A DNA stretch of 64,000 nt. Origin: Ancylothrix sp. D3o (GTDB lineage Bacteria > Cyanobacteriota > Cyanobacteriia > Cyanobacteriales > Oscillatoriaceae). Within the stretch, counting starts at the first letter, position 1; each line of letters begins with the position of its first letter. The DNA is taken from NCBI RefSeq assembly GCF_025370775.1, contig NZ_JAMXEX010000001.1, positions 186,001-250,000 of the forward strand. The letters run 5' to 3'. Both the position numbers and the translations under genes were made by a program. This document shows positions 1-64,000 of the stretch, one piece after another. The notes beneath the pieces were generated by a model, which was not told the DNA's origin, made no database searches, and saw only the letters and a program-made list of their open reading frames with translations.

Positions 1-1137
1 GGCGCGAAAACTGCCGCTGCGCCGATACAAGCAAAAAGCAAATTAAGAGAAGCTGAAGAAGTTTTAAAAACGATTCCTTTTTGGTCTTTTTACTATCAAG
101 AAGCTCAGAGTTTAATTCAAACTTATCAAAATCGAGCCGGGGTGTTTGATGATTTGTTGGAAATTCAAAAAAGTGCTACTTTAGCTTCACAAAAAAGCCA
201 AAATCCTCCGCATTCTCTGGGAACTTGGCAAGAAATTCAAAGTTTGTGGCGCTCTGCTATTGCGAAATTGGAAAAGCTGCCCGCAGATAGTCAAATTGAT
301 GGCTGGAGAGAGGAGAAAATTAAGGAGTACCAGAAGAATGTAGAGGTGGTTAACAAGCGTATTCAAAGCGAGCAAAAAGCTGAAAATCAGCTAAGAGCAG
401 CGATTTCAGCGGGACAAATTGCGGAAGCTCGTCAAGGTGTGGCTCAAAGTTTGGAAGGTTGGCAGCAAGTTCATGCAACTTGGCAAACGGCAATAAAGGC
501 TTTGCAGCAGGTGCCGGTGGGGACTATGGCGCATCGAGAAGCTCAGCAAATAATGCAAAATTATCAGCCGAAGTTGCTGGAAACTCAAGCGCGGAAAATC
601 ACGGAGGAAAAGGCGGCGGCGGTTTATAATCAGTCTTTGCGTTTGGCAGAAAATGCTCAGCGTTCTGAAGAAAAAAATCAGTGGACTCAAGCTGTTTCTT
701 TGTGGCGACAAGCGATTGTTAATACTGAAAAGGTGCCGGTGGGAACCGATTATTATGAGCAGTCTTTGCCTCTTAAGGAAGCTTATAATAGTTCTTTGGA
801 ACGAGCGCAAGCAAAGCTACAAGTTGCGGTTACTTTGCAAAAGGTACGGCAAGATTTAAGGACAACTTGCGCTGGCCGGTTGAAGGTTTGCGATTATGCG
901 GTGACGGGAGATAGAATTACGGTTTATATTAGCCCTGAATATCAAAAGGCAATTCGTCAAGCTGCGACTATTGCAGATCGCAAGAATGATTCTAAAACAC
1001 GGGCTACTGTAGACAGTCGTGTGCAGAAGTTGCAATCAACTTTGGAGACTATTAGTAATCGGGCGGGTATTCCTGTTCAGGTGTATGATTCGACGGGGGG
1101 TGTGATTGGAAGTTATACGCCGCGTCCGAGAACTTAA
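1..1137 (+). CDS. Repeat-rich alpha-helical protein, 5' truncated by window edge
   Basis: The frame is open from base 1, so the true start lies upstream; 378 codons are visible. The protein is built of degenerate helical repeats of about 60-75 residues with the pattern W-x6-A-x3-L-x2-VP-x-GT-x-Y/H, seen near KTIPFWSFYY, KLPADS, QQVPVGTMAH and EKVPVGTDYY. The helices are Q/E/A/K-rich and probably coiled coil or TPR-like. A C-terminal globular part with two cysteines (TTCAGRLKVCDY) ends in SYTPRPRT. I recall this architecture from filamentous cyanobacteria but know no function. It is probably a scaffold or envelope-associated protein, though no signal peptide can be judged without the start. 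Confidence 0.75.
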   Translation, partial: GAKTAAAPIQAKSKLREAEEVLKTIPFWSFYYQEAQSLIQTYQNRAGVFDDLLEIQKSATLASQKSQNPPHSLGTWQEIQSLWRSAIAKLEKLPADSQIDGWREEKIKEYQKNVEVVNKRIQSEQKAENQLRAAISAGQIAEARQGVAQSLEGWQQVHATWQTAIKALQQVPVGTMAHREAQQIMQNYQPKLLETQARKITEEKAAAVYNQSLRLAENAQRSEEKNQWTQAVSLWRQAIVNTEKVPVGTDYYEQSLPLKEAYNSSLERAQAKLQVAVTLQKVRQDLRTTCAGRLKVCDYAVTGDRITVYISPEYQKAIRQAATIADRKNDSKTRATVDSRVQKLQSTLETISNRAGIPVQVYDSTGGVIGSYTPRPRT

Positions 1138-1210
1138 AATGTTGTAGAAAGCCGGTTTTTTGCAGAGATCGGCTTCCTAAGTCCCTAGCGGTGAAGATCA
1201 ATAAATTTTA

Positions 1211-1254
1211 GGTATGTAGTTGGACTTTAGCTATTTTTCTCCATACTACATACC
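1211..1254. repeat. 10-bp inverted repeat upstream of the lycopene-cyclase-like gene
   Basis: GGTATGTAGT at 1211-1220 is exactly complementary to ACTACATACC at 1245-1254, separated by 24 bases. No T-run follows, so it does not look like an intrinsic terminator. It could be an operator or an mRNA leader hairpin for the next gene. Confidence 0.5.
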
Positions 1255-1307
1255 GGCTCAATTACCGCTACTACATAGATAATTTTTATTAAAATTCCCA
1301 CCCACCC

Positions 1308-2861
1308 ATGACCAAAACTCAACAATTTTTAGCTCAACTTCCGGGGGATGTTTATAGCGGTTTGCAACGAGTAGATAGCCTGTGGAAAAACATCAAAGAA
1401 AATACGTCCCCTGATGTGCCGGTGGTTATAAAAACAAGCAATCAAGTTTTGGGAAATGTTGATTGGGATGTGGTGATTTGTGGGGGAACTCTGGGAGTTT
1501 TTATTGGGGCTGCTTTGGCTGTTCGTGGTTGGCGGGTGGCGTTAATTGAACGCGGAATTTTGCGAGGGAGGGAACAGGAATGGAATGTTTCTCGGCAGGA
1601 ATTAGAGGTTTTTTTGGAGTTAGATTTATTAACCCAAAGCGAGTTAAATGAAGCTATTGCTACCGAATATAATCCGGCGCGGGTGAGATTTTTTGAGGGT
1701 AAGGAAGTTTGGATCAGGGATGTTTTAAATATAGGTGTTGATCCTGTTTTTTTGCTAGAAAAATTAAAGAAAAAATTTTTAGATTGCGGTGGATATTTGT
1801 TAGAAGATACGGCATTTAAAGAAGCTGTGCTATATCCTGATGGGGTGGTGGTGGAGGCGGGCAAGCAAGAGTTGAAAGGCCGGTTGTTAATGGATGCAAT
1901 GGGGCATTTTTCGCCGATTATTAAACAAGCCCGCCAAGGAGAAAAACCCGATGGTATTTGTTTGGTGGTGGGGAGTTGTGCGAAAGGGTTTGCACAAAAT
2001 GAAACGGGGGATTTGTTGGTTTCTTTTACTCCAATTTTGCACCAATGTCAATATTTTTGGGAAGCTTTTCCGGCACGCGATGGCAGAACGACTTATTTAT
2101 TTACTTATTTGGATGCTGAGGCAGATAGGTTTAGTTTGGAGTTTTTGTTTGAGGAATATTTGCGATTATTGCCTCAATATCAAAATGTGGAAATTGAGCA
2201 TTTAAACTTGGTGCGGGCGTTGTTTGGTTTTTTTCCTTCTTATCGTCAAAGCCCTGTCCAAATGCCTTGGGATCGGGTGATAGCGGTGGGGGATAGTAGT
2301 GGGTGTCAGTCGCCTTTGAGTTTTGGGGGTTTTGGGGCAATGTTGCGCCATTTGCAGCGGTTAACGGTGGGGGTTGAGGAGGCGTTAAAAGCGGATATTT
2401 TGAGCCAGAATGCGTTGGCTTTGTTGCAACCTTATCAGCCAAGTTTGTCGGTGACTTGGTTGTTTCAAAAGGCGATGACTGTGGGATTGAATCAAAAGGC
2501 AGAACCTCAACAAATTAATCGTTTGTTGTCGGCGGTGTTTGCAGAAATGGAAAAGTTGGGTGAGCCGGTTTTGAAGCCGTTTTTGCAGGATGTGGTGCAG
2601 TTTTCGGGATTGAGTCAAACGTTGTTAAAAACTGCTTTGAATCATCCGAAATTAATTGCAAATTTAGTTCCGCAGTTGGGGATAATGCCGTTGGTGGAGT
2701 GGATGGGGCATTATGTGAATTTGGGGGTTTATACCGGCTTGTTTTCGGTGGGGAATGGCTTGGAATTGGGTTTAAAAAGTTTGCCGGCGGGATGGGATTA
2801 TTATATGCAGCGCCGGTTGGATGGCTGGAAGTTTGGATCAGGAAGCGATCATCATGGCTAG
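1308..2861 (+). CDS. cruP: CruA/CruP-family FAD-dependent lycopene cyclase-like protein (CruP type)
   Basis: The 517-residue flavoprotein has a Rossmann dinucleotide-binding motif (VVICGGTLGVFIGAAL, about residues 56-71) with the ribose-binding acid in ALIERG. A second flavin-contact stretch reads VIAVGDSSGCQSPLSFGGFG (about 325-344). The length and lack of extra domains fit CruP, the CruA paralogue of cyanobacteria and plants, better than CruA. CruA forms cyclic carotene ends from lycopene; CruP is a relative linked to limiting beta-carotene epoxide under stress. It acts in or at the thylakoid. CruA cannot be excluded without alignment. It appears monocistronic, with a long gap before the zinc operon. 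Confidence 0.72.
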   Translation: MTKTQQFLAQLPGDVYSGLQRVDSLWKNIKENTSPDVPVVIKTSNQVLGNVDWDVVICGGTLGVFIGAALAVRGWRVALIERGILRGREQEWNVSRQELEVFLELDLLTQSELNEAIATEYNPARVRFFEGKEVWIRDVLNIGVDPVFLLEKLKKKFLDCGGYLLEDTAFKEAVLYPDGVVVEAGKQELKGRLLMDAMGHFSPIIKQARQGEKPDGICLVVGSCAKGFAQNETGDLLVSFTPILHQCQYFWEAFPARDGRTTYLFTYLDAEADRFSLEFLFEEYLRLLPQYQNVEIEHLNLVRALFGFFPSYRQSPVQMPWDRVIAVGDSSGCQSPLSFGGFGAMLRHLQRLTVGVEEALKADILSQNALALLQPYQPSLSVTWLFQKAMTVGLNQKAEPQQINRLLSAVFAEMEKLGEPVLKPFLQDVVQFSGLSQTLLKTALNHPKLIANLVPQLGIMPLVEWMGHYVNLGVYTGLFSVGNGLELGLKSLPAGWDYYMQRRLDGWKFGSGSDHHG

Positions 2862-2979
2862 GTTGGTTTGAAAAATTCATCCTAACTTCGGGAGGGTGAT
2901 TTTGTGGAAAAACATCTTCATGGGGGGTAGGGGTGCCGGTTTTTCGCTGACTCCTTTGGCCTTTCGGCCTAAAAAGAGA

Positions 2980-2996
2980 ATGAGAATAAGTCTCAT
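2980..2996. promoter_or_regulatory. Zur/Fur-type operator upstream of znuABC
   Basis: ATGAGAATAAGTCTCAT is a 17-base palindrome (ATGAGA/TCTCAT arms) about 65 bases before znuA. Its A/T-rich core and the TGAGA/TCTCA arms resemble FUR-family boxes. The downstream genes encode a zinc importer, so Zur is the natural ligand. The assignment rests on motif plus context. Confidence 0.6.
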
Positions 2997-3060
2997 AATA
3001 GAGCTAAAATGAAGATCGAGAGCACAAAGGTGCTTTGAGTTTGATTTGCGGAGAAAGTGT

Positions 3061-4017
3061 GTGAGATATCTCAACCTGCGGAATTTGTTACCGGCTTTTT
3101 TGTTGCTTTTGGCGTGCAGTGAGCAGCCTCAACCGCCTGCATCTAAATTGCAAAGTCCGGTATCTGAAAAACCTCAACTTAAAATAGTGGCGACATTTTT
3201 GCCGATGTATTGGTTTACGAAGGCGGTGGCGGGGGAAAAAGCAGAGGTAGAAGTTTTACTACCTCCGGGGACAGATTTACACGAATATCAAGCAACACCG
3301 GCGAATGTTCAAGCGATATCGAAAGCGGATATTTTGGTAAAAAATGGTATGGGTTTAGAGGAGTTTTTGGAAACGACGGTTAAGAATGCTCAAAATACAA
3401 AGTTAAAGGAAATTGAAGCGAGTTCGGGTATTTCAATATTAGAAGAAGTTTCGCCGGTAGAGAAGCCGGTTAAAAGTGGCGGTGAAAAAGAACATGATCA
3501 CTCGCACAGTGATGGTAATCCTCATGTTTGGCTTGATCCAGTTTTGGCAAAACAGCAAGTGGAGGTGATTCGGGATAATTTGATGGAAGTTGATCCAGAA
3601 AATAAGGGAACCTATCAAGCAAACGCCGCTGCTTATATTCAGCAGCTTGAACAGTTGGATGCTGAATTTAAGCAACAATTAGCAAAGTATCCGAACTGTA
3701 CTTTTATTACTTTCCATGACGCTTTTCCGTATTTGGCGAAGCGTTATAACCTCCGACAAGTGGCTGTGGTGGAAATTCCCGAATCAAGTTTGTCACCGGC
3801 AGATGTGCAGAGAACAATTGAAGCGGTTAAGCAATATAATGTTAAGGCTTTGTTTGGTGAGTCTGGGGTTGATAATAAGTTGTTGTCGAGTCTGTCAAAA
3901 GATTTGAATTTAGAGTTGCGTCCGCTGGATTCTTTGGAAACCGGCCCGCTGGAACCTCAGCATTATTTTTCGGCTATGCGAACAAATTTAGAAACTATTA
4001 AATCGGCGTGTAAGTAA
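3061..4017 (+). CDS. znuA: Zinc ABC transporter substrate-binding lipoprotein ZnuA
   Basis: A cluster A-I metal-binding protein of about 318 residues. The N-terminus is a lipoprotein signal (FLLLLACSEQ) with the lipobox Cys near residue 20. The acidic, His-rich loop EKEHDHSHSDGNPHVWLDP, typical of zinc rather than manganese binding proteins, lies in the middle. Metal-ligand regions FLPMYW, DLHEYQ, FHDAFPYLAKRY and GESGVDNK are present. It captures periplasmic Zn2+ for the ZnuB/ZnuC importer. The GTG at 3061 has GGAG about 8 bases upstream and is preferred over a TTG at 3046. It starts a three-gene operon downstream of a Zur-like box. Confidence 0.92.
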   Translation: MRYLNLRNLLPAFLLLLACSEQPQPPASKLQSPVSEKPQLKIVATFLPMYWFTKAVAGEKAEVEVLLPPGTDLHEYQATPANVQAISKADILVKNGMGLEEFLETTVKNAQNTKLKEIEASSGISILEEVSPVEKPVKSGGEKEHDHSHSDGNPHVWLDPVLAKQQVEVIRDNLMEVDPENKGTYQANAAAYIQQLEQLDAEFKQQLAKYPNCTFITFHDAFPYLAKRYNLRQVAVVEIPESSLSPADVQRTIEAVKQYNVKALFGESGVDNKLLSSLSKDLNLELRPLDSLETGPLEPQHYFSAMRTNLETIKSACK

Positions 4018-4022
4018 AAAAC

Positions 4023-4871
4023 GTGAGTAATTATAATTTGTCTGAAAGTTGGCAACTTGCTGCTTTAAATGTGCCCGTTTTGAAGGTCAGCGATTTAACG
4101 GTTTATCAAGGTAACTATGCAGCGCTTAATAATGTTTCCTTTGAATTACAACGGGGAACGGATACTGCTGTAGTCGGCCCAAATGGGGCGGGCAAGAGTA
4201 CGCTGGTGCGGGCGATTCTGGGCTTAATTAAACGGAGTTCTGGAAATATAGAAATTTTTGGCCGGTCTTTAGAAAGGTTGGGAAATTTAGCACATCAAAT
4301 TGGCTATGTGCCACAGAATTTTGTATTTGATCGCAGTTTTCCGCTTTCGGTAGCGGAGTTGGTAGCTTTGGGATGGGTGAAGGAAGAGAAAAGGGAAACT
4401 GGGGATGGGAATACAAAGAAGGCTGGGAAATTTTCTTTAAGATTTAAGGAACTTTGGCAAAAAAATCCTGAAAAAGAAATGGCTGTAAAAATTGCTTTGC
4501 AGCGAGTAGATGCTTATCATTTGAGGCATCAAGCAATTGGGACTTTAAGTGGCGGACAATTGAAAAGAGTTTTGCTGGCTTATTGTTTGGTGATGCGGCG
4601 GCAGTTGTTGGTATTAGATGAAGCTTTTGCGGGGGTTGATGCTCAAGGGGAGGCTGAATTTTATTCGTTGTTAAATGAGCTAAAAAGTGAGCAAAATTGG
4701 ACAGTGTTGCAAGTTTCCCATGATTTAGATATGGTAAGCCGGCATTGTGACCGCGTTATTTGCCTAAATCAAAGTATTGTTTGCACCGGCACGCCAGAAA
4801 TTGCTCTTTCTACGCAGAATCTTTTGGCGACTTATGGGCCGGCTTTTAGTCGGTATTACCACAAACATTAA
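4023..4871 (+). CDS. znuC: Zinc ABC transporter ATP-binding protein ZnuC
   Basis: The 282-residue ABC ATPase has Walker A GPNGAGKST (about residue 53), Q-loop GYVPQNF, signature LSGGQLKR (about 180), Walker B LLVLDEAFAGVD and the switch His in QVSHDLD. It energises zinc import with ZnuB at the cytoplasmic face. A variable insertion of about 40 residues (around ETGDGNTKKAGKFSLRFKEL) lengthens the protein relative to E. coli ZnuC. The start is GTG, only 5 bases after the znuA stop, indicating an operon. Confidence 0.92.
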   Translation: MSNYNLSESWQLAALNVPVLKVSDLTVYQGNYAALNNVSFELQRGTDTAVVGPNGAGKSTLVRAILGLIKRSSGNIEIFGRSLERLGNLAHQIGYVPQNFVFDRSFPLSVAELVALGWVKEEKRETGDGNTKKAGKFSLRFKELWQKNPEKEMAVKIALQRVDAYHLRHQAIGTLSGGQLKRVLLAYCLVMRRQLLVLDEAFAGVDAQGEAEFYSLLNELKSEQNWTVLQVSHDLDMVSRHCDRVICLNQSIVCTGTPEIALSTQNLLATYGPAFSRYYHKH

Positions 4872-4891
4872 AGCTTTATCGGCTGGAAATC

Positions 4892-5746
4892 ATGCTATTT
4901 TTTTCTTCGTTTTTTGGTTTGGCTCAAAGCAATGATTTTTTAACTTTGCTGCAATATCCCTTCATGCAGAGAGCGCTTGCCGGTGGGGTTTTGATGGGAA
5001 TGTTGGGGGGATTATTGGGATGTTTTGTGACTTTGAGACAGTTATCTTTTTTTAGTCATACTGTCGGTCATGCGGCGTTGGTGGGAATTGCAATAGGGTT
5101 ATTGTTAGGGATAGATCCGACTTGGACTTTGTTACCTTTTACGCTGGCTTTTGGGGTTTTGGTTTTATATTTAATTGAGCAAACTGATTTAAATAATGAT
5201 AGCGTTTTTAGTATTGCTGTTTCGGCGGCTTTGGCTGCTGGTGTGATTTTGACGAGTTTTATTAAAGGCTATCAAGGTAATTTGATGGGGGTTTTGTTTG
5301 GGGATATTTTAGGGATTGGGAATACAGATTTGTTGTTGATTTTGGGGTTGTTGGTTAGTAGTAGTGTGTTTTTGCTTTCGACGTTGCGGCAGCAAGTTTT
5401 GATTACGTTAAATGTTGGGGTGGCAAAGGTTCAAGGAATTGCGGTGAAGCTGCATCAATATTTGTTTGTGATGTTGCTTTCTTTGGCGGTGGCGGTGGCT
5501 ATTAAGGCGGTGGGTGTGTTGTTGGTTAATGCTTTTTTGGTGATTCCGGCGGCGACAGCTAAATTGGTGACGCATCAATTTGCGAGATTTTTGGGAATTT
5601 CTGTGTTTTTGGGGGCTTTGAGTAGTATTGGCGGGATGGTGGTTTCGGGTTCGTTTAATTTGGCGTCTGGCCCTAGTATTGTGGTGGTGCAGTTTTTGGT
5701 GTTTTTGCTGATTTTGGTGGGGCGAAAGCTGCTGGTGCGTGGTTGA
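4892..5746 (+). CDS. znuB: Zinc ABC transporter permease ZnuB
   Basis: The 284-residue integral membrane protein of the ABC-3 family has about eight hydrophobic segments and the typical N-terminal stretch MLGGLLGCFVTLRQLSFFSHT plus GHAALVGIAIGLLLG. Residues LVNAFLVIPAATA form a conserved membrane segment of metal-type permeases. It forms the channel for Zn2+ import with ZnuA and ZnuC. It starts 20 bases after znuC and ends the operon. Confidence 0.9.
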   Translation: MLFFSSFFGLAQSNDFLTLLQYPFMQRALAGGVLMGMLGGLLGCFVTLRQLSFFSHTVGHAALVGIAIGLLLGIDPTWTLLPFTLAFGVLVLYLIEQTDLNNDSVFSIAVSAALAAGVILTSFIKGYQGNLMGVLFGDILGIGNTDLLLILGLLVSSSVFLLSTLRQQVLITLNVGVAKVQGIAVKLHQYLFVMLLSLAVAVAIKAVGVLLVNAFLVIPAATAKLVTHQFARFLGISVFLGALSSIGGMVVSGSFNLASGPSIVVVQFLVFLLILVGRKLLVRG

Positions 5747-5825
5747 GGGTTTTACTAGCGCATATTGAGGGCAGCCAGGATGCCCCACAGATGTGTTGTC
5801 TGTTTGTTTTTTGGGTTTATGGTAG

Positions 5826-5863
5826 AGACGTTCCGCTGGAACGTCTGGACGGCGGAACGTCTG
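5826..5863. repeat. Palindromic dispersed-type repeat (AGACGTTCC/GGAACGTCT)
   Basis: AGACGTTCC at 5826-5834 pairs with GGAACGTCT at 5838-5846, and a third half-copy GGAACGTCTG follows at 5854-5863. It lies in the 272-base gap between znuB and ndhA, which otherwise shows no gene. Such short palindromes are common dispersed elements in cyanobacteria. Confidence 0.55.
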
Positions 5864-6018
5864 TAGGCGGAAAGGGAAAAATCTATGAAGGTTATAAGCA
5901 GGGATGATGGGGCGGTGAGTAAAAGAGCCGGTCGGGGCTTTCCTTGTGTCCACCACCGAGCGATATACTAAGTTGGGGCAAGTTAAATATCTTCATAATC
6001 TGTCATTGAGCGGGAAAC

Positions 6019-7137
6019 ATGAACCCTGGAATAGACCTGCAAGGAAGTTTTATAGAAGCCCTGCGGAATTTGGGCCTGCCAGCCGGCACTGCAAAGGTGC
6101 TTTGGATGCCTTTGCCGATGCTGGTGTTGCTGGTGGCGGCTACCGTTGGGGTGCTAGTGACTGTTTGGCTTGAGCGAAAAATTTCGGCGGCGGCTCAACA
6201 GCGAATCGGGCCAGAGTATGCCGGCCCGCTTGGTGTTTTGCAGGCGGCGGCTGATGGTTTGAAGTTGGTTTTTAAGGAAGATGTGGTGGCTGCGAAAACA
6301 GATACGATTCTGTTTACGGCTGGGCCAATCATTGTGATTATTCCGGTTTTTGTGTCGTATCTAATCGTGCCGTTTGGACAAAATCTCATCCTTAGTGATG
6401 TGGGTTCGGCGGTGTTTTTGTGGATTGCTTTGGCCAGCCTTCAGCCGATTGGTTTGTTGATGTCTGGTTACGCTTCTAATAATAAATACTCTCTGTTGGG
6501 AGGGTTGCGGGCAGCAGCACAATCAATTAGTTATGAAATTCCGCTGGCTCTGGCTGTTTTGGCTGTGGTAATGATGTCGAATAGTCTCAGCACTATTGAT
6601 ATTGTTAACCAACAAGCCGGTTATGGAATTTTGGGCTGGAATATCTGGCGGCAACCGGTGGGTTTTATTATTTTCTGGATTGCTGCTTTGGCGGAATGCG
6701 AACGTTTACCTTTTGACTTGCCGGAAGCTGAGGAAGAGTTGGTGGCCGGTTATCAAACTGAATACTCTGGTATGAAGTTTGCGCTCTATTATCTGGCTTC
6801 TTATGTAAACCTTGTGCTGTCGGCTTTGATGGTTGCGGTTTTGTATTTCGGCGGTTGGGAGTCTCCGCTTCCGGTTGGCGTGGTTGCCGGTTGGTTGGGC
6901 GTGAGTGAGTCTACTCCTTGGTTGCAAGTTGTGAATGGGACTTTGGGCATTACGATGACTTTGCTCAAGGCTTATTTCTTTGTGTTTTTGGCGATTTTGT
7001 TGCGCTGGACTGTTCCCCGCGTTCGTATTGACCAATTGCTGGATCTAGGCTGGAAGTTTTTGTTGCCGGTTGGGTTAGTTAATTTGTTACTAACTGCCGG
7101 TCTGAAACTGGCTTTTCCGTTTGCTTTTGGTGGCTAA
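6019..7137 (+). CDS. ndhA: NAD(P)H-quinone oxidoreductase subunit 1 (NdhA)
   Basis: The 372-residue membrane subunit is homologous to NuoH/ND1. About eight membrane helices and the family hallmarks [26 protein letters not shown] and [34 protein letters not shown] are present. In cyanobacteria it links the peripheral arm to the membrane arm of NDH-1, used in respiration, cyclic electron flow and CO2 uptake, in the thylakoid membrane. The length matches cyanobacterial NdhA. First of four co-directional ndh genes in the canonical A-I-G-E order. Confidence 0.97.
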
Positions 7138-7225
7138 AAAAGTTTGGGTCATTGGCGATATATTTGCCCAATGACCAAGGACTTTTGATTAAGGATTTTT
7201 GACCTAACAAAAGAGAAAGAGCATC

Positions 7226-7810
7226 ATGTTAAAGTTTCTCAATCAAGTGGGCGATTACACAAAAGAAGCGTTTCAAGCTGCTAAATATATTGGTCAAGGT
7301 TTATCTGTGACTTTTGACCATATGCGCCGGCGCCCGGTGACGGTGCAATATCCTTACGAAAAGGTGATTCCTTCTGAACGTTTCCGGGGTCGGATTCATT
7401 TTGAGTTTGATAAGTGTATTTCTTGTGAGGTTTGTGTTCGGGTTTGTCCGATCAATTTGCCGGTGGTTGATTGGGAGTTTAATAAGGAAACGAAGAAGAA
7501 GCAGCTTAAGCACTATAGTATCGATTTCGGGGTGTGTATTTTCTGCGGAAATTGTGTGGAATACTGCCCGACTAATTGTTTGTCAATGACGGAAGAGTAC
7601 GAGTTAGCTGTTTATGACCGGCATGAGTTGAATTTTGATAACGTTGCTTTGGGTCGTTTGCCTTATAAGGTAACAAATGACCCGATGGTGACTCCGATTC
7701 GTGAGTTTGCTTATTTGCCGAAGGGCGAAATTGATGGTCACGATTTGCCTGCGGGTTCCCAGCGTGCCGGTTTGCGCCCTGAGCAAATTATGGAACAAAC
7801 CAAAAAGTAA
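7226..7810 (+). CDS. ndhI: NAD(P)H-quinone oxidoreductase subunit I, 4Fe-4S protein (NdhI)
   Basis: A 194-residue peripheral-arm subunit. Two ferredoxin-type 4Fe-4S motifs, [12 protein letters not shown] (about residues 64-75) and [12 protein letters not shown] (about 103-114), carry electrons toward plastoquinone. The N-terminal amphipathic stretch ([19 protein letters not shown]) and C-terminal extension are usual for NdhI. It follows ndhA after 88 bases. Confidence 0.97.
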
Positions 7811-7927
7811 TTTTCTGTGCGTGGTAAGGGGGAAATTTTGTCGCTCATTGGAAACAAAAAATGCTGGATTTTTTGAGCGATTACCTCTTACCCAAAGTGA
7901 TTTTCAACTAACTGAGGACAAAAAGCT

Positions 7928-8560
7928 GTGAATTTAGCGGAAGGCGTTCAAGTTGTTTCTTTTGGGTTGCTGGCATTGATGATGATTGGGGCGGCGCTTG
8001 GTGTGGTGCTGCTTTCTAATATTGTTTATTCGGCGTTTTTGCTGGCGGCTGTTTTTATCAGTATTGCAGGGATGTATTTGCTGCTAAATGCTGATTTTGT
8101 GGCGGCGGCGCAGTTGCTTGTTTATGTGGGCGCTGTTAACGTTTTGATTTTGTTTGCAATTATGCTCGTCAATAAGCGCGAGGATTTTGTGCCGATGACT
8201 AATGCTTGGATTCGCAGAGGTGCGACGGCGTTGGTTTGTGTTGGTTTGTTTGCGCTTTTGGGGACGATGGTTTTGTCTACTCCTTGGGCTGTTTCGGCGG
8301 CTGTACCGGCCGGTGATGAGTCGATTGTTAAGCTGGGCGAACATTTCTTTAGCGACTTTTTGTTGCCGTTTGAGATGGCTTCTGTGCTGTTGCTGATGGC
8401 AATGGTGGGGGCGATTATTTTGGCGCGTCGGGAATATCTGCCGGAAGAAATTTCTTCTCAGTTACCTCAGCCGCCGGTTTTGACTCTGCCAGAACGTCCG
8501 CGCGATTTGGTTGCTTCTCAGGTAGATCGTCCTCAATTTCCTTCGGGGAATTCCAAATAA
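7928..8560 (+). CDS. ndhG: NAD(P)H-quinone oxidoreductase subunit 6 (NdhG)
   Basis: The 210-residue protein has five predicted membrane helices and is homologous to NuoJ/ND6. The central segment FVAAAQLLVYVGAVNVLILFAIM is the conserved ND6 helix. The C-terminal tail is polar (PQPPVLTLPERPRDLV), as in cyanobacterial NdhG. GTG start 117 bases after ndhI. It belongs to the membrane arm of NDH-1. Confidence 0.95.
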   Translation: MNLAEGVQVVSFGLLALMMIGAALGVVLLSNIVYSAFLLAAVFISIAGMYLLLNADFVAAAQLLVYVGAVNVLILFAIMLVNKREDFVPMTNAWIRRGATALVCVGLFALLGTMVLSTPWAVSAAVPAGDESIVKLGEHFFSDFLLPFEMASVLLLMAMVGAIILARREYLPEEISSQLPQPPVLTLPERPRDLVASQVDRPQFPSGNSK

Positions 8561-8643
8561 TTTTTTTGTTGACTGGCATTTCTCCTCAATGTTTTTAAAA
8601 GTTGGGGAAAGTGCTTTTTACTACGTTTGATGAGGGGAGTTTT

Positions 8644-8952
8644 ATGTTGCAAGTTCAGTATTTTTTGTTGTTGGCGGCGGCTTTGTTTTGTATTGGCATT
8701 TTTGGCTTGATTACTAGCCGTAATGCTGTGCGGGTTTTGATGTCTATTGAGTTGCTTTTGAATGCGGTTAATCTCAATTTGATGGCGTTTTCTAATTATA
8801 TTGATCCTCAAAATATTAAGGGTCAGGTTTTTACGGTTTTTGTGATTACTGTGGCTGCTGCTGAGGCGGCGGTTGGTTTGGCTATTGTTTTGGCGATTTA
8901 TCGCAACCGGGATACTGTTGATATGGAGCAGTTTAATTTGCTGAAGTGGTAA
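8644..8952 (+). CDS. ndhE: NAD(P)H-quinone oxidoreductase subunit 4L (NdhE)
   Basis: The 102-residue three-helix subunit is homologous to NuoK/ND4L. It has the conserved glutamate segment [18 protein letters not shown] and the following [22 protein letters not shown] helix. The ATG at 8644 with GAGGGGAG just upstream gives the usual family length; an upstream in-frame start at 8602 would add 14 atypical residues. Last gene of the ndhAIGE operon. Confidence 0.95.
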
Positions 8953-8958
8953 GTTTTT

Positions 8959-8990
8959 AACCGCAGATGAACGCAGATGAACGCAGATAA
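8959..8990. repeat. Short dispersed repeat, GAACGCAGAT units
   Basis: ACCGCAGATGAACGCAG continues as tandem GA(A)CGCAGAT units. Related copies lie at 19768-19804 and 23587-23680, all intergenic. This is a dispersed repeat family and no coding role is visible. Confidence 0.6.
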
Positions 8991-9106
8991 ATGAGATGGG
9001 TTTAGGGCTTGATTTGCGGATTTTTTGTGGGGCAATCCGGTTTCTTTGAGAGGCCGGGTTTTTTTTGCGGGTTGTTATAATTTTTTTGATGTTTAGGGGT
9101 GGATTT

Positions 9107-10027
9107 GTGCTGTTAAAGCAGGTGATTATTGCTTATAAGGCGGGGGATGCTGTGAGCCGGCGCAGGGCTGAGCAGTGTGGGCGTGAGTTGGAAGAGCGGG
9201 GCTGTAAGGTTTTGATGGGGCCTTCTGGGCCTAATGATAATCCTTATCCGGTTTTTTTGGCTTCTGCTAGTTCTCCGATTGATTTGGCGATTGTTTTGGG
9301 TGGGGATGGTACGGCTTTGGCGGCGGCTCGTCAGGTGGCGGCTGATGGAATTCCAATTTTGGCGGTGAATGTGGGGGGGCATTTGGGGTTTTTGACGGAG
9401 CCTTCTGAGTTGTTCCAAGATTCTGTTGGGGTTTGGGATCGTTTGTTGGAGGATCGTTATGCAATTCAACGGCGGATGATGTTGCAGGCGACGATTTTTG
9501 ATGGCGGTCGTGAGAATTTAGAACCGGCTTCTGATCGGTTTTTGGCTTTAAATGAAATGTGTGTGAAACCGGCTGCTGTTGATCGTATGCCGACGGCTAT
9601 TTTGGAGATGGAAGTTGATGGGGAGGTGGTTGATCAATATCAAGGTGATGGGTTGATTGTGGCTACTCCAACGGGCTCAACTTGTTATACTGCTTCTGCG
9701 AATGGCCCGATTATTCACGATGCAATGGAGGCTATTGCTGTTACTCCTATTTGTCCTTTGAGTTTGTCGTCGCGTCCTGTGGTTTTGCCTCCTGGTTCTG
9801 TGGTGAGCATTTGGCCTTTGGCAAGTCGCGGTTCGGATATGAAGTTGTGGATGGATGGGGTTTTGGCTACTTCTATTTGGTCTGGTCAACGAGTTGATGT
9901 ACGGATGGCTGAGTGTCAGGCAAAGTTTATTATTTTGCGGGGCGATTATTCTTATTATCAAACTTTGCGAGAAAAGTTACAGTGGGCCGGTGCGCGCATT
10001 CGTTATGATAATAATCATCGCAATTAA
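9107..10027 (+). CDS. nadK: NAD(+) kinase
   Basis: NAD kinase (about 306 residues) phosphorylates NAD+ to NADP+ with ATP in the cytosol. The diagnostic motifs are VLGGDGTALAAAR (about residues 63-75), NVGGHLGFLTE and the NAD-contacting GDGLIVATPTGSTCYTASANGP region. It matches the longer of the two NAD kinase types usually found in cyanobacteria. The GTG at 9107 is chosen because homologues begin with LKQVIIAYKAGD; an upstream start at 9065 would add 14 unusual residues. Monocistronic, with terminators on both sides. Confidence 0.92.
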   Translation: MLLKQVIIAYKAGDAVSRRRAEQCGRELEERGCKVLMGPSGPNDNPYPVFLASASSPIDLAIVLGGDGTALAAARQVAADGIPILAVNVGGHLGFLTEPSELFQDSVGVWDRLLEDRYAIQRRMMLQATIFDGGRENLEPASDRFLALNEMCVKPAAVDRMPTAILEMEVDGEVVDQYQGDGLIVATPTGSTCYTASANGPIIHDAMEAIAVTPICPLSLSSRPVVLPPGSVVSIWPLASRGSDMKLWMDGVLATSIWSGQRVDVRMAECQAKFIILRGDYSYYQTLREKLQWAGARIRYDNNHRN

Positions 10028-10043
10028 TCAAGTTTTTGCTCAT

Positions 10044-10076
10044 AAAAACCCGGTCTTTTTAAGGCACCGGGTTTTT
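10044..10076 (+). terminator. Intrinsic terminator after nadK
   Basis: AAAAACCCGGT and ACCGGGTTTTT form an 11-base-pair hairpin ending in a T-run. As its 5' arm is A-rich, it can also serve the converging gene on the other strand. Confidence 0.85.
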
Positions 10077-10089
10077 AGCTATTTGGAGG

Positions 10090-11175
10090 TTATTTTAATT
10101 TGGTATTCGCTGCGGGGGTGGGTGGAGTTGTGGTTATGCGAATTGAGCGGTCGGAACTTTGAAACGCCCAGGTAATTTTGAGTTCATTGCAGAAGTCTGC
10201 TAATAAAACATGAGTGCTGTTGTCGATAAGAATTCCTTGCATAAATGGACGGGCAGGAAATTTTTGGTCGTTGATGGCTTCGCCTTCTTCGTCTTCGGGC
10301 CGGTTTATATAAATATCAACGCTTCTGTAACCCATGAGTACGGGGGAATCAGCGAGATATTTGGGGGTAAATTTTTCGCTCAAGAGGTTGATATAAACGG
10401 GGTCTTTGTTGACTCTGAGGGAAATTTTTAAGGCTTCTGTAAGTTTGGTTAGTTGGACGTAGCAACGGTTGTCTGATAAGACGTAGCCGGTGGCGATTAA
10501 TTTTGAATCAAGATAAATTTTACATTCGTTGGAGGGGGTGGGAGTTGCCGGTTTAATGACGATTTCGGGGGTGGTCATTTTTGTGAGGTATTTTTTGATT
10601 TTATCGCGGAGGATAAAACCGCCTTCTCCTTTGCGTTCGTTGGGTTTAAGTTGCCATAAATCCCAGCGTTCAACAAATCCCCCCGGCCATCCATCAAACC
10701 AGGAGGAAGGGCCGTAATTTTCGTGGGGTAATCCTAATGCGCGAGCTCTGTCCATGTACTGATCTGCTTGGGGTGTGGAGGTGGGGAGTCTCCAACCAGA
10801 AACTTTTTTAGCTCTTTCGATGGAAAAGTCTCGATTTGCGGCTGCTTCTGCGTGGGTTAATATGCGCGTGATGGTCACTTGATCGGGTTTCCAACCAAGT
10901 TTAAATGCGAGTTGAGCGACTTCTTTGCAAAGGTTTTCAATTTGAATTTCTGTGGGGGGATAGTCTTCCCAACCGTCGCCTCCCATGCAGGAAATTGCCA
11001 TGCCAACGGAGTCTTGATTTCGGCAGGCGGTGTGTTCTGGCAGAAATTGGTCGTAGGCTGTGAGGCGTCTTACTTTACCGTTTCCTAATACAACGGTGTG
11101 ATAGTGACCGGCTTCTACCCAGTTATAGGGGGTAGCTGTCCAGTGAAGGTAGATTTTTTTGATGGTTTGACCCAT
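10090..11175 (-). CDS. N-acetylmuramoyl-L-alanine amidase-like (PGRP/amidase_2 fold) protein
   Basis: The 361-residue protein starts with an amidase_2-like domain: LHWTATPYNW and HTACRNQDSVGMAISCMGG supply candidate zinc histidines, and RILTHAEAAANRDF the later His. Such domains cleave the lactyl-amide bond in peptidoglycan, or bind it. The C-terminal 150 residues (KIYLDSKLIATGYVLSDNRC onward) resemble stalk-type beta modules. No signal peptide is seen from the ATG at 11175, which has AAAGGA upstream. A longer reading frame from a TTG at 11274 exists but looks less likely. It converges on nadK. Confidence 0.7.
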   Translation of the reverse strand: MGQTIKKIYLHWTATPYNWVEAGHYHTVVLGNGKVRRLTAYDQFLPEHTACRNQDSVGMAISCMGGDGWEDYPPTEIQIENLCKEVAQLAFKLGWKPDQVTITRILTHAEAAANRDFSIERAKKVSGWRLPTSTPQADQYMDRARALGLPHENYGPSSWFDGWPGGFVERWDLWQLKPNERKGEGGFILRDKIKKYLTKMTTPEIVIKPATPTPSNECKIYLDSKLIATGYVLSDNRCYVQLTKLTEALKISLRVNKDPVYINLLSEKFTPKYLADSPVLMGYRSVDIYINRPEDEEGEAINDQKFPARPFMQGILIDNSTHVLLADFCNELKITWAFQSSDRSIRITTTPPTPAANTKLK

Positions 11176-11486
11176 TTTTTTTCCTTTTTTTGATGTGTTT
11201 TCAGGTGAGATAATTTTCAGTTTTTTTGAACCCTCTGCCTGCTCGTCTTTTTTTGTCGGCAAGCTTTTGGACAATGGGAACTTTTAGCTCGATAGGTCGG
11301 TCTGGTCTGTTCTAACTTCTATTGTCTAGCCTGTCGGTACTTTTGAACACAAACTGGTCTGAAGTTATAAATAAAAGTTAACAATTTTGGCTGAGTGGAT
11401 CAGGAAAAAAATAACAACAATTCGGCCTTTTTTCGGGATCAAGAGAGGTGGCTGAGCCAGCCAAAGCATTAAACAGGAGGAACCAG
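11176..11486. other. Divergent intergenic region
   Basis: About 310 bases between the divergent amidase and MFS genes. I see no ORF, RNA or repeat worth naming; it presumably holds the two promoters. If the amidase uses its upstream TTG start, the gap shrinks to about 210 bases. Confidence 0.5.
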
Positions 11487-12680
11487 ATGAGCAATACAAT
11501 AGTTACGCGGGGGATTTTGTGGCGCTGCGTTTGGGGTTTGGCAGCGTTACAAGCGGCGATTACGTTTAGCTGGATGGCTTATGAGATATCCCAGCCGAAA
11601 ATTTTGCAAACCTATGAGTTTACGGGTTTAGTAGTTTATTTTGGCATGGCTCAAGGTTTGCTGAGTGCGGTTATTGATCCGTTAATAGGGGCTTTTTCTG
11701 ACCGATTCCAGATTACTACTGGCAGCCGGTGGCCTGTTATTAATATTGGTGTGATTTTAACGGGTTTAATTTTCGTTTCTGTGGCTTTGACTTTGCAAAT
11801 TAATCCTTCTGTTGGTTGGCGTTGGGTGTTGCCGGTTTTGATGTTATTTTGGGTTGCTTCGATGAAAATTTTTCAAACTCCGGCTATTTCGTTATTGAGC
11901 CGTTATGCTCCTCCTGATGAGTTACCTAGAGCGAATGCGGTTTTAACTTTGGTGGCGGGTTTGGTGGGTTCTTTGGGGCCGTTTGTGGGCAAGGTTATTG
12001 ATTTGCTTGGGGGTGTTGTTACGTTTTTGTTGGGAGCAATTGTGTTAGTTTTGGCGGCTACTGTGATGAAGTATCTTTTACCAAGAAAAGCGCTAAATGT
12101 CAAAACTAACCGGATATATTATCGAGAAAAGTTATCTTTTTTTATTTATATTTTTGTGGTAGGCGTCTGTGCGGGAATGTTGGTTAATTTTGTGTTGGCA
12201 GTTTTTCCGATAGTTTTGCAAGAAGAGTTAGCGGTGGGGGTGGAGTTTATTGCAGCTTTAATGTTGTTTGTGGCGGGTGTGAGTGCTATTTTTTTAGGCA
12301 ATTTAGCGGTTAAATTAGGGAATCAAAAGGCTTTATTGTTGGGAATGGGTGGGTTAACCGGCTTGATGGCGTTGGCGGTTGTTAACAGTAGTGCTGCTGT
12401 GGCATTTGCGTTAATAATTGGGTTGGGTTTGGGGTTAAGTATGGTGTTTAATTGTGGGGTTCCTTTTGCTTTGGAGGTAGTCTCTGAGGGAAAAACCGGT
12501 TTAGCGACTGGTTTATATTTGGGAGGTAATGGGGCGGCAATGGTATTATTTAGGATGATTAATCTTTGGTTTGGAAAAATGAATGGGATTAATGCTGTTT
12601 TGGGGGCAGTTATTGTATTTGGGGTTGCTCTTATTTGTGTGCCGGCTTCTCGACGGACTATGACAGCAAGAAATGAGTAA
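11487..12680 (+). CDS. MFS transporter
   Basis: A 397-residue polytopic protein of the major facilitator superfamily with about twelve hydrophobic segments. Typical features are LLSAVIDPLIGAFSDRF (loop 2-3, the D-x-G-x-SDR type) and a basic stretch near PRKALNVKTNR at the mid-protein loop. The second half repeats the fold (LGNLAVKLGNQKALLLG). The overall pattern recalls the GPH/PucC-like branches, but the substrate cannot be told. The ATG at 11487 follows AGGAGGA; an earlier in-frame start at 11448 is less likely. Confidence 0.75.
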   Translation: MSNTIVTRGILWRCVWGLAALQAAITFSWMAYEISQPKILQTYEFTGLVVYFGMAQGLLSAVIDPLIGAFSDRFQITTGSRWPVINIGVILTGLIFVSVALTLQINPSVGWRWVLPVLMLFWVASMKIFQTPAISLLSRYAPPDELPRANAVLTLVAGLVGSLGPFVGKVIDLLGGVVTFLLGAIVLVLAATVMKYLLPRKALNVKTNRIYYREKLSFFIYIFVVGVCAGMLVNFVLAVFPIVLQEELAVGVEFIAALMLFVAGVSAIFLGNLAVKLGNQKALLLGMGGLTGLMALAVVNSSAAVAFALIIGLGLGLSMVFNCGVPFALEVVSEGKTGLATGLYLGGNGAAMVLFRMINLWFGKMNGINAVLGAVIVFGVALICVPASRRTMTARNE

Positions 12681-12876
12681 ATTGAGCAAGCGACCGGCAT
12701 TTTATCTGTTTGAATGTAGTTTCGGGAAATTCACGAATTGTGTAAGGGTGTTATGATTTGCTAAAATCTCAAGACTCTGATTTAAGAATCTCATACTTTT
12801 TTGCCGGCAACGGTTGCAAAGCATCACAAATTACAGTTTCATGTCATCATCTACCAACACAAGGATATCCTCAGCT

Positions 12877-15225
12877 ATGATAGGTCAACTTTTAGACAGA
12901 CGTTATCGAATTACCGAAATTATTGGAACGGCGGAATTTGGACACATCTATCTGGCCAAAGACACCCACCGGCCAGGACATCCAGAATGTTTTGTCAAGC
13001 ATTTAAAACCATCGGCAAATGATGTCAAGCTTTTGGAAACTGCTCGTCGATTGTTTGATAAGGAAGCGGAAATTTTAGAAAAGTTAGGTCAGCATGAACA
13101 AATCCCCCAATTATTTGCTTATTTTGAAGAAAATAAAGAGTTTTATTTAGTTGAAGAATTTGTGCCTGGTCATTCTTTGGCAGAGGAAATTTTACCGGGT
13201 AAACCGTTGCTAGAAAATCAGGTAATGACTTTGATGCGGGAAGTGCTGGAAATTTTGGTTTTTGTGCATAAACATGGAGTAATTCACAGAGATATTAAAC
13301 CAAGTAATTTAATTCGCCGGCATCCTGATGGAAAATTAGTTTTAATTGATTTTGGCGCTGTTAAAGAAATTGGTACCCAGTTTTCCCAAACTCCAATGCC
13401 GCCGACGATGCGAATAGGAACAATGGAATATATGCCGGTGGAGCAATTTCAATATAACCCCCAATTAAATAGCGATATTTATGCGCTGGGGATGATTGGC
13501 ATTCAAGCTTTGACAGGTTTACCGATTTATGATTTGCCAAAGCTTCGAGATCCTAAACATTTCCAGAATGGGGATATTGTCTGGCGACATTTGGCAATTG
13601 TAGGGGCGGAGTTTGCGGATATTTTAGATAAAATGGTGCGCCATGATTACCGACAGCGCTATCAGTCTTCGTCTGAGGTGTTGGCGGATTTAATTAAAAT
13701 TGGCGACCGTTCAGGAATTCGGGTTCCTAAGCTAATGATTTATCGGGAAGAAGTGGAAAGACGTGCAAGCAGTCGTGGTGAAGTTTCGGTGGTGGGACGC
13801 AGTATTTTAGATGCGCTTCGTAATAGTTTGGAGTTGGAATCTGAGGAGGCGGAGAAAATAGAAGAGGAAGTTTTAAGACCTTATCGAAATTATCAAGAAA
13901 AAGTTGACCAATACCGGCGAGCTTTGGTGGAAGCGCGAAAACAAGAAAACCCACTTTCTCAAGAGACTTTGGATGAGTTGAAACGGTTGCAGCAAGTTTT
14001 AGGTTTAAAGGATGAGGATATTACAAAAATAGAAAATAAGCTGGGGGGAAAACTGCCGGCTATTAAGTTATCTCCTACTTTGCCAAATTGGAAGTTTCCG
14101 AGTCGTTGGTGGGCAATTGGTGTGGCCGGTTTGCTGGGTATTGGCGTTATTTGGGGAGTGGTCAAGTTTTTTGAATCTACGCAGCGCCGGCAGGGTTTAG
14201 AAAAGCAATTAAGCGCTATTGAGTCTTTAGCTAAAGAGGGAAATTACGAAAAGTGTATTGAACAGGCTAAGGGCTTTCCACAAAATAGCAGTTTTTATTA
14301 TAAATCGGAGCGAGTTTTAAAGCTGTGTGAAGCCGGTATTAATTGGAAAAATGCAGAAGTGAAGACGTTAACCGGCCATACGGATGCTGTGGGTGCAGTT
14401 GCGTTTAGTCCCGATGGCAAGCTGTTAGCAACCGGCAGTCGAGATAAAACAATAAAAATTTGGGATTTGGCAAAAAATGAGGTGATTCGCAGTTTAGATG
14501 GCGATAAGGGTGCAGTTTGGACGGTGGCGTTTAGTCCTGATGGCAAGCAGTTAGCAACCGGCAGTTTTTTTTGGAGAGTTTTGTTATTTAATGCCGAAAC
14601 TGGTGATTTAATTCGCACTATGGAACATGACGCGGCGGTGTGGAGTGTGGCGTTTAATCCTAATGGGAATAATTTGGCGACGGGAAGTGAGGATAAAAAG
14701 ATTAAGGTTTGGAATTTGGAGACGGGGAGGCCGGTTTATACCCTAGGAGATCATGCAGATTATGTGTATTCGCTTGCAATTAGTGGTGATGGTAAAACTA
14801 TGGTGAGTGGAAGTCGGGATGGAACTCTTAAAATTTGGGAGTTTGGCACCGGCACTTTATTACATAATCTTTCTGGACATTTAAGTGATGTTCGTGCGGT
14901 GGCGATTAGTCGGGATGGTAGGACGGTGGTGAGTGGAAGTTATGATAAAACTTTGAAAGTTTGGAATGCAGAAACAGGTGATTTAATTCGCACAATTGAA
15001 GCACATTCTGATCAAATTGTGGGGCTGGCGATCAGTCCTGATGGCAAAACAATTGCGAGTGGAAGTAAGGATAAAACGGTGAAGCTTTGGAGTTTAGATT
15101 CTGGGGAGTTGATTAATACTCTTGAGGGTCATTCTGATGAGGTTTATGCGGTGCAGTTTAGTCCTGATGGCAAAAGCCTTGCAAGTTCGGGAAAAGATAA
15201 TTCTGTGAAACTTTGGTTTAGATGA
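12877..15225 (+). CDS. Serine/threonine protein kinase fused to WD40 repeats
   Basis: The N-terminal half is a Hanks-type kinase: glycine-rich loop IIGTAEFGHIYLAKD, catalytic HRDIKPSNLI, DFGAVKEIG, and APE-region GTMEYMPVEQF. A coiled linker is followed by one membrane helix (WWAIGVAGLLGIGVIWGVV), then seven WD40 repeats each with GH-x-AVAFSPDG and SGS-DKT-K-W elements, enough for a closed propeller. This architecture is frequent in filamentous cyanobacteria and acts at a membrane in signalling; the target is unknown. The ATG at 12877 (MIGQLLDRRYRI) is preferred; in-frame starts at 12841 (ATG) and 12814 (TTG) would lengthen it. Confidence 0.88.
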   Translation: MIGQLLDRRYRITEIIGTAEFGHIYLAKDTHRPGHPECFVKHLKPSANDVKLLETARRLFDKEAEILEKLGQHEQIPQLFAYFEENKEFYLVEEFVPGHSLAEEILPGKPLLENQVMTLMREVLEILVFVHKHGVIHRDIKPSNLIRRHPDGKLVLIDFGAVKEIGTQFSQTPMPPTMRIGTMEYMPVEQFQYNPQLNSDIYALGMIGIQALTGLPIYDLPKLRDPKHFQNGDIVWRHLAIVGAEFADILDKMVRHDYRQRYQSSSEVLADLIKIGDRSGIRVPKLMIYREEVERRASSRGEVSVVGRSILDALRNSLELESEEAEKIEEEVLRPYRNYQEKVDQYRRALVEARKQENPLSQETLDELKRLQQVLGLKDEDITKIENKLGGKLPAIKLSPTLPNWKFPSRWWAIGVAGLLGIGVIWGVVKFFESTQRRQGLEKQLSAIESLAKEGNYEKCIEQAKGFPQNSSFYYKSERVLKLCEAGINWKNAEVKTLTGHTDAVGAVAFSPDGKLLATGSRDKTIKIWDLAKNEVIRSLDGDKGAVWTVAFSPDGKQLATGSFFWRVLLFNAETGDLIRTMEHDAAVWSVAFNPNGNNLATGSEDKKIKVWNLETGRPVYTLGDHADYVYSLAISGDGKTMVSGSRDGTLKIWEFGTGTLLHNLSGHLSDVRAVAISRDGRTVVSGSYDKTLKVWNAETGDLIRTIEAHSDQIVGLAISPDGKTIASGSKDKTVKLWSLDSGELINTLEGHSDEVYAVQFSPDGKSLASSGKDNSVKLWFR

Positions 15226-15384
15226 TGGGGCGAAAATGCAATAAATTAAGGAGCTATTTCTGCTTTTTTCGGGCTTTGGTGGGGCGGGAATAAGGGAGAT
15301 TATTGTTTAGAGGCTAAGGCTAGGGAGAACCGGCCCCTACAAGGCTAATGGATGGGCGAATATGGGGGTTTTGGAGAAATTAAA

Positions 15385-15415
15385 AAAAGCCGGCTTCTTA
15401 GGGCAACCGGCTTTT
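15385..15415 (+). terminator. Bidirectional intrinsic terminator
   Basis: AAAAGCCGG and CCGGCTTTT form a hairpin in the gap between the kinase and the convergent DUF2103 gene. The A-run and T-run flanks allow function on both strands. Confidence 0.7.
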
Positions 15416-15491
15416 AGGTAGATGCTATTTTTAGATTGTTTCACAGACACTAACCAATTGAAATGTAGAACAAAAAGCCATTAAAGAAAAG

Positions 15492-15788
15492 TTATTTTTT
15501 CTTGATGGCTAATTCTAGGGCTGATTCTAGCTCTTTTTGAGAGAGTGCGGTGATAATAAATACTTCTTGAACAGTTTTGCCTTGTCTGGCAATTAATTTA
15601 AAGCCGCCACGAATGGGAACAGAAATTCTGACGGTCATGTGGGGGATGTGCCCTTTGACGTTGCTGATAACGCCGGGGGTGACGGTTTGAATGCCGGCGC
15701 ATTTGCACAGGCGCTCTAAAATTGCAATTAATCCCGGTAAATGGGTCGAATGATTCCAAACAAGTCTGCCGGTGGTTGAATTTGGCAT
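15492..15788 (-). CDS. DUF2103 family protein (cyanobacterial)
   Basis: A 98-residue protein with one Cys pair (RLCKCAGIQTVTPG) and His residues (WNHSTHLPG, GHIPHM) that suggest metal binding. It resembles the small cyanobacterial DUF2103 family described as predicted metal-binding. Function is unknown. The ATG at 15788 (MPNSTTGRLVW) is preferred over 15803. It is divergent from nothing nearby and shares its orientation with clpS. Confidence 0.65.
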   Translation of the reverse strand: MPNSTTGRLVWNHSTHLPGLIAILERLCKCAGIQTVTPGVISNVKGHIPHMTVRISVPIRGGFKLIARQGKTVQEVFIITALSQKELESALELAIKKK

Positions 15789-15892
15789 AATTTTTGCCTC
15801 CAAATCAGTACCTTTTTAGTTTAGGCTGCTTATTGACAAAAACTATTAATTTTCACGTCACAGGGTAAAAAGATTCCACCGGCCTTGTGAAT

Positions 15893-16219
15893 TTATGCTT
15901 TTTCCAGCGGCGCCATTGTTAAACCGGCCCGACTTAGCTGCTGATGGTATAGTTCAGCTTGTTCTTGCGGCCCCACCCACACGGTTGCTTGTCCTTGAAA
16001 ATGTACTTGATTGGTGAGATCCCAGGCGAGGTCTCCTGTCATCCCTGGAATATATTTCATCAAACATTCAGCAACGTGCTCAAAGGTATTAAAATCATCA
16101 TTTAAGACGATTACCTTGTAATTTGGATAAGGTTTTTGGATGACTTGACTGGCACGATCTGGCGTGACTGTGGGAGAAGTTGCCATTGCGTGAGCCGGTG
16201 TTGAAATTACCGTTGTCAT
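15893..16219 (-). CDS. clpS: ATP-dependent Clp protease adaptor ClpS
   Basis: A 108-residue adaptor. The N-degron pocket signature NDDFNTFEHVAECLMKYIPG is clear (about residues 41-60), followed by the usual HFQGQATVWVG and EQAELYHQQL. It delivers N-end-rule substrates to ClpC/ClpP. The N-terminal extension (STPAHAMATSPTVTPDRAS) is flexible, as in cyanobacterial homologues. Start ATG at 16219; a GTG at 16249 is possible. Confidence 0.92.
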   Translation of the reverse strand: MTTVISTPAHAMATSPTVTPDRASQVIQKPYPNYKVIVLNDDFNTFEHVAECLMKYIPGMTGDLAWDLTNQVHFQGQATVWVGPQEQAELYHQQLSRAGLTMAPLEKA

Positions 16220-16412
16220 AGGAGCGTTAAGGGAATTACTTTTACACAAACTAACAAAATAGCGTTTAGCAATATTTTATTTCAAGCCCAGGAGTGTCTG
16301 GGGATTAGTAGTTAACTACGATAGCCAGAGGGCAAAAAACAATTCACCTCAGAGATCGCCTGACCTCTGAGGTGAAGATGCCAGTGGGGTTTCTGGCGTT
16401 TAATTTTGCAAT

Positions 16413-16485
16413 CGGAGCGGCGGGATTTGAACCCACGACCCCTACTACCCCAAAGTAGTGCGCTACCAAGCTGCGCTACGCCCCG
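16413..16485 (-). tRNA. tRNA-Pro(GGG)
   Basis: On the minus strand the cloverleaf has acceptor CGGGGCG, D-arm AGCGCAGCTTGGTAGCGC, anticodon stem CTACT/AGTAG with loop TTGGGGT (anticodon GGG) and T-arm GTGGG-TTCAAAT-CCCGC. CCA is not encoded. Confidence 0.93.
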
Positions 16486-16535
16486 CCTGCGAATATTTAT
16501 ATTAGCACAACCAGCAAGAAAGTCAACCCCTTTTT

Positions 16536-16901
16536 TCAAAAAACTTTTAAGGTTTCGATGGCGGTGATCATTTCGCTCACTGCCGCTGGTGGCCATTTGC
16601 CCTCGGCTCCGCGTCCTGAATAGAGGATAAAGTGGAGGCTGTAGGCGCTGGGATAGCCTTCTACCTCCATCCACAATTGTTCGCTTTCGGCTTCGCAGCT
16701 TATTTTCTCTTCTTCCATGAGTTCGGTTGTCATTTGCTGCATTGTGTCGCTTAGTTGTTTGGCAAGTCTACAAAAGTCATTTAATTCGGCTTCTGTGAGT
16801 TCTATTGCCCAATTTTCTCCTGCTACTAACCCGTTATATTGCGATGCGTTTGGTTGCCATCCTAAACGCCAACCATTGCCGGTTTTTATGATACGTTCCA
16901 T
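16536..16901 (-). CDS. DUF1818 family protein (cyanobacterial)
   Basis: A 121-residue soluble protein starting MERIIKTGNGWRLGW, with GENWAIELTEAELNDFCRL and the aromatic C-terminal half AYSLHFILYSGRGAEGKWP. This matches what I know of the cyanobacterial/plastid DUF1818 family; no enzymatic motif is visible and the function is unknown. It lies just upstream of tRNA-Pro(GGG) on the same strand. Confidence 0.7.
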   Translation of the reverse strand: MERIIKTGNGWRLGWQPNASQYNGLVAGENWAIELTEAELNDFCRLAKQLSDTMQQMTTELMEEEKISCEAESEQLWMEVEGYPSAYSLHFILYSGRGAEGKWPPAAVSEMITAIETLKVF

Positions 16902-17028
16902 CGGGGTATTTTTGATTGCCAGATTTTAGGTTTTCTAATAATACTAGAGCCTATTTTGATGTTTTTTTGTTGGGGTGTTTTTTTTAACCGCAGATGTATA
17001 GCGCTCATGTTGCCTGCTCCACCAGTGG

Positions 17029-17047
17029 GGCGGGCATCCTGCCCGCC
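17029..17047. repeat. GGCGGGCA/TGCCCGCC palindrome, dispersed type
   Basis: An 8-base inverted repeat around TCC. A larger relative with the same GGGGCGGGCAT start sits at 61503-61603, so it is a dispersed element. Confidence 0.55.
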
Positions 17048-17154
17048 ATTTTGTGAGAAAATATATCATGCTGCTTAAATTGCCAAGAATACGGGTGTAA
17101 TGATAAAATTTAACTTTCGCCTAAAGCAGCCAACTTATTGCCGGAGGCAACACT

Positions 17155-17721
17155 ATGACACTAACAGCCCAAAAATATTACACCTTTGAAGAGTATCTAA
17201 GCTACTGTGATGGCACAGATAGCAAATATGAACTATTTAATGGAGAATTAAAACCTATGCCCCCAGCTAGTGGAATTCATGCGCTGATTTTGGTTTATAT
17301 TTACGATGTGTTGAAAGCTGAAATCAACCGTTTAAATCGAGATTGGAAAGTCATTCCTAGTAATGTGGGCGTTCGGACGGCTGATAAAAAATCTCGAATT
17401 CCTGACTTAGTGATTCTTTCACAAAACCAGTGCGAAGAAATCAGAACCATGTCCTGCGCTGTGTTGGAAAACCCCCCACTTCTGGCAGTGGAAATTGTCA
17501 GCCCCGGCAACCCCCAAGATGATTATCGTTACAAACGTTCAGAATATGCAGTAGTGGCAATTCCTGAATATTGGATTGTCGATCCGATTGAAGCAAAGGT
17601 GACAGTTTTACAGTTAATTGATGGGTTTTATGATGAGGCTGTGTTCACCGGCCCGCAAACTCTCATTTCCCCAACTTTTCCCGAATTAACCCTCACCGCC
17701 GAGCAAATTTTAAATGGATAA
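17155..17721 (+). CDS. Uma2 family (PD-(D/E)XK-fold) endonuclease-like protein
   Basis: A 188-residue protein of the Uma2/DUF820 family, greatly expanded in cyanobacteria. The order is YTFEEYLSYC, KYELFNGELKPM (first acid), RIPDLVILS (D), PPLLAVEIVSPGN (E-x-V motif) and YRYKRSEYAVVAIPEYWIVDP (K). These fit a restriction-endonuclease-like fold; activity has rarely been shown. Single gene with GGAGG upstream. Confidence 0.85.
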   Translation: MTLTAQKYYTFEEYLSYCDGTDSKYELFNGELKPMPPASGIHALILVYIYDVLKAEINRLNRDWKVIPSNVGVRTADKKSRIPDLVILSQNQCEEIRTMSCAVLENPPLLAVEIVSPGNPQDDYRYKRSEYAVVAIPEYWIVDPIEAKVTVLQLIDGFYDEAVFTGPQTLISPTFPELTLTAEQILNG

Positions 17722-17768
17722 AAAATAACCCGTCGGCGCGGGTTTTATTTCAGCTTTCCACTAAAAAA

Positions 17769-19649
17769 CTAGGGATGAAAATAATTGTAGATTTCCTGTG
17801 CTAAATGCGGCCCAATTCCGGGTGCTTCTGACAACTGTGCCGGTGTTGCTATGCGAATATAATCAATAGATCTGAAATGCGCTAAAAGTTCTTTTTGCCG
17901 CTTAAAACCTAACCCCGGAATTTCATCTAAACGAGAACGTTTCATCTTTTCGCTGCGTTGTTGCCGGTGGAACGTTACAGCAAACCGGTGTGCCTCATCC
18001 CGAAGCCGGCGTAATAACTGTACTCCTGGCTGTTCTGCATTTGTTTCCAGAGGAAAAGATTCCCCTGGTAAAAAGATTTCTTCCCGTTGTTTTGCCAAAC
18101 TGACTACCCGCAAATCTTCCAACAAGTTCATATTTTGCAAAACAGCAACTACAGAAGATAATTGACCTTTTCCACCATCAATCATTACCAAATCTGGCCA
18201 GTCTGGATTGCCGGTTCGCTGCAAATTTGGGTCTTCCAAATACTTACGAAACCGGCGCCCAATAACTTCTGCTAAACTTGCAAAATCATCGGAATGTCCG
18301 CTAGTAACATTAGGGTTTTTAATCTTGTAATGACGGTAATGTTGTTTAGCCGGCAACCCATCAATAAAAACCACCTGAGAAGCCACAGCATTTGAGCCTT
18401 GAACATGAGAAATATCATAACCTTCTATCCGATGCGGCACATCTGGTAAATCCAAAATATCCGCCAAATCTTGCATCGCTTCGTTATTGCGATCCCCCTG
18501 CTTTTTCATCCGTTCAAGCTCATATTCCGCATTGCGCTCAACCATCTCAATTAACTCAGCTTTGAGTTGTCGTTGCGGCGCAACAACGGTTACTTTTCTC
18601 CCCTTTTGTTCACTTAACCAACTCTCCAACATTTCGCTATCGGGTAACTCATATTGCACCAAAATTTCTGTCGGAATTTCCACCGGCTCAACAGTTTGAT
18701 AATGTTCTTCTAAAACCCGCTGTAAAATCGCCCCTGGTTCAGCCTTTCCCGAAGGAACCTCAGCCACAAACCCCAACCGGCCAACTAATTGACCGGCCCG
18801 AATTTGGAACAATTGCACACAAGCAATTTCGCCATTTGTAGCCAAAGCCAACGCATCCCGCGAAACGGTATCATTCGGCAAAGAAACTTTTTGATCAGCA
18901 TTCAGCGACTTTAAGCTATTAATTTGATCTCGAATTTTCGCCGCCTTCTCAAAATTCAAATTTTCCGCAGCCTCTTCCATTTGGGCGTTTAAAATTTCCA
19001 CCAATTCCTGAGAGCGTCCTTGAAAAATCATCGCCACTTTTTGCACTGTTTTATGGTAGTCTTCCGGCGAAACCAACAATTGACAAACCCCCGGACACCG
19101 GCCAATGTCATAATTTAAACAAGGCCGGTCTTTAAACAGAGGTTGAGGGCGTTGTCTGAGGGGAAAAATCCGCTTGATAATATGCAGCGTCGTCCGCAAA
19201 GCCCGCACATCCGTATAAGGGCCATAATAGCGGTCTTTTTTATTGCCGGCACGACGCTTGCGAGTAATAAAAATTCGCGGATAATTTTCCGACCAAGTAA
19301 TACACAAATAAGGATATTTTTTATCATCCTTGAGAAGCACATTAAAATAAGGTTGATGCTGCTTAACAAGATTCGCTTCCAGCGCCAAAGCTTCCGTTTC
19401 CGTATCCGTCACAATAAACTCAATTTCTGCGACTTGTTGCACCATCATCGCAATGCGATCACTCAAACGTTGCGACTCTCGAAAATAGGAACGTACACGC
19501 GAACGCAGCTTTTTAGACTTACCAATGTAAAGGATGCGCTCATTTCCATCCCGCATCAAATAAACCCCAGGTTCGGCGGGAATTTCCTTAAGCCGACTTT
19601 CCAACCTTTCAGGATCTTTAACCAAAGTCAGAATTTTAATTAATGGCAT
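17769..19649 (-). CDS. uvrC: Excinuclease ABC subunit C
   Basis: A 626-residue nucleotide excision repair nuclease. In order: GIY-YIG nuclease ([21 protein letters not shown]), a Cys-containing segment (CPGVCQ), UVR domain ([14 protein letters not shown]), the UvrC RNase H-like nuclease with [13 protein letters not shown] and [11 protein letters not shown], and a C-terminal helix-hairpin-helix pair ([25 protein letters not shown]). It makes the 3' and 5' incisions around UvrAB-marked lesions. The ATG at 19649 (MPLIKIL) is preferred to 19664. Confidence 0.96.
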
Positions 19650-19767
19650 TACAAATAAAAACAAAAAGGTAAAATTTCAAAAGTGCCGGCATCCCATCGG
19701 ATACTAATCTTATTTTACCTTCTCCACCAAAAAATCGCAAAACGCAGTAGTAAACAACCATCCCACA

Positions 19768-19804
19768 TCTGCATTTATCTGCGTTTATCTGCTATAGGAT
19801 GCGG
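19768..19804. repeat. Short dispersed repeat, CGCAGAT family
   Basis: The segment contains GCATTTATCTGCGTTTATC, the reverse complement of the repeat at 8959-8990. It lies between uvrC and the SnoaL-like gene. Confidence 0.55.
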
Positions 19805-19834
19805 TTAAAAAACCTCCCAACCAGCCAACACAAA

Positions 19835-20236
19835 CTACCCAGCAAACAAAACACGAGCCGGCACCCGATCAGAAAACTCGCGGAACCGCGTAATTTTGCC
19901 ATCTTTTAGCGTCCAAACCATCACCCAATCATTCTCATAAATCATGCCGCTGAAAGGCGTTTGCATACGATTAAACCCCAAAACAACCACCTGATCGCCG
20001 GCATCAATAAACTCTCTAACTTCCAAATGCTCAACTTTTTCTGCTGCAAACATAGCACCAAAAAACTCTTCCACCCTCCGCCGGCCTTCCCACCGGCCAG
20101 TAGACGGTATCATCTCGCGCTTAAACGCCGTTTCCCACTGCACATTTTCGGCCAGCCTACTTAAAATACCCGATAAATCTCCGCGTCGAAACGCTGCGTA
20201 AATATCCTGCACCACTTTTAAGTTTTGATCGCTCAT
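19835..20236 (-). CDS. SnoaL/NTF2-like protein (ketosteroid isomerase-type fold)
   Basis: A 133-residue protein with the family pattern NLKVVQDIYAAFRRGDLSGILSRLAENVQWE, followed by RVEEFFGAMFAAEKVEHLEVREF and WTLKDGKITRFREFSD. This is the NTF2-like alpha+beta cone, used by many small-molecule isomerases, hydrolases and binding proteins. The substrate cannot be told. The ATG at 20236 has GAAGG in place; the frame is open further upstream to 20338 but is less plausible. Confidence 0.75.
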   Translation of the reverse strand: MSDQNLKVVQDIYAAFRRGDLSGILSRLAENVQWETAFKREMIPSTGRWEGRRRVEEFFGAMFAAEKVEHLEVREFIDAGDQVVVLGFNRMQTPFSGMIYENDWVMVWTLKDGKITRFREFSDRVPARVLFAG

Positions 20237-20353
20237 AACACCTTCTTTTGAACCTTTATCCTCAATGTAACAACTTTTGGGGATTACAAAAGCCTCTTTT
20301 GGCGCCAAAATAATAAAGAAAACCCTAAAAATTTTCATTTAAGGAGTACAACC

Positions 20354-22162
20354 TTGGCTCAGATCACGGCTCAACTCGACACACCGCAACAATGGGACTT
20401 ATCCGATCTTTACACTAGCTTTGACGATCCTAACCTCAACCAAGACTTACAAACTCTGCAACAAACCGCCGCACAGTTTCGAGAAAACTATCGCGGTAAA
20501 GTAGCAGAACTCCGACCGGAAGAAGTCGCTAGTTGCTTAAAACAACTAGAACTAATTGCCGAAAAATCCGGCTATCTTTATGCCTTTCCTTCCCTTGTGT
20601 TTTCTGCGGACACTCGCAACAGCGAGGCGAAACAATACCTCGATAAAGTCATGGAAGCACTGACTTTAATCGAAAATCAGTTGCTGTTTTTTGACTTAGA
20701 ACTCAAAGAGCTAAATGCGGAACAATTTGCGGAATTACAAAACTCACCGGCCCTCGCCAACTATGGACATTATTTGCATCGCATCGCTGAATTTCGCCCG
20801 CACAAACTCTTAGAAGAAGTAGAACAAACTCGCAACCAAGATAACCTCACCGGCAGACAAGCGTTTATAGAATTACGCACAATTCATTTAGGTGAACAAG
20901 AATACGAGCCGGTGACTACTCCTGACGGCCAAACGATTAGCGAAGAAGCTCAACTCAGCGCTTTATTATTTCAACCAAATGCAGAGTTACGCTATCAAGC
21001 ATACCAGTCTGTGAGAAAAGTTGTAAAACAGCACAACTCTCTCTACGCCTACATTCTTAACAACGTTGCTCAAGATCATCGCATCGAAAATCAAATGCGT
21101 GGCTATGCTTCCACGTTGCAAAAACAGTTATTAATTGATGAAGTTTACGAGCCGGTTTTTCGGGCAATTATGGACGGCACCGGCTCGCGGTTTGACTTGT
21201 TCCAACGTTATTATCAACTCAAAGGAAAATACCTCGGTCAAAAAATCCGTATTTGCGATGTTTATGCACCTTGGACAACTGGGGAGGAATCGGCATTACC
21301 GAGTATTAATTATCAAGCTGGTGTAGAAACCTTACTTGCAGCCATTGAGGAATTTGATATAAATTATGCTCGTCGCGCCGAAGAATTTTTTGTAAAAAAT
21401 TGGGTAGATGCAAAAGTACGCCCTGGAAAACGTGGCGGTGCATTTTGTTCCTACACGCACGGTAAGCATAGCTATCTCCTACTTTCCTATACCGAGGATT
21501 ACAATTCATTGTTTACCCTCGCTCACGAAATGGGTCACGGTTTACATTTTGCTTGGATTGGCGATAAGCAATCTTATTTTAATAGCAATCCGCCCCTAGT
21601 TTTAGCAGAAATTGCCTCTACCTTTAATGAATTACTGTTGCTCGATTACCTGCTGAAACAAGCTGAGGGCAATAAAACTCTAAGCAAAGCTTTGTTAACT
21701 CGGCAATTAGAAGACCAGTTTAGTTTGCTTTTTCGTCAAAGCACAATTAGCCGGCTTGAATTGGCAATTCACGAACGCGCCGAACAAGGAAGTTTTGACC
21801 GCAACTGGGTAAATGAAAAATGGATGGAACTGTATCAAAATCTCTGTGGCGATGCCGTAAAATTGTTGAGCGAACATCAGTATGATTGGGCAAGAATTGC
21901 TCACATTTTCTTTAAACCTTTCTATTGCTATCAATACACAGCCTCAAATATTGTCAGCTTGGCTTGCTATCAAAAATATCAAGAAACCGGCAAAGAATTT
22001 ATCCCCGGTTATATGAAATTATTGGGGGCCGGTGGTAGCCTTAATCAGGTGGAAGCTTTGCGCCAGTATGTAGGCGTAGATTTAGAAGATCCCCAAACGA
22101 TTCAATCGGCGTTGAGTTACATTGAAAAACTCTTAGACCAGTTGGAAGCGACGCTTTTTTAA
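20354..22162 (+). CDS. pepF: M3 family metallopeptidase, oligoendopeptidase F-like
   Basis: A 602-residue zinc peptidase that cleaves oligopeptides in the cytosol. The zinc motif HEMGHGLHF (about residue 390) and the downstream glutamate in VLAEIASTFNELLL are intact, as is the C-terminal YCYQYTASN region. The start is TTG at 20354, directed by AAGGAG 9 bases upstream; no in-frame ATG is near. It is divergent from the SnoaL-like gene. Confidence 0.9.
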   Translation: MAQITAQLDTPQQWDLSDLYTSFDDPNLNQDLQTLQQTAAQFRENYRGKVAELRPEEVASCLKQLELIAEKSGYLYAFPSLVFSADTRNSEAKQYLDKVMEALTLIENQLLFFDLELKELNAEQFAELQNSPALANYGHYLHRIAEFRPHKLLEEVEQTRNQDNLTGRQAFIELRTIHLGEQEYEPVTTPDGQTISEEAQLSALLFQPNAELRYQAYQSVRKVVKQHNSLYAYILNNVAQDHRIENQMRGYASTLQKQLLIDEVYEPVFRAIMDGTGSRFDLFQRYYQLKGKYLGQKIRICDVYAPWTTGEESALPSINYQAGVETLLAAIEEFDINYARRAEEFFVKNWVDAKVRPGKRGGAFCSYTHGKHSYLLLSYTEDYNSLFTLAHEMGHGLHFAWIGDKQSYFNSNPPLVLAEIASTFNELLLLDYLLKQAEGNKTLSKALLTRQLEDQFSLLFRQSTISRLELAIHERAEQGSFDRNWVNEKWMELYQNLCGDAVKLLSEHQYDWARIAHIFFKPFYCYQYTASNIVSLACYQKYQETGKEFIPGYMKLLGAGGSLNQVEALRQYVGVDLEDPQTIQSALSYIEKLLDQLEATLF

Positions 22163-22184
22163 GGCGAACGTTGAAAATGACTTT

Positions 22185-22217
22185 AAAAACCCGGTTTCTT
22201 TAAGCTACCGGGTTTTT
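22185..22217 (+). terminator. Intrinsic terminator after the M3 peptidase
   Basis: AAAAACCCGGT pairs with ACCGGGTTTTT followed by Ts; the same hairpin type follows nadK and the Ro60-like gene. Confidence 0.85.
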
Positions 22218-22336
22218 ATTCTGCTATAAAAACTTTTTTTGCCTCGCCAAATTTTAGCGCCACAAAATCAGAACTTAAGAAGGTATTAAAACCAAACCAA
22301 AAATCACCGTATTGGCAATTAAAATCACTCGTGGCA

Positions 22337-23518
22337 TTATTCTCTACCCGATGACTTTAAAAACTCAGCAATTCTTGACACAGCCTTTTCTAAAATTCGC
22401 GGTTCGTGAACCAAAGCAAACCGCACATAACCTTCCCCCGCCTTACCAAAACCGCTACCCGGAGAGACAGCAACCCCTGTTTTCTCCACCAATTTCTGAC
22501 AAAAACCCATCGAATCTTTTGCCCAATTGTCCGGTAATTTTGCCCAAACATACATCGTCGCCACCGGCATTTCCACCGGCCAGCCAACATCATTAAGTGC
22601 CTTAATAAAAGCATCCCGCCGTTGACGAAACACAGACATTGTGGCTGTAACACCTTCTTGAGGGCCGGTTAAAGCCGCAATAGCGCCATTTAAAATCCCC
22701 TTATACTGATTAAAATCAACCGCCGCCTTCACCTGACGCAAAGCCCGAATTAATTCAGCATTTCCAATCGCATAACCAATCCGAAAACCGCCCATATTAT
22801 ACGACTTAGAAAGCGTAAAAAACTCAATCGAAACACTTTTTTCGCGGTCAGCTTGCAAAACAGAAGGCGGTTTTTCCCCATCAAAAACCATATCCACATA
22901 AGGAAAATCATGCACCAAAACCAAATCATGCTGCCGGCAAAAATCCACCGCCTTTTCAAAAAAAGAAAGTGGCGCTATCGCAGAAGTAGGATTATGAGGA
23001 TAACTCAACACCATCATTTTTGCTTGTTCCAAAACATGAACCGGCACCTCTTCAAACACCGGCAAAAACCCATTTTCCGCCCGTAACTCCATCGGATAAA
23101 TTTGCCCGCCAGCCAAATAAACCCCCCCAGCATGGGAAGGATAACCAGGATCTAAAAGTAATGCAAAATCACCCGGATTCAAAACCGCCAAAGGTAAATG
23201 AGCCGTACCTTCCTGCGAACCAATTAAAGTTAAAACTTCCGTTTCCGCATCAACCGGCACACCAAATCTTTCTTCATACCAAACAGCCACCGCCTTGCGG
23301 AAATCTCTCGTCCCATTAAAAAGTAAATATTGGTGAGTTTGTTGGTCATGCAAAGACTCAGAAATCGCCGCTAAAATATGCTCAGCAGCCGGTTGATCCG
23401 AAGACCCCAAAGACAAATCAATCACTTCTAAACCGGCAGCCAAAGCCTTAGCCTTTGCCCGATCCATATCAGCAAAAACATTAGCTTGTAAAGGCTCTAA
23501 ACGTTTAGCAAATCTCAT
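22337..23518 (-). CDS. Class I/II PLP-dependent aminotransferase (LL-diaminopimelate/succinyldiaminopimelate aminotransferase-like)
   Basis: A 393-residue fold-type I aminotransferase. The PLP lysine lies in LSKSYNMGGFRIG, the phosphate/ring contacts are in GSQEGTAHL, YPHNPTSA and DFPYVDM, and the substrate-carboxylate Arg is in GYVRFALVHEP. The start LPLQANVFADMDRAKAKA and overall style resemble cyanobacterial aminotransferases annotated for LL-DAP or for succinyl-DAP; exact substrate is unclear. Start ATG at 23518. Confidence 0.82.
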   Translation of the reverse strand: MRFAKRLEPLQANVFADMDRAKAKALAAGLEVIDLSLGSSDQPAAEHILAAISESLHDQQTHQYLLFNGTRDFRKAVAVWYEERFGVPVDAETEVLTLIGSQEGTAHLPLAVLNPGDFALLLDPGYPSHAGGVYLAGGQIYPMELRAENGFLPVFEEVPVHVLEQAKMMVLSYPHNPTSAIAPLSFFEKAVDFCRQHDLVLVHDFPYVDMVFDGEKPPSVLQADREKSVSIEFFTLSKSYNMGGFRIGYAIGNAELIRALRQVKAAVDFNQYKGILNGAIAALTGPQEGVTATMSVFRQRRDAFIKALNDVGWPVEMPVATMYVWAKLPDNWAKDSMGFCQKLVEKTGVAVSPGSGFGKAGEGYVRFALVHEPRILEKAVSRIAEFLKSSGRE

Positions 23519-23586
23519 AATTACCAAGCCAAAAAACTACAAAAATAAAACTTACAACCAACCTCAGATTAAAACAATAAAATTAT

Positions 23587-23680
23587 CTGCGTGCATTTGC
23601 GTTTATCTGTGGTTAAATAAAAACCGCTTGTTTATAAGTTTAATTTTAAACCGCAGATGAACGCAGATTAACGCAGATAA
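23587..23680. repeat. Paired, oppositely oriented CGCAGAT-family repeats
   Basis: One copy reads as ATCTGCGTGCATTTGCG (23584 on) and a second as ACCGCAGATGAACGCAG (about 23650 on). The two face each other and could fold into a long hairpin between the aminotransferase and thioredoxin genes. Confidence 0.6.
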
Positions 23681-23713
23681 GTTATCGGTGGGATGCAAGG
23701 GGTTTAATGGGTG

Positions 23714-24040
23714 TTACAGGAGGGGTTCTATTAAATCGGCTAATTTTTGTTTGGTGATGGCGCCCTCATAGGAGAGGATTACTTGATTGCCCTTAAGCAA
23801 ACGCAAGGCAGGTACACCCTCAATCTGGTATTCTTTTACGCTATTGGGGTTGGGATCTACTTCCATTTTGACAACTTTGAGGCGATCACCGTAGGTTTCA
23901 GCCACCCAGTTTATGGAGGGAGACACCAACCGGCAAGGCCCACACCAATCAGCCCAAAAATAGACTAACACCGGTTTTGTGGCGTTAACGACTTCTGTTT
24001 GAAATTCTCCATCATTGATGACCAGGACGCTGCTACTCAT
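23714..24040 (-). CDS. Thioredoxin-family protein
   Basis: A 108-residue single thioredoxin domain with the redox motif WADWCGPCR (about residues 31-39), the cis-Pro in EGVPALRLLKG and the usual beta-alpha pattern. It reduces protein disulfides in the cytosol. The N-terminus (SSSVLVINDGEFQTEV) fits one of the minor cyanobacterial thioredoxins rather than TrxA; subtype not certain. Monocistronic. Confidence 0.88.
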   Translation of the reverse strand: MSSSVLVINDGEFQTEVVNATKPVLVYFWADWCGPCRLVSPSINWVAETYGDRLKVVKMEVDPNPNSVKEYQIEGVPALRLLKGNQVILSYEGAITKQKLADLIEPLL

Positions 24041-24243
24041 AGATTCTCGTTTCTAACTTCGCATCGATTGTTACAATTTGTTATCTTATTTTCAGGCTTT
24101 TTGCGTCCCCAATGCAAATTAATAAAGTCATCAGATTATTAATTTTTGCACCGGCCCGTCAATTATTAAGTTTTGTAAAAATTTTTGCCATTTCTCAAAA
24201 AATATGTTAAGGAAACGGCGCTTACCGTTTCCCTAAAAAAAGC

Positions 24244-25029
24244 CTAGGCTTCGTTATTGAGTTGTTTACGCAACTGTTCGAGCTCATCATCAACCGCCGA
24301 AGCTGGTTTATTAGGAGTGCCGGTAGGTTGAGCAGTGCCCGGTAAAGCCGTAGTGGCGCCGGTGGAGCCACCCAGAGCCATATTAGCCTTCAAAGAGGCC
24401 AACTCATCATCAACATCATGGCCAGACTCAAGCAGCTTAAACTGTTCATCGAGACTAGAACCACCCAACTCAGCAGCCGCCTGAGAGCGAGCCTCAAGTT
24501 GCAAAACCTTTTCTTCCATGCGGTCAAACGCACCCATAGCACTGCCGGTGCCCAAATTGCCTATCGTATTTTGCAATTGCTCATTAGCCTTAGCAGCTTG
24601 AGCGCGTGCTTTGAGCATATTTTTCTTAGTTTTCGCCTCAGAAATCTTACTTTCTAGGGCAATTAAATTACGTTTGAGCGTATCCACCTGGCCTAATTGC
24701 TGGTCTAAACTCGCCTTGAGAGTACCAGCAGTTTCGGCATGAGTTTTTTTGCGAACCAAAGCCTCACGGGCCAAATTTTCATCACCCTTTTGGAGAGCCA
24801 GTTGAGCACGTTGCTGCCAAGTATTAGATTGAGACTCGGCTTGATTATATTGTTGCTCAGTGCGTTTTTGCGTAGCGATAGCAGTAGCCACCGCTTGACG
24901 CAACTGCACCAAGTCCTCCTGCATATCAATAATGGCCTGCTCTAAAATTTTCTCCGGGTCTTCCGCCTTGCTGACCATATCATTGACATTGGCCCGGATC
25001 ACTCTGCTAATGCGGTCGAACAATCCCAT
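24244..25029 (-). CDS. vipp1: VIPP1/IM30, membrane-associated ESCRT-III-like protein
   Basis: A 261-residue PspA/IM30 protein, mostly coiled coil, starting with the amphipathic membrane-binding helix MGLFDRISRVIRANVNDMVS. A linker and an extra C-terminal helix (VDDELEQLRKQLNNEA), absent from PspA, mark it as VIPP1. It forms large rings and rods at the thylakoid/plasma membrane for membrane biogenesis and repair. It lies downstream of a PspA paralogue on the same strand with a 200-base gap. Confidence 0.92.
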   Translation of the reverse strand: MGLFDRISRVIRANVNDMVSKAEDPEKILEQAIIDMQEDLVQLRQAVATAIATQKRTEQQYNQAESQSNTWQQRAQLALQKGDENLAREALVRKKTHAETAGTLKASLDQQLGQVDTLKRNLIALESKISEAKTKKNMLKARAQAAKANEQLQNTIGNLGTGSAMGAFDRMEEKVLQLEARSQAAAELGGSSLDEQFKLLESGHDVDDELASLKANMALGGSTGATTALPGTAQPTGTPNKPASAVDDELEQLRKQLNNEA

Positions 25030-25229
25030 AACTCTATCTTTCCTATAAAGGGGTTTGCGAGGATTCGCGGCTACTGGCAGCAGGCACCGGCAATATTATT
25101 CAATACACCGGATCGCATCATTGCCGTCAGTCCGCAACAACTGATTTCAACTTAACATTTTGTTTAAGTTAGTGCGTTGGCTTTGGCTGTCGTCATTTTA
25201 GGCTATAAAAGCACACCCATGAGAAAACC

Positions 25230-25922
25230 TCAAACAGTAGGAGGCAGCTTTTGGGGCTGAGAACTTTTCAGCATTTGGCCTTTCAACTCAGCCAGTTGAG
25301 CATCTACATCACTGGAAGCTTCAAGAGAAGCAAATTGTTTTTCCATAGTATCCTCACCGAGATCAGCAATTGCTTGGGAACGAGCCTCAAGTTGCAAGAC
25401 CTTTTCTTCCATACGCTCAAAAGCATTAACCGTACCGCCGGCAGTGATTTGGCCCACCAATTCGTTTAACTTTTCCGAGGCGATAGCAGAACGAGCGCGA
25501 GCAATATACATATCTTTTTTGGTTTTAGCATCAGCAATTTTGCTTTCCAGCAGGCGCATATTTTGCTTTAGCTGGTTGACAATCACACTTTGCTGATCGA
25601 TTTGCCCCGCAAGAGCTTGTGCCGTTTCTTGGTAAGTTTTGCGGCGGCTGAGAGCTTCTCTTGCCAGGTGTTCATCACCTTTTTGGAGAGCCAGTTGAGC
25701 GCGGCGATACCATTCTTCGGCAGTCGATTGAGTTTGAGTGTATTGACGTTCGGTGCGTTTTTGGCTGGCGATGGCACCGGCCACAGCTTGCCGCAATTGT
25801 ACCAAGTCTTCTTGCAGATCCATAACAGCCTGTTCGAGTATTTTTTCTGGGTCTTCAGCAGCGCTAACCAGACTGTTAAAATTAGCGCGAATCACCCGCA
25901 CGATTCGGTCAAATAACCCCAT
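25230..25922 (-). CDS. pspA: Phage shock protein A (PspA) homologue
   Basis: The 230-residue paralogue of the next gene shares the N-terminal helix MGLFDRIVRVIRANFNSLVS and coiled-coil core (KILEQAVMDLQEDLVQLRQAVA). It lacks the VIPP1 C-terminal helix, ending SSQPQKLPPTV. PspA maintains membrane integrity under stress. The arrangement pspA then vipp1 is the expected duplication seen in many cyanobacteria. Start ATG at 25922. Confidence 0.9.
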   Translation of the reverse strand: MGLFDRIVRVIRANFNSLVSAAEDPEKILEQAVMDLQEDLVQLRQAVAGAIASQKRTERQYTQTQSTAEEWYRRAQLALQKGDEHLAREALSRRKTYQETAQALAGQIDQQSVIVNQLKQNMRLLESKIADAKTKKDMYIARARSAIASEKLNELVGQITAGGTVNAFERMEEKVLQLEARSQAIADLGEDTMEKQFASLEASSDVDAQLAELKGQMLKSSQPQKLPPTV

Positions 25923-26140
25923 AAATCCAATCTCCCAACCTGCTTATGTTTAGTCTACCTATTTTGATGCGAGATTAAAAAACGGGCCTTGATTGGCCAG
26001 TTCAAGTTTTAAAGTTCTACCTTCTTGCAAACCTCTTTTTCAATTGCTGCCATTTCTCTCTCTAGGTGAGGGGGGCGCGCCGTGTCTAGTCTGGATGATT
26101 CGGTTAAACTTGATTTGATTGTCTTGGAGTAAAGCCGGTG

Positions 26141-26392
26141 CTATCGTGGTATCAACTTTTCCCCAGCAATCCACCCCCAAAGCGGCGGGCTTAAATCTGC
26201 ATTTTCTTTTTTGCTTTGAGAGCGTTGTACTCGTTTCCGTGCAACCTCTGGGAATTGCCACGCTAAATCTTGACGTAGCCGGTGTTTTTGTTCTTGGCTT
26301 AGTTTAGCTTTTCTTGGCTTTTTAGAAGGTGTTAGGCTGTTAGCCTGATAGCGATTGATAGCTTGATAGTATTTGTCTGCTATAAGCTGTAG
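26141..26392 (-). pseudogene. Broken reading frame, unrecognised protein remnant
   Basis: The minus-strand translation runs LQLIADKYYQAINRYQ, then KKPRKAKLSQEQKHRLRQDLAW, QFPEVARKRVQRSQSKKEN and PLWGWIAGEKLIPR-stop. The composition and helix-like pattern look like real protein. There is no start codon: an in-frame TAG precedes it, and the same frame continues upstream (KLDDFKIFKQSGIYAKQ). This suggests a gene interrupted by a nonsense codon. Family not recognised. Confidence 0.35.
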
Positions 26393-26492
26393 CTACTGTT
26401 TGGCATAAATTCCGCTTTGTTTAAAAATTTTAAAATCATCCAGTTTACATCCTAATTTTTGATAAAAAACCCTCCAACCCACAAAACTTGAA

Positions 26493-26633
26493 TTGACAGA
26501 CAAAATCATCAAACAGATAAACACCCTCGACAATTTATATTGTCTTGATTTGATTAGGCGAACGATTAAAGCAGAAATTGTCATTAAGTCTGATTGGCTA
26601 GATTCTGATCAGTTATTCAACGATTTAGAGTGA
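26493..26633 (+). CDS. Possible small protein or fragment (46 aa)
   Basis: From a TTG the frame reads MTDKIIKQINTLDNLYCLDL, then IRRTIKAEIVIKSDWLDSDQ and LFNDLE. It is helix-like and well balanced, but no ribosome binding site is obvious and it may be the tail of a decayed gene. It overlaps the upstream continuation of the minus-strand remnant. Confidence 0.3.
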   Translation: MTDKIIKQINTLDNLYCLDLIRRTIKAEIVIKSDWLDSDQLFNDLE

Positions 26634-26845
26634 GCATTGGTTGACATCTCGACCTTGGGGAGAATCTATTGGCTCACCGGCACCCGTAGAGCAAACTTTT
26701 GTTCTTGTTGGGGATTTCTTTTAGCAAAAAGGATAAAAAGTTGGGTGGTTGATGTGGTAAGTTGTGGTAAACTACCGATACGGTGAACGCTGGGCTATGC
26801 TTAAACTTGATTGGGGTTCAATTTTTTTGAGGTAAATCAGCTTTG

Positions 26846-27127
26846 ATGGAACCGATTCCCCTTCCTTCTCATATTCATTACGAACTGCTACTACAATTGC
26901 TAGAGCGTCAGACGATTTTTGCAGTGTCGCAAAAGCCATCGCAGCGAGAGCAAGTACAGCAGTTAATCGCAACACTCCGCAAAGCTTTGGCGCAACAAAA
27001 GCACTTAGAAGAAAGCTGTGAGCGAGAAAATCTGCCGGTAGAGTACCGTTGGTCACTTAATGAAGGTAATGGAAAGTCTGGTTCTTCTTTGAATTCCCCA
27101 AATGTGCACCCAACACCGCCGGTGTGA
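26846..27127 (+). CDS. Conserved cyanobacterial small protein (DUF5340-like)
   Basis: A 93-residue helical protein, MEPIPLPSHIHYELLLQLLE onward, with QREQVQQLIATLRKALAQQK and a Ser/Pro/Asn-rich tail. I recall near-identical N-termini in many cyanobacterial genomes, probably DUF5340; function unknown. GAGG precedes the ATG. It lies 53 bases upstream of the class V aminotransferase gene, possibly co-transcribed. Confidence 0.65.
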   Translation: MEPIPLPSHIHYELLLQLLERQTIFAVSQKPSQREQVQQLIATLRKALAQQKHLEESCERENLPVEYRWSLNEGNGKSGSSLNSPNVHPTPPV

Positions 27128-27180
27128 AAAAATGTCAATTGACAGCAAACAAGTAAGAATTTTCTGAGAAAAAACGGATC

Positions 27181-28332
27181 ATGGACGATAAGTTAATGTT
27201 AATGATTCCTGGCCCGACGCCGGTGCCGGAACAAGCTTTACTCGCTTTATCAAAACACCCAATAGGCCATAGAAGCGGTGATTTTAGTAAGATCATGGCT
27301 GAGGTGACGCAAAATTTAAAGTGGCTTCATCAAACCCAAAATGATGTGCTGTGTCTGACGGTAAGTGGCACCGGCGCGATGGAAGCGGGAATTATTAATT
27401 TTCTGAGTCCGGGTGATCGCGTGTTGGTGGGTACTAATGGTAAGTTTGGCGAACGCTGGGCAGAAGTTTGTACGGCTTATAATTTGAATGTGGAGACGGT
27501 GACAACCGAGTGGGGTAAAGCGCTTGATCCTGAAAAAATCCGCGAAAAGTTAGAGGCGGATAAAAATAAGGAAATTAAGGCGGTTATTGTTACTCACAGC
27601 GAAACTTCAACGGGTGTGATTAATGATTTAGAAACCATTAATCGCTATGTTAAAGAACATGGGGAAGCGTTAATTATTGTTGATGCTGTGACAAGTTTAG
27701 GTGCAGTAAATGTACCTATTGACACATGGGGGCTAGATGTAGTATGTTCTGGCTCTCAAAAAGGCTACATGATTCCGCCTGGTTTGGGATTTGTGGCGGT
27801 GAGTGCAAAGGCGTGGGAAGCTTATAAAACGGCGAAATTACCCCGATATTATTTAGATTTGGGCAAATATCGCAAGGATGCTGCTAAAAATACAACGCCC
27901 TTTACTCCGCCGGTGAATTTGTTTTTTGCCCTGCAAGCCACTTTGCAAATGATGCAAAAAGAAGGCTTGGAAAATATTTTTGCCCGTCACCAGCGCTTGA
28001 TGAATGCCACAAGAGAAGCGGTTAAGGCGTTGAATTTGCCTTTATATGGCCCGGATGAGTCGGCTAGTCCAGCTATTACGGCGGTGGCGCCGGTGGGTGT
28101 GGATGCCGAACAAGTGCGCGCTACTATGAAAAAGCAATTTGATATTGTTTTGGCCGGTGGGCAGGATCATTTGAAGGGTAAGGTTTTCCGTATCGGCCAT
28201 TTGGGTTTTGTCAGCGAACGCGATATCTTAACGGCGATTGGTGCTTTGGAAGCTACGCTGGTTGAGCTTGGCGGTAATGGTTTTACTTCGGGTGCCGGTG
28301 TTGCGGCGGCGGCTAAGGTTTTTGCGGAGTGA
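27181..28332 (+). CDS. Class V aminotransferase (serine-pyruvate / alanine-glyoxylate type)
   Basis: A 383-residue PLP enzyme. MIPGPTPVPEQALLA and HRSGDFSKIM are the family start, VSGTGAMEAGIINFLSPGDR the phosphate-binding part, VDAVTSLGAVNVPIDTWG the PLP ring Asp region, and GSQKGYMIPPGLG holds the PLP lysine. It probably transaminates serine or alanine to glyoxylate/pyruvate in photorespiration. Cyanobacterial members have also been labelled as a soluble-hydrogenase 42-kDa subunit, which I regard as a misnomer. Confidence 0.88.
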   Translation: MDDKLMLMIPGPTPVPEQALLALSKHPIGHRSGDFSKIMAEVTQNLKWLHQTQNDVLCLTVSGTGAMEAGIINFLSPGDRVLVGTNGKFGERWAEVCTAYNLNVETVTTEWGKALDPEKIREKLEADKNKEIKAVIVTHSETSTGVINDLETINRYVKEHGEALIIVDAVTSLGAVNVPIDTWGLDVVCSGSQKGYMIPPGLGFVAVSAKAWEAYKTAKLPRYYLDLGKYRKDAAKNTTPFTPPVNLFFALQATLQMMQKEGLENIFARHQRLMNATREAVKALNLPLYGPDESASPAITAVAPVGVDAEQVRATMKKQFDIVLAGGQDHLKGKVFRIGHLGFVSERDILTAIGALEATLVELGGNGFTSGAGVAAAAKVFAE

Positions 28333-28448
28333 TTCGGCATTTCTAGTTTAACGGGCACCGGAGAGGGCAGACAGCTTTTCACCGGCTCTACCTCGTCTCT
28401 TAATCAGGGCGAGAGAGGAAAAGCCTTGTAAAGAAAAAAGTTAACATC

Positions 28449-28486
28449 AAAAAAGCGGGCTGAAAATCAGTACCGCTCTTTTTTTT
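28449..28486 (+). terminator. Intrinsic terminator after the class V aminotransferase
   Basis: AAAAGCGG pairs with CCGCT, with an inner GCTGA/TCAG helix, followed by eight Ts. Confidence 0.8.
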
Positions 28487-28572
28487 GTAATATCCCTGAA
28501 GCCTTTTTGTCCAGGGAATTTTGATTTGCCGTTGGTATTTGTCACTGCAATCAATTGACATAAATTCCATTC

Positions 28573-28764
28573 CTATGCTGTTTCCAGCCAGTCGTAGATA
28601 CGTTCTAATTGTTCCATTGTCACTAAACCATATTGCCAGAGAATCATGGGCAGTGGGCCTGGATCTTGTTCCCTATGGCGTAAGGCAATTTTCAGCGAAG
28701 GCGCGGAAATAGCTAAATCTTCTTGTAAAAATCGCAGAAATTGAGAAAAAGTTGCTGGTGCCAT
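28573..28764 (-). CDS. DUF2949 family protein
   Basis: A 63-residue protein: FSQFLRFLQEDLAISAPSLK, then REQDPGPLPMILWQYGLVTM and EQLERIYDWLETA. This matches the small cyanobacterial DUF2949 family (winged-helix-like appearance, function unknown). Confidence 0.7.
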   Translation of the reverse strand: MAPATFSQFLRFLQEDLAISAPSLKIALRHREQDPGPLPMILWQYGLVTMEQLERIYDWLETA

Positions 28765-29623
28765 TTAAGAGTTCACTCCTCGGTTAAATTCAATTTTGTT
28801 CCATTAACACCGTGCTTAATCGTGGTTAGTGGTCAGTACGTTATCTGTCTGGTGGTTTTTTTGACGACAAAAGGCCGTAAGCTTGTTGCAAAGCTTGACT
28901 GGATCTGCTTGGGGGGTTTTCTTCCTTGTGCAGACTTTTGTGCCGGTTGCAAAACCTCTACAAACTTAATTGCTGAACATCAGCTAAAGTTTGCGGCTGT
29001 TAATTCATAGTGCATTACTAGGGGGGATCAACGACATCTGTACAATTACAGATTTTTGTCCTACTCCCTCATGCCGTCTCAGCCTTTATACTGAGACCTG
29101 AATTATCTCGATTTGTTACGCACAACCACCTTTTTTTTGCGTTGCAGCGCTTTCTACTCTTTTGGAGTAGTTTATGGGCTTTATGCGATGCTTTGATTCT
29201 CACACCAAAAAAGCATTTCTCACCAGCATTATCGGGTTCCGGCCTTCTCTGACTTTCCAATCTTTCTTAAGGTTGAGGGCCGGCCTCAATCTTAAGCTTT
29301 GATTGTAACGTAACGTCTCCTGCTGCATCAAATCTCAGTGTAATACAAACATACTAAGTTTTGTGCTACAGCAGGGAAAACTTTTTTCCCGAAAGCTGTG
29401 CCGTTTTTTTATCGGCAACGCGCAAGTATTCAGACAGAGTAACAAATCACTGTCGCAGTGTACAGAGCTACACATTATAAAATTCTTATGATTTTTATCT
29501 AAATTGGCAGGTTGTTTAGCCTTTACCTAAATTACAGCTACAAATGGAATCCTTAGAGAGCAACACCCGACAGTATTTTAGCCTCTAAAATCCTAGCATC
29601 TAAAATCTAAAAGTCTAGGGCGG
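28765..29623. other. Long non-coding gap with a strong hairpin
   Basis: No convincing gene in about 860 bases. At 29266-29296 there is a 13-pair near-perfect hairpin (CTTAAGGTTGAGG and CCTCAATCTTAAG, one G-U) closed by a GCCGGC loop. A further small hairpin (TACTC..GAGTA) is near 29155. The stretch could carry an unannotated small RNA. Confidence 0.45.
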
Positions 29624-30154
29624 TTATCTGGGTTTTTTTTGATCTAAAAATTCGATAGTAATACGGTTGCCGGTTTTTAAGCCGAGTTCGGCAGTTCGTC
29701 CAGCCCGCACTTCAATAACTTGATCTATGGAAATTTGATCGGGTGGGCCATAAGTAGGGCAAGACATTGTTGTACAGGGGGGGACGTTTTCAGCAATATA
29801 TTTGACTTCGCCATCGCGCAGAAAAATCATGTCTAGGGGAATGAGGGTGTTTTTCATCCAAAACATGACTGGCCGGGGTGGATTAAAACTAAATAGCATC
29901 CCCCGGTTGTCTGGTAATGAACGCCTAAACATTAACCCCATTGCTTGCTGTTCGGGGGTTTCGGTGACTTCTAACTCGAAAATTTCACCGGCTATTGTTG
30001 CTTTTGCTGAAATTGGCAAGTCTTGAGGTTGTGGTGTTTGTGCTTGGGCAGTAGGGGTGGGGGTGGCCGTTTCTGGAATAGTGGATGTGGCTGGCTGGCT
30101 GCATCCCATCAATAAAATACTTATGGCGATGGCAAATAAATTATTTTTTCTCAT
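29624..30154 (-). CDS. DUF192 family lipoprotein
   Basis: A 176-residue protein with a lipobox (SILLMGCSQP), a Thr/Pro/Gln-rich linker and a DUF192 domain: FELEVTETPEQQAMGLMFRR, GMLFSFNPPRPVMFWMKNTL, IPLDMIFLRDGEV and the C-terminal EVRAGRTAELGLKTG. The family is widespread and of uncertain role; the domain lies outside the cytoplasmic membrane here. It is 19 bases downstream of the response regulator gene, likely co-transcribed. Confidence 0.85.
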   Translation of the reverse strand: MRKNNLFAIAISILLMGCSQPATSTIPETATPTPTAQAQTPQPQDLPISAKATIAGEIFELEVTETPEQQAMGLMFRRSLPDNRGMLFSFNPPRPVMFWMKNTLIPLDMIFLRDGEVKYIAENVPPCTTMSCPTYGPPDQISIDQVIEVRAGRTAELGLKTGNRITIEFLDQKKPR

Positions 30155-30173
30155 TGGTCAATCGACTAATTTT

Positions 30174-30869
30174 TTATGTTTCTCGCAGGACGTAGCCGAC
30201 ACCCCGGACTGTTTGAATAAGGCGTTTTTGAGTCTCATCTTCTATTTTGAGGCGCAAATACCGAATGTACACTTCAATAACATTCGATTCTCCCATGAAA
30301 TCATAGCCCCAGACGTTCTCTAAAATTTGATCGCGGGTGAGAACTTCGCGGGGATGTTCCATTAAAAATTTTAACAGTTCAAATTCTTTCATGGTGAGTT
30401 CAATGGTGCGTCCGTTTCGCAAGGCGCGGCGCGTTGCTAACTCTAGTACCAAGTCGCCAAATCTTAATTGCTCTGTTGGACTGGTTTCTGGCTGTAAATA
30501 AATACGCACTAAGCGTAAAAAGTCTTCGCTACGATAGGGTTTAAGAAAGTAATCGTCTGCACCGGCCTCTAAACAAGCCACGCGATCTTCTATCGTATCC
30601 CGCGCCATTAATAATACCACCGGCGCACGGTTGCCTTTTGTGCGTAATTGGGCGCATAATTCTATACCCGATTCACCGGCCAGCATTCGGTCAATTATAA
30701 TTAGGGCCGGTTGTAGTTCAATGGCTTTGTCTAGGCCGGTTTTGGAGTCGGTGGCAAGCACCGGCTCATAGCCTGATTCTTTTAAGTCTAGGCTAACCTG
30801 GTGTGCTAATACTGGGTCGCTTTCGATGAAGAGAACACTGGGATTTCTCTCTAGGGTGACGTTGCTCAT
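30174..30869 (-). CDS. nblR: OmpR-family response regulator, NblR-like
   Basis: A 231-residue regulator. The receiver domain has ESD at the acidic pocket, phospho-acceptor in IIIDRMLAGESG (about residue 59), and KP in YFLKPYRSED. The winged-helix DNA-binding domain has LTMKEFELLKFLMEHPREVL and RYLRLKIEDETQKRLIQTVR. The DRMLAGESG sequence and N-terminal style resemble NblR, the phycobilisome-degradation/stress regulator; RpaA/RpaB-type proteins differ there. Function by similarity only. Confidence 0.72.
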   Translation of the reverse strand: MSNVTLERNPSVLFIESDPVLAHQVSLDLKESGYEPVLATDSKTGLDKAIELQPALIIIDRMLAGESGIELCAQLRTKGNRAPVVLLMARDTIEDRVACLEAGADDYFLKPYRSEDFLRLVRIYLQPETSPTEQLRFGDLVLELATRRALRNGRTIELTMKEFELLKFLMEHPREVLTRDQILENVWGYDFMGESNVIEVYIRYLRLKIEDETQKRLIQTVRGVGYVLRET

Positions 30870-31008
30870 AAGCTTTATCGTTTCCCCGGCATATTTACTT
30901 ATCTCTCTTTTTTACCATGTCTCGGTTCCTCTCATTGCTCGGCTTCTGCTTTTGGTTCCGGGTTTATTTCGAGGTTTTCATAACATATAATTTTAATTTT
31001 GTCAAGTC

Positions 31009-31236
31009 TTAAAAATCTAATTCCTCCGCCAAGGTTTCGACACTGATAGTTAGTTGTTGTTGTTTTTCGGTGAGAAAATCTTCGCACTCGTGTAGGTATT
31101 GACTGGCAAGGGTAAACGAGTTGAACATTTCGGTCATTTCTAGGTTGCCGGTTTCTATTTTTTGAATAATTTCTTCAATTTTGGCGACTTTGGCTTCATA
31201 ATTGACGGGGCCGGTTTTTTTAGAGGATTTGTTCAT
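31009..31236 (-). CDS. xseB: Exodeoxyribonuclease VII small subunit
   Basis: A 75-residue protein with the XseB pattern NYEAKVAKIEEIIQKIETGN, LEMTEMFNSFTLASQYLHEC. It binds the XseA large subunit to form the single-strand DNA exonuclease. xseA is not adjacent in this window, at least not on the sequenced side. Confidence 0.85.
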   Translation of the reverse strand: MNKSSKKTGPVNYEAKVAKIEEIIQKIETGNLEMTEMFNSFTLASQYLHECEDFLTEKQQQLTISVETLAEELDF

Positions 31237-31472
31237 ATTTGGGGAATTGAATAAAAAATTGCTTAAAAATTTTCAACTAAGACTAAGTTAGCGCAAAATT
31301 TAGAAAACCCTAATTTTGATAATTCTATCAATAAAGCTGCTTTCTGTAAGAATAGCTTTGCCAAAATGAAAAATTTTGATTTGTAGATTGGGGTTTTTTG
31401 CTCAACCTAACCTACTCCCAAGGTTTTTTGATTTTTGATTTAAAAATAGACTTTTTGGCTCTAAAAAATCCA

Positions 31473-31503
31473 CCGGGGAGGTACTGCCCCTCCTACCTCA
31501 GTC
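31473..31503. repeat. Dispersed palindromic repeat with GGTACTGCCCC core
   Basis: GGGGAGGTACTGCCCCTCC is a near-palindrome in the otherwise empty 345-base gap between xseB and the tRNA array. A reverse-oriented relative lies at 35363-35390 (CAGTACCCCTA). Confidence 0.5.
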
Positions 31504-31581
31504 TTATCAGGACTGCGCCTCGCTTTTCGGCTGCCGGTGGATGAGGGTAAAATCGAGAAATCCTACCCCTACAGGTATTGA

Positions 31582-31656
31582 GGGTGTCTGACGGGACTTG
31601 AACCCGCTTTTACTGGTTCCACAAACCAGCGTCTCGACCACTTCGACTTCAGACAC
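31582..31656 (-). tRNA. tRNA-His(GTG), last gene of the tRNA array
   Basis: Minus strand: acceptor GGTGTCTG with CAGACACC, anticodon stem CTGGT/ACCAG with loop TTGTGGA (GTG), T-arm GCGGG-TTCAAGT-CCCGT. The D-arm is poorly paired and the body differs from the usual bacterial tRNA-His. Confidence 0.8.
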
Positions 31657-31689
31657 CATAGAAAGCAAAAGTTTGGTTTTTCACCAAGT

Positions 31690-31762
31690 CCCCCTGACTG
31701 GATTTGAACCAGCAAAAACACTCGTTCTAAGCGAGTGATGTTTTCCAATTACATCACAGGGG
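31690..31762 (-). tRNA. tRNA with Leu(TAG) anticodon but class I shape
   Basis: Minus strand: acceptor CCCCTGT/TCAGGGG, D-arm GATG..CATC, anticodon stem ACTCG/CGAGT with loop CTTAGAA (anticodon TAG), T-arm CTGG-TTCAAAT-CCAG. The variable loop is only about five bases, whereas genuine bacterial tRNA-Leu has a long arm. Confidence 0.75.
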
Positions 31763-31768
31763 TAAAGT

Positions 31769-31841
31769 CGGGATGGCAGGATTTGAACCTGCAACCTTCT
31801 GGCCCCAAACCAGCCGCGCTACCAAGTTGCGCTACATCCCG
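31769..31841 (-). tRNA. tRNA-Pro(TGG), array copy
   Basis: Minus strand: CGGGATG acceptor, loop TTTGGGG (anticodon TGG) on a CTGG/CCAG stem, T-arm TGCAGG-TTCAAAT-CCTGC. It duplicates the anticodon of the free-standing gene at 40991-41063 but the anticodon stem differs and has a mismatch at its base. Confidence 0.88.
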
Positions 31842-31977
31842 TTTATGCTCTTAGTTTGGAAGTTGTTCGCTTGGCGTGTCCTAGGCATACCCACACTTAA
31901 AATAAAACAAAATTTAAGTATGCGGAATCTGCCAATTCCAAGCTAAGAGCAAGTGAAAATTTATTGAAAAAATTGGT

Positions 31978-32052
31978 ACTCCTGATGAGATTTGAACTCA
32001 CACAATAGACTGTTTTTAAGACAGCCGCCTCTACCAATTGGGCTACAGGAGT
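31978..32052 (-). tRNA. tRNA with Leu(TAA) anticodon but class I shape
   Basis: Minus strand: 7-pair acceptor ACTCCTG/CAGGAGT, D-arm GCCCAATTGGTAGAGGC, anticodon stem CTGT/ACAG with loop CTTAAAA (anticodon TAA), T-arm TGAG-TTCAAAT-CTCA. There is no long variable arm, which is abnormal for tRNA-Leu. Confidence 0.8.
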
Positions 32053-32057
32053 TTTAC

Positions 32058-32129
32058 TGCCTCGCTAGGACTCGAACCTAGACTGTCTGATCCAAAATCA
32101 GATGTGCTGCCAACTTACACCACAAGGCA
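32058..32129 (-). tRNA. tRNA-Gln(TTG)
   Basis: Minus strand: acceptor TGCCTTG/CGAGGCA, anticodon stem TCTGA/TCAGA with loop TTTTGGA (TTG), T-arm CTAGG-TTCGAGT-CCTAG. Confidence 0.88.
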
Positions 32130-32138
32130 TTAACAGGC

Positions 32139-32209
32139 TGCCCCAGTAGGACTTGAACCTACAACATCCGCGTTAACAGCGCGTCGCTCTGCCATTGAGC
32201 TATAGGGCA
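32139..32209 (-). tRNA. tRNA-Asn(GTT)
   Basis: Minus strand: acceptor TGCCCTA/TGGGGCA, D-arm GCTCAATGGCAGAGC, anticodon loop CTGTTAA (GTT) on a CGCG/CGCG stem, T-arm GTAGG-TTCAAGT-CCTAC. Confidence 0.88.
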
Positions 32210-32216
32210 ATGCCAG

Positions 32217-32291
32217 TCCCCCAGGTCAGTATCGAACTGACGACCTCTTGTTTTTCAGACAAGCGCTCTCACCAACTGAGCTACCAGGGGA
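32217..32291 (-). tRNA. tRNA-Phe(GAA)
   Basis: Minus strand: acceptor TCCCCTG with TGGGGGA, D-arm GCTCAGTTGGTGAGAGC, anticodon stem CTTGT/ACAAG with loop CTGAAAA (GAA), T-arm GTCAG-TTCGATA-CTGAC. Confidence 0.9.
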
Positions 32292-32301
32292 TTTTGATAT
32301 A

Positions 32302-32387
32302 CGGAGAGAGGGATTTGAACTCTTGACGGTTAGTTAAACCGCTCTTTCTTAGCAGGAAACTGCCATTAGCCACTCGGCCACCTCTCC
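32302..32387 (-). tRNA. tRNA-Ser(GCT), class II
   Basis: Minus strand: acceptor GGAGAGG/CTCTCC, D-arm GCCGAGTGGC, loop CTGCTAA (anticodon GCT) on a TTTC/GAAA stem, and a proper long variable arm (CGGTT/AACCG). Confidence 0.87.
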
Positions 32388-32440
32388 AAAGAATCTGGAT
32401 TTGAAGCAGCAATGCTCAAATTTACACTACCCCCTGTTGG

Positions 32441-32512
32441 TGGCACCGGCGGGACTTGCACCCGCAACCTTTAGGGTATGAACCTATTGCTCTGCTTTTG
32501 AGCTACGGTGCG
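32441..32512 (-). tRNA. tRNA-Met(CAT), non-initiator type, divergent
   Basis: Minus strand: acceptor GCACCG/CGGTGC, D-arm GCTCAAAAGCAGAGC, anticodon loop TTCATAC (CAT) on a TAGG/CCTA stem, T-arm GCGGG-TGCAAGT-CCCGC. The T-loop has TG in place of the near-universal TT. The three G-C pairs of initiator tRNA are absent; a lysidine-type Ile tRNA is possible. Confidence 0.78.
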
Positions 32513-32520
32513 ATGTCACC

Positions 32521-32595
32521 AGAGGTCAGAGTGGGATTTGAACCCACGATTTTCGGTTTTGCAGACCGATGCCTTGCCAACTTGGCTACCTGACC
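32521..32595 (-). tRNA. tRNA-Cys(GCA)
   Basis: Minus strand: acceptor GGTCAGG with TCTGACC, U73 discriminator typical of tRNA-Cys, anticodon stem TCGGT/ACCGA with loop CTGCAAA (GCA), T-arm GTGGG-TTCAAAT-CCCAC. Confidence 0.87.
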
Positions 32596-32608
32596 CAAAA
32601 ATAGAGAG

Positions 32609-32683
32609 CGGGGATAACGGGATTTGAACCCGCGACTTCTCGTTCGACAGACGAGCGCTCTTAGCCAACTAAGCTATACCCCC
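32609..32683 (-). tRNA. tRNA-Asp(GTC), first gene of the tRNA array
   Basis: Minus strand: acceptor GGGGGTA with TATCCCC, D-arm GCTTAGTTGGCTAAGAGC, anticodon stem CTCGT/ACGAG with loop CTGTCGA (GTC), T-arm GCGGG-TTCAAAT-CCCGT. Confidence 0.9.
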
Positions 32684-32787
32684 AGGAATTTAATGGGTTT
32701 GTTTGGACGTTTTGACGGTTTGCCGGCCGGTGTTTACAACCCAAGGGGGTATAATACAGGTTTACTACAAGCCGTCTTTGTCCATTA

Positions 32788-32805
32788 TTATTAAATTTTC
32801 AAGGT
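32788..32805 (-). promoter_or_regulatory. boxA-type antitermination motif in the tRNA-array leader
   Basis: On the minus strand ACCTTGAAAATTTAATAA lies about 61 bases after the -10 box and 105 bases before the first tRNA. It matches the boxA element GAACCTTGAAAA known from cyanobacterial 16S-23S spacers at all but the first bases. The identical 18-mer is in the Y RNA-like array leader at 50412-50429. Confidence 0.7.
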
Positions 32806-32865
32806 GCTGAGTTTGTAAGGCTTGTGGGATATCGCTTTTGGCTGTTTCCCTTTTGCCTTACTTTT

Positions 32866-32895
32866 ATACTACATAAATACTACAAAAAGTGTCAA
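32866..32895 (-). promoter_or_regulatory. Strong promoter of the tRNA array
   Basis: On the minus strand, -35 TTGACA (32890-32895), an 18-base spacer and -10 TAGTAT (32866-32871). The spacer and -10 contain two TGTAGTAT direct repeats 11 bases apart, and A5T5 tracts lie upstream. The architecture is the same as at 50326-50355. Confidence 0.75.
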
Positions 32896-32924
32896 GGGGT
32901 CTGGCAAAAATTTTTGGGCATCAG

Positions 32925-32966
32925 CAAAAAAGCCTAAACTTCTTGTTCATCAAGGGTTTAGGCTTT
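32925..32966 (-). terminator. Intrinsic terminator of the SelD-type oxidoreductase gene
   Basis: On the minus strand AAAGCCTAAAC pairs with GTTTAGGCTTT, followed by a T-run. It insulates the gene from the tRNA-array promoter about 30 bases further on. Confidence 0.8.
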
Positions 32967-33025
32967 GTAGTACGGAAAAAAAGGGGGAAAGTCTAAAAAA
33001 AATTTTTTGTAGTACACCGGCCCGG

Positions 33026-34180
33026 CTAAAATCCCTTCATAAACCGCCGGTCTATCCAATCTTTCCACCACCACAAGACTTGAGACGGGCCAAAACCCCA
33101 GTTTCCGCGCGACGCGATAGCTTCCCCGGTGCCGGTGCCTATTAAGGAGAGATATTGCTTCTGGGGTTGGTATGGCTTTAATGGCTTTGCTTGTAGTACG
33201 CAAGCCAAATTTTCATACAATGGCTTACCTTGTCTGACTGCAAAAACTCCCGCCTTGGGTGTTGGACTATTAATAATGCTGGCAATGTCGCCAGCTGCGA
33301 ATACTTGCGGATGCGAAAGCGATTGTAATTTGTCGTTGACTAAAATAAAACCACGTTCATCTGTCGTTAAACCGGCCTCCTTTAACCATGCCGGTGCCGA
33401 AGCTTGAGTTACCCAAAAAACCTCATCACACTCTACCTCTAAGCCTGACTCACAGGAAATAATCTTTTTTTGAGAAGTTTTTTTGATGGCAGAAACCGCT
33501 TGATTGAGATGTAGTTGGATACCGCGATTGGTAAGGATATTTGTTAGACACCGGCGCACCCATTGGCTATGAGATGACATGATTTCATCTTGTTTATGCA
33601 AAAGATGTAGCGTTAAGTGATGGGGATTTTTAATCAATTTGCCTAAATGCGCCTCAAGGGCTAAAGCTAATTCAACCCCACCGGCACCCCCTCCGACAAT
33701 TGCTAAATGCCAGTGTTTTTGGGGTTGGGCTAAAATTTCTGTGAGCAATTGCTTCCATTTTTCTAATAATTGCGGCACCGGCTTAGCGCTAATGGCGTAT
33801 TCTGCTGCACCGGGAACCGAAAGGGTGGCCGGTGTGCTGCCAATATCCACCGACAGAAAATCAAATTTTATCGGCTGACTTTTTGTAGAAAATACGAGAT
33901 TTTTTTGTAAGTCTAATCCCACCGCTTCGTCAACAATGAAATCAATGCCGGTGGTTTTTGCTAATTTCTCTAAATCAATATGACATTCTTCAAAACTATA
34001 AAATCCTGCAATATGCCCTGGTAACATTCCTGAATAGGGCGCGAAACGGGTATTTGAAATTAAAATAATTTCTAGCCCTGGTATGGGTTTGGCCCGCAAT
34101 TGCTTGAGGACAATCGCATGGGAGTGACCCCCGCCTACGAGGACTAATTGTTTGGCGGTGGATTGGGGTTTTTGTGGCAT
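33026..34180 (-). CDS. SelD-associated pyridine nucleotide-disulfide oxidoreductase family protein, without SelD domain
   Basis: A 384-residue FAD/NAD(P) oxidoreductase: FAD motif LVLVGGGHSHAIVLKQL (about residues 11-27), PYSGMLPGHIAGFY, second Rossmann motif LAIVGGGAGGVELALALE (about 158-175) and FAD-site VFAAGDIASI. In many cyanobacteria this domain forms the N-terminal half of a fusion with selenide water dikinase (SelD). Here it stops at WWWKDWIDRRFMKGF, about where the SelD part would begin. It is either a stand-alone form or a truncated one. Role probably in Se/S metabolism (inference). Confidence 0.78.
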   Translation of the reverse strand: MPQKPQSTAKQLVLVGGGHSHAIVLKQLRAKPIPGLEIILISNTRFAPYSGMLPGHIAGFYSFEECHIDLEKLAKTTGIDFIVDEAVGLDLQKNLVFSTKSQPIKFDFLSVDIGSTPATLSVPGAAEYAISAKPVPQLLEKWKQLLTEILAQPQKHWHLAIVGGGAGGVELALALEAHLGKLIKNPHHLTLHLLHKQDEIMSSHSQWVRRCLTNILTNRGIQLHLNQAVSAIKKTSQKKIISCESGLEVECDEVFWVTQASAPAWLKEAGLTTDERGFILVNDKLQSLSHPQVFAAGDIASIINSPTPKAGVFAVRQGKPLYENLACVLQAKPLKPYQPQKQYLSLIGTGTGEAIASRGNWGFGPSQVLWWWKDWIDRRFMKGF

Positions 34181-34477
34181 TTGGGATGCAAAATGAGAAG
34201 CGAAGCTGTTAAATTTTAGCCGATAATAATTTTTATGGCAACGCTCTCATAATGGCCTGTTTTTGGTTGCCGAAGTGAGATTTTATGGCAAAAGTCAATC
34301 TCTAGGAATATTGACGTTTTTAAGAAAAAACGTTAAGTACAATTGGAGAGGGATTATGACAAACCAAAGAGAGTTTAATCTTTAATACAAGAGGGCTAAA
34401 AGAAGCATAAAGGAGGGGAACAGTCAAAAAAGATAACGTTATTATTTGATAAAGAAAAGATTGTTTAGGAAACAGCC

Positions 34478-34774
34478 GTGTTAGAGATCGTATTGATTTT
34501 TACAATTGCTTTAACACCACCCTTGGTGTCTTTGTGGAAATGGCGGCAAACTGAGAGAACAGTAGGAGCAAGACTGTTAGCTGCTAGGCAAAGTGCATCG
34601 TTGAGGCGACTTCCCGCAGTGCGAGGCTCCACTGAACTGTATAATCCGGTTTTGATAGCTCAGCAGGTGGGGGATGCGACTTGCCGGTTTAATGCCAGAT
34701 CGCCTTATATTCGCTGTGCGGTCAATCCTGATGGCCCTTGTGAAGGATGCCGGCATTATCAGAAGCGGGAATAA
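34478..34774 (+). CDS. DUF6464-like small membrane-anchored protein
   Basis: A 98-residue protein with an N-terminal hydrophobic helix (MLEIVLIFTIALTPPLVSLW), a basic middle and a Cys-containing tail YIRCAVNPDGPCEGCRHYQK. The same Cys-tail pattern (CAIHPDGPDGDEC) ends the protein at 43134-43691. This matches the cyanobacterial DUF6464 type; function unknown. Start is GTG. Confidence 0.6.
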   Translation: MLEIVLIFTIALTPPLVSLWKWRQTERTVGARLLAARQSASLRRLPAVRGSTELYNPVLIAQQVGDATCRFNARSPYIRCAVNPDGPCEGCRHYQKRE

Positions 34775-34964
34775 AATTAAAAGCTTGACAGAAACGACGA
34801 CAACAAGAAATAATATAAGATTGGCTGTCTAATTTTTTAGCTCGGATCAGGTATGACTTCTAGGGCTATGGCACTAGATTTTATAAGGGGTCAGGCTGGG
34901 GCAAAAAGCACAGCAAAAGCGAGGAAACTCTGCTACCTGTACGGCAACACACATTTACGGAACC

Positions 34965-35333
34965 ATGACTTACGCAATTATTGAAACCGGCGGTAAACAA
35001 ATCCGCGTCGAACCCGGTCGTTTTTACGACATCGAACTGTTGGCTCAAGAAGCTGAGCAAAATGTGACGATTGATAAAGTTTTGCTTGTCCAGCACGAAG
35101 ACAGCTTGCATATCGGTCAGCCTTTTGTGTCTGGCGCGGTAGTCGAAGGAACGATTTTGCGTCACTTCCGGGGTCGCAAAGTGATTGTTTATAAAATGAA
35201 GCCGAAAAAGAAAACCCGCAAAAAACGGGGACACCGGCAAGAAACCACCCGCCTAATGATTAACTCTATTAGCCTCAACGGTACTGCCATTAGCACTGCA
35301 CCGGCAGCAAGCAGCGAGCCGGCGGCAGAATAG
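34965..35333 (+). CDS. rplU: 50S ribosomal protein L21
   Basis: 122 residues; MTYAIIETGGKQIRVEPGRF, YDIELLAQEAEQNVTIDKVL and the C-terminal YKMKPKKKTRKKRGHRQ are characteristic. Primary 23S rRNA binding protein. The tail after the RQETT region is extended and Ala/Ser-rich. It begins the rplU-rpmA operon; 190 bases of leader precede it. Confidence 0.97.
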   Translation: MTYAIIETGGKQIRVEPGRFYDIELLAQEAEQNVTIDKVLLVQHEDSLHIGQPFVSGAVVEGTILRHFRGRKVIVYKMKPKKKTRKKRGHRQETTRLMINSISLNGTAISTAPAASSEPAAE

Positions 35334-35340
35334 AGGAAAA

Positions 35341-35390
35341 AGGGTGGCCACCCTAGCCAAAGTAGGCAGGGGGGCAGTACCCCTACTAGG
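35341..35390. repeat. Dispersed palindromes in the rplU-rpmA spacer
   Basis: GGGTGGCCACCC (35341-35352) is a perfect palindrome, and GGCAGTACCCCTA (around 35370) is the reverse of the repeat at 31473-31503. Confidence 0.5.
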
Positions 35391-35440
35391 ATGGACATTG
35401 TGCAACGTCAAAAATTGACAATCCAAGATTAGAGGAAATT

Positions 35441-35716
35441 ATGGCTCATAAGAAAGGTACAGGAAGCACACGCAACGGACGTGACTCTAACGCGCAGCGC
35501 TTGGGTGTCAAGCGTTTTGGCGGTCAAGTGGTCAGAGCCGGTAATATTTTGGTGCGTCAGCGCGGCACCAAATTTCACCCTGGTAATAATGTAGGTCGTG
35601 GTAGCGATGATACGTTGTTTGCTTTGATCGATGGCGTAGTGACATTTGAGCGCAAAGGCAAAAGCGGTAAAAAAGTCAGCGTCTATGCCGGTGCTGTCGC
35701 CGCCGCAGAAGCTTAA
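35441..35716 (+). CDS. rpmA: 50S ribosomal protein L27
   Basis: 91 residues; begins [20 protein letters not shown], followed by LGVKRFGGQ and [17 protein letters not shown], standard for L27, whose N-terminal tail reaches the peptidyl-transferase centre. No N-terminal cleavage prosequence (as in Firmicutes) is present. Follows rplU after 107 bases. Confidence 0.97.
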
Positions 35717-35770
35717 AACTGAACAATAGGGGAAAGCGTGGCCAAACCCGTAATCCCCTTTAGAAAAATA

Positions 35771-35796
35771 GCGCACCTCCAACGGTGCGTTTTTTT
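35771..35796 (+). terminator. Intrinsic terminator of rplU-rpmA
   Basis: GCGCACC pairs with GGTGCG across TCCAAC, followed by a run of seven Ts. Confidence 0.85.
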
Positions 35797-36288
35797 GGAA
35801 GTTTTTATTTTTGATAGATTTTATACATTTAACTTGCTTAAAAGCTGCTATTTAAATATTTCTGAAAAATCGTCGTTGAGGGGCGTGATTTTGGCAAATA
35901 GGTAAATTATGGCTGGGGATTGTAGATTGTAAATATAAAAAAAATTATTGTCGCCCTTGGACTTTCAAGCCGCTTCTAGCTATAAAAAAGCAATTCCTGG
36001 CCGCAAATAATGTCAACAAATCCTCACACCAACAGCAAATTAAGCCGCAGAGATATTGAGTGATGGAACCAGAAAAGATAGGATAGGATGAAAATCGGCT
36101 AACAAGCCTGTCAGCCTCCGAGATGCTCAGCAGTTTGCGGCCTTTAAAGGTGAACGCAATCGGCAACAGCTTAAGCTCTAGGGAAAAGCTAATTATTGAG
36201 AAGATAAAAGAGCCATAAAAAAGCTCAAAAAACCTCAACAATCAAGAGCATCAAAAATGTACGCAACCCAGCCGAAAAGTCTAAATTA
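35797..36288. other. Non-coding gap
   Basis: About 490 bases. A minus-strand frame exists (35945-36241) but its composition is not protein-like. I see no RNA or repeat I can name. Confidence 0.45.
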
Positions 36289-36792
36289 ATGACACTCGTA
36301 CAAATGACACAGGACAAATTGGATTGTCGGCATATAAAATTTTGCGATCAAAAAACAAAGGTAGACCTCTACCAACTACAAGACCTTTTTAAACTAGCCG
36401 CATTTTGGGCAGCAGACCGTCGCCTTGAGGATTTAAGCCTAGCCATCGCCAACAGCGAACCCGTGATTACCGCTTGGGATACAGATAAAATGATCGGCTT
36501 TGCTCGCGCCACATCAGACGGCATTTATAGAGGCACAATTTGGGATGTTGTGATCCACCCAGATTACCAAGGGGCCGGTTTAGGCAGAAAATTAGTTCAA
36601 ACCGTCTTAAGTCATCCCAAAATGAGCCGAGTTGAGCGTGTATATCTAATGACCAGTTACCAGCAAAAATTTTATGAACGGATTGGTTTTGAAGAAAACA
36701 AAACTACAACGATGGTGCTGCATAACCCTCTGCTAGTGAGCCAGGTTTCTGAGGCAGAACACAACGTTGAACTAAGCATCGAAATTGGCTAA
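36289..36792 (+). CDS. GNAT family N-acetyltransferase
   Basis: 167 residues with the acetyl-CoA binding motif VVIHPDYQGAGLGRKLVQTV (about residues 87-106) and the following YLMTSYQQKFYERIGFEEN. It transfers acetyl from acetyl-CoA to an unidentified amine. Its 3' end overlaps the convergent histidine kinase gene by 89 bases. Confidence 0.85.
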   Translation: MTLVQMTQDKLDCRHIKFCDQKTKVDLYQLQDLFKLAAFWAADRRLEDLSLAIANSEPVITAWDTDKMIGFARATSDGIYRGTIWDVVIHPDYQGAGLGRKLVQTVLSHPKMSRVERVYLMTSYQQKFYERIGFEENKTTTMVLHNPLLVSQVSEAEHNVELSIEIG

Positions 36793-37681
36793 TTTCAACA
36801 TTACTTCGCGGCGAAACTGCCGGCACAAGTTCTAATTTTCCATTCATCAATTCCAACAAAATTTGACACATCAACAACGACATTCCGGGTGAAAGTTGGA
36901 AACTTGGATTAATGGGCAATTGCGGGGTCGGCAGATGTTTTAATAAATCTATTGGCTCGTTCCAACTTGTTAGTAAACAAGGACTATCAATCATAATTCC
37001 AACTTCTCCATCGCCAGAATTTAGAGAGGCGGAAACAGTCAAACTGCCCTCTTTCATCAGCCGCAAATTTTCATCAACCAAACACACCAAAACTTGAATT
37101 AACCGGCTGCGGTCTGCTAAAACATAAATAGCCTCTTCAGGCATAAAAATTTGCAATTTCAAATTTCTGTCTTCCGCTTGCAGATGCGTTAAATCTTCCA
37201 ATTCATCAAAAACCTCAGCCAAAGACACGGGCTGCATTTTCATTTCTTCGGTGCCGTGTTCCGCCTTAGCCACCGAAAGAATATTATCGATTAACTTAAC
37301 TAACTTTAGCGCTGATTCCGAAGCTTGCTCTAAAAACTCTTTTTCCTCATCAGGACTGTCACAGAGGCCGGTTAAAATTAACTGATGTGTACCAATAATC
37401 CCATTCAAAGGCGCTCGCAATTCGTGAGAAATTCTTGCTAAAAAACCGCCTTTAAACTGGCTAATTTGTGATGCCATCAAGTAAGCTACTTGAGTTTGCT
37501 TTAATTGCTCTAATACTTGAGATGTGTTGGGAGTAGGCACAGGCGGGGGAGCAGTGGCGCTGAAAGTGCCGGTGGGTGTAGACTTCCAGAGAGATTTTAC
37601 ACCGAAGCCAATTCCTAAGCCAACAGCCCAATATAGCCAATTCGTCCAGTTCATAAGTTTTACCAAAAAGCGAGGAGTCAT
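36704..37681 (-). CDS. Histidine kinase with degenerate ATPase domain
   Basis: 325 residues. An N-terminal membrane helix (WLYWAVGLGIGFGVKSLW), a Pro-rich linker and a HisKA domain with intact H-box FLARISHELRAPLNGIIGT (about residue 85). The ATPase domain is eroded: the N-box position reads VLVCLVDENLRLMKEGS without the usual Asn-x-x-x-Asn order, and no DxGxG G1-box is visible, only MIDSPCLL. It may be a phosphatase-only or regulatory pseudo-kinase. The last 30 residues overlap the GNAT gene convergently. Confidence 0.72.
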   Translation of the reverse strand: MTPRFLVKLMNWTNWLYWAVGLGIGFGVKSLWKSTPTGTFSATAPPPVPTPNTSQVLEQLKQTQVAYLMASQISQFKGGFLARISHELRAPLNGIIGTHQLILTGLCDSPDEEKEFLEQASESALKLVKLIDNILSVAKAEHGTEEMKMQPVSLAEVFDELEDLTHLQAEDRNLKLQIFMPEEAIYVLADRSRLIQVLVCLVDENLRLMKEGSLTVSASLNSGDGEVGIMIDSPCLLTSWNEPIDLLKHLPTPQLPINPSFQLSPGMSLLMCQILLELMNGKLELVPAVSPRSNVEISQFRCLVQRCVLPQKPGSLAEGYAAPSL

Positions 37682-37886
37682 GCGTTATCCGTTGCGCGTC
37701 ACAACGAATAACTTATTGATAGCTTATCCTCGCTTATAAAGCACTTATAGCGCTTTGCAATTGTTGGAAAGACAAATCAAACTTCTCCTTGAACCCCTAG
37801 AAGCAAAGGAAAATCAAAATCTTACTTTGCTTCCCCTATCGGCAAGGGGACGAGTAGGTTAGGTTTAGTCTTATCATTTAAAAATG

Positions 37887-38468
37887 CTATAGAATGATTG
37901 CCCCTTGACGTAGAATTTCCCAACCGCCCAGCCTCCACTTAACAACCGTAGAAGGAATGCCGGTGGTAGGAGTTGTTTCAAACTCTTGCGGCGATAGAGC
38001 AAGCACTTCCAAAAATTCAGCAGCAATTTCTTGTAGGCTAAGCAAAGCAGGCTGTCCGCTTTTGTTTGCACTTGTAGTAGCGAGGGGGCCGGTTTGTTGC
38101 AAAATTTGTCGGGCTATAGGACAATTCGGCACTCTAACCCCCAACGTCGTAGGATCAAGGGGGTTCATTTGTGGGGGGACTTTTTCGCTGGCCGGCAATA
38201 CCAGAGTCAGCGCCCCAGGCCAGTATTTTTTAGCGGTGTTTTGCCAAATTTCCAACTCTTCAGGAGTGCCGGTGACATAGGGCCAGATGTCTTCCGCAAA
38301 GCCGGCCATTAAAATTAACGGTTTATCTTGGCCGCGTTGTTTGGCGGCAAAAATTAACTCCGCTTTGTCGGGCCGGCTGGCTAAAGCGGGTACAGTGTCC
38401 GTAGGAAAGCTAACTAATTTACCGTCTTTTGCACCGGCAATCAATTCAGGAATGGAAACTAGCGGCAT
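37887..38468 (-). CDS. tsaC: L-threonylcarbamoyladenylate synthase (TsaC/Sua5/YrdC family)
   Basis: 193 residues with KLVSFPTDTVPALASRP, AAKQRGQDKPLILM, WPGALTLVLPAS and GVRVPNCPIARQILQQTGPL motifs of the YrdC fold. It makes threonylcarbamoyl-AMP from Thr, bicarbonate and ATP for t6A37 in ANN-decoding tRNAs. Single-domain form without the Sua5 C-terminus. Confidence 0.9.
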   Translation of the reverse strand: MPLVSIPELIAGAKDGKLVSFPTDTVPALASRPDKAELIFAAKQRGQDKPLILMAGFAEDIWPYVTGTPEELEIWQNTAKKYWPGALTLVLPASEKVPPQMNPLDPTTLGVRVPNCPIARQILQQTGPLATTSANKSGQPALLSLQEIAAEFLEVLALSPQEFETTPTTGIPSTVVKWRLGGWEILRQGAIIL

Positions 38469-38611
38469 TTTGATATTTCCGAATTTAGATTTTAGATTTT
38501 AAAATATAAAATTCACCAAACATAATTTTTACATTCTTAAATCTCCCTGTTTCTCTCTTCATTGGTCGCCAAAAGCCCCCCAGTGGCGCTGGCGTTCGGA
38601 TTCTTCAATTT

Positions 38612-39505
38612 TTAATCTCCAATATACGCTAAAGCAAAACGCTCAACACCGGCCAAGTCTTTGATAATGGAAATTCGCTGATAATTTCCTTGTGAGTGGA
38701 GTAACTTCGCTACCGTGTCAGCTTGTCCGGCCATCATTTCTATCAGCCAAATACCTCCATTTTGCAAATACTTGGGCGCAGTGTTAATTAAATGGCGAAT
38801 GCAGTCTAAACCATCTTCCCCACCCGCCAAGGCTAAATGCGGTTCATGTAAGGCAACTTCTGGCTGCAAATCAGGTATCATCCCCGCAGGGATATAGGGA
38901 GGATTGGAAACAATACCGCTTAATTTTCCTTGCAGTTCTGCCAGCGGTTCAAACCAAGAACCCTGATAAAACTTTATTCTTTCTGCAAATCCCAATTTTT
39001 CCGCATTAGTTTTAGCAATACTTAAAGCTTCGGGGCTGTAGTCAATAGCATGAATTGTAGATTTTGTCAAGCTTTCTGCCAAACCAATAGCAATAGCACC
39101 GCTGCCGGTACCCAAATCGGCCCAGTTTCCTTGAAAATTGATGCCCCCAGAAGTTTCAGCCAAGACAATATCAATAATTTGTTCAGTTTCCGGGCGAGGA
39201 ATAAGAACCGCCTCAGAAACAGTCAGCGAAAAGTTACGCCAATGAGTGATTCCTAGCAAATATTGCACCGGCACCTTTTCGATCAGACGGCGTTGCCACA
39301 ATTGATTGAGTTCAAAAAAAGGCAAAGAAAGTTTAATTTCCGGTTGATTCTTAAAACTTTCTAAGCGCAAACTAAGACTATCGAGGCCGGCAATTTCTTT
39401 AAGTAACCAGTTTAATTCTGATGCAGAAATATTAGCTTTCAAAGAAGCAGCAACAGCCTGATTTCTCCACTGCCAAAGTTCTCTGCCTGAAATAATATGT
39501 GTCAT
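38612..39505 (-). CDS. prmC: Release factor glutamine methyltransferase PrmC
   Basis: 297 residues. The N-terminal helical domain (WLLKEIAGLDSLSLRLESF) is followed by SAM motif WADLGTGSGAIAIGLA and the catalytic NPPYIP (about residue 197), which binds the Gln side chain. It N5-methylates the GGQ glutamine in RF1/RF2. The neighbouring tsaC on the same strand is a common partner of prmC in cyanobacteria and elsewhere. Confidence 0.95.
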   Translation of the reverse strand: MTHIISGRELWQWRNQAVAASLKANISASELNWLLKEIAGLDSLSLRLESFKNQPEIKLSLPFFELNQLWQRRLIEKVPVQYLLGITHWRNFSLTVSEAVLIPRPETEQIIDIVLAETSGGINFQGNWADLGTGSGAIAIGLAESLTKSTIHAIDYSPEALSIAKTNAEKLGFAERIKFYQGSWFEPLAELQGKLSGIVSNPPYIPAGMIPDLQPEVALHEPHLALAGGEDGLDCIRHLINTAPKYLQNGGIWLIEMMAGQADTVAKLLHSQGNYQRISIIKDLAGVERFALAYIGD

Positions 39506-39670
39506 TTATCAATAATCAATCGTCATTTGTCAAAAGTCAATTGTCAATGGTCATTTGTGTAAAAATCCCCCCTTTTTTTGAAGCCAGGGGGGATCTTTGT
39601 GGTCATCTGATTAGAAAAAATCAAGACAAAGAACAAAAGACTATTGCCAATTGACAAAAGTGATTTAGGG

Positions 39671-40462
39671 TTAGCGGGGTGCTTGCTGACCGGCAGGCAG
39701 TTGGGCTGGTGCTTGACCCTGGGCCGGCATTAAAGAGCGGACAAATTCAACAGACTCGCGGGGAGGAATTAAAATGATTTGATTGAGTTGAGGGTCATTG
39801 CTTTTTTGCAAAGTTTCAATAATCCCTTGGAGATCCACCACTTTAATTTGGACTTGATTAGCTAAATCAGGTTGCTGTTGTCCAAAACGGGTAATCATCC
39901 CCTGTAAATCTTCTTTATTAAAGAAAATCGGGATAATTTGTTCGTTACCTTGTTTGATGGTTAAATAACCTTTGTCTGCTCCGCCGGTGGCAATAAACAT
40001 GGGGACGCCGTTAAATTCGCTAACTTGTTGACCTTGCTGGCGAAGCAAAGCTAAGGCTGAGTCAACTTGCTGTTTCATAGGAACGTAAGCAACGGAGAGT
40101 TGTTCTGGCTTAGCTTTGTTATCTTGATCCATTTTGTACACTTCCGCCAGAGACACCGGAACGACTTTAACTTGTTGAGCTAACTGCGGATTTTTACTTT
40201 TTAACTGATCGATAAAGGCTTGTGCATCTTGCATACTAATGAATACACCAGCCACCGAAGTTTGTTTGCCTTCGTTGGGAACATTAGCGATGAGGGGAGA
40301 GCCTTGAGCATCGGTAATGGTAAACACCGGCACCGGGCGGAGTTTTTCCATAATTTGTTGCTCTGAAAGTGCCAGCGCTCGCATTGTTGGACTGAGGGAA
40401 GAAGCAAAAAAGGTAGTGCTAACTAAACCCAATACGGCACTCCAGCGGATTAGTGATTTCAT
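39671..40462 (-). CDS. tic22: Tic22 family protein
   Basis: 263 residues with an N-terminal signal peptide (WSAVLGLVSTTFFASSLSPT). Repeated beta-alpha segments (VPVFTITDAQGSPLIAN; GVPMFIATGGADKGYLTIKQ) fit the Tic22 fold. In cyanobacteria it is a periplasmic chaperone for outer-membrane biogenesis; in plastids, part of the import apparatus. The C-terminus is Gln/Ala/Pro-rich. Confidence 0.85.
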   Translation of the reverse strand: MKSLIRWSAVLGLVSTTFFASSLSPTMRALALSEQQIMEKLRPVPVFTITDAQGSPLIANVPNEGKQTSVAGVFISMQDAQAFIDQLKSKNPQLAQQVKVVPVSLAEVYKMDQDNKAKPEQLSVAYVPMKQQVDSALALLRQQGQQVSEFNGVPMFIATGGADKGYLTIKQGNEQIIPIFFNKEDLQGMITRFGQQQPDLANQVQIKVVDLQGIIETLQKSNDPQLNQIILIPPRESVEFVRSLMPAQGQAPAQLPAGQQAPR

Positions 40463-40990
40463 ATTTTCTCCTACAATTGAGCTTGGGATACAGATGAGAG
40501 AGAGCGTCTAAAGATTAGTGCTGAGAACGTTGACGAGAGTTGCTGAGCATTTGTTTGGTAGCTGCTCTAATGATGAGCATTTCTTATGCTGAGTCAGGTT
40601 TGAGAAGCTAGTTTAGCTTTTCACGGTGCCGAGATTTTTTGCTTTAAGAGTAGCTTCAGAAATATTACGGCTCGCTCAAGCGCCTGGACTCGGAGATTGT
40701 GCAACCTGGTTCATAGAATAACTTGAGTTTGAGGGTTATGACAGGATAATTCAACAAAGACAGATTTTTGAGACGTCTCTCGATAAATCATTTTGGGTTT
40801 ATAGGCGACAAACAAGCCAAAATTACCTCTTCCTAGAGCGTTGGTTTGATCAATCAATGCTACCTGACTTGCTGCAATAGCTGACAGTTCCAGAGAAAAC
40901 TTTGGCTGGTTTTGGTTTAAATACCGGCCTTTTGTTTATTGTGTTTAGTTGTTGTTTATTGTTAGCAGGCTGATTGTGCTACAAATAAAT
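40463..40990. other. Non-coding gap
   Basis: About 530 bases between tic22 and tRNA-Pro(TGG), with no ORF, repeat or RNA I can support; it should contain the tic22 promoter. Confidence 0.45.
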
Positions 40991-41063
40991 CGGGATGACA
41001 GGATTCGAACCTGCGGCCCCCGCATCCCAAATGCGGTGCGCTACCAAGCTGCGCTACATCCCG
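40991..41063 (-). tRNA. tRNA-Pro(TGG), free-standing
   Basis: Minus strand: acceptor CGGGATG/CATCCCG, D-arm AGCGCAGCTTGGTAGCGC, anticodon stem CCGCA/TGCGG with loop TTTGGGA (TGG), T-arm GCAGG-TTCGAAT-CCTGT. Well-formed, presumably the housekeeping copy. Confidence 0.93.
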
Positions 41064-41257
41064 TAAGTGCCTTTTTTTATTTTATGGCATTTTGACGTTA
41101 AAACAACGCTGTTGTTGATTTGTTTTGAAATTCCCTTTAGCAACGCTGTTAGGCGTTTTGAGGAATTTTTATCAAAGCTTAACTATTATAGCACAGGCTT
41201 AGTGGGTTTGACAAGAGGTGCTGAGTTTTTGGCTTTTGACTGTGGCGGCTTGACAAG

Positions 41258-41527
41258 TTAGGTTTTATGCCGGTGGACTTTGACACGCTTATCGGGTTTT
41301 TGTTTTTTAACCCAGGCAATAAATTTTTGTAATTGGGGTTCGGATTGGAGTTTTCCGAGGGTGTTGAGTTCGGTGGCGAGGCGTTTGTTGTCAAAAAGCG
41401 TGTGAATTTGACGGTGACAGGCTGAGCAAATTTCGATGGTGGGGCCGTGTGTGCCTTTTTTTTGTTTGGGGATGAGGTGATGAACGGTTAATTGTTCGAT
41501 TTCTCTTTCACACAGTTGGCATTGCAT
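41258..41527 (-). CDS. HNH endonuclease domain protein
   Basis: 89 residues: MQCQLCEREIEQLTVHHLIP, a C-x2-C, then HGPTIEICSACHRQIHTLFD with the second C-x2-C and HNH His residues. Stand-alone HNH proteins of this size cut DNA or serve in unknown roles. The frame stays open upstream to 41644 (a possible longer form of 128 residues), but the Cys-start form matches the domain boundary. Confidence 0.8.
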   Translation of the reverse strand: MQCQLCEREIEQLTVHHLIPKQKKGTHGPTIEICSACHRQIHTLFDNKRLATELNTLGKLQSEPQLQKFIAWVKKQKPDKRVKVHRHKT

Positions 41528-41833
41528 GGTTTTTTCTGACTGGCCGGTGTAAAAATTAAAGTCTGAACGGCAGTTGAGGGGAGTTTTGCTAGTTTTTAGT
41601 TTAAAAAATTCTGAGAGTGGGTTGTTTACGGCTATCGCTACCACTGAGAATAAGTTTGTTGGACGGATGGATTTTTCTCAAAAAAAACCACAGATCAAGA
41701 GGGTGTTCCTGTGGTGCCGCCTTGAGCCTGGGTGATAAAGAAACCTGGGAAGAAATTAAAAAATTGAGGTTTTTTTTACAGAAGATTAAACAGCGGCAAA
41801 GTTTTTGACCGGCGGGAATCTTTATTTTTTGAG

Positions 41834-42877
41834 TCAGCCAGTGTAAGTTTTGCCGTTCGGTAAGATAGCACCCTTAAGAATGAGATTTCGGCGGTCTGCG
41901 TTCATGGTGTTGGCTTTGGAAAGGTTGGCATTACTGAGGTCGGCTCCGTATAAGTTTGCTGAGATTAATTGAGCATTGGTGAGGTTGGCGGCGATCAGTT
42001 TGGCGTTGCTGAGGTTGGCTTGAATTAAATAAGCACCGCTAAGGTTTGCCAAACTTAAATCTGCACCGCTGAAGTTGGAGTCGGTGAGCAGTTTTCCACT
42101 CAAGTCTACGCCACTGAGGTTTGCGCCGCTGAGGTTGATGCCGCTGAGGTTTGCGGTTTTGAGACAGGTTTTGCTTAAATCAGTGTTGCTCAAGTTGGCT
42201 TTGCTCAAATTGGCTCCAATGAAGGAGATTTCGCACAAGTCGGCTCCGCTTAAGTTGGCTCGCAACAGGTGGCTATTGTTGAGGTTGGCTTGCTTGAGAG
42301 TTGCTCCTGTTAAGTTGGCTTCGGTTAAGTTGGCTGCGGTTAGGTTTGCTTGTTTGAGTTTTGCTCCACTCAGGTTAGCGTTACTGAGGTCGGCGCCGGA
42401 GAGGTCAGATTTGCTGAGGCTGGCATTGCTGAGATTGGCGTTGTTAAGCTTGGCTTTGCTTAAAGTTGTCCCAATTAAGTAACTTTGATTGAGCTTTGCA
42501 CCGGTCAGGTTGGCACGGCTGAAATTTGCGCCGGAAACATCTGCTTTGCTAAGATTTGCATCGGTCAGGTTCGCTGCACTCAAGTCGGCCCAGTTTAAAT
42601 GCGCTCCGGTGAGGTTTGCTTTGGTTAGGTTGGCTCCGCTGAGGTTGGCTCCGCTGAGACTTGCTCCTCTGAGGTCGGCGCCGGTGAGGTTGGCGTTGCG
42701 GAGGTCAGCTTTGCTTAAACCGGCTCCACTTAAATAGGCTCCTCTAAGGTCTGCTCCGCTCAAATCTGCTTTGCAAAGGCTTGCTCGGCTGAAGTCTCTG
42801 GCCCCATCAGCATATTTTTCTAAGATTTCTTCTCTGGTAAAGCTGGGTCTGGTTTTTGTGGTTAAGTCTGCTAACAT
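41834..42877 (-). CDS. Pentapeptide repeat protein
   Basis: 347 residues made almost wholly of A(D/N)LSxx repeats, about 55 copies, forming a right-handed quadrilateral beta-helix. A short N-terminal cap (RPSFTREEILEKYADGARDF) and C-terminal KGAILPNGKTYTG end the helix; the latter is a common tail. No signal or membrane helix, so cytosolic. Role unknown. Confidence 0.93.
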   Translation of the reverse strand: MLADLTTKTRPSFTREEILEKYADGARDFSRASLCKADLSGADLRGAYLSGAGLSKADLRNANLTGADLRGASLSGANLSGANLTKANLTGAHLNWADLSAANLTDANLSKADVSGANFSRANLTGAKLNQSYLIGTTLSKAKLNNANLSNASLSKSDLSGADLSNANLSGAKLKQANLTAANLTEANLTGATLKQANLNNSHLLRANLSGADLCEISFIGANLSKANLSNTDLSKTCLKTANLSGINLSGANLSGVDLSGKLLTDSNFSGADLSLANLSGAYLIQANLSNAKLIAANLTNAQLISANLYGADLSNANLSKANTMNADRRNLILKGAILPNGKTYTG

Positions 42878-43133
42878 ACACCCGTCTCTATTTGATATTT
42901 TTTTATTATTCTTTTGGGATCATAAAATATTAAGGGCTGTTTTTGAAACCGCGTAACCCCTGAATTTTAAATTAAAATTTGCAAACGTTAGTGCAAAAAT
43001 TACTAAGCAGCGGAAAGCTTCTAAAAGCTTGCCTTTCCGAACAAAAAAAGGATATTGCTGCTGCATAAAGAGGTTAATAAGGGGTCTAACCTTCTTAAAA
43101 GTACGGATATACTTAAGTAAATTTACGGAAATA

Positions 43134-43691
43134 TCACGTTTGGCTCATTGTAATTTCTCGATCTCTGCATTCGTCGCCGTCGGGGCCATCGGGATGAATG
43201 GCGCAGATCAGCAAGCTGTTTCCGTAACGTTGGCCGTGATAGTATTTGCATTCTTGACAAGTTTTTGGGCGAGGGTTAGGCCAGCTTTTGTAAATTTGTG
43301 AGCGGTAGTCGGGGCTGTTGGTTGGGCTGTTGGCTTCTTGAATGCCATAGTGTATTTGGAGTCTTTCGATGATTCCACCGGCACCTGTGATGGCGTTACG
43401 AAGGTTTTCTACTAGCGAAAGTAAGGGTAGCTGCATTTCAATGGAAAGGTGCCGGTGCAAGCCGTCGGTTTCGGCAGCACAGCGGACAATGCTACCGCCG
43501 GTTTGATCTAAAACTTGGGATATTGCTACGGCTACTCTGGTGACTGACATACAGCATCCTGATATGTGGATGCGTCCGGTGTCGGTTGAGGCTGTGATTG
43601 TTAAGGTCGCGGGAATAATTAAGGGCGATTGTGTAGCGTTGCTTGCGGCTGCGGAGGCCGAGGAAAATTGGTGCAAATGAAAATCAGACAT
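43134..43691 (-). CDS. DUF6464-like protein with Cys-rich tail
   Basis: 185 residues. The C-terminus KTCQECKYYHGQRYGNSLLI, CAIHPDGPDGDECRDREI carries Cys residues shared in pattern with the protein at 34478-34774. The N-terminal part (ASASNATQ) is low complexity; the middle (SVTRVAVAISQVLDQTGGSI) is alpha/beta. Function unknown. Translationally coupled (TAATG overlap) to a small upstream frame. Confidence 0.6.
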   Translation of the reverse strand: MSDFHLHQFSSASAAASNATQSPLIIPATLTITASTDTGRIHISGCCMSVTRVAVAISQVLDQTGGSIVRCAAETDGLHRHLSIEMQLPLLSLVENLRNAITGAGGIIERLQIHYGIQEANSPTNSPDYRSQIYKSWPNPRPKTCQECKYYHGQRYGNSLLICAIHPDGPDGDECRDREITMSQT

Positions 43692-43882
43692 TAATTTTTT
43701 TGAACATCTGATCGTATTTTTAGTGGGACGAGTTGATCTCTTTCATCCCTCGTAAGATAGATATAAGGCGGGTGAGGTCTGACATTATTTTTTGATGCCG
43801 TTTTTGGGGTTTTTTCCAGCACAATGATTGTTCTGGCCAGTGCAATATTTTGGCGATAAACTTTGGATTTCTTTGATCCCAA
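43691..43882 (-). CDS. Possible small basic protein (63 aa) coupled to the DUF6464-like gene
   Basis: Begins MGSKKSKVYRQNIALARTII and continues PHPPYIYLTRDERDQLVPLK; very basic. Its stop codon overlaps the next start as TAATG, which suggests translational coupling. No homology recognised and no clear ribosome binding site. Confidence 0.35.
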   Translation of the reverse strand: MGSKKSKVYRQNIALARTIIVLEKTPKTASKNNVRPHPPYIYLTRDERDQLVPLKIRSDVQKN

Positions 43883-45016
43883 TAGCTTTTTAGTGAAAGC
43901 TTATAGAGGTATTTTCGCCCTTGTCTTCTGCTGATAGCCTGGTTATTTTAGAGTTTTTTGGCAATTTCTTCCTTAGTTTTGCTTGAAGATTATTTAAAAA
44001 TACGGTTTTTAACGCCTTCTTCGTGGAAGGTGGGCAAACACAAAATCACTGCTAAAAGATTTTACCACTAGCCAAGCGAGTTAAAGCGAGGAAGGCGGAA
44101 AGTTGCTTTGTTAAAATTGTTGGGATAAAGCGTTTTTTAAAATAACAATATTTTGGGTCGAAATAGCAGTAAGAAGGCAGTTTTTTGAAAGCTAACAACT
44201 TGAAAGAGAGAAAATTAACCATTTAGCGCTAATCACATATAAAGTTTCATAGGTTTTGGTGAAAAAATGATGATTTTTATGTTCTCTTGAGAGAGATGGG
44301 TCGGGAAAAATACTTAATAAAATCAAAAAAGCTTTATTTAGGAAACAGACATTAGGCTGAAAAGTCGATTTTGATTAAAAAGGTGGCTGGAAAGTAAAAG
44401 AAAGCAAACAGTAGGAATCTAAATTATAAAACTGAGAAGAAATCAAATACGAGAAATAGAAGGATGGGATTTTTGGAGGTTTGATGGGGTTGGCAATGAG
44501 GGAAAGGCGGGCGCGAGTGATTGTAAGATTTTGATGCTGACAAATGCCTTGAAGATTGGCGAGTTGGTGTGAGGTTGGCAATGGCGATAAAAATTAAGGG
44601 TAAAAATGGTGATTCAGATGAAAACGATTGGCCCCCAAAAGCCGGAATGTAGGCACAGTAGTGAGCAGTATGGGCGGAATATATCGAAAGATAGAGGAAA
44701 AACTGAGAGTGCGGGTGGTGGACTATATCTAAAGGAATAGAGAAGACTGAGGGATGGAAAAAGATGATTGTTGGGGTTAATTTCTTGAAGCTTGATTATA
44801 AAATTAGGTAAGGGATGTAGGCTTTCTGGTTGCCGCAGTTAGGAAAGCCCAAATAAAATTTTATTACAAGAAGAAAATTAAATTGTCAATGATTTTGATC
44901 AGGCTGGGGGGCGTAAATAATCACAGAGTAGATAAGAATTGGGTCACTTACAAGTTAATAAGGCTTCTTTAATAGTGAAACAAACGAGTTTAGATAATCA
45001 TCAAGGAGATAGGCCA
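43883..45016. other. Long gap with no gene seen
   Basis: About 1.1 kb between the 43.7 kb genes and the 45.0 kb gene. It is A/G-rich and codon structure is absent on both strands. I could not recognise an RNA gene in it; an unknown non-coding RNA is possible. Confidence 0.45.
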
Positions 45017-45352
45017 ATGAAGGGGCATCTGCAAAAAGAATTATGGGGTGATTTTTTACAGCCCTTGAGTTTAGAGGAATTGTTTGCGGAAATTTTGATG
45101 AGTGGGGAAATTAGACGGAGGGATTGTTATCGGTTGAAGTTAGCGCTGCTGAACGATTTTTTGAGTGAAGAGCACCATGCGATTATTACACGCCTGCTGT
45201 ATAGTGTGCGGCGTGGAACAATCAAGGTTATTGATGAAGGCGAAGTATTAACGTTGATAAACCGGCAAAGTAAAGTGAAAGCAACTGCCAGAACTGGGAC
45301 TAGAATCTACCCATATTTGACCGTGATGAGCGCGGATAATTCGCTGACATAA
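45017..45352 (+). CDS. Conserved hypothetical protein convergent with sasA
   Basis: 111 residues: [60 protein letters not shown]. Helical and charged; no known motif. AAGGAGAT lies 8 bases before the ATG. The last 105 bases overlap the 3' end of sasA on the other strand. Function unknown; the position next to the clock kinase may be coincidental. Confidence 0.6.
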
Positions 45353-46426
45353 AGAGAGGCCAATGCCGTAGCCTTCCTCGGTTGTATCGCGCTGGAGGCG
45401 GAAACGGTCTTCAAAAATTTGCTTTTGAGATTCTTCGGGAATGCCTTTGCCGGTGTCGCAAATGGTGACTTGTACTCTTTGGGTGGTGCGATGGAGGGCC
45501 GAAACCTGAATTGTGCCGCCTTCTGGCGTGTATTTATTGGCGTTGTCGAGTAAATTCATCATTACTTGGTGGATTCGTTCGGGGTCGGCATAGACAAGGG
45601 GTAAATCGGAGGGGAGGTCGGTTTTGAGAGTTTGAGATTTAGCATTCAAACGGTTTTTAAATTGCTGAATGACATCTAAGCAAAGGGCGATTAAATCTAG
45701 GCGTTGAGGTACAGAAGAGAAACAGGCAGTGGCCCCTCGGTCGGCTTCTAAAAGATCGCCGATCATGCGCTCGATGGTGCGGGTTTGGGTGCGAGCGTGT
45801 TTGAGTAATTGGGTGGTTAAGGCTGGGGGGAGGTTAAAGCGTTGGGGTTCGTGGGGTTTGTAATGGGTTTCGAGGGTTTCGATGGCGATGGAGACGGCGG
45901 TTAAGGGGTTGCGCAGGTCGTGGGCCAGCATGGCGATGAGCCGGTCTTTAAAGTGTAGTTGTGCGGAGAGTTCTTCGTTTTCTTGTTTGAGGCGAAAAAT
46001 TTCGTCAGACAGCCGCATCATTTCTGCGGAGCAACTGATGGAGCCGGCTCCCATATCGCGGAGGTCGTCGAGTTGTAGGGCTTCAGTTGGGGGATGTTGC
46101 TGAGCGAGGTATTCTTCGGCGGAACGCTGCCAGCGAGACCAGCAGTTTTCTAACTGAGCAATTATGTTGCTGCCGGCGAGGGTTTGTTTGGGTTCGGGAT
46201 GGATTTTGATCAGCGATGGTGTGGCAATGAGTTTAAAATGTTCGGCTAAGTATGGTTGTTCGCCGACATCGATTACTTGAAGGTCAAAGGGGTATTGAGT
46301 TTTAACTTGTTGTAAGTAGGTGCGAATTTGTCGAATGTGCTGCCAGGAAATGGGACGCTTATCGACAAAAAGCAATAGCTGTAAAGGGGCTTCGGAGTTG
46401 GTGGGTTGCTCAGGTGGTGCTAACAT
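45248..46426 (-). CDS. sasA: Adaptive-response sensory kinase SasA
   Basis: 392 residues. The N-terminal 100 residues are KaiB-like ([40 protein letters not shown]). A HisKA H-box [14 protein letters not shown] (about residue 165) and complete HATPase boxes follow: [39 protein letters not shown]. SasA reads KaiC phosphorylation through its KaiB-like domain and phosphorylates RpaA. Monocistronic; 3' overlap with the convergent gene. Confidence 0.95.
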
Positions 46427-47194
46427 CCAATCACTTTTGAGCAGGAATCAGGGGGTTGTGTGGGTTTCTTTAAGGCGAAGCGACCATTGAGCTAGTGGTT
46501 GCTCAGAGGTACTGGGGTTAAGGAAACAAAAAACCCTCCTACCACAATAACTGTATTTCCTCTCCTTTTGGTAGATATTTTTTAACTATTTATAAGTTAT
46601 GAGGTTAGGAGTTTGAAGGGTACGCCTGCACGGTACGGTCAGATCGTTTGCTGTTTGATGGGTTGGTTGGGGTATGAGGGGACAGGGTTGTTGATTGGCA
46701 AGCCTAGACGGTTGTGGAAATGGAGTTAAGTACAAGCACTTAATTATTTGTAGGATGGTTTTAGCGTAAGCCTTACCCATCAAAGCCTCGATAGTGTTGG
46801 GTTTCGTTCCTCTACCCAACCTACATTACACCGTTAGTTTAATTAAGTTGACTTACTTATTGGTTTATTGATTTATTGATTGGGTGGCATTGTGACCCAT
46901 AAAATGATACCAATCTAATTGGTGTCTGACAATCCTGATAATCTGGCGCTGTTGCAGGTTGACCGGCTGTGGTTAAAAGTTGGATGAAACTTTTTAAAAC
47001 GGTTGGGGATTTTTTGAGGACACCTTTACCTGTGGAGTGGGAGATTGTCTGTGAATGTGAGTTGCGGTTAGTGATGCGAAACTTCTTCGGGTTTAACTGG
47101 TTTGGGTTCAAGCTAGGTTATTGAGCAGGAGTGAAGTTAAATCTCAACAAACAACAGATAAAATGTCGGCATAGTTTGTGAAAGTGAGTAAGTG
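46427..47194. other. Gap with a dispersed repeat
   Basis: About 770 bases without a convincing gene. At about 46750-46830 the sequence TTGGGTTTCGTTCCTC and ACCCAACCTACA belongs to a repeat style common in cyanobacterial intergenic DNA. Short frames on the minus strand are not protein-like. Confidence 0.45.
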
Positions 47195-48811
47195 ATGTTG
47201 CTGCATTTGAAAAAAAATCCGAGTTTGCGGGTTGTTGTGATTACGGCGAGTTTGTTTTTGGTGCTTGGTCTAATTTTTACGTTACACCGGCATTTTAGTT
47301 TTTATTCGTCCTATGACCAGGGGATTTTTAACCAAGTTTTTTGGAATAATTATCACGGTCGTTTTTTCCAAAGTTCGCTTTCTTCGGCTTTGTCTACGAA
47401 TAGTGTTCATGCTGGGGAAGTTCCAGAGGTTTATTATCACCGGCTGGGTCAACATTTTACACCGGCTTTGTTGCTGTGGTGGCCGATTTATGCTTTGTTT
47501 CCCAATCCTGCTACTTTATCGGTGCTTTTGGTAACAATTGTTACTGCGGGTGGGTTGGTTTTATATGCCCTGGCTAGACAGCATCTTGAGCCGCCAATGG
47601 CTGCAAAAATTACGGTGAGTTATTATGCGGCTAATGCGGTAATTGGGCCTTCTTTGGGTAATTTTCACGATATTTGTCAAATTCCGCTTTTTGTTTTTAC
47701 GTTGCTGTTGGCGATGGAAAAACGCTGGTGGTGGTTGTTTTGGTTGATGGTGCCGCTGACTTTGGCGGTGCGAGAAGATGCGGGAATTACGTTGTTTGGT
47801 GTTGGCGTTTATATGGTGCTTTCTCGGCGTTTTCCTAGGGCCGGTTTGGCGCTTTGTGTGGTGAGTTTTGGTTATATTGTGGCGCTGACAAATTTGATTA
47901 TGCCGTTGTTTTCTGAGGATATTTCTCGCCGGTTTATGATGGAACGGTTTGGGCAATATGCGGAGGGAGAAGAAGCTTCAACGGTAGAGATTTTGTGGGG
48001 AATTGTTAGTAATCCGTTTCGGTTTGTTGTGGAGTTGGTGACGCCGTTTTTTCCGACGGTGAAATATTTGGTGGGTCATTGGTTGCCTCTGGCTTTTGTG
48101 CCGGCGGTTTCTGGGCCGGCTTGGATGATTGCTGGTTTTCCTTTGTTGAAGTTGTTTTTGAGTCAGGGGGAGTCTTCGCTTTCAATTAATATTCGCTATG
48201 CGATGAGTGTGATTCCGGGGTTGTTTTATGGTGCGATTTTGTGGTGGTCGCAACATCAGGATGTGTTTAAAAAACGTTCGTTTCAAAAGTTTTGGACTGC
48301 TTGCCTTTGTGTGTCTTTGTTTTTTAGTTTGGTGTCTAGTCCAAATCGAGTTTTTTATTTTGCGATTCCTGATTCTTTTCAGCCTTGGGTTTATGTTTCG
48401 CTTCCCCGTCAGTGGCAGCAGGTGGGAACTATTCGCTCTTTTATGAGCCAAATTCCTAGTGATGCGAGTGTGGCGGCGACGACTTTTATTATTCCGCATT
48501 TGTCGGGCCGGCGGGAGATTTTGCGTTTTCCGTCTTTGAGTTTACGAAATGATAAACGGGAGGTGATTCGGATGGATTATGTTTTGGCTGATTTGTGGAA
48601 TTTGCAACAGTATCAGGTGGCTTTTAAAAATGACCGGGAACGCATTAGAAATATTGTGCCGGTTATTGATCAGGTGACTGGTAATGGGGAGTACGGAATT
48701 GTTGGTTTTAAAGATGGGGTAATTTTTATGCGTCGGGGGGTGGCTTCTCAGCCGGAGGCTGTGCGGGGGTGGTTGGCTTTTCGCAAGCAGCTTGAGCCGG
48801 TTTTGCGTTGA
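47195..48811 (+). CDS. DUF2079 family integral membrane protein
   Basis: 538 residues with about ten membrane helices. The conserved opening SSYDQGIFNQVFWN and GQHFTPALLLWWPIYALFPN, then LGNFHDICQIPLFVF and LAVREDAGITLFGVG, are hallmarks of DUF2079, a GT-C-like fold. Probably a polyprenyl-phosphate-sugar-dependent glycosyltransferase or related enzyme (inference). ATG at 47195. A GT4 gene follows on the same strand after 170 bases, consistent with envelope glycan work. Confidence 0.85.
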   Translation: MLLHLKKNPSLRVVVITASLFLVLGLIFTLHRHFSFYSSYDQGIFNQVFWNNYHGRFFQSSLSSALSTNSVHAGEVPEVYYHRLGQHFTPALLLWWPIYALFPNPATLSVLLVTIVTAGGLVLYALARQHLEPPMAAKITVSYYAANAVIGPSLGNFHDICQIPLFVFTLLLAMEKRWWWLFWLMVPLTLAVREDAGITLFGVGVYMVLSRRFPRAGLALCVVSFGYIVALTNLIMPLFSEDISRRFMMERFGQYAEGEEASTVEILWGIVSNPFRFVVELVTPFFPTVKYLVGHWLPLAFVPAVSGPAWMIAGFPLLKLFLSQGESSLSINIRYAMSVIPGLFYGAILWWSQHQDVFKKRSFQKFWTACLCVSLFFSLVSSPNRVFYFAIPDSFQPWVYVSLPRQWQQVGTIRSFMSQIPSDASVAATTFIIPHLSGRREILRFPSLSLRNDKREVIRMDYVLADLWNLQQYQVAFKNDRERIRNIVPVIDQVTGNGEYGIVGFKDGVIFMRRGVASQPEAVRGWLAFRKQLEPVLR

Positions 48812-48984
48812 ATAGAATTTTTTGCGGACGGGGGGATTTAGGGATTGGGGTGTGTTTTGTTGTTTCTGTTCCTCTCTCAAGGCATTTCCTTCGGCTTGGC
48901 TTTTTTGTGTCATGCTGGAGAGAGGATGGAAATCAAAATTAATCAATCTATCTAAAGTTGTATAAATGGTTGAGATTAAAGACG

Positions 48985-50169
48985 ATGAAGATTCTTGCTT
49001 TAAGTTGGGAATTTCCGCCGCGAATTGTGGGAGGAATTAGCCGTCATGTGGCGGAGTTGTATCCTGAATTAATTAAGTTAGGTCACGAGATTGATTTAAT
49101 TACGGTTGAGTTTGGCAATGCTCCGATGTATGAGGTGGTGGAGGGAATTCGTGTTCATCGGGTGCCGGTTGGGGATAGCTCGAATTTTTTTGAGTGGGTT
49201 GGCAAGATGAATATCAGTATGGGAGATCATGCTGGTAAGTTGATGTTGGAGGAGGGGCCTTTTGATATTATTCATGCACATGATTGGTTGGTTAGTGATG
49301 CTTCGATTGCTTTGAAGTATCTTTTTAGAGTGCCTTTGGTGGCGACAATTCATGCGACGGAACATGGCAGATATAATGGGATTTACAATGATGAACATCG
49401 GTATGTTAGTAATAAGGAAAAGGATTTAGTTTATCACGCTTGGCGGGTGATTGTTTGTAGTGGTTATATGCGTCGTGAGGTGGCTTGGGCTTTAAATAGT
49501 CCTTGGGATAAGGTGGATGTTATTTATAATGGAATTCGCCGGGAAAAGAAGCCTCGCTGGGATGAGTTTGATGCTTGGAGTTTTCGCCGCCGTTTTGCAA
49601 CTGATGAGGAGAAAATTGTTTATTATGTGGGGCGGATGAGTTATGAGAAAGGGGTGGCGGTTTTGTTAAGTGCTGCGCCGAAGGTTTTATGGGAAATGGG
49701 GGGTGATGTTAAGTTTGTGATTATTGGTGGGGGAAATACTGATCATTTGAAAAAAATGGCTTGGGATTTGGGAATTTGGCATAAGTGTTATTTTACGGGT
49801 TTTATGCCGGAGGATGATTTAAATAAGTTTCAGGCGATTGCTGATTGTGCGGTTTTTCCAAGTCTTTATGAGCCGTTTGGAATTGTTGCTTTGGAAAGTT
49901 TTGCGGCGCGGGTTCCTGTGGTGGTTTCGGATGCTGGGGGTTTACCAGAGGTGGTTCAGCATACTAAAACGGGGGTTGTGACTTGGGCGGGAGATTATAA
50001 TTCTTTGGCTTGGGGAATTTTACAGGTTTTGAAAAATCCAAGTTATGCTAAGTGGTTGGTTGAAAATGCTTATAGGGATTTGGAGCGGTTTAAGTGGGGT
50101 GAGTTGGCTGTCGCTACTGAGGAGGTTTATGAGCGGGTTGTGCGGGAAAGAAAGGATTTTGTTTGGTAA
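48985..50169 (+). CDS. GT4 family glycosyltransferase (glycogen synthase-like)
   Basis: 394 residues, GT-B fold. LSWEFPPRIVGGISRHVAEL (acceptor loop), IIHAHDWLVSDASI, the linker YNGIRREKK and the donor-site E-x7-E motif YEPFGIVALESFAARVPVVV are clear. It transfers a nucleotide-activated sugar; the target is unknown. The ATG at 48985 is preferred over a TTG at 48958. Confidence 0.87.
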   Translation: MKILALSWEFPPRIVGGISRHVAELYPELIKLGHEIDLITVEFGNAPMYEVVEGIRVHRVPVGDSSNFFEWVGKMNISMGDHAGKLMLEEGPFDIIHAHDWLVSDASIALKYLFRVPLVATIHATEHGRYNGIYNDEHRYVSNKEKDLVYHAWRVIVCSGYMRREVAWALNSPWDKVDVIYNGIRREKKPRWDEFDAWSFRRRFATDEEKIVYYVGRMSYEKGVAVLLSAAPKVLWEMGGDVKFVIIGGGNTDHLKKMAWDLGIWHKCYFTGFMPEDDLNKFQAIADCAVFPSLYEPFGIVALESFAARVPVVVSDAGGLPEVVQHTKTGVVTWAGDYNSLAWGILQVLKNPSYAKWLVENAYRDLERFKWGELAVATEEVYERVVRERKDFVW

Positions 50170-50190
50170 TTTCTCCAATAATCTTAATTC

Positions 50191-50232
50191 CCCTAGCCCC
50201 TCTTCCCTGACAAGGAAGGGGGGTAATTTTTT
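50191..50232 (+). terminator. Intrinsic terminator after GT4 gene
   Basis: CCCCTCTTCC pairs with GGAAGGGGGG across CTGACAA, followed by a T-run near 50228. It separates the GT4 gene from the RNA array. Confidence 0.8.
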
Positions 50233-50325
50233 TGGTGTAGTGGCTTGTAATGTGGAGGGCTGTATTGGTTATAAGCTTTGCAGGACAAGGGTTATAAGCT
50301 TGCAAAAAAAAATTTTTCCAACCTC

Positions 50326-50355
50326 TTGACAATTTTGTAGTATGCTGTGTAGTAT
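50326..50355 (+). promoter_or_regulatory. Promoter of the Y RNA-like array
   Basis: TTGACA at 50326-50331, 18-base spacer, TAGTAT at 50350-50355. TGTAGTAT occurs twice, 12 bases apart, the second overlapping the -10. A-tract/T-tract DNA (A9T5) lies upstream. It is the same design as the tRNA-array promoter at 32866-32895. Confidence 0.8.
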
Positions 50356-50409
50356 GTAAATGTGGCAAACAAAGGCAAGGGCGAAAAACTCTGCGGATGT
50401 GGGCCGGCT

Positions 50410-50429
50410 GAACCTTGAAAATTTAATAA
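50410..50429 (+). promoter_or_regulatory. rRNA-type boxA antitermination motif
   Basis: GAACCTTGAAAATTTAATAA contains an exact copy of the cyanobacterial ITS boxA GAACCTTGAAAA. Positions 50412-50429 are identical to the tRNA-array leader at 32788-32805. It lies 55 bases past the -10 box. It implies Nus-factor-assisted transcription of a long structured transcript. Confidence 0.72.
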
Positions 50430-50484
50430 GAATTGGGCAATTTTAAGGCACGTCAATTTATAAGTCCCGTTGGGGGACTTTCAG

Positions 50485-50900
<416 letters not shown>

Positions 50901-50920
50901 ATCTGGCGAGGATTTTTGAG

Positions 50921-51055
50921 GCCGGCGTACCCTAATAAAAGCAGCTTACAAACGCTTTTGGTAATTGGAACGAAAGTTCTTTGTGGGTTCAAATCCCACC
51001 CTCTCCGTTGTTTGGAGAGGTGGCAAAATAACGCTGCTTTGACTTGTACGCCGGC
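50921..51055 (+). ncRNA. Y RNA-like element 1 (atypical tRNA-like body)
   Basis: Outer stem GCCGGCGTAC (50921-50930) pairs perfectly with GTACGCCGGC (51046-51055). Inside are the conserved CCTAA (931-) and TTTGACTT (51038-) strands and an inner stem AGCAGC/GCTGCT followed by CTTACA. The body has a GAAC-GAAA-GTTC hairpin, a T-arm GTGGG-TTCAAAT-CCCAC and an extra CCTCTCC/GGAGAGG hairpin, so only part of a tRNA shape. It begins 20 bases after the Ubl stop. Confidence 0.75.
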
Positions 51056-51101
51056 TTCTATAGCCATTGACGTAAAAAGGTTTTCTTGGTTTGAAAAATT
51101 G

Positions 51102-51227
51102 CCTTTCGCGCCCTAATTTAGAAAGCTTACATACTAGCTCACTGGTAGAGCATTACCCTCTTAAGGTAAAGGTTACAGGTTCGACCCCTGTGTATAACAC
51201 CATAGCTTTCTTGACTTGCGCGGGGGG
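51102..51227 (+). ncRNA. Y RNA-like element 2 with tRNA-Lys(CUU)-like body
   Basis: Outer stem CCTTTCGCG with CGCGGGGGG (three G-U), then CCCTAA opposite TTGACTTG, inner stem AGAAAGCT/AGCTTTCT. Enclosed is a tRNA-like fold: D-arm GCTC-ACTGGTA-GAGC, anticodon stem TTACC/GGTAA with loop CTCTTAA (CUU), T-arm ACAGG-TTCGACC-CCTGT. The acceptor is reduced to ATAC/GTAT joined to the Y stem. Not a functional tRNA end. Confidence 0.8.
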
Positions 51228-51303
51228 ACTTTTCATGCTGATAGTAAACAATTTTAAATTCCTGTTTTTGCCTCTGCGTTTAAAGTTTAAAATCCCAAAA
51301 TTT

Positions 51304-51456
51304 TCACTTCGCGCCCTAACTGAAAAAGCTTACATACTAGCTCAGTGGTAGAGCACTCGACTCTTAATCGATTTGTCACAGGTATGCGCTTACGCGCACG
51401 CTACGCGAACAAATCCTGTATATGTGATCATGGCTTTTTTAACTTGCGCGAAGTGA
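51304..51456 (+). ncRNA. Y RNA-like element 3 with Lys-like body and interrupted T-loop
   Basis: Outer stem TCACTTCGCG (51304-51313) pairs perfectly with CGCGAAGTGA (51447-51456). CCCTAAC opposes TTAACTTG; inner stem AAAAAGC/GCTTTTT. D-arm GCTCAGTGGTAGAGC, anticodon stem TCGA/TCGA with loop CTCTTAA (CUU). The T-arm ACAGG/CCTGT is split by about 26 inserted bases (51384-51409, starting ATGCGCTTACGCGCACG), a palindromic dispersed repeat type. Confidence 0.8.
51384..51409 (+). repeat. Short dispersed palindromic repeat inserted in the T-loop of element 3
   Basis: The inserted segment begins ATGCGCTTACGCGCACG and ends GCTACGCGAA. Its GCGC/TACGCG-rich palindromic style matches short dispersed repeats seen in cyanobacterial genomes, some of which insert in structural RNA loops. 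Confidence 0.55.
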
Positions 51457-51539
51457 CTTTTATTTGGGTGAAAGATGAGAGGTTTGGCGGTGCCGGCAAC
51501 TGGATTTTGTTAACCCATAAAAGCCAGTCAAAAGAAAGA

Positions 51540-52508
51540 ATGAGCGAACACCGCTTAAATGAAATTGTGATTGAACGGCCTCGCAATGGTATGAGGTTGA
51601 GTTCAACAAAGGTTAAAGGTTTTCAAAAGTCTCTGTACAAACTAACAAAAATTGCCACCGAAGATGGTTTGTTGAGTCCGTATTTGATTAAGACAAGAAC
51701 TCGGACAAAATATCTGTCGGATCATTTGGGCCCGTTACGCCGGCTTTTACGTTCTAAGGTGGGGAAACCTTGGGATGAGGTGTATAGTGAATTGCGGCGG
51801 AGACTTGATTTTAATACTGTAACCGGCTTGCACGTTCTGTCTCATGTTTGGGATTTTGTCTATAAGGATGTGGAGATTATTGACGGGGAGGTTTATTTGA
51901 AAGCTGGAAGCCGGCGCTTTGGAGGCGGATTTGGTGGCCGGAGAGATCGTTTTTATATCCACCCTGAAACCGGCATTCTTTGTTTTTTTGAGTCAACTCC
52001 CTCGATATGGCAGCCCAAAACAGCAATCAGAAACGAGAAAATTGTTATTGATGCTTACCACGAATATCAAAAGATTAATGATTTTTGGTATGAGGTGGAG
52101 TTTAAGGATTTTCCGCCGGTTCTGATTGCAAGGGATGTGATTTTGGAAAAACAAATTTCTCGCCGTGAGTGTTGGTGTTTTTACCGCAAGGCTGTTTATG
52201 CGGTTAAAAAACAATTGTGCCGGCAGGATGAGTTGAAGTTTTTGCAATCTCTTGATGAGCAAAAGTTGAGTCTTGGGGTTGTGAAAATTAATGATTACTG
52301 CCAATATCGCTTAATTGATGATCGGTGGTATGTGGTGACGCTGGCAGATTTTCCTAGGCCGGTGGTGTTGCGAGATGTTGTGATGAAGGAAAATATCACT
52401 ATCTATCAGGCAAATTGTTGCTATGGCCGGTCTGTTTATGCAGCACACAAACGCCAGTGTAGTAAGAAAGAAATCCAGTTCATTATGTCGGAGTTAGTCG
52501 GCGGTTAA
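51540..52508 (+). CDS. Unrecognised protein encoded inside the Y RNA-like array
   Basis: 322 residues. The N-terminal half is basic (KVKGFQKSLYKLTKIATEDG; RTRTKYLSDHLGPLRRLLRS, then SELRRRLDF). The C-terminal half has two related segments: INDFWYEVEFKDFPPVLIAR-DVILEK..SRRECWCFYRKAVYAVKKQLC and YRLIDDRWYVVTLADFPRPV-VLRDVV..QANCCYGRSVYAAHKRQC, i.e. an internal repeat with conserved W/F/D and a C-x-RKAVYA-x-K-Q motif. Probably nucleic-acid binding given charge and context (inference). ATG at 51540; the frame is open upstream but overlaps element 3. Confidence 0.7.
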   Translation: MSEHRLNEIVIERPRNGMRLSSTKVKGFQKSLYKLTKIATEDGLLSPYLIKTRTRTKYLSDHLGPLRRLLRSKVGKPWDEVYSELRRRLDFNTVTGLHVLSHVWDFVYKDVEIIDGEVYLKAGSRRFGGGFGGRRDRFYIHPETGILCFFESTPSIWQPKTAIRNEKIVIDAYHEYQKINDFWYEVEFKDFPPVLIARDVILEKQISRRECWCFYRKAVYAVKKQLCRQDELKFLQSLDEQKLSLGVVKINDYCQYRLIDDRWYVVTLADFPRPVVLRDVVMKENITIYQANCCYGRSVYAAHKRQCSKKEIQFIMSELVGG

Positions 52509-52553
52509 AACCGGCATCTACACGAACAAAGTCCCTAACGGGACTAGGCGAAT

Positions 52554-52686
52554 AATCACTTCGCGCCCTAACTAACAAAGCTTACATACTAGCCAAATGG
52601 AAAAGGCGCTTGATTTAGGTTCAAGTATATGTGGGTTCAATTCCTGCGTATGAAACAACGGCTTTGTTAACTTGCGTGAAGTGATT
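52554..52686 (+). ncRNA. Y RNA-like element 4 with tRNA-Leu(UAG)-like body
   Basis: Outer stem AATCACTTCGCG (52554-52565) pairs with CGTGAAGTGATT (52675-52686), one G-U. CCCTAAC opposes TTAACTTG; inner stem TAACAAAGC/GCTTTGTTA is 9 perfect pairs. D-arm GCC..GGC, anticodon stem CTTGA/TCAAG with loop TTTAGGT (UAG), T-arm GTGGG-TTCAATT-CCTGC, acceptor remnant CATAC/GTATG. Confidence 0.82.
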
Positions 52687-52761
52687 TTATTTCTGTTACC
52701 TGTTGCAAAAACCATTTCAAGAAATTTACAACTTTCTTGCTCCTTTTTTCAGCCGAAAATT

Positions 52762-52903
52762 ACCACTCCGCGTCCTAACCGGCAAAGCTTACATACATAC
52801 TAGCCGAATTACAGGCGCTTGACTCAAGATCAAGTCTCGCAAGAGATTGTGGGTTTAATTCCCACGTTTGTAAACAAGGCTTTGCTGACTTGCGCGGGGT
52901 GGT
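52762..52903 (+). ncRNA. Y RNA-like element 5 with class II tRNA-Leu(CAA)-like body
   Basis: Outer stem ACCACTCCGCG (52762-52772) with CGCGGGGTGGT (52893-52903). CCTAAC opposes CTGACTTG; inner stem CGGCAAAGC/GCTTTGCTG. D-arm GCC..GGC, anticodon stem CTTGA/TCAAG with loop CTCAAGA (CAA), a real variable-arm hairpin TCTC-GCAA-GAGA, T-arm GTGGG-TTTAATT-CCCAC. This is the only copy with a class II shape. Confidence 0.82.
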
Positions 52904-52944
52904 TAATTTTTAATTTAAAAAATAGGTTTGTGGAGGGTAAAGTT

Positions 52945-53472
52945 ATGGCAAATAATACAGGAATTTTAGAAAAAATTAAACGCTTAACCGACCAAGAGAA
53001 AGGGGAAATGGTGCAGCGAATTCAGGAAACTTCGATAACGAAATCGGCAAAAGTTTGGACAACCGGAGAAATAGATAAATTACTAACGGCTTTTCAATCT
53101 GCAACTTTGCCGAGAAGTGAGTGGAACCATGAGGCGCATTTAATTGTTGCTTTGTGGTATTTGCAGAATTATCCAGAAACGCAAGCAATCAACCGCATTC
53201 GTTATGGAATTCAAAGATATAACCGCCTTTGTGGCATCAAAACAACAAAGGATAATGGCTATCACGAAACCTTAACGCTGTTCTGGATAAAAATGGTGAG
53301 TTGTTATCTTTTAAAAACTGATCAAGCTCGTTATTTTGAACAAACAGCGAGGAGTTTAATTGAAAACTTGGGAGAGGTTTATTTGCCTTTCAAATATTAC
53401 AGTCGGGAACGATTGTTATCTTGGGAAGCTCGCATAAAGTGGATGGAACCTGATTTGAAAAACTTTGCATAA
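52945..53472 (+). CDS. Unrecognised protein encoded inside the Y RNA-like array
   Basis: 175 residues, SD GGAGGG. After a charged helix (KIKRLTDQEKGEMVQRIQE) the core has a WNHEAHLIVALWYLQNYPET motif, INRIRYGIQRYNRLCGIKTT, and GYHETLTLFWIKMVSCYLLK. The H-x2-H and later G-Y-H-E-T could bind metal. I do not recognise the family. Ends 10 bases before element 6. Confidence 0.75.
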   Translation: MANNTGILEKIKRLTDQEKGEMVQRIQETSITKSAKVWTTGEIDKLLTAFQSATLPRSEWNHEAHLIVALWYLQNYPETQAINRIRYGIQRYNRLCGIKTTKDNGYHETLTLFWIKMVSCYLLKTDQARYFEQTARSLIENLGEVYLPFKYYSRERLLSWEARIKWMEPDLKNFA

Positions 53473-53482
53473 AATGATAGTT

Positions 53483-55057
<1,575 letters not shown>

Positions 55058-55084
55058 GTTTGTGGTGCCGGTTTTTCAAATGAT

Positions 55085-55119
55085 AAAAACCCGGTTTTGT
55101 GAAAGAAACCGGGTTTTTT
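55085..55119 (+). terminator. Intrinsic terminator after the Ro60-like gene
   Basis: AAAAACCCGGTTT pairs with AAACCGGG plus a T-run; ends the Y RNA/Ro60 unit. Confidence 0.85.
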
Positions 55120-55147
55120 CTATCTCTAGTGAATTAGCAGAAAAAAT

Positions 55148-55498
55148 TTATTCCTTATATTCCCATGTGCCCAACTCGCACATATTGACGTTTAACTCTA
55201 CCTTGTCGGTATCATCTGACCATTTTGTGTACATATCATAGGTGCAATCTGTGCGGTCATCCGCAATGATCACAGGGATGGTTTCGCGGGGTGGAACGGG
55301 TTCGCTTAAAATGTTCTCCCCCCAATTTTGCTGGCTGGAAGGATCAACACGAAAATCTACAATGGTTTTGGAGGTGTTGTTAACAAGTTTGAAAACCAAA
55401 TCGTCGGTTTGGGTTTTGGCGCTTTGTGCGGGAATGGCAACTGCGGGGATGGCAATTAAGCCGGCAACCAGTAAACTACGCCATGACTTTTTCAACAT
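55148..55498 (-). CDS. Secreted small protein of an unrecognised family, paralogue 1
   Basis: 116 residues with a signal peptide (SWRSLLVAGLIAIPAVAIPA-QSA). Core: FKLVNNTSKTIVDFRVDPSS, QNWGENIL, PPRETIPVIIADDRTDCTYD and a Cys near the end (NMCELGTWEYKE). Probable beta-rich fold with one disulfide. Paralogue of 55680-55958. Confidence 0.7.
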   Translation of the reverse strand: MLKKSWRSLLVAGLIAIPAVAIPAQSAKTQTDDLVFKLVNNTSKTIVDFRVDPSSQQNWGENILSEPVPPRETIPVIIADDRTDCTYDMYTKWSDDTDKVELNVNMCELGTWEYKE

Positions 55499-55679
55499 AT
55501 TTCAATTCCTCTGAAAGTTCCAAATTTGGGGATTTAATTCAATTAAAACACACTTGTTTGTTTTGTCAAGTCAGGATGGATATTTTTTTCTTTTGCTGAC
55601 ATCTCACTTTCCCCTACTAGAAAATTGGCATCATGTTTTATGCCAACTTTACTAAATAGAAAAGCGGGATTTTTTACTT

Positions 55680-55958
55680 TTACTCGGTGTATTCGTAGCT
55701 TCCGCCATCGCAGACTTCGACGGCTGATTGAATCAGTTCGCCGCGTCCAACAGAACCATCGGGAGCGGGCCCCAAAGTGCCTTTAAAATCATACTTACAA
55801 TCTGGCCGGCCATCATCAATAGTTACTTTTACTGATTCACCCGGCATAAGAGGTTTCCCCTCTAAAATATCTTCTTCCCAGTTATCTACTTGAGGAGGCG
55901 CTGCATAGAACGCTTTCAAGGGGCGGGAAGTTTTATCAACCAAGGTAAAAGTAGCCAC
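55680..55958 (-). CDS. Small protein, paralogue 2 of the preceding family, no signal peptide
   Basis: 92 residues, MATFTLVDKTSRPLKAFYAA, NWEEDILEGKPLMPGES, DDGRPDCKYDFKG and VEVCDGGSYEYTE. The conserved NWxE-IL, DCxYD and C-x5-WEY/YEY positions show it is related to its neighbour, but it begins directly at the domain and would be cytosolic. Function unknown. Confidence 0.7.
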   Translation of the reverse strand: MATFTLVDKTSRPLKAFYAAPPQVDNWEEDILEGKPLMPGESVKVTIDDGRPDCKYDFKGTLGPAPDGSVGRGELIQSAVEVCDGGSYEYTE

Positions 55959-56553
55959 GCTATTGTTTTGTTGTGCTTAAGTATTTGGCAAGCAAAAAGA
56001 CACAACGGGTAAGGCTAAAATACTGCCTTAAGATTGTCTGCAAAGATTTCTTAAACATTTTGTGTTCTTAGTTGAAATGAGAATTCACCAAATTGTAAAA
56101 AAGGTTCCCTAAAAAGATAGTGCTGTCAATTGTATCTGCCTTTAGATAGAGGTGTCAATGGGTAAATTGTTAATCTTTAATGAAGTGTTTGCGAAAAATT
56201 GTCTGCTGTGGAACAACTCAGACTTACGTTGCGTCTTGATGGGATTTATTGTGTTTTATAGCGGTTACCGCACTAAGGAACCGGCGGGATTTTTTTCTCT
56301 AAGTTTTTAGAGCAAAAAACGAGCGATCAAACATCTTTTTGTATTTATTTTGTGAAGATAGAAAAATTTAGGGATTTTTGGGGCCGGCAAAATGGATAAT
56401 GTTTTGGTTCGCTCGGTTAGACTGATGGCAACTGTATTATGCTATAATACAAAAACCCAGACAAAGGACTGGTGATTAGGGACTGGTAACTGGGGAATGC
56501 TCCAATTTTTTTAATCTGGGATGCTAGGTTAATTTTATTGACAAGAAAACAAA
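55959..56553. other. Gap before the kptA cluster
   Basis: About 595 bases without a gene. Near 56440 TATAAT lies about 90-110 bases before kptA and may be its -10 box. It is followed by GGACTGGTGATTAGGGACT, a low-complexity filler repeat. Confidence 0.5.
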
Positions 56554-57102
56554 ATGCTCAGCGAGTCTCGCCTCGTTAAAATAAGTAAATACTTGAGTTA
56601 CCATCTGCGACACGCGCCAGAAAAACTCGGCCTTAAACTTGATGAAGGGGGGTGGGTGCCGGTGTTAGACTTGTTAGAGTCCGCCAAAAAAGATCAGTTT
56701 CCAATTTCCTTAGAAGAGTTAAAACAAGTTGTTGATAAAGATGATAAAAAACGCTATTCCTTTGATTTTACCGACAAGCTGATCCGCGCCAACCAAGGAC
56801 ACAGCATAAAAGTCGATCTACAATTAAAAGAAGCCCTCCCACCGGATATCCTTTATCACGGTACAGGACAGAAAACCGTTGAGTCAATTTTGCATAAAGG
56901 TTTATCCAAAATGTCTCGGCATCACGTTCATTTATCCGCCGATATGGAAACTGCAAAAAAAGTAGGAAAACGTCACGGTAAACCGGTTATTTTAGCAGTT
57001 GATGCTCAAACTATGTACAAAGCCGGATATCCTTTTTACTGTTCAGATAATGGAGTTTGGTTAGTCGAAAGCGTCCCCCCAGAGTATTTGCAACTTATCT
57101 GA
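56554..57102 (+). CDS. kptA: RNA 2'-phosphotransferase (Tpt1/KptA)
   Basis: 182 residues. The N-terminal winged helix has SKYLSYHLRHAPEKLGLKLD and the C-terminal ADP-ribosyltransferase-like domain has ILYHGTGQKTVESILHKGLS and RHHVHLS. It uses NAD+ to remove the 2'-phosphate left by some RNA ligation pathways. Most bacteria with kptA lack introns needing it, so repair or NAD-linked roles are suggested. First of a run of co-directional genes. Confidence 0.95.
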   Translation: MLSESRLVKISKYLSYHLRHAPEKLGLKLDEGGWVPVLDLLESAKKDQFPISLEELKQVVDKDDKKRYSFDFTDKLIRANQGHSIKVDLQLKEALPPDILYHGTGQKTVESILHKGLSKMSRHHVHLSADMETAKKVGKRHGKPVILAVDAQTMYKAGYPFYCSDNGVWLVESVPPEYLQLI

Positions 57103-57171
57103 ATAACCAGGAAAAGCTGTTTGTTTAAAGTTCTTATTTTTTTGCTAAAATAACCGTAAAAAAAGGAAACT

Positions 57172-58377
57172 ATGACCCAGGGATTTTTTGGAAACGACGA
57201 CAAAAACCTGCAAAACAACCCGCAAAGTAAAGGATTGCTGGGGGCCGGTTGGCGGCCTTTAACCCGACAGTTAGACTGGGAGTATTTATCACATCTGATG
57301 GTAAATGACACCTGGGAACTTTCCCAAAAAACAATGGATATGTTTAGCGATATAGCCGATGCTTTAGGGCGACACCAATACGCTTGGTGGGCGAATATTT
57401 TAAACGTTTTTTCTGAAAACACCCGCTACCACTTAGATGAATTCTGGAACTATATCACCCCCGAACCGGCATCCCCAGACTATCGGTATAAAGACGTTTT
57501 AAGCGTAGAAACCCCGGTGGTACAAATTGTTAGCCGCAACAATATTCCCATTGATTACGTCCTCAACAAACTCCAAGAAATTACGGTTTTAAAAATTTTG
57601 GAAATTTTGGGGAAACCCACCATCATCACTCAATATTATTTGGAGCGATATTTCTACTATCCCGTCGAGCGATTTGTAAATTGGGAACGTTTAGAAACCA
57701 TCGGCACCATATTTGCTTATTGGTCAAAAGATCAAGTTTGGCTGCAAATTGATCGCTATGATCGCGGACGCCGGCAATACACACTAATTGGCAAAAACTT
57801 AGCCCCTTTGATCAACAAATCTACCTATAATCTGGCAGTAATTCTCAGCGGTTATAAAAGCCGAGTTGGACAAATTAACAGCCAATATCCCCTGCGCTCA
57901 TTTCCCGCAGATATTCAAAGCTTTAGCGATAGTATCCAGCAGGCAATTCTTGACCAAAACCAATTAGCTGTACTTGTCTATGGAGACCCCGGCACCGGCA
58001 AAACTGTCTGGACTCAAGCTGTCGCCAAAGAAATTTTAGTTCCTCTGGGATTTGTGATTTTCATCCTCGATCACGATGCTGTTGAAAACTTCGTTCCTCC
58101 CACTTATTTAGAGCGAATTTGCATCATTATCAACGAAGCCGATAACTTAGCTCAAGATCGTGGTAGTACCGCCGCTATGGGCAATACCAAAACTGAGCAT
58201 ATTTTAAGCTTGTTGGATGGAACGCTTTATCAAAGTGTCATTGATGAAAAAGGCATTCAATCTCAACAAAAGTTTGTCATTTTAATGACTTGTAACACCA
58301 CAGAAAGACTCGATCCTGCCGTTTTACGAAAAGGTCGCGTTGATTTCACCTATGAATTTACCCATCGCTTTGTGTAA
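57172..58377 (+). CDS. AAA+ ATPase of the kptA cluster
   Basis: 401 residues. A unique N-terminal 260 residues (helical and aromatic, e.g. DTWELSQKTMDMFSDIADAL) precede a AAA+ module: Walker A VYGDPGTGKTVW (about residue 270), Walker B ICIIINEADN, sensor 1 ILMTCNTTERLDPAVLRKGR with the Arg finger. The classical AAA type (FtsH/BCS1-like core) suggests remodelling of a protein or RNP. Partner likely among its neighbours. Confidence 0.85.
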   Translation: MTQGFFGNDDKNLQNNPQSKGLLGAGWRPLTRQLDWEYLSHLMVNDTWELSQKTMDMFSDIADALGRHQYAWWANILNVFSENTRYHLDEFWNYITPEPASPDYRYKDVLSVETPVVQIVSRNNIPIDYVLNKLQEITVLKILEILGKPTIITQYYLERYFYYPVERFVNWERLETIGTIFAYWSKDQVWLQIDRYDRGRRQYTLIGKNLAPLINKSTYNLAVILSGYKSRVGQINSQYPLRSFPADIQSFSDSIQQAILDQNQLAVLVYGDPGTGKTVWTQAVAKEILVPLGFVIFILDHDAVENFVPPTYLERICIIINEADNLAQDRGSTAAMGNTKTEHILSLLDGTLYQSVIDEKGIQSQQKFVILMTCNTTERLDPAVLRKGRVDFTYEFTHRFV

Positions 58378-58605
58378 TTAAAACAACGTTTTTCTCCGCA
58401 AAGAAAAATATCCTCAAACCTTGGGTGCGCTTCTCACCGCACCCCTCCTCTGGTAAAACATAATCCCCCCACGCACCCAGAATACCGCCAAAAAATGATA
58501 TAACACTAGGTTATAAGGCTTCCCGCCTACCGGCACCGGTATTCACTTCAACGCTATCAAGCTACTGGAAATTGTCAGGTAGCGAAAACATAAGGGGATG
58601 ATTGT

Positions 58606-59313
58606 ATGGCAAAAGATTTTTCAAAAAAACGCTCAGACCGCTTTGGAATCACCCCCCAATCATTTTTAGAAGATTTTCGTGGAAAAGATCCAAGTACCAG
58701 GCGATATTTACTCAACACGATGACTTTGTTTGCGAGTATCTCCCCCGAACAACAGCATCAAATTTTAAATGACCTCATCCAATCGGAACTGTTTATTTTA
58801 GCAGAAAAAACCGAGAGATATATGTATGATAATATTAAAGTAATTCTAAGCAAATTTGATATCGATAAAAAACTCAACAAAAAAGATATTGCCGAATATT
58901 ATTACCGCTATTACCTAATCACTGGCGCTATCCCCGAAAAACTCACCGCTGAATTTCTGAAAATTCTTGTCAATTTTGTTTTGGGAATAGAAATCAGCAA
59001 AATGCTATTTTTAATGAGCTTTGTCGAACAGCAGAGATTTTTTGAAATCCAAGGCAACTACTCCACACAAGTCGTCTTATTTTATCGCTATATTCGGCCT
59101 ATTCGCGCTAAACTCATCAAAGAAAAAGTCATTAACCGCGATTTAATTGGTCATTATTATTATAACCGGCCTTGGCTCGGAGAACATCAACTTTTAGATT
59201 ATATTTTTGACTTATTTACTTTAGAAAAAGTCATTTTTCTAGGAAGCTGCGCTCAAAACTTTACTTTTGAAAATGAGTATATTTATAAAGCCCCGGATCA
59301 TTTGGATGAGTAG
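58606..59313 (+). CDS. Unrecognised protein in the kptA cluster
   Basis: 235 residues, helical and aromatic-rich: DRFGITPQSFLEDFRGKDPS, STRRYLLNTMTLFASISPEQ, EYYYRYYLITGAIPEKLT. No signal or membrane helix and no catalytic motif. It has its own 228-base upstream gap. I do not recognise it. Confidence 0.65.
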   Translation: MAKDFSKKRSDRFGITPQSFLEDFRGKDPSTRRYLLNTMTLFASISPEQQHQILNDLIQSELFILAEKTERYMYDNIKVILSKFDIDKKLNKKDIAEYYYRYYLITGAIPEKLTAEFLKILVNFVLGIEISKMLFLMSFVEQQRFFEIQGNYSTQVVLFYRYIRPIRAKLIKEKVINRDLIGHYYYNRPWLGEHQLLDYIFDLFTLEKVIFLGSCAQNFTFENEYIYKAPDHLDE

Positions 59314-59343
59314 CCCATTTTAACTTACCTCAAAAGGCAAAAT

Positions 59344-60255
59344 ATGAAAAAAATTCAGCAAATTATCAACCAAATTGCCGCAGAAGAAAACCAACTACTG
59401 AAAACTCAATTTCTTGCCCCCTGCGTGCTCGGCGGACAATTGCGGACAAAAGTAGCAGGAATGATGTACACTTTTACTCCCAAACCCCGCAACTTTGAAG
59501 GCTGGGGAATTTTTCAACCGGCCTCCCCCAAGCAAGCAAAACTCATCGAACAAGCCAGCCTCCCTGAAATAGGAGAATACCTAGAAAAATTTACCCCAAT
59601 TCGTTTATTTTTAGCTCATGTTTTGCGTGAGCAAACAAATAATGTTTTGCGTGAGCAAACAAATAACGTTTTGCCTCAGCAAACAAATAATGTTTTGCGT
59701 GAGCAAACGTGGCTGGCTTATCCTGTTAACGAGTCCGATATGCAGCAGCGCACCGGCATTCTTAAACCCGTCCCCGTTTATCTAGTCAGCGATGGCGCAG
59801 CATTTGAGACAATTATTGCGCGCTGGGATGGCAAAAACTTCTGGTATGAAGACACCGACCGCCGCGCCGAAATTGAGCCGGTAGAACACTTAAAAAACGC
59901 CCTCAAAAACGTCATTTCTCCCAAACAAATACGTTTCAAAGGCATGACCCCAGAAATGCGAATTGTCTATGAATTAGTCGCCCAAAAAACCCCAGAATTT
60001 CAAGCAGAATTCCAACAAGAGCGAGATGAAAAACGCCTCAAAGAAGCCTTAAAAATGGGTGGAGGAACCTTGCAAGAATTCCGCGAACGCCCCGATTATT
60101 GGCTCGTAGAATGGACAACCGGCACCGGCGAACGTCACAGCAGCGCCATTTCTAAAACCGACCTCACCGTTATCAGCGCCGGCATTTGTTTAAGCGGAGA
60201 AGATCGTAAGTTTGACTTGCAATCTTTAGTAGGAATAGTTGAATACGCAGATTAG
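59344..60255 (+). CDS. Unrecognised protein with internal 8-residue repeats
   Basis: 303 residues. FLAPCVLGGQLRTKVAGMMY and RNFEGWGIFQPASPKQAKLI define an N-terminal domain; WLAYPVNESDMQQRTGIL and VYLVSDGAAFETIIARWDGK, WYEDTDRRAEIEP follow. A tandem NVLREQTN octapeptide (four copies, residues about 92-122) is inserted in the first domain, encoded by a 24-base DNA repeat. The C-terminus VGIVEYAD is conserved-looking. Function unknown. Confidence 0.7.
   Translation: MKKIQQIINQIAAEENQLLKTQFLAPCVLGGQLRTKVAGMMYTFTPKPRNFEGWGIFQPASPKQAKLIEQASLPEIGEYLEKFTPIRLFLAHVLREQTNNVLREQTNNVLPQQTNNVLREQTWLAYPVNESDMQQRTGILKPVPVYLVSDGAAFETIIARWDGKNFWYEDTDRRAEIEPVEHLKNALKNVISPKQIRFKGMTPEMRIVYELVAQKTPEFQAEFQQERDEKRLKEALKMGGGTLQEFRERPDYWLVEWTTGTGERHSSAISKTDLTVISAGICLSGEDRKFDLQSLVGIVEYAD
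59617..59709 (+). repeat. Four tandem 24-base units inside a coding region
   Basis: Unit core TTTTGCGTGAGCAAAC with small changes (one copy CCTCAG); each unit is itself a TTTGC/GCAAA hairpin. The frame is kept. Confidence 0.8.
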
Positions 60256-60279
60256 CCCTTTGACAAAATCAAAATTCCC

Positions 60280-60912
60280 ATGTCAATTTTTTTGCACGAA
60301 CAAATTTACAGAACCCCGGAAGTCATGGCGAAAATTAAAAAACTACCCGTGACAATTTGTGGAGCCGGTGCATTAGGAGCAAACCTTACAGAAAACCTAG
60401 CAAGAACCGGTTTTTCTAACCTCAAAATCATCGACAGAGATCGCATAGAAGAGCGAAATCTTTCCACCCAACCCTATTATCGCTCAGATATTGGCGCATT
60501 CAAAGCCAAAATTCTCAGCAACAGCCTCTATCGCGCCTTGGGGTTAAAAATGGAGGTACAAACCAAAGAATTAACCGCAGAAAATGCAGCCCAACTCATC
60601 GCCAAACCCAGCTTAGTTATCGATACTTTTGATAACAGCATCTCCCGCCAAACCGTAAAAGATTATTGTGTAGCAGCAAACCTTGATTGCTTGCACATTG
60701 GTTTAGCATCAGATTATGCCGAGGTTATTTGGAATCAAAATTATCGCGTTCCCTCTCCCGTCAATGATGATGTCTGTGATTATCCCTTAGCCAGAAACCT
60801 AGTGTTATTGGCTGTGGCTGTCGCATCTGAAATTATTATTAAATTTGCAGCCACCGGCACCCAAGAAAGTTTTACAATAACACTAGGCGATTTTACCATT
60901 CAACCTTTTTGA
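60280..60912 (+). CDS. ThiF/E1-like Rossmann protein, minimal
   Basis: 210 residues. VTICGAGALGANLTENLA (nucleotide motif), LKIIDRDRIEERNLSTQPYY (E1 D-x-D-x-V/I and N-x-x-x-Q) and DIGAFKAKI (conserved Lys) are ThiF/MoeB/E1-type. In classical E1s the motif is N-L-N-R-Q; here the arginine is replaced (NLSTQ). DTFDNSISRQTVKDYC matches the second acidic motif. No C-x-x-C zinc site or extra Cys domain. It would adenylate a Ubl C-terminus such as that at 50700-50900 (inference). 24 bases after the previous gene. Confidence 0.82.
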   Translation: MSIFLHEQIYRTPEVMAKIKKLPVTICGAGALGANLTENLARTGFSNLKIIDRDRIEERNLSTQPYYRSDIGAFKAKILSNSLYRALGLKMEVQTKELTAENAAQLIAKPSLVIDTFDNSISRQTVKDYCVAANLDCLHIGLASDYAEVIWNQNYRVPSPVNDDVCDYPLARNLVLLAVAVASEIIIKFAATGTQESFTITLGDFTIQPF

Positions 60913-60928
60913 AAGAACGCAGGATATC

Positions 60929-61504
60929 ATGTCAAAAGTTGATGAAATCTTAGAATTTTGGTTTGGCAAATCTTCGGATTCTAACTATGGCAAACGTCGA
61001 GAAATATGGTTCACAAAAGATCCGTTGTTTGATGAAGAACTACGCAACCGATTTTATACAGATTATCAATTAGCCACCACCGGCTCACTCGATACCTGGC
61101 AAGACTCACCGCGCAGTTGTTTAGCTTTAATTCTGTTGTTAGATCAAATTCCCCGCAATATATTTCGCGGACAAATTGAGGCATTTGGCACTGATTTTAA
61201 AGCCGTTGTTGCTGCTCAAAATGCCATTGAAAAAGGCTTTGATAAAGAAATGCTGCCGGTGGAGAGATGGTTTATTTATTTACCCTTTGAACATAGCGAA
61301 AATATGGAACATCAACGCCGGTGTATAGAATTGTTTGAGGCGTTAAAAGACGACCCCGAAAGTGGTTATGCCATTGATTATGCCATTCAGCATTTTAAAA
61401 TAATGGAACGTTTTGGCCGGTTTCCTCACCGCAATGCCATTTTGGGCCGAGAAAGCACCCCCGAAGAAATTGAATTTTTACAACAAGAAAACTCATCTTT
61501 TTAG
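60929..61504 (+). CDS. DUF924 family protein
   Basis: 191 residues: ILEFWFGKSSDSNYGKRREI, LALILLLDQIPRNIFRGQIE, FIYLPFEHSENMEHQRRCIE and ERFGRFPHRNAILGRES. A helical family common in bacteria, function unknown. 16 bases after the E1-like gene, so probably the last of the operon, but it is a housekeeping-type gene. Confidence 0.88.
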   Translation: MSKVDEILEFWFGKSSDSNYGKRREIWFTKDPLFDEELRNRFYTDYQLATTGSLDTWQDSPRSCLALILLLDQIPRNIFRGQIEAFGTDFKAVVAAQNAIEKGFDKEMLPVERWFIYLPFEHSENMEHQRRCIELFEALKDDPESGYAIDYAIQHFKIMERFGRFPHRNAILGRESTPEEIEFLQQENSSF

Positions 61505-61603
61505 TGGGGCGGGCATCTTGCCTTGACATATCTATAGGGGGCATATTTTGGCATATTTACAGGAGGGATATTTATAGCGGGCAAGATGCCCGCTCCACTA
61601 TAG
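61503..61603. repeat. Long inverted dispersed element
   Basis: AGTGGGGCGGGCATCTTGCC near 61503 is complementary to GGCAAGATGCCCGCTCCACT near 61585-61603, enclosing a TATA-rich loop. It can act as a terminator for both converging genes. Confidence 0.65.
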
Positions 61604-61641
61604 GTTTTAAACCAGAAATGTATTCATCCCACCGATGAAAT

Positions 61642-62568
61642 TTAAGCCCCTTTCAAAATATCCTCAAGGGCCGGTTTTACAGTGGAATACTGATACTTAA
61701 AACCGCCATTTAATGCACGTTTTGGTAACACTTGTTGCCCCTCCAAAACCACCTGAGCAGCATCACCCAACAACATCTCTAAAGCAAAATCAGGCACCGG
61801 CAACCATGAAGGCCGGTTCATCACGTCTCCCATCACCTTACAAAAATCATTCATCCGTACAGGATTAGGTGCCGTCGCATTAAATACCCCTTCAAATTGG
61901 GGATTTTTTAATGCCTCAATCATCAAATTTACCAAATCATCGCGGTGAATCCAAGAAAACCACTGCCGGCCACTTCCCAACGGCCCACCGGCATACATTT
62001 TAAACGGCAACAACATTTTTGCCACCGCACCTCCCATCCCCAAAACAATCCCCGTCCGCAAAATAACTAAACGAGTTCCTGTCTGTTTTACCTTTTGAGC
62101 TTCTGTTTCCCAAGCCGTGCAAACTTGTGCCAAAAAATCATTTCCAGCAGCGCTATTTTCATCAAACGTTGCTGTTTCACTCGCCCCATAATATCCTATC
62201 GCCGAAGCATTAACTAAAACCGAAGGTTTCTGCTGTGCTTTAGCAATCGCTTCTACAATTTTTTGCGTCCCAAGTTGACGACTTTCAATAATTTCTTGTT
62301 TGCGGGCCGGTGTCCAGCGTTCCTCAGCAATCGGCGCCCCCGCCAAATTTACCACCCCATCGCACCCAGAAATCGCATTCTGCCATTCCCCCGACTGCTT
62401 GGGATCATAAACCACCACCTCAACATTAGGAAACGCTTGCGCCGGAAAATATTTCCGTCCCCGTTCTGCATCCCGCGTTAACGCCACAACTTGATGCCCT
62501 TCTCCCTGCAATCTCTCAACCAATCGCGTCCCAACAAAGCCGGTGGCCCCTGTAATTGCTACTTTCAT
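61642..62568 (-). CDS. NAD-dependent epimerase/dehydratase (TIGR01777/YfcH family)
   Basis: 308 residues; Rossmann motif ITGATGFVGTRLVERLQG (residues 4-21), AGAPIAEERWTPARKQEIIE, ASAIGYYGASET and the active-site-like WFSWIHRDDLVNL. A SDR extended family related to YfcH; function in cyanobacteria unclear, sometimes linked to cell division (SulA-like). ATG at 62568. Confidence 0.85.
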   Translation of the reverse strand: MKVAITGATGFVGTRLVERLQGEGHQVVALTRDAERGRKYFPAQAFPNVEVVVYDPKQSGEWQNAISGCDGVVNLAGAPIAEERWTPARKQEIIESRQLGTQKIVEAIAKAQQKPSVLVNASAIGYYGASETATFDENSAAGNDFLAQVCTAWETEAQKVKQTGTRLVILRTGIVLGMGGAVAKMLLPFKMYAGGPLGSGRQWFSWIHRDDLVNLMIEALKNPQFEGVFNATAPNPVRMNDFCKVMGDVMNRPSWLPVPDFALEMLLGDAAQVVLEGQQVLPKRALNGGFKYQYSTVKPALEDILKGA

Positions 62569-62681
62569 AACTTTTGCTTTACTTAACGTTTCTTAATATT
62601 CTACCGTCAATAGGGCATTAGGCAGGAGGCAACTATGAAGAATAAATACCTTTGTTAGAATAAAAATTTGAGGATAAACCC

Positions 62682-63764
62682 ATGACAGGCACATTAATAA
62701 CCCCCTCATCCATTGAAAGCTTACTAGGAAAAGAAGCGGACTATCTCCTCAACTATCAAGCCAAAATCTCCAAAGAAACATTACACCTCCCCGGCCCAGA
62801 TTGGATTGATAGAATTTGGCAGCAAACAGACAGAAACCCTCAAGTATTACGCAGCCTGCAACAACTTTATTCCAGCGGACGCTTAGCCAACACAGGCTAT
62901 CTTTCTATGTTGCCAGTTGACCAAGGAATTGAACACTCTGCCGGCGCATCTTTTGCACCCAATCCCATCTATTTTGACCCAGAAAATATCATCAAATTAG
63001 CCCTAGAAGCCGGTTGCAATGGGGTGGCGACAACACTAGGAGTATTAGGCAGTGTTTCCCGCAAATATGCCCACAAAATCCCCTTTATTGTCAAAATAAA
63101 CCACAACGAATTGCTTACCCACCCCAACAAATATGACCAAATCATGTTTGCCAACGTAGAACAAGCTTGGAATTTAGGAGCAGTAGCCGTTGGAGCAACT
63201 ATTTATTTCGGTTCCGATCAATCTACTCGGCAAATACAAGAAGTCAGCGAAGCGTTTGCTCATGCTCATAAATTAGGCATGGCAACAATACTTTGGTGCT
63301 ACCTTCGTAATAACGCTTTTAAACAAGTCAAAGACTATCACACCGCCGCCGATCTCACCGGCCAAGCCAATCATCTTGGCGTAACAATTCAAGCCGATAT
63401 CATCAAACAAAAACTGCCAGAATGCAACAACGGTTACGGCGGAGTTGCAGACGCCACCGGCAAAAAATATGGCATGACTAACGCCAAAGTTTATAGCGAA
63501 TTAACCACCGATCATCCTATCGATTTAACACGCTATCAAGTGTTAAACTGCTATAGCGGTCGTGCGAGTTTAATCAACTCTGGCGGAGCCACCAGCAAAA
63601 ATGATTTTGCCGAAGCAGTGCGAACCGCAGTGATCAACAAGCGGGCCGGGGGTGCCGGTTTAATTTCGGGCCGTAAGACTTTCCAGCGTCCTTTCGATGA
63701 AGGTGTCAAGCTGTTTCACGCCATACAGGATGTTTATCTCAATCCTGAGATTACGATAGCTTGA
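62682..63764 (+). CDS. Class I fructose-bisphosphate aldolase (DhnA/FbaB type)
   Basis: 360 residues; a DhnA/DeoC-type TIM-barrel aldolase. Conserved segments include [33 protein letters not shown] and [13 protein letters not shown] near the phosphate-binding C-terminal strand. It splits fructose 1,6-bisphosphate into GAP and DHAP via a Lys Schiff base, in glycolysis or the Calvin cycle; cyanobacteria often also have a class II enzyme. Confidence 0.9.
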
Positions 63765-63889
63765 CAAAAATAAGTTAAAAATTTGAGAATTTAGCAAATT
63801 TTCAAATTTCCTTCTAGGGTTTTGGGTTAAAATCCAGTGGAACATAAAAGAAAACTCAAAACTCTACAAATTCCAGACGCAGGGTAACT

Positions 63890-64000
63890 ATGAAGCTGGC
63901 AGCACGAGTGGGTAAGGTAACACCTTCTATCACATTGGCAATCGCCGCCAAAGCCAAAGCGATGAAGGCAGACGGAATTGATGTCTGTAGTTTTAGCGCC
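63890..64000 (+). CDS. Aspartate/prephenate aminotransferase, 3' end cut by window
   Basis: The first 37 codons, [20 protein letters not shown] then [17 protein letters not shown], are the characteristic start of class I aspartate aminotransferases (AspC/PAT type). The rest lies beyond the window. The gene is 125 bases downstream of the aldolase. Confidence 0.85.

Follow-up and report, generated by a model that had tools for sequence, protein, structure and literature searches.

Two stable-RNA units in the window (the whole stretch of 64,000 nucleotides analysed here), a long tRNA array and a unit of Y RNA-like elements that ends in the gene for a Ro60-like protein, carry the same control region. 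The sequence comparisons suggest that both units are under one stress switch operated by the repressor TrcR, with antitermination at boxA as the likely next step, a reading to which we assign a probability of roughly 0.77.

TrcR is a ribbon-helix-helix repressor, and its DNase-footprinted site at the trn promoter of Anabaena PCC 7120 is TGTAGTAT, which overlaps the TAGTAT -10 element; the trn array under its control has 26 genes (PMC10272220). Deletion of trcR derepresses the trn array, rtcB, rsgA, rimK and trcR itself, and upon treatment with translation elongation inhibitors such as chloramphenicol, the TrcR protein falls and the same genes are derepressed (PMC10272220). In an erythromycin-kept strain, the L-array, its neighbour HNH gene, rtcB and alr0739-0740 shift together (PMC9938897). 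The TrcR paper does not mention Y RNA or Ro60, and a Ro60-like gene is absent from its table of the Anabaena regulon (PMC10272220), probably because that strain does not have the locus.

Two stable-RNA units with one promoter and leader

The two control regions and the tRNA array comprise the following features, the promoters being assigned from the sequence:

50326-50355 (+): promoter of the Y RNA/Ro60-like unit; TTGACA at 50326-50331, 18-base spacer, TAGTAT at 50350-50355
50336-50343 (+): predicted upstream copy of the TrcR operator, TGTAGTAT, identical to the site footprinted with TrcR at the Anabaena trn promoter (PMC10272220)
50348-50355 (+): predicted copy of the TrcR operator, TGTAGTAT, overlapping the -10 element and identical to the same Anabaena trn site (PMC10272220)
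50410-50429 (+): rRNA-type boxA in the Y unit leader, GAACCTTGAAAATTTAATAA, named after boxA of rRNA spacers and leaders in relatives
32866-32895 (-): promoter of the tRNA array; TTGACA at 32895-32890, 18-base spacer, TAGTAT at 32871-32866
32788-32805 (-): boxA-type leader element of the tRNA array, ACCTTGAAAATTTAATAA, 60 bases past the -10 element
31582-32683 (-): long tRNA array with 11 tRNA genes (ARAGORN)

An earlier note on this DNA had claimed a common promoter with a repeat 11-12 bases apart, and the sequence confirms it: the two copies of TGTAGTAT are 12 bases apart in the Y unit and 11 bases apart in the tRNA unit (32884-32877 and 32873-32866, minus strand). An A/T tract lies immediately 5' of the -35 element in the Y unit, and the promoter at 50326-50355 is kept at orthologous loci. 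Like an L-array, the tRNA unit at 31582-32683 is a long run of tRNAs behind one promoter with a TrcR site. One further copy of TGTAGTAT behind a TTGACA, at 27738-27745, was rejected as a promoter; it lies inside an aminotransferase-like coding sequence.

The identity of an 18-mer, ACCTTGAAAATTTAATAA, in both leaders, said to lie 55-61 bases past the -10 element, also holds, at distances of 56 bases in the Y unit (50412-50429, plus strand) and 60 bases in the tRNA unit. Its proposed match to cyanobacterial boxA is supported, with a small correction. The rRNA-type boxA was read in six relatives; a 16S search of this genome's assembly gave no rRNA. All six carry GAACCTTGAAAA in the 16S-23S spacer, and two in the 16S leader; likewise, the spacer has GAACCTTGAAAACTGCATAG in all six, and two have GAACCTTGAAAATATTATAG or GAACCTTGAAAAAATTATAG in their 16S leader. 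These matches in the rRNA spacers and leaders of relatives support the name boxA. The correction is that the full 12-mer GAACCTTGAAAA is present in the Y leader only (12/12), whereas the tRNA leader has GCACCTTGAAAA (11/12). The 16S leaders of six genomes contained no TGTAGTAT. GAACCTTGAAAA is common to the Y unit leader and the boxA of cyanobacterial rRNA operons (16S leader and 16S-23S spacer), but here boxA sits behind the TrcR-type promoter of non-rRNA arrays. NusB-boxA antitermination at the two leaders would be plausible.

With up to three mismatches allowed, the 18-mer occurs at two places in the window, both perfect, compared to 0.28 expected. Exact copies in the whole 6.57 Mb genome are found in the two control regions only, which answers the concern that the 18-mer might be common upstream of unrelated genes. 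Allowing three mismatches genome-wide gives 26 places versus 24 for the reversed pattern, showing that the weaker matches are background. We also searched 388 cyanobacterial genomes with a pattern for the whole cassette (TTGACA-N12-17-TGTAGTAT-N40-70-ACCWTGAAAA). The control regions of the Y and tRNA units are its only occurrences in this genome, the outcome of a genome-wide search that the earlier note had proposed. There are 16 matches in 13 of the 388 genomes (control matches, 0), and all 14 outside this genome stand before long tRNA arrays. Plasmid arrays of Nostoc and Calothrix have the same order of promoter and operator, and their leaders contain GAACCATGAAAAC or a sequence that has diverged further.

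A TrcR orthologue in the same genome

Via the published auto-operator, we located a TrcR orthologue of 111 aa at a single locus of this genome. The gene lies directly behind the auto-operator ATACTACACTAATATTAC, next to an oppositely oriented HNH endonuclease gene, as at all0854/alr0856; residue 44 is Leu, as in TrcR. The published auto-operator ATACTACACTTGTATTAC is exact in 3 of 4 inspected relatives of the orthologue, with the same HNH neighbour. With TGTAGTAT-type sites at the -10 element and TrcR encoded in the genome, both units have the sequence features expected of members of the TrcR regulon. An orthologue is present in 239 of 388 cyanobacterial genomes and in 38 of the 40 with a Ro60-like match, the two exceptions being a weak match and a fragment; this co-occurrence is weak evidence because large genomes tend to have both genes. 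Upstream of rtcB in this genome (L251), no TrcR-type site was found; since rtcB is a TrcR target in Anabaena, the content of the regulon may differ between species. Two Nodularia phage homologues of TrcR are reported in the TrcR paper (PMC10272220), and our search for phage homologues at E 1e-5 found none.

Y RNA-like elements and a remote Ro60-like protein

Behind the control region at 50326-50429, the Y unit contains:

50700-50900 (+): 66-aa protein that matches no family and is conserved in 30 other Ro60-like loci
50923-51053 (+): Y RNA-like unit 1
51104-51225 (+): Y RNA-like unit 2, interior called tRNA-Lys by ARAGORN
51307-51453 (+): Y RNA-like unit 3, interior matching Rfam tRNA
51465-52508 (+): ORF without an assigned family, flanked by Y units 3 and 4; 12 related loci have relatives
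52559-52681 (+): Y RNA-like unit 4, interior called tRNA-Leu
52766-52899 (+): Y RNA-like unit 5, interior called tRNA-Leu
52945-53472 (+): ORF without an assigned family, with relatives in 4 related loci
53485-53556 (+): Y RNA-like unit 6, short, with no tRNA-like interior
53621-55057 (+): Ro60-like protein, 478 aa, putative remote TROVE part and vWA with DxSxS; last gene of the Y unit
55084-55120 (+): intrinsic-terminator-like hairpin closing the Y unit (fold -19.6 kcal/mol, z -5.2)

Transcription as a single long RNA would fit the Y unit, given that no promoter-like site besides the one at 50326-50355 was found on the plus strand from 50326 to 55134, that a hairpin stands at the end (55084-55120), and that relatives have a one-cluster arrangement. 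The 66-aa protein is a candidate partner of the Y RNP. The C-terminal half of the ORF at 51465-52508 holds an internal repeat.

Each Y-like RNA has an 8-bp closing stem, an internal loop with CCTAA(C/T) opposite (A/G)ACTT, and a second 8-bp stem, and the loop letters CCTAA(C/T) and ACTT are almost invariant. Covariation was assessed in 27 units from 17 loci, selected by a rule that used the outer stem (helix 1) and not the inner one (helix 2). Standard pairs fill 95.8% of pair cells, and 11 of 16 pairs show two-sided changes; these values were reached by 0 of 500 shuffles, and slid versions came nowhere near. Helix 2 alone has six pairs with two-sided changes. With a closing stem, a conserved internal loop and covariation, the elements would be classed as Y RNAs by their stems.

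The Ro60-like protein has no match above the cut-off to Pfam TROVE (PF05731). A profile of the family with viral relatives added aligns with cyanobacterial TROVE proteins in hhalign at E 1.4e-5 and 2.1e-6 (probability 80-89%) over 301 collinear columns that include the vWA DxSxS; without the viral relatives, E is 0.009. Among PDB entries, the weak first matches to the protein are TROVE chains, at E of about 1, and a profile search of the PDB found no TROVE chain. Because the Pfam match is absent and the profile alignment is remote, we name the protein Ro60-like and do not call it a TROVE member.

Ro60-like proteins with 44-50% identity are encoded on three viral contigs (L245, L247 and L248). 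In two of these, 13-16 tRNA genes precede the Ro60-like gene on its strand. A Y-like stem on L248 reads CCGAC instead of CCTAAC.

TrcR-type sites at related Ro60-like loci

To compare the upstream regions of Ro60-like genes, two sets of loci were used, in both of which related genera are over-represented, so that the loci are partly dependent. The first set, which includes the window, consists of 32 loci whose upstream DNA exceeds 1 kb. Plus-strand TGTAGTAT is present upstream in 30 of these (shuffles: mean 2.4, maximum 7), a close tandem in 16 (shuffles, 0), and TTGAC(A/G) at promoter distance in 14 (shuffles, mean 0.01). The second set, with no overlap, consists of 73 named loci, with minus-strand, reversed and complemented versions as the respective controls. 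A TGTAGTAT site is found in 58/73 (controls 17, 24 and 2), the exact sequence being missing in 15; TTGACA plus the site in 24/73 and the site followed by boxA in 32/73 (controls 0, 0 and 0 for each). Site and boxA are mostly 42-54 bases apart, compared to 54 in the window. As a control for the protein family, we took 20 cyanobacterial loci whose proteins match Pfam TROVE; plus-strand TGTAGTAT lies within about 1.5 kb in 1 of 20, indicating that the operator is tied to the cryptic Ro60-like family and not to TROVE proteins at large. Many Ro60-like loci have a TrcR site without the boxA pattern, and boxA is thus not obligatory.

Several loci (L100, L101, L105, L110 and others) have a second, inverted TrcR-like pair (ATACTACA adjoining TGTAGTAT) approximately 6.2-7.2 kb 5' of the Ro60-like gene, perhaps the promoter of another gene.

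The two halves that are separate in the window are frequently joined elsewhere. In 11 of the 32 loci of the first set, 23-33 tRNAs immediately precede the Y RNAs and the Ro60-like gene on the same strand; in 11 of the 73 loci of the second set, at least 20 (20-33) are found upstream on that strand. The linked loci of both sets together represent approximately 22 species. Linked clusters of the first set usually have a TrcR-type promoter before the first tRNA, with boxA in several. In Kovacikia minuta CCNUW1, the tRNA-Y RNA-Ro60-like cluster is on a plasmid. Tandem halves, each with its own promoter and boxA, are found in Microcoleus sp. FACHB-61 (L175), Microcoleus sp. LEGE 07076 (L193) and one complete genome (G277), and separate halves, each with its own promoter and boxA, in two other genomes (G339 and G123) and in this one. 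Our search of the open-access literature found no description of tRNA arrays with TROVE or Y RNA in cyanobacteria.

The repeat is the known TrcR operator, and the same arrangement is seen across cyanobacteria at tRNA arrays and Y RNA/Ro60-like loci, which strongly supports the co-regulation proposed in the earlier note. The best reading of these sequences is that the translational-stress regulon of TrcR includes the Y RNA/Ro60-like loci.

Proposed mechanism and alternatives

We propose that TrcR would bind the tandem TGTAGTAT over the spacer and -10 element of a strong sigma-70-type promoter and silence both units during normal growth. When translation is impaired, the level of TrcR would fall, as has been shown in Anabaena, and both units would fire. 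The rRNA-type boxA in each leader most likely loads an antitermination complex of the NusB/S10 type, which would let the polymerase cross a long structured array that holds tRNAs in one unit and Y RNAs interspersed with protein genes in the other. The tRNA unit would then provide a reserve supply of tRNAs and the Y unit the Y RNAs plus the Ro60-like protein, which probably deal with tRNA-like RNA that is damaged or misfolded. Three steps of this scheme are inferred: control of the Y unit by TrcR, antitermination, and the part played by the Y RNA/Ro60-like particle. We give even odds to a more extensive version, in which an ancestral TrcR-repressed stress operon with rRNA-style antitermination has the tRNA array as one half and the Y RNA/Ro60-like unit as the other, the Y RNP acting on tRNAs that are damaged or newly made under translational stress. 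If true, the Y RNP operon would fill the place of the RtcR-controlled Rsr/Y RNA/RtcB operons of other bacteria.

The many operator-bearing Ro60-like loci without a boxA pattern could also mean that TrcR controls both units while the leader's GAACCTTGAAAA serves in RNA processing or is bound by another protein, and is not an antitermination signal. We consider this possible but unlikely, as rRNA operons of the order have the same 12-mer in their 16S leader and 16S-23S spacer, and here it precedes long untranslated arrays, where antitermination would be useful. It is clearly improbable that recombination copied the cassette from one unit to the other, where it persisted as a generic strong promoter for stable RNA, the two units sharing no regulation by TrcR. 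Recent copying or conversion would fit the letter-identical 18-mers of the window, given that relatives with both units have differing boxA tails; however, a generic promoter has no need of the TGTAGTAT operator, which is nevertheless kept at Ro60-like loci of diverged genera with different flanks and is missing from the rRNA leaders of six genomes.

We give least credence to the view that the Y-like elements are decayed tRNA genes, the linked gene codes for an unrelated vWA protein, and the promoter is that of a degenerate array. ARAGORN and Rfam do call several Y units tRNA, and Pfam finds no TROVE domain in the linked protein. Against this, both Y stems covary, including helix 2, which was not used in picking units, the internal-loop letters are nearly invariant, and the profile match to cyanobacterial TROVE proteins described above is at odds with an unrelated vWA protein. 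A common TrcR switch for both units, with boxA antitermination as the likely next step, remains our preferred reading.

Comparison to known systems

The trn operon (L-array) of Anabaena sp. PCC 7120 (PMC10272220) resembles the tRNA unit in its long tRNA array, in TGTAGTAT over a TAGTAT -10 element and in an encoded TrcR. The Anabaena array stands alone on a megaplasmid, whereas here the same control region includes a boxA leader and also heads a separate unit of Y RNAs and a Ro60-like gene. In Salmonella, Rsr, Y RNAs and RtcB are encoded in one operon that is switched on by tRNA fragments through RtcR (PMC7790460), a regulator with which the TrcR authors compared TrcR regarding rtcB (PMC10272220). 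The Salmonella rsr-yrlBA-rtcBA operon (PMC7790460) likewise encodes a Ro60-type protein together with tRNA-like Y RNAs, and this single unit is induced by stress and tied to tRNA damage; the arrangement here is known from sequence. However, its regulator RtcR is a sigma-54 activator (PMC7790460), whereas TrcR is a ribbon-helix-helix repressor, and the unit described here has no RtcB, encodes a protein without a Pfam TROVE match and is linked to tRNA arrays.

The function and control of bacterial Y RNA and Ro60 are largely open, and few species have been studied, among them Deinococcus and Salmonella (PMC7790460). Our reading would tie cyanobacterial Y RNA/Ro60-like loci to a defined repressor, a defined stress and reserve tRNAs, often in one gene cluster, and the purpose of the particle would become directly testable with the existing trcR deletion mutant and the known inducers. 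If true, it would also place rRNA-type antitermination in a stress-induced stable-RNA unit outside rRNA operons.

Lastly, 3' of the Ro60-like gene lies a gene for an RNA 2'-phosphotransferase (Tpt1/KptA; 56554-57102, plus strand; Pfam E 8.6e-57), which is also found downstream of the Ro60-like gene in nine related loci, a link to RNA repair.

What the first reader, a model, noticed from the sequence alone, without database searches (positions are those of the whole stretch)
51102..52903. tRNA-like bodies carry different identities: Lys(CUU) twice, Leu(UAG), and class II Leu(CAA)
Elements 2-5 keep D-arm, anticodon arm and T-arm with 7-base anticodon loops, but the acceptor stem is lost into the Y stem and no CCA end is possible. 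Elements 4 and 5 carry Leu anticodons, and element 5 even has a variable-arm hairpin as in true tRNA-Leu. The bodies look as if separate tRNAs were captured into one Y RNA frame. They may be baits for tRNA-modifying or tRNA-cleaving enzymes, such as anticodon nucleases (inference).
Basis: partly seen in the sequence, partly recalled or inferred. Interest (0 to 1): 0.75.

Follow-up and report, generated by a model that had tools for sequence, protein, structure and literature searches.

The report
tRNA-mimicking Y RNA array beside Ro60
A cyanobacterium carries a row of small RNAs shaped like tRNAs but built to hang on a Ro60-type protein; relatives carry the same kind of RNA with pieces of ribosomal RNA instead, and the set looks switched on when protein synthesis is under attack.

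Summary
Elements 2-5 are covariation-supported RNAs with D, anticodon and T arms in tRNA order inside a Y-RNA frame (triplets CUU, CUU, UAG, CAA). Corrections: element 3 has a 26-nt repeat in its T loop, element 5 has lost G18G19, and a 4-bp acceptor remnant survives. The downstream gene is a divergent Ro60/Rsr (fold match Z about 22); the frame occurs in 23 of 24 Ro-positive and 0 of 36 Ro-negative relatives examined. 'Identity' is not supported: the triplet changes about as fast as four-fold-degenerate sites while the rest of the RNA is frozen, and each body's nearest kin are Y RNAs of other genomes, not this genome's tRNAs. Beyond the finding: relatives hold Y RNAs copying 23S rRNA sites (sarcin-ricin loop plus GTPase-associated centre; H71 region), and this genome's only two paired TrcR-type operators precede this array and an 11-gene tRNA array. 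Most likely: a translation-stress Ro-Y operon whose RNAs are shape mimics of tRNA and ribosome sites, as decoys or docking platforms. Function is inferred; there are no expression or binding data. Normal-order bodies look like a new variant of bacterial Y RNA.

The parts
50326..50355 (+). promoter TTGACA-18-TAGTAT carrying two TrcR-type 8-mers TGTAGTAT (50336-50343, 50348-50355)
   Evidence: the paired 8-mer occurs only twice in the 6.57-Mb genome; operator as described for Anabaena (PMC10272220)
50413..50429 (+). leader motif CCTTGAAAATTTAATAA, shared with the tRNA-array leader and resembling an rrn-spacer element (boxA-like, inference)
50700..50900 (+). ORF66: 66-aa protein with invariant C-terminal Gly, beta-grasp-like model; in 86 of 110 related loci
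50925..51051 (+). element 1: permuted (YrlA-like order) Ser-like body, T arm 50983-50999 then closed acceptor hairpin 51000-51020
51106..51223 (+). element 2: normal-order tRNA-like Y RNA, triplet CUU 51160-51162
51309..51451 (+). element 3: normal-order tRNA-like Y RNA, triplet CUU 51363-51365, repeat insert 51384-51409 in the T loop
52561..52679 (+). element 4: normal-order tRNA-like Y RNA, triplet UAG 52616-52618, short variable loop
52768..52897 (+). element 5: normal-order tRNA-like Y RNA with variable-arm hairpin 52835-52846, triplet CAA 52825-52827, D-loop GG missing
53487..53554 (+). element 6: minimal Y stem without body, just upstream of the Ro gene (possible autoregulatory leader, inference)
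53621..55057 (+). Ro60/Rsr-like protein (HEAT ring plus VWA domain), 478 aa
56554..57102 (+). KptA/Tpt1 RNA 2'-phosphotransferase; in 17 of 110 related loci
59344..60255 (+). ORF303, no known family; in 55 of 110 related loci
60280..60912 (+). ThiF/E1-like adenylyltransferase; in 49 of 110 related loci
31582..32683 (-). array of 11 tRNA genes sharing operator and leader design with the Y array
32866..32884 (-). paired TrcR-type 8-mers of the tRNA array

Best explanation
Shown here: elements 1-6 form one same-strand array behind one plus-strand promoter-like site and end at a divergent Ro60/Rsr gene. Their common frame is a bacterial Y RNA. Elements 2-5 keep a tRNA-like body in normal order (D, anticodon and T arms, and in the aligned class the elbow letters G18, G19, U54, U55, C56, A58 that make a tRNA L-shaped), with the acceptor reduced to 4 bp and merged into the Y stem. 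Inferred: the operon is silent until translation is disturbed, is then de-repressed through the TrcR-type operators together with the spare tRNA array, and the transcript is cut into Y RNAs that Ro binds by the stem. The bodies then act as shape mimics of tRNA (and, in relatives, of the ribosomal factor-binding centre and the H71 region). They occupy proteins that recognise those shapes: attackers such as RNA-cleaving or RNA-modifying toxins (decoy), or the cell's own RNA-handling enzymes brought to Ro (docking). Because the triplet is free to change, recognition is by shape and loop context, not by anticodon identity.
For: Ro fold: the ten top matches are all Ro60/Rsr/TROVE, Z 19.6-22.4 over 417-440 residues; the next, unrelated, row is Z 14.4. 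Co-occurrence of frame and Ro: 23 of 24 against 0 of 36. All 118 elements found in the 28 fetched neighbouring loci lie on the Ro strand; in 80 further named loci 321 lie on the Ro strand, 5 opposite, 2 in shuffled controls. Covariation; elbow letters invariant in the 27 aligned. Stress link: paired TGTAGTAT occurs twice in the whole genome, at this array and at the tRNA array; paired sites on the Ro strand in 24 of 102 loci, 0 of 102 on the other strand and 0 of 102 for each of three control words; this 8-mer is the operator of the Anabaena stress-induced trn operon (PMC10272220). tRNA arrays adjoin the Y array in 8 of 27 loci, and 9 of 75 named loci have at least 8 same-strand tRNAs. Ribosome mimics: sarcin-ricin loop core TACGAGAGG in 18 of 18 aligned; Rfam LSU rRNA hit over its cut-off.
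Against: No transcript, Ro-binding, cleavage or modification data exist here. The triplet evolves at about the neutral rate, which speaks against baits for nucleases that read one anticodon. Salmonella YrlA was not cut by the nuclease that attacks tRNAs (PMC7790460), which fits an inhibitor but equally a bystander. The window's own genome shows no rRNA-type Y RNA, in a draft that also gave no exact SRL core. Its rtcB has no TGTAGTAT upstream. TrcR itself was not looked for.
Confidence: 0.5

Rival explanations
1. Tether model: the tRNA-like bodies are docking handles that bring an exoribonuclease such as PNPase, or other cellular RNA enzymes, to Ro, as in the Deinococcus Rsr-Y RNA-PNPase machine. 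Shape is needed for docking; nothing is baited.
For: The known role of Y RNA in Deinococcus is to tether Rsr to PNPase (PMC7790460 passages; PMC8394870 passages). The frozen body with a free triplet fits a shape-reading partner.
Against: One handle would do; loci carry up to 10 elements of several kinds, including copies of distinct ribosomal sites that no single nuclease is known to bind (recalled).
Confidence: 0.3
2. Diversity-favoured decoy bank: anticodon triplets are under selection to vary so that the array as a whole covers many nuclease specificities.
For: 22 kinds of triplet in 45 bodies with U33 kept in 42 (one of the 45 loops is a mis-call); in Nostocaceae the triplet differs in 43% of comparisons against 30% at four-fold sites; a 595-kb phage carries the same kind of array.
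Against: In the window's own group the triplet is only at the four-fold rate, 38% against 35%; pairs are not independent and codon bias slows four-fold sites, so an excess is not shown.
Confidence: 0.2
3. Decaying tRNA copies: the bodies are relics of tRNA genes caught in a repeat and drifting without function.
For: Triplet drift; a repeat inserted in E3 and a D-loop loss in E5.
Against: Outside the triplet the RNA is far more conserved than four-fold sites (9.5% against 35%); strong covariation; co-occurrence with Ro.
Confidence: 0.05
4. Substrate platform: the Ro-Y RNPs serve a ubiquitin-like or sulfur-carrier pathway (ORF66 plus ThiF) that modifies tRNA-like or damaged RNAs or ribosome-bound proteins.
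For: ORF66 in 86, ORF303 in 55 and ThiF in 49 of 110 loci; all three also in the phage locus; ORF66 model is beta-grasp-like with an invariant terminal Gly.
Against: Foldseek gives no significant hit for ORF66 (best E 0.23) and Z values of 5.3 or less are weak; no biochemical link to the RNAs.
Confidence: 0.12

Closest known systems
YrlA bacterial Y RNA (Rfam RF02553; Salmonella)
   Same: Y stem plus tRNA-like body beside a Ro/Rsr gene; the permuted class in relatives matches RF02553 below its gathering score (L045, 37.8 of 69 bits, E 2.3e-6).
   Different: YrlA runs T arm - closed acceptor - D arm with the Y stem in the anticodon place (alignment). Elements 2-5 run D - anticodon - T with the Y stem in the acceptor place and a full anticodon arm; none of the window's elements matched RF02553 at E <= 1.
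Deinococcus Rsr / Y RNA / PNPase complex
   Same: Ro60-fold protein with Y RNAs (2nvo Z 20.9 over 440 residues).
   Different: Whether PNPase or any effector is tethered here is unknown; arrays of many mimics are not part of the description seen.
Anabaena trn operon and TrcR regulon
   Same: TGTAGTAT operator overlapping a TAGTAT -10 box; spare tRNA array.
   Different: A Y RNA-Ro operon is not among the TrcR targets tabulated in the section read (Table 1).
Transfer RNA
   Same: Arms, 7-base anticodon loop, U33, elbow letters.
   Different: No 7-bp acceptor, no CCA end, triplet not conserved.

Membership tests
Ro60/Rsr protein | HEAT-repeat ring closed by a VWA domain | tested here: met
   Model pLDDT 83.2; ten best matches all Ro60/Rsr/TROVE, Z 19.6-22.4, next unrelated VWA row Z 14.4
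Ro60/Rsr protein | MIDAS-type DxSxS in the VWA domain | tested here: met
   D301, S303, S305 invariant in 26 sequences; motif name recalled
Ro60/Rsr protein | recognised by Pfam/NCBIfam profiles | tested here: inconclusive
   No family at E <= 0.01 (Pfam) or E <= 1 (NCBIfam); PDB TROVE sequences only at E 0.17
Bacterial Y RNA | RNA closed by 5'/3' pairing with an internal loop, encoded with a Ro gene | tested here: met
   Stems covary; 23 of 24 Ro+ against 0 of 36 Ro- genomes
Bacterial Y RNA | bound by Ro | not testable with these tools
   needs pull-down
YrlA (RF02553) | permuted T - acceptor - D order, no anticodon arm | tested here: not met
   Elements 2-5 are in normal order with an anticodon arm; no RF02553 match in the window at E <= 1. 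Element 1 has the permuted order but no match either
tRNA | 7-bp acceptor stem with a CCA-capable 3' end | tested here: not met
   4-bp remnant joined to the Y stem
TrcR regulon | TGTAGTAT at the -10 box | tested here: met
TrcR regulon | TrcR binds and represses | not testable with these tools
   needs a binding assay and a trcR deletion in this or a related strain

The most novel reading that the evidence does not exclude
Cyanobacteria, and at least one very large phage, keep a translation-stress-induced library of Ro-held RNA mimics. In the cyanobacteria these together copy RNA sites at which protein synthesis is attacked: tRNA anticodon arms with freely changing triplets, tRNAs in permuted form, the sarcin-ricin loop with the GTPase-associated centre, and the H71 region of 23S rRNA. 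The library soaks up or senses toxins while a spare tRNA array replaces what was cut.
Probability: 0.3. Interest if true: 0.93.

Novelty: new variant of a known kind. Interest (0 to 1): 0.82.

Why it matters
It would give bacterial Y RNAs, whose purpose outside Deinococcus is open, a testable role. One stress operon, found across filamentous cyanobacteria, joins Ro60, tRNA mimics, ribosome-site mimics and spare tRNAs. It also warns annotators that ARAGORN and Rfam name these RNAs as tRNA-Lys, -Leu, -Met and so on although they cannot be charged.

Tried and rejected
Rejected: recent capture of the genome's own tRNA-Lys or tRNA-Leu (best local alignment scores of E2-E5 to own tRNAs 43-68, to other genomes' Y RNAs 84-126). 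Rejected: pseudogene drift as the whole story (conservation and covariation). Not found in this genome: an rRNA-type Y RNA (pattern scans; the draft may lack it).

Led nowhere: identifying the body GGTGCGTAC...GCAAGCC (for example L031, L050): no Rfam match at E <= 0.5 in the three loci searched; nine bodies were left as 'other'. Pfam and NCBIfam on ORF66 and ORF303: nothing usable. A split-T-loop count by regex over-matched (50 hits, most of them ordinary); about ten true cases were seen by eye. One of 45 anticodon loops (L052_9468) was mis-called by the script (its loop has 8 bases) and is still in those counts. rtcB promoter check negative.

Limits of the counts: A2 used 27 of the 45 normal-order bodies of the window and L031-L058 (standard length only). 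A3 used 18 of 29 distinct SRL-type RNAs. The tree used 39 of 45 bodies. The E4 slot left out L032 (insert). In the co-occurrence table G036's 23-bit hit was counted as Ro-negative, and model R1 was built from RNAs near Ro genes, so the test leans towards Ro-positive lineages. Classes are regex-based and approximate. Pairwise comparisons of sequences are not independent.

Literature: Chen 2014, Sim and Wolin 2018, Wang 2018 and a further DOI for the Anabaena tRNA operon paper were asked for and not held, so I cannot exclude that normal-order or multi-copy forms are described there. That rRNA-type Y RNAs are not in print rests only on searches of the open-licence library (search listings; passages of PMC7790460, PMC8394870 and PMC10272220, plus outline and section 8 of the last).
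Full report
What is there. The window is C1:186001-250000 of an unnamed 6.57-Mb cyanobacterial draft (cyanobacterial by its named relatives). Between 50925 and 53554 lie six plus-strand elements with one frame: a lower stem, a CCCTAA/ACTTG internal loop and an upper stem ending AAAGC/GCTTT. Elements 2-5 contain tRNA-like bodies; element 1 a permuted, Ser-like body; element 6 none. ARAGORN and Rfam support the tRNA reading. The only plus-strand promoter-like site between 50180 and 53640 is TTGACA-18-TAGTAT at 50326-50355 (the scan as a whole is not above its shuffles).

Anatomy test. On 27 aligned RNAs of the normal-order class the structure with Y stems, a 4-bp acceptor remnant, D, anticodon and T arms forms standard pairs in 94.0% of cells, with both-side changes in 20 of 33 pairs (98 cells; shuffled mean 28.6) and falls apart when slid. 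All five anticodon-stem pairs have both-side changes. G18, G19, U54, U55, C56 and A58 are invariant in the 27 (tRNA numbering recalled). So the L-shape is selected. Element 3's T loop is split by 26 nt and element 5 lost its D-loop GG, so single elements can lose parts.

The protein. 53621-55057 has no Pfam or NCBIfam hit, and only weak sequence matches to TROVE chains (E 0.95 and 0.17). Its model (pLDDT 83.2) matches Ro60/Rsr over nearly the whole length: 1yvp Z 22.4 over 437, 2nvo Z 20.9 over 440, with the next unrelated row at Z 14.4. It is a divergent Ro60. Among 60 genomes (own included) 24 have it, taking G036's 23-bit hit as negative; 23 of the 24 and none of the other 36 have a strong full-length hit of the RNA model (E <= 1e-17).

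Are the anticodons identities? I compared slots E2, E4 and E5 with the three closest genomes. Triplet letters differ in 17 of 45 pairwise comparisons, the rest of the RNA in 171 of 1803, four-fold sites of the Ro gene in 440 of 1263. In a slot shared by 16 named loci, mostly Nostoc, the anticodon stem CTTGA/TCAAG is identical in all 16 while the triplet has eight forms; differences are 155 of 360 for the triplet, 126 of 480 for the other loop letters, 734 of 13384 elsewhere and 7328 of 24811 at four-fold sites. Across 45 bodies U33 is kept in 42 and a purine at 37 in 43, while triplets take 22 forms, with A34 in 7 (1 of 50 real tRNAs). The loop context is kept, the triplet is not. The nearest five rows of each of E2-E5 in a 150-row tree are Y RNAs from other genomes; the tree has few columns and many open forks. 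Strongly supported branches force at least three label changes, so more than one capture is likely but not shown.

Kinds of body. In 28 neighbouring loci plus the window, 124 elements fell, by regex, into 45 normal, 35 permuted, 20 minimal, 9 SRL type, 6 H71 type and 9 other. ARAGORN found no tRNA in any rotation of 124 shuffled bodies but found one in 51 of 124 real ones. The permuted order is that of Rfam's YrlA, whose consensus runs T arm - closed acceptor - D arm; a review read in passages describes YrlA as having D, T and acceptor arms (PMC8394870). In 80 named loci (five of them already held) the frame occurs 321 times on the Ro strand, 5 times on the other, 2 times in shuffled controls; 78 of 80 loci have it. 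Without duplicates there are 422 elements, 409 distinct, in 100 loci, with 29 SRL-type and 25 H71-type RNAs.

Ribosome mimics. Blastn against a related 23S rRNA placed bodies at 1070-1136 (GTPase-associated centre) and 1913-1945 (H71 region), with some weaker hits of tRNA-type bodies; a reversed reference gave one short hit. Rfam's LSU model passes its cut-off on one of these stretches (52.5 against 50 bits, L031). In 18 aligned SRL-type RNAs TACGAGAGG is invariant and 18 of 46 predicted pairs have both-side changes. Site names are recalled. The window's genome itself shows none.

Regulation. TGTAGTAT occurs six times in the window against 0.80 expected: twice before the Y array, twice before the 11-gene tRNA array on the other strand, twice elsewhere. 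As a pair it occurs exactly twice in the genome, at those two places. In Anabaena this 8-mer is the TrcR operator overlapping the TAGTAT -10 box of a 26-gene tRNA operon that is silent until translation is disturbed (PMC10272220, outline, passages and section 8). Over 102 loci, paired sites lie on the Ro strand in 24, on the other strand in 0, and in 0 for three control words. Single sites within 700 nt upstream of a Y RNA: 39 of 73 loci, against 10 (other strand), 13, 1, 4 and 1 (control words); the 13 for the reversed word shows that single sites alone are modest evidence. Both leaders share CCTTGAAAATTTAATAA, like an element in the 16S-23S spacer of a relative; CCTTGAAAA follows the operator within 160 nt at 33 of 226 sites against 0.24% background. 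Own rtcB lacks the site.

Neighbourhood. tRNA arrays of 17-33 genes precede the Y array on the same strand in 8 of 27 loci; 9 of 75 named loci have at least 8 same-strand tRNAs; a Kovacikia plasmid has tRNA array, Y RNAs, SRL type and Ro together. ORF66 lies between promoter and element 1 and occurs in 86 of 110 loci, ORF303 in 55, ThiF in 49, KptA in 17 (the 110 include five duplicate loci). ORF66 models as a beta-grasp-like fold (pLDDT 88.2) but only with weak scores. A 595-kb uncultured phage has Ro at 48.6% identity, its own Y array, ORF66, ORF303 and ThiF.

Mechanism. Best fit: a translation-stress operon that produces Ro-bound shape mimics. The data speak against conserved anticodon identity, favour shape recognition, and do not tell decoy from docking. 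A decoy role for YrlA against an anticodon nuclease is already suggested in print (PMC7790460 passages), where YrlA fragments were not seen. The tether role is the known one in Deinococcus (same passages).

Judgement. The finding is real but its reading by anticodon name is not. What raises interest is the wider set: normal-order tRNA bodies, permuted bodies and ribosomal sites in one Ro-linked frame, tied to a tRNA array by a genome-unique operator.

Noticed in passing
window 31582-32683 (-): 11-gene tRNA array; its Leu(TAG) and Leu(TAA) genes lack a long variable arm, so anticodon and body class disagree; relatives' arrays hold CTA ('Pyl') and ATA anticodons.
   Followed up: partly
window 51384-51409; L032, L050, L154, L183, L194, L206, L209, L214: Short repeats sit again and again at the same place inside the T loop of Y RNA bodies, about ten cases by eye.
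   Followed up: partly
L225 (LR756511.1, 595-kb uncultured phage): Phage Ro60-like gene with Y RNA array, ORF66, ORF303 and ThiF homologues.
   Followed up: partly
window 50700-50900 and 60280-60912: ORF66 with invariant terminal Gly and a beta-grasp-like model, plus an E1-like ThiF in the same locus: possible ubiquitin-like or sulfur-carrier pair tied to Ro.
   Followed up: partly
window 53487-53554: A body-less Y stem lies just upstream of the Ro start in most loci; it may let Ro bind its own mRNA.
   Followed up: no
L031 11195 (scan coordinate), L032, L033, L050, L054, L055, L211: A further Y RNA body kind (GGTGCGTAC...GCTGCAAGCC...) that matched nothing in Rfam where searched.
   Followed up: no
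window 51345-52508 and 52945-53472: Two open frames of no known protein family inside the array; homologues in 46 and 36 of 103 loci.
   Followed up: no
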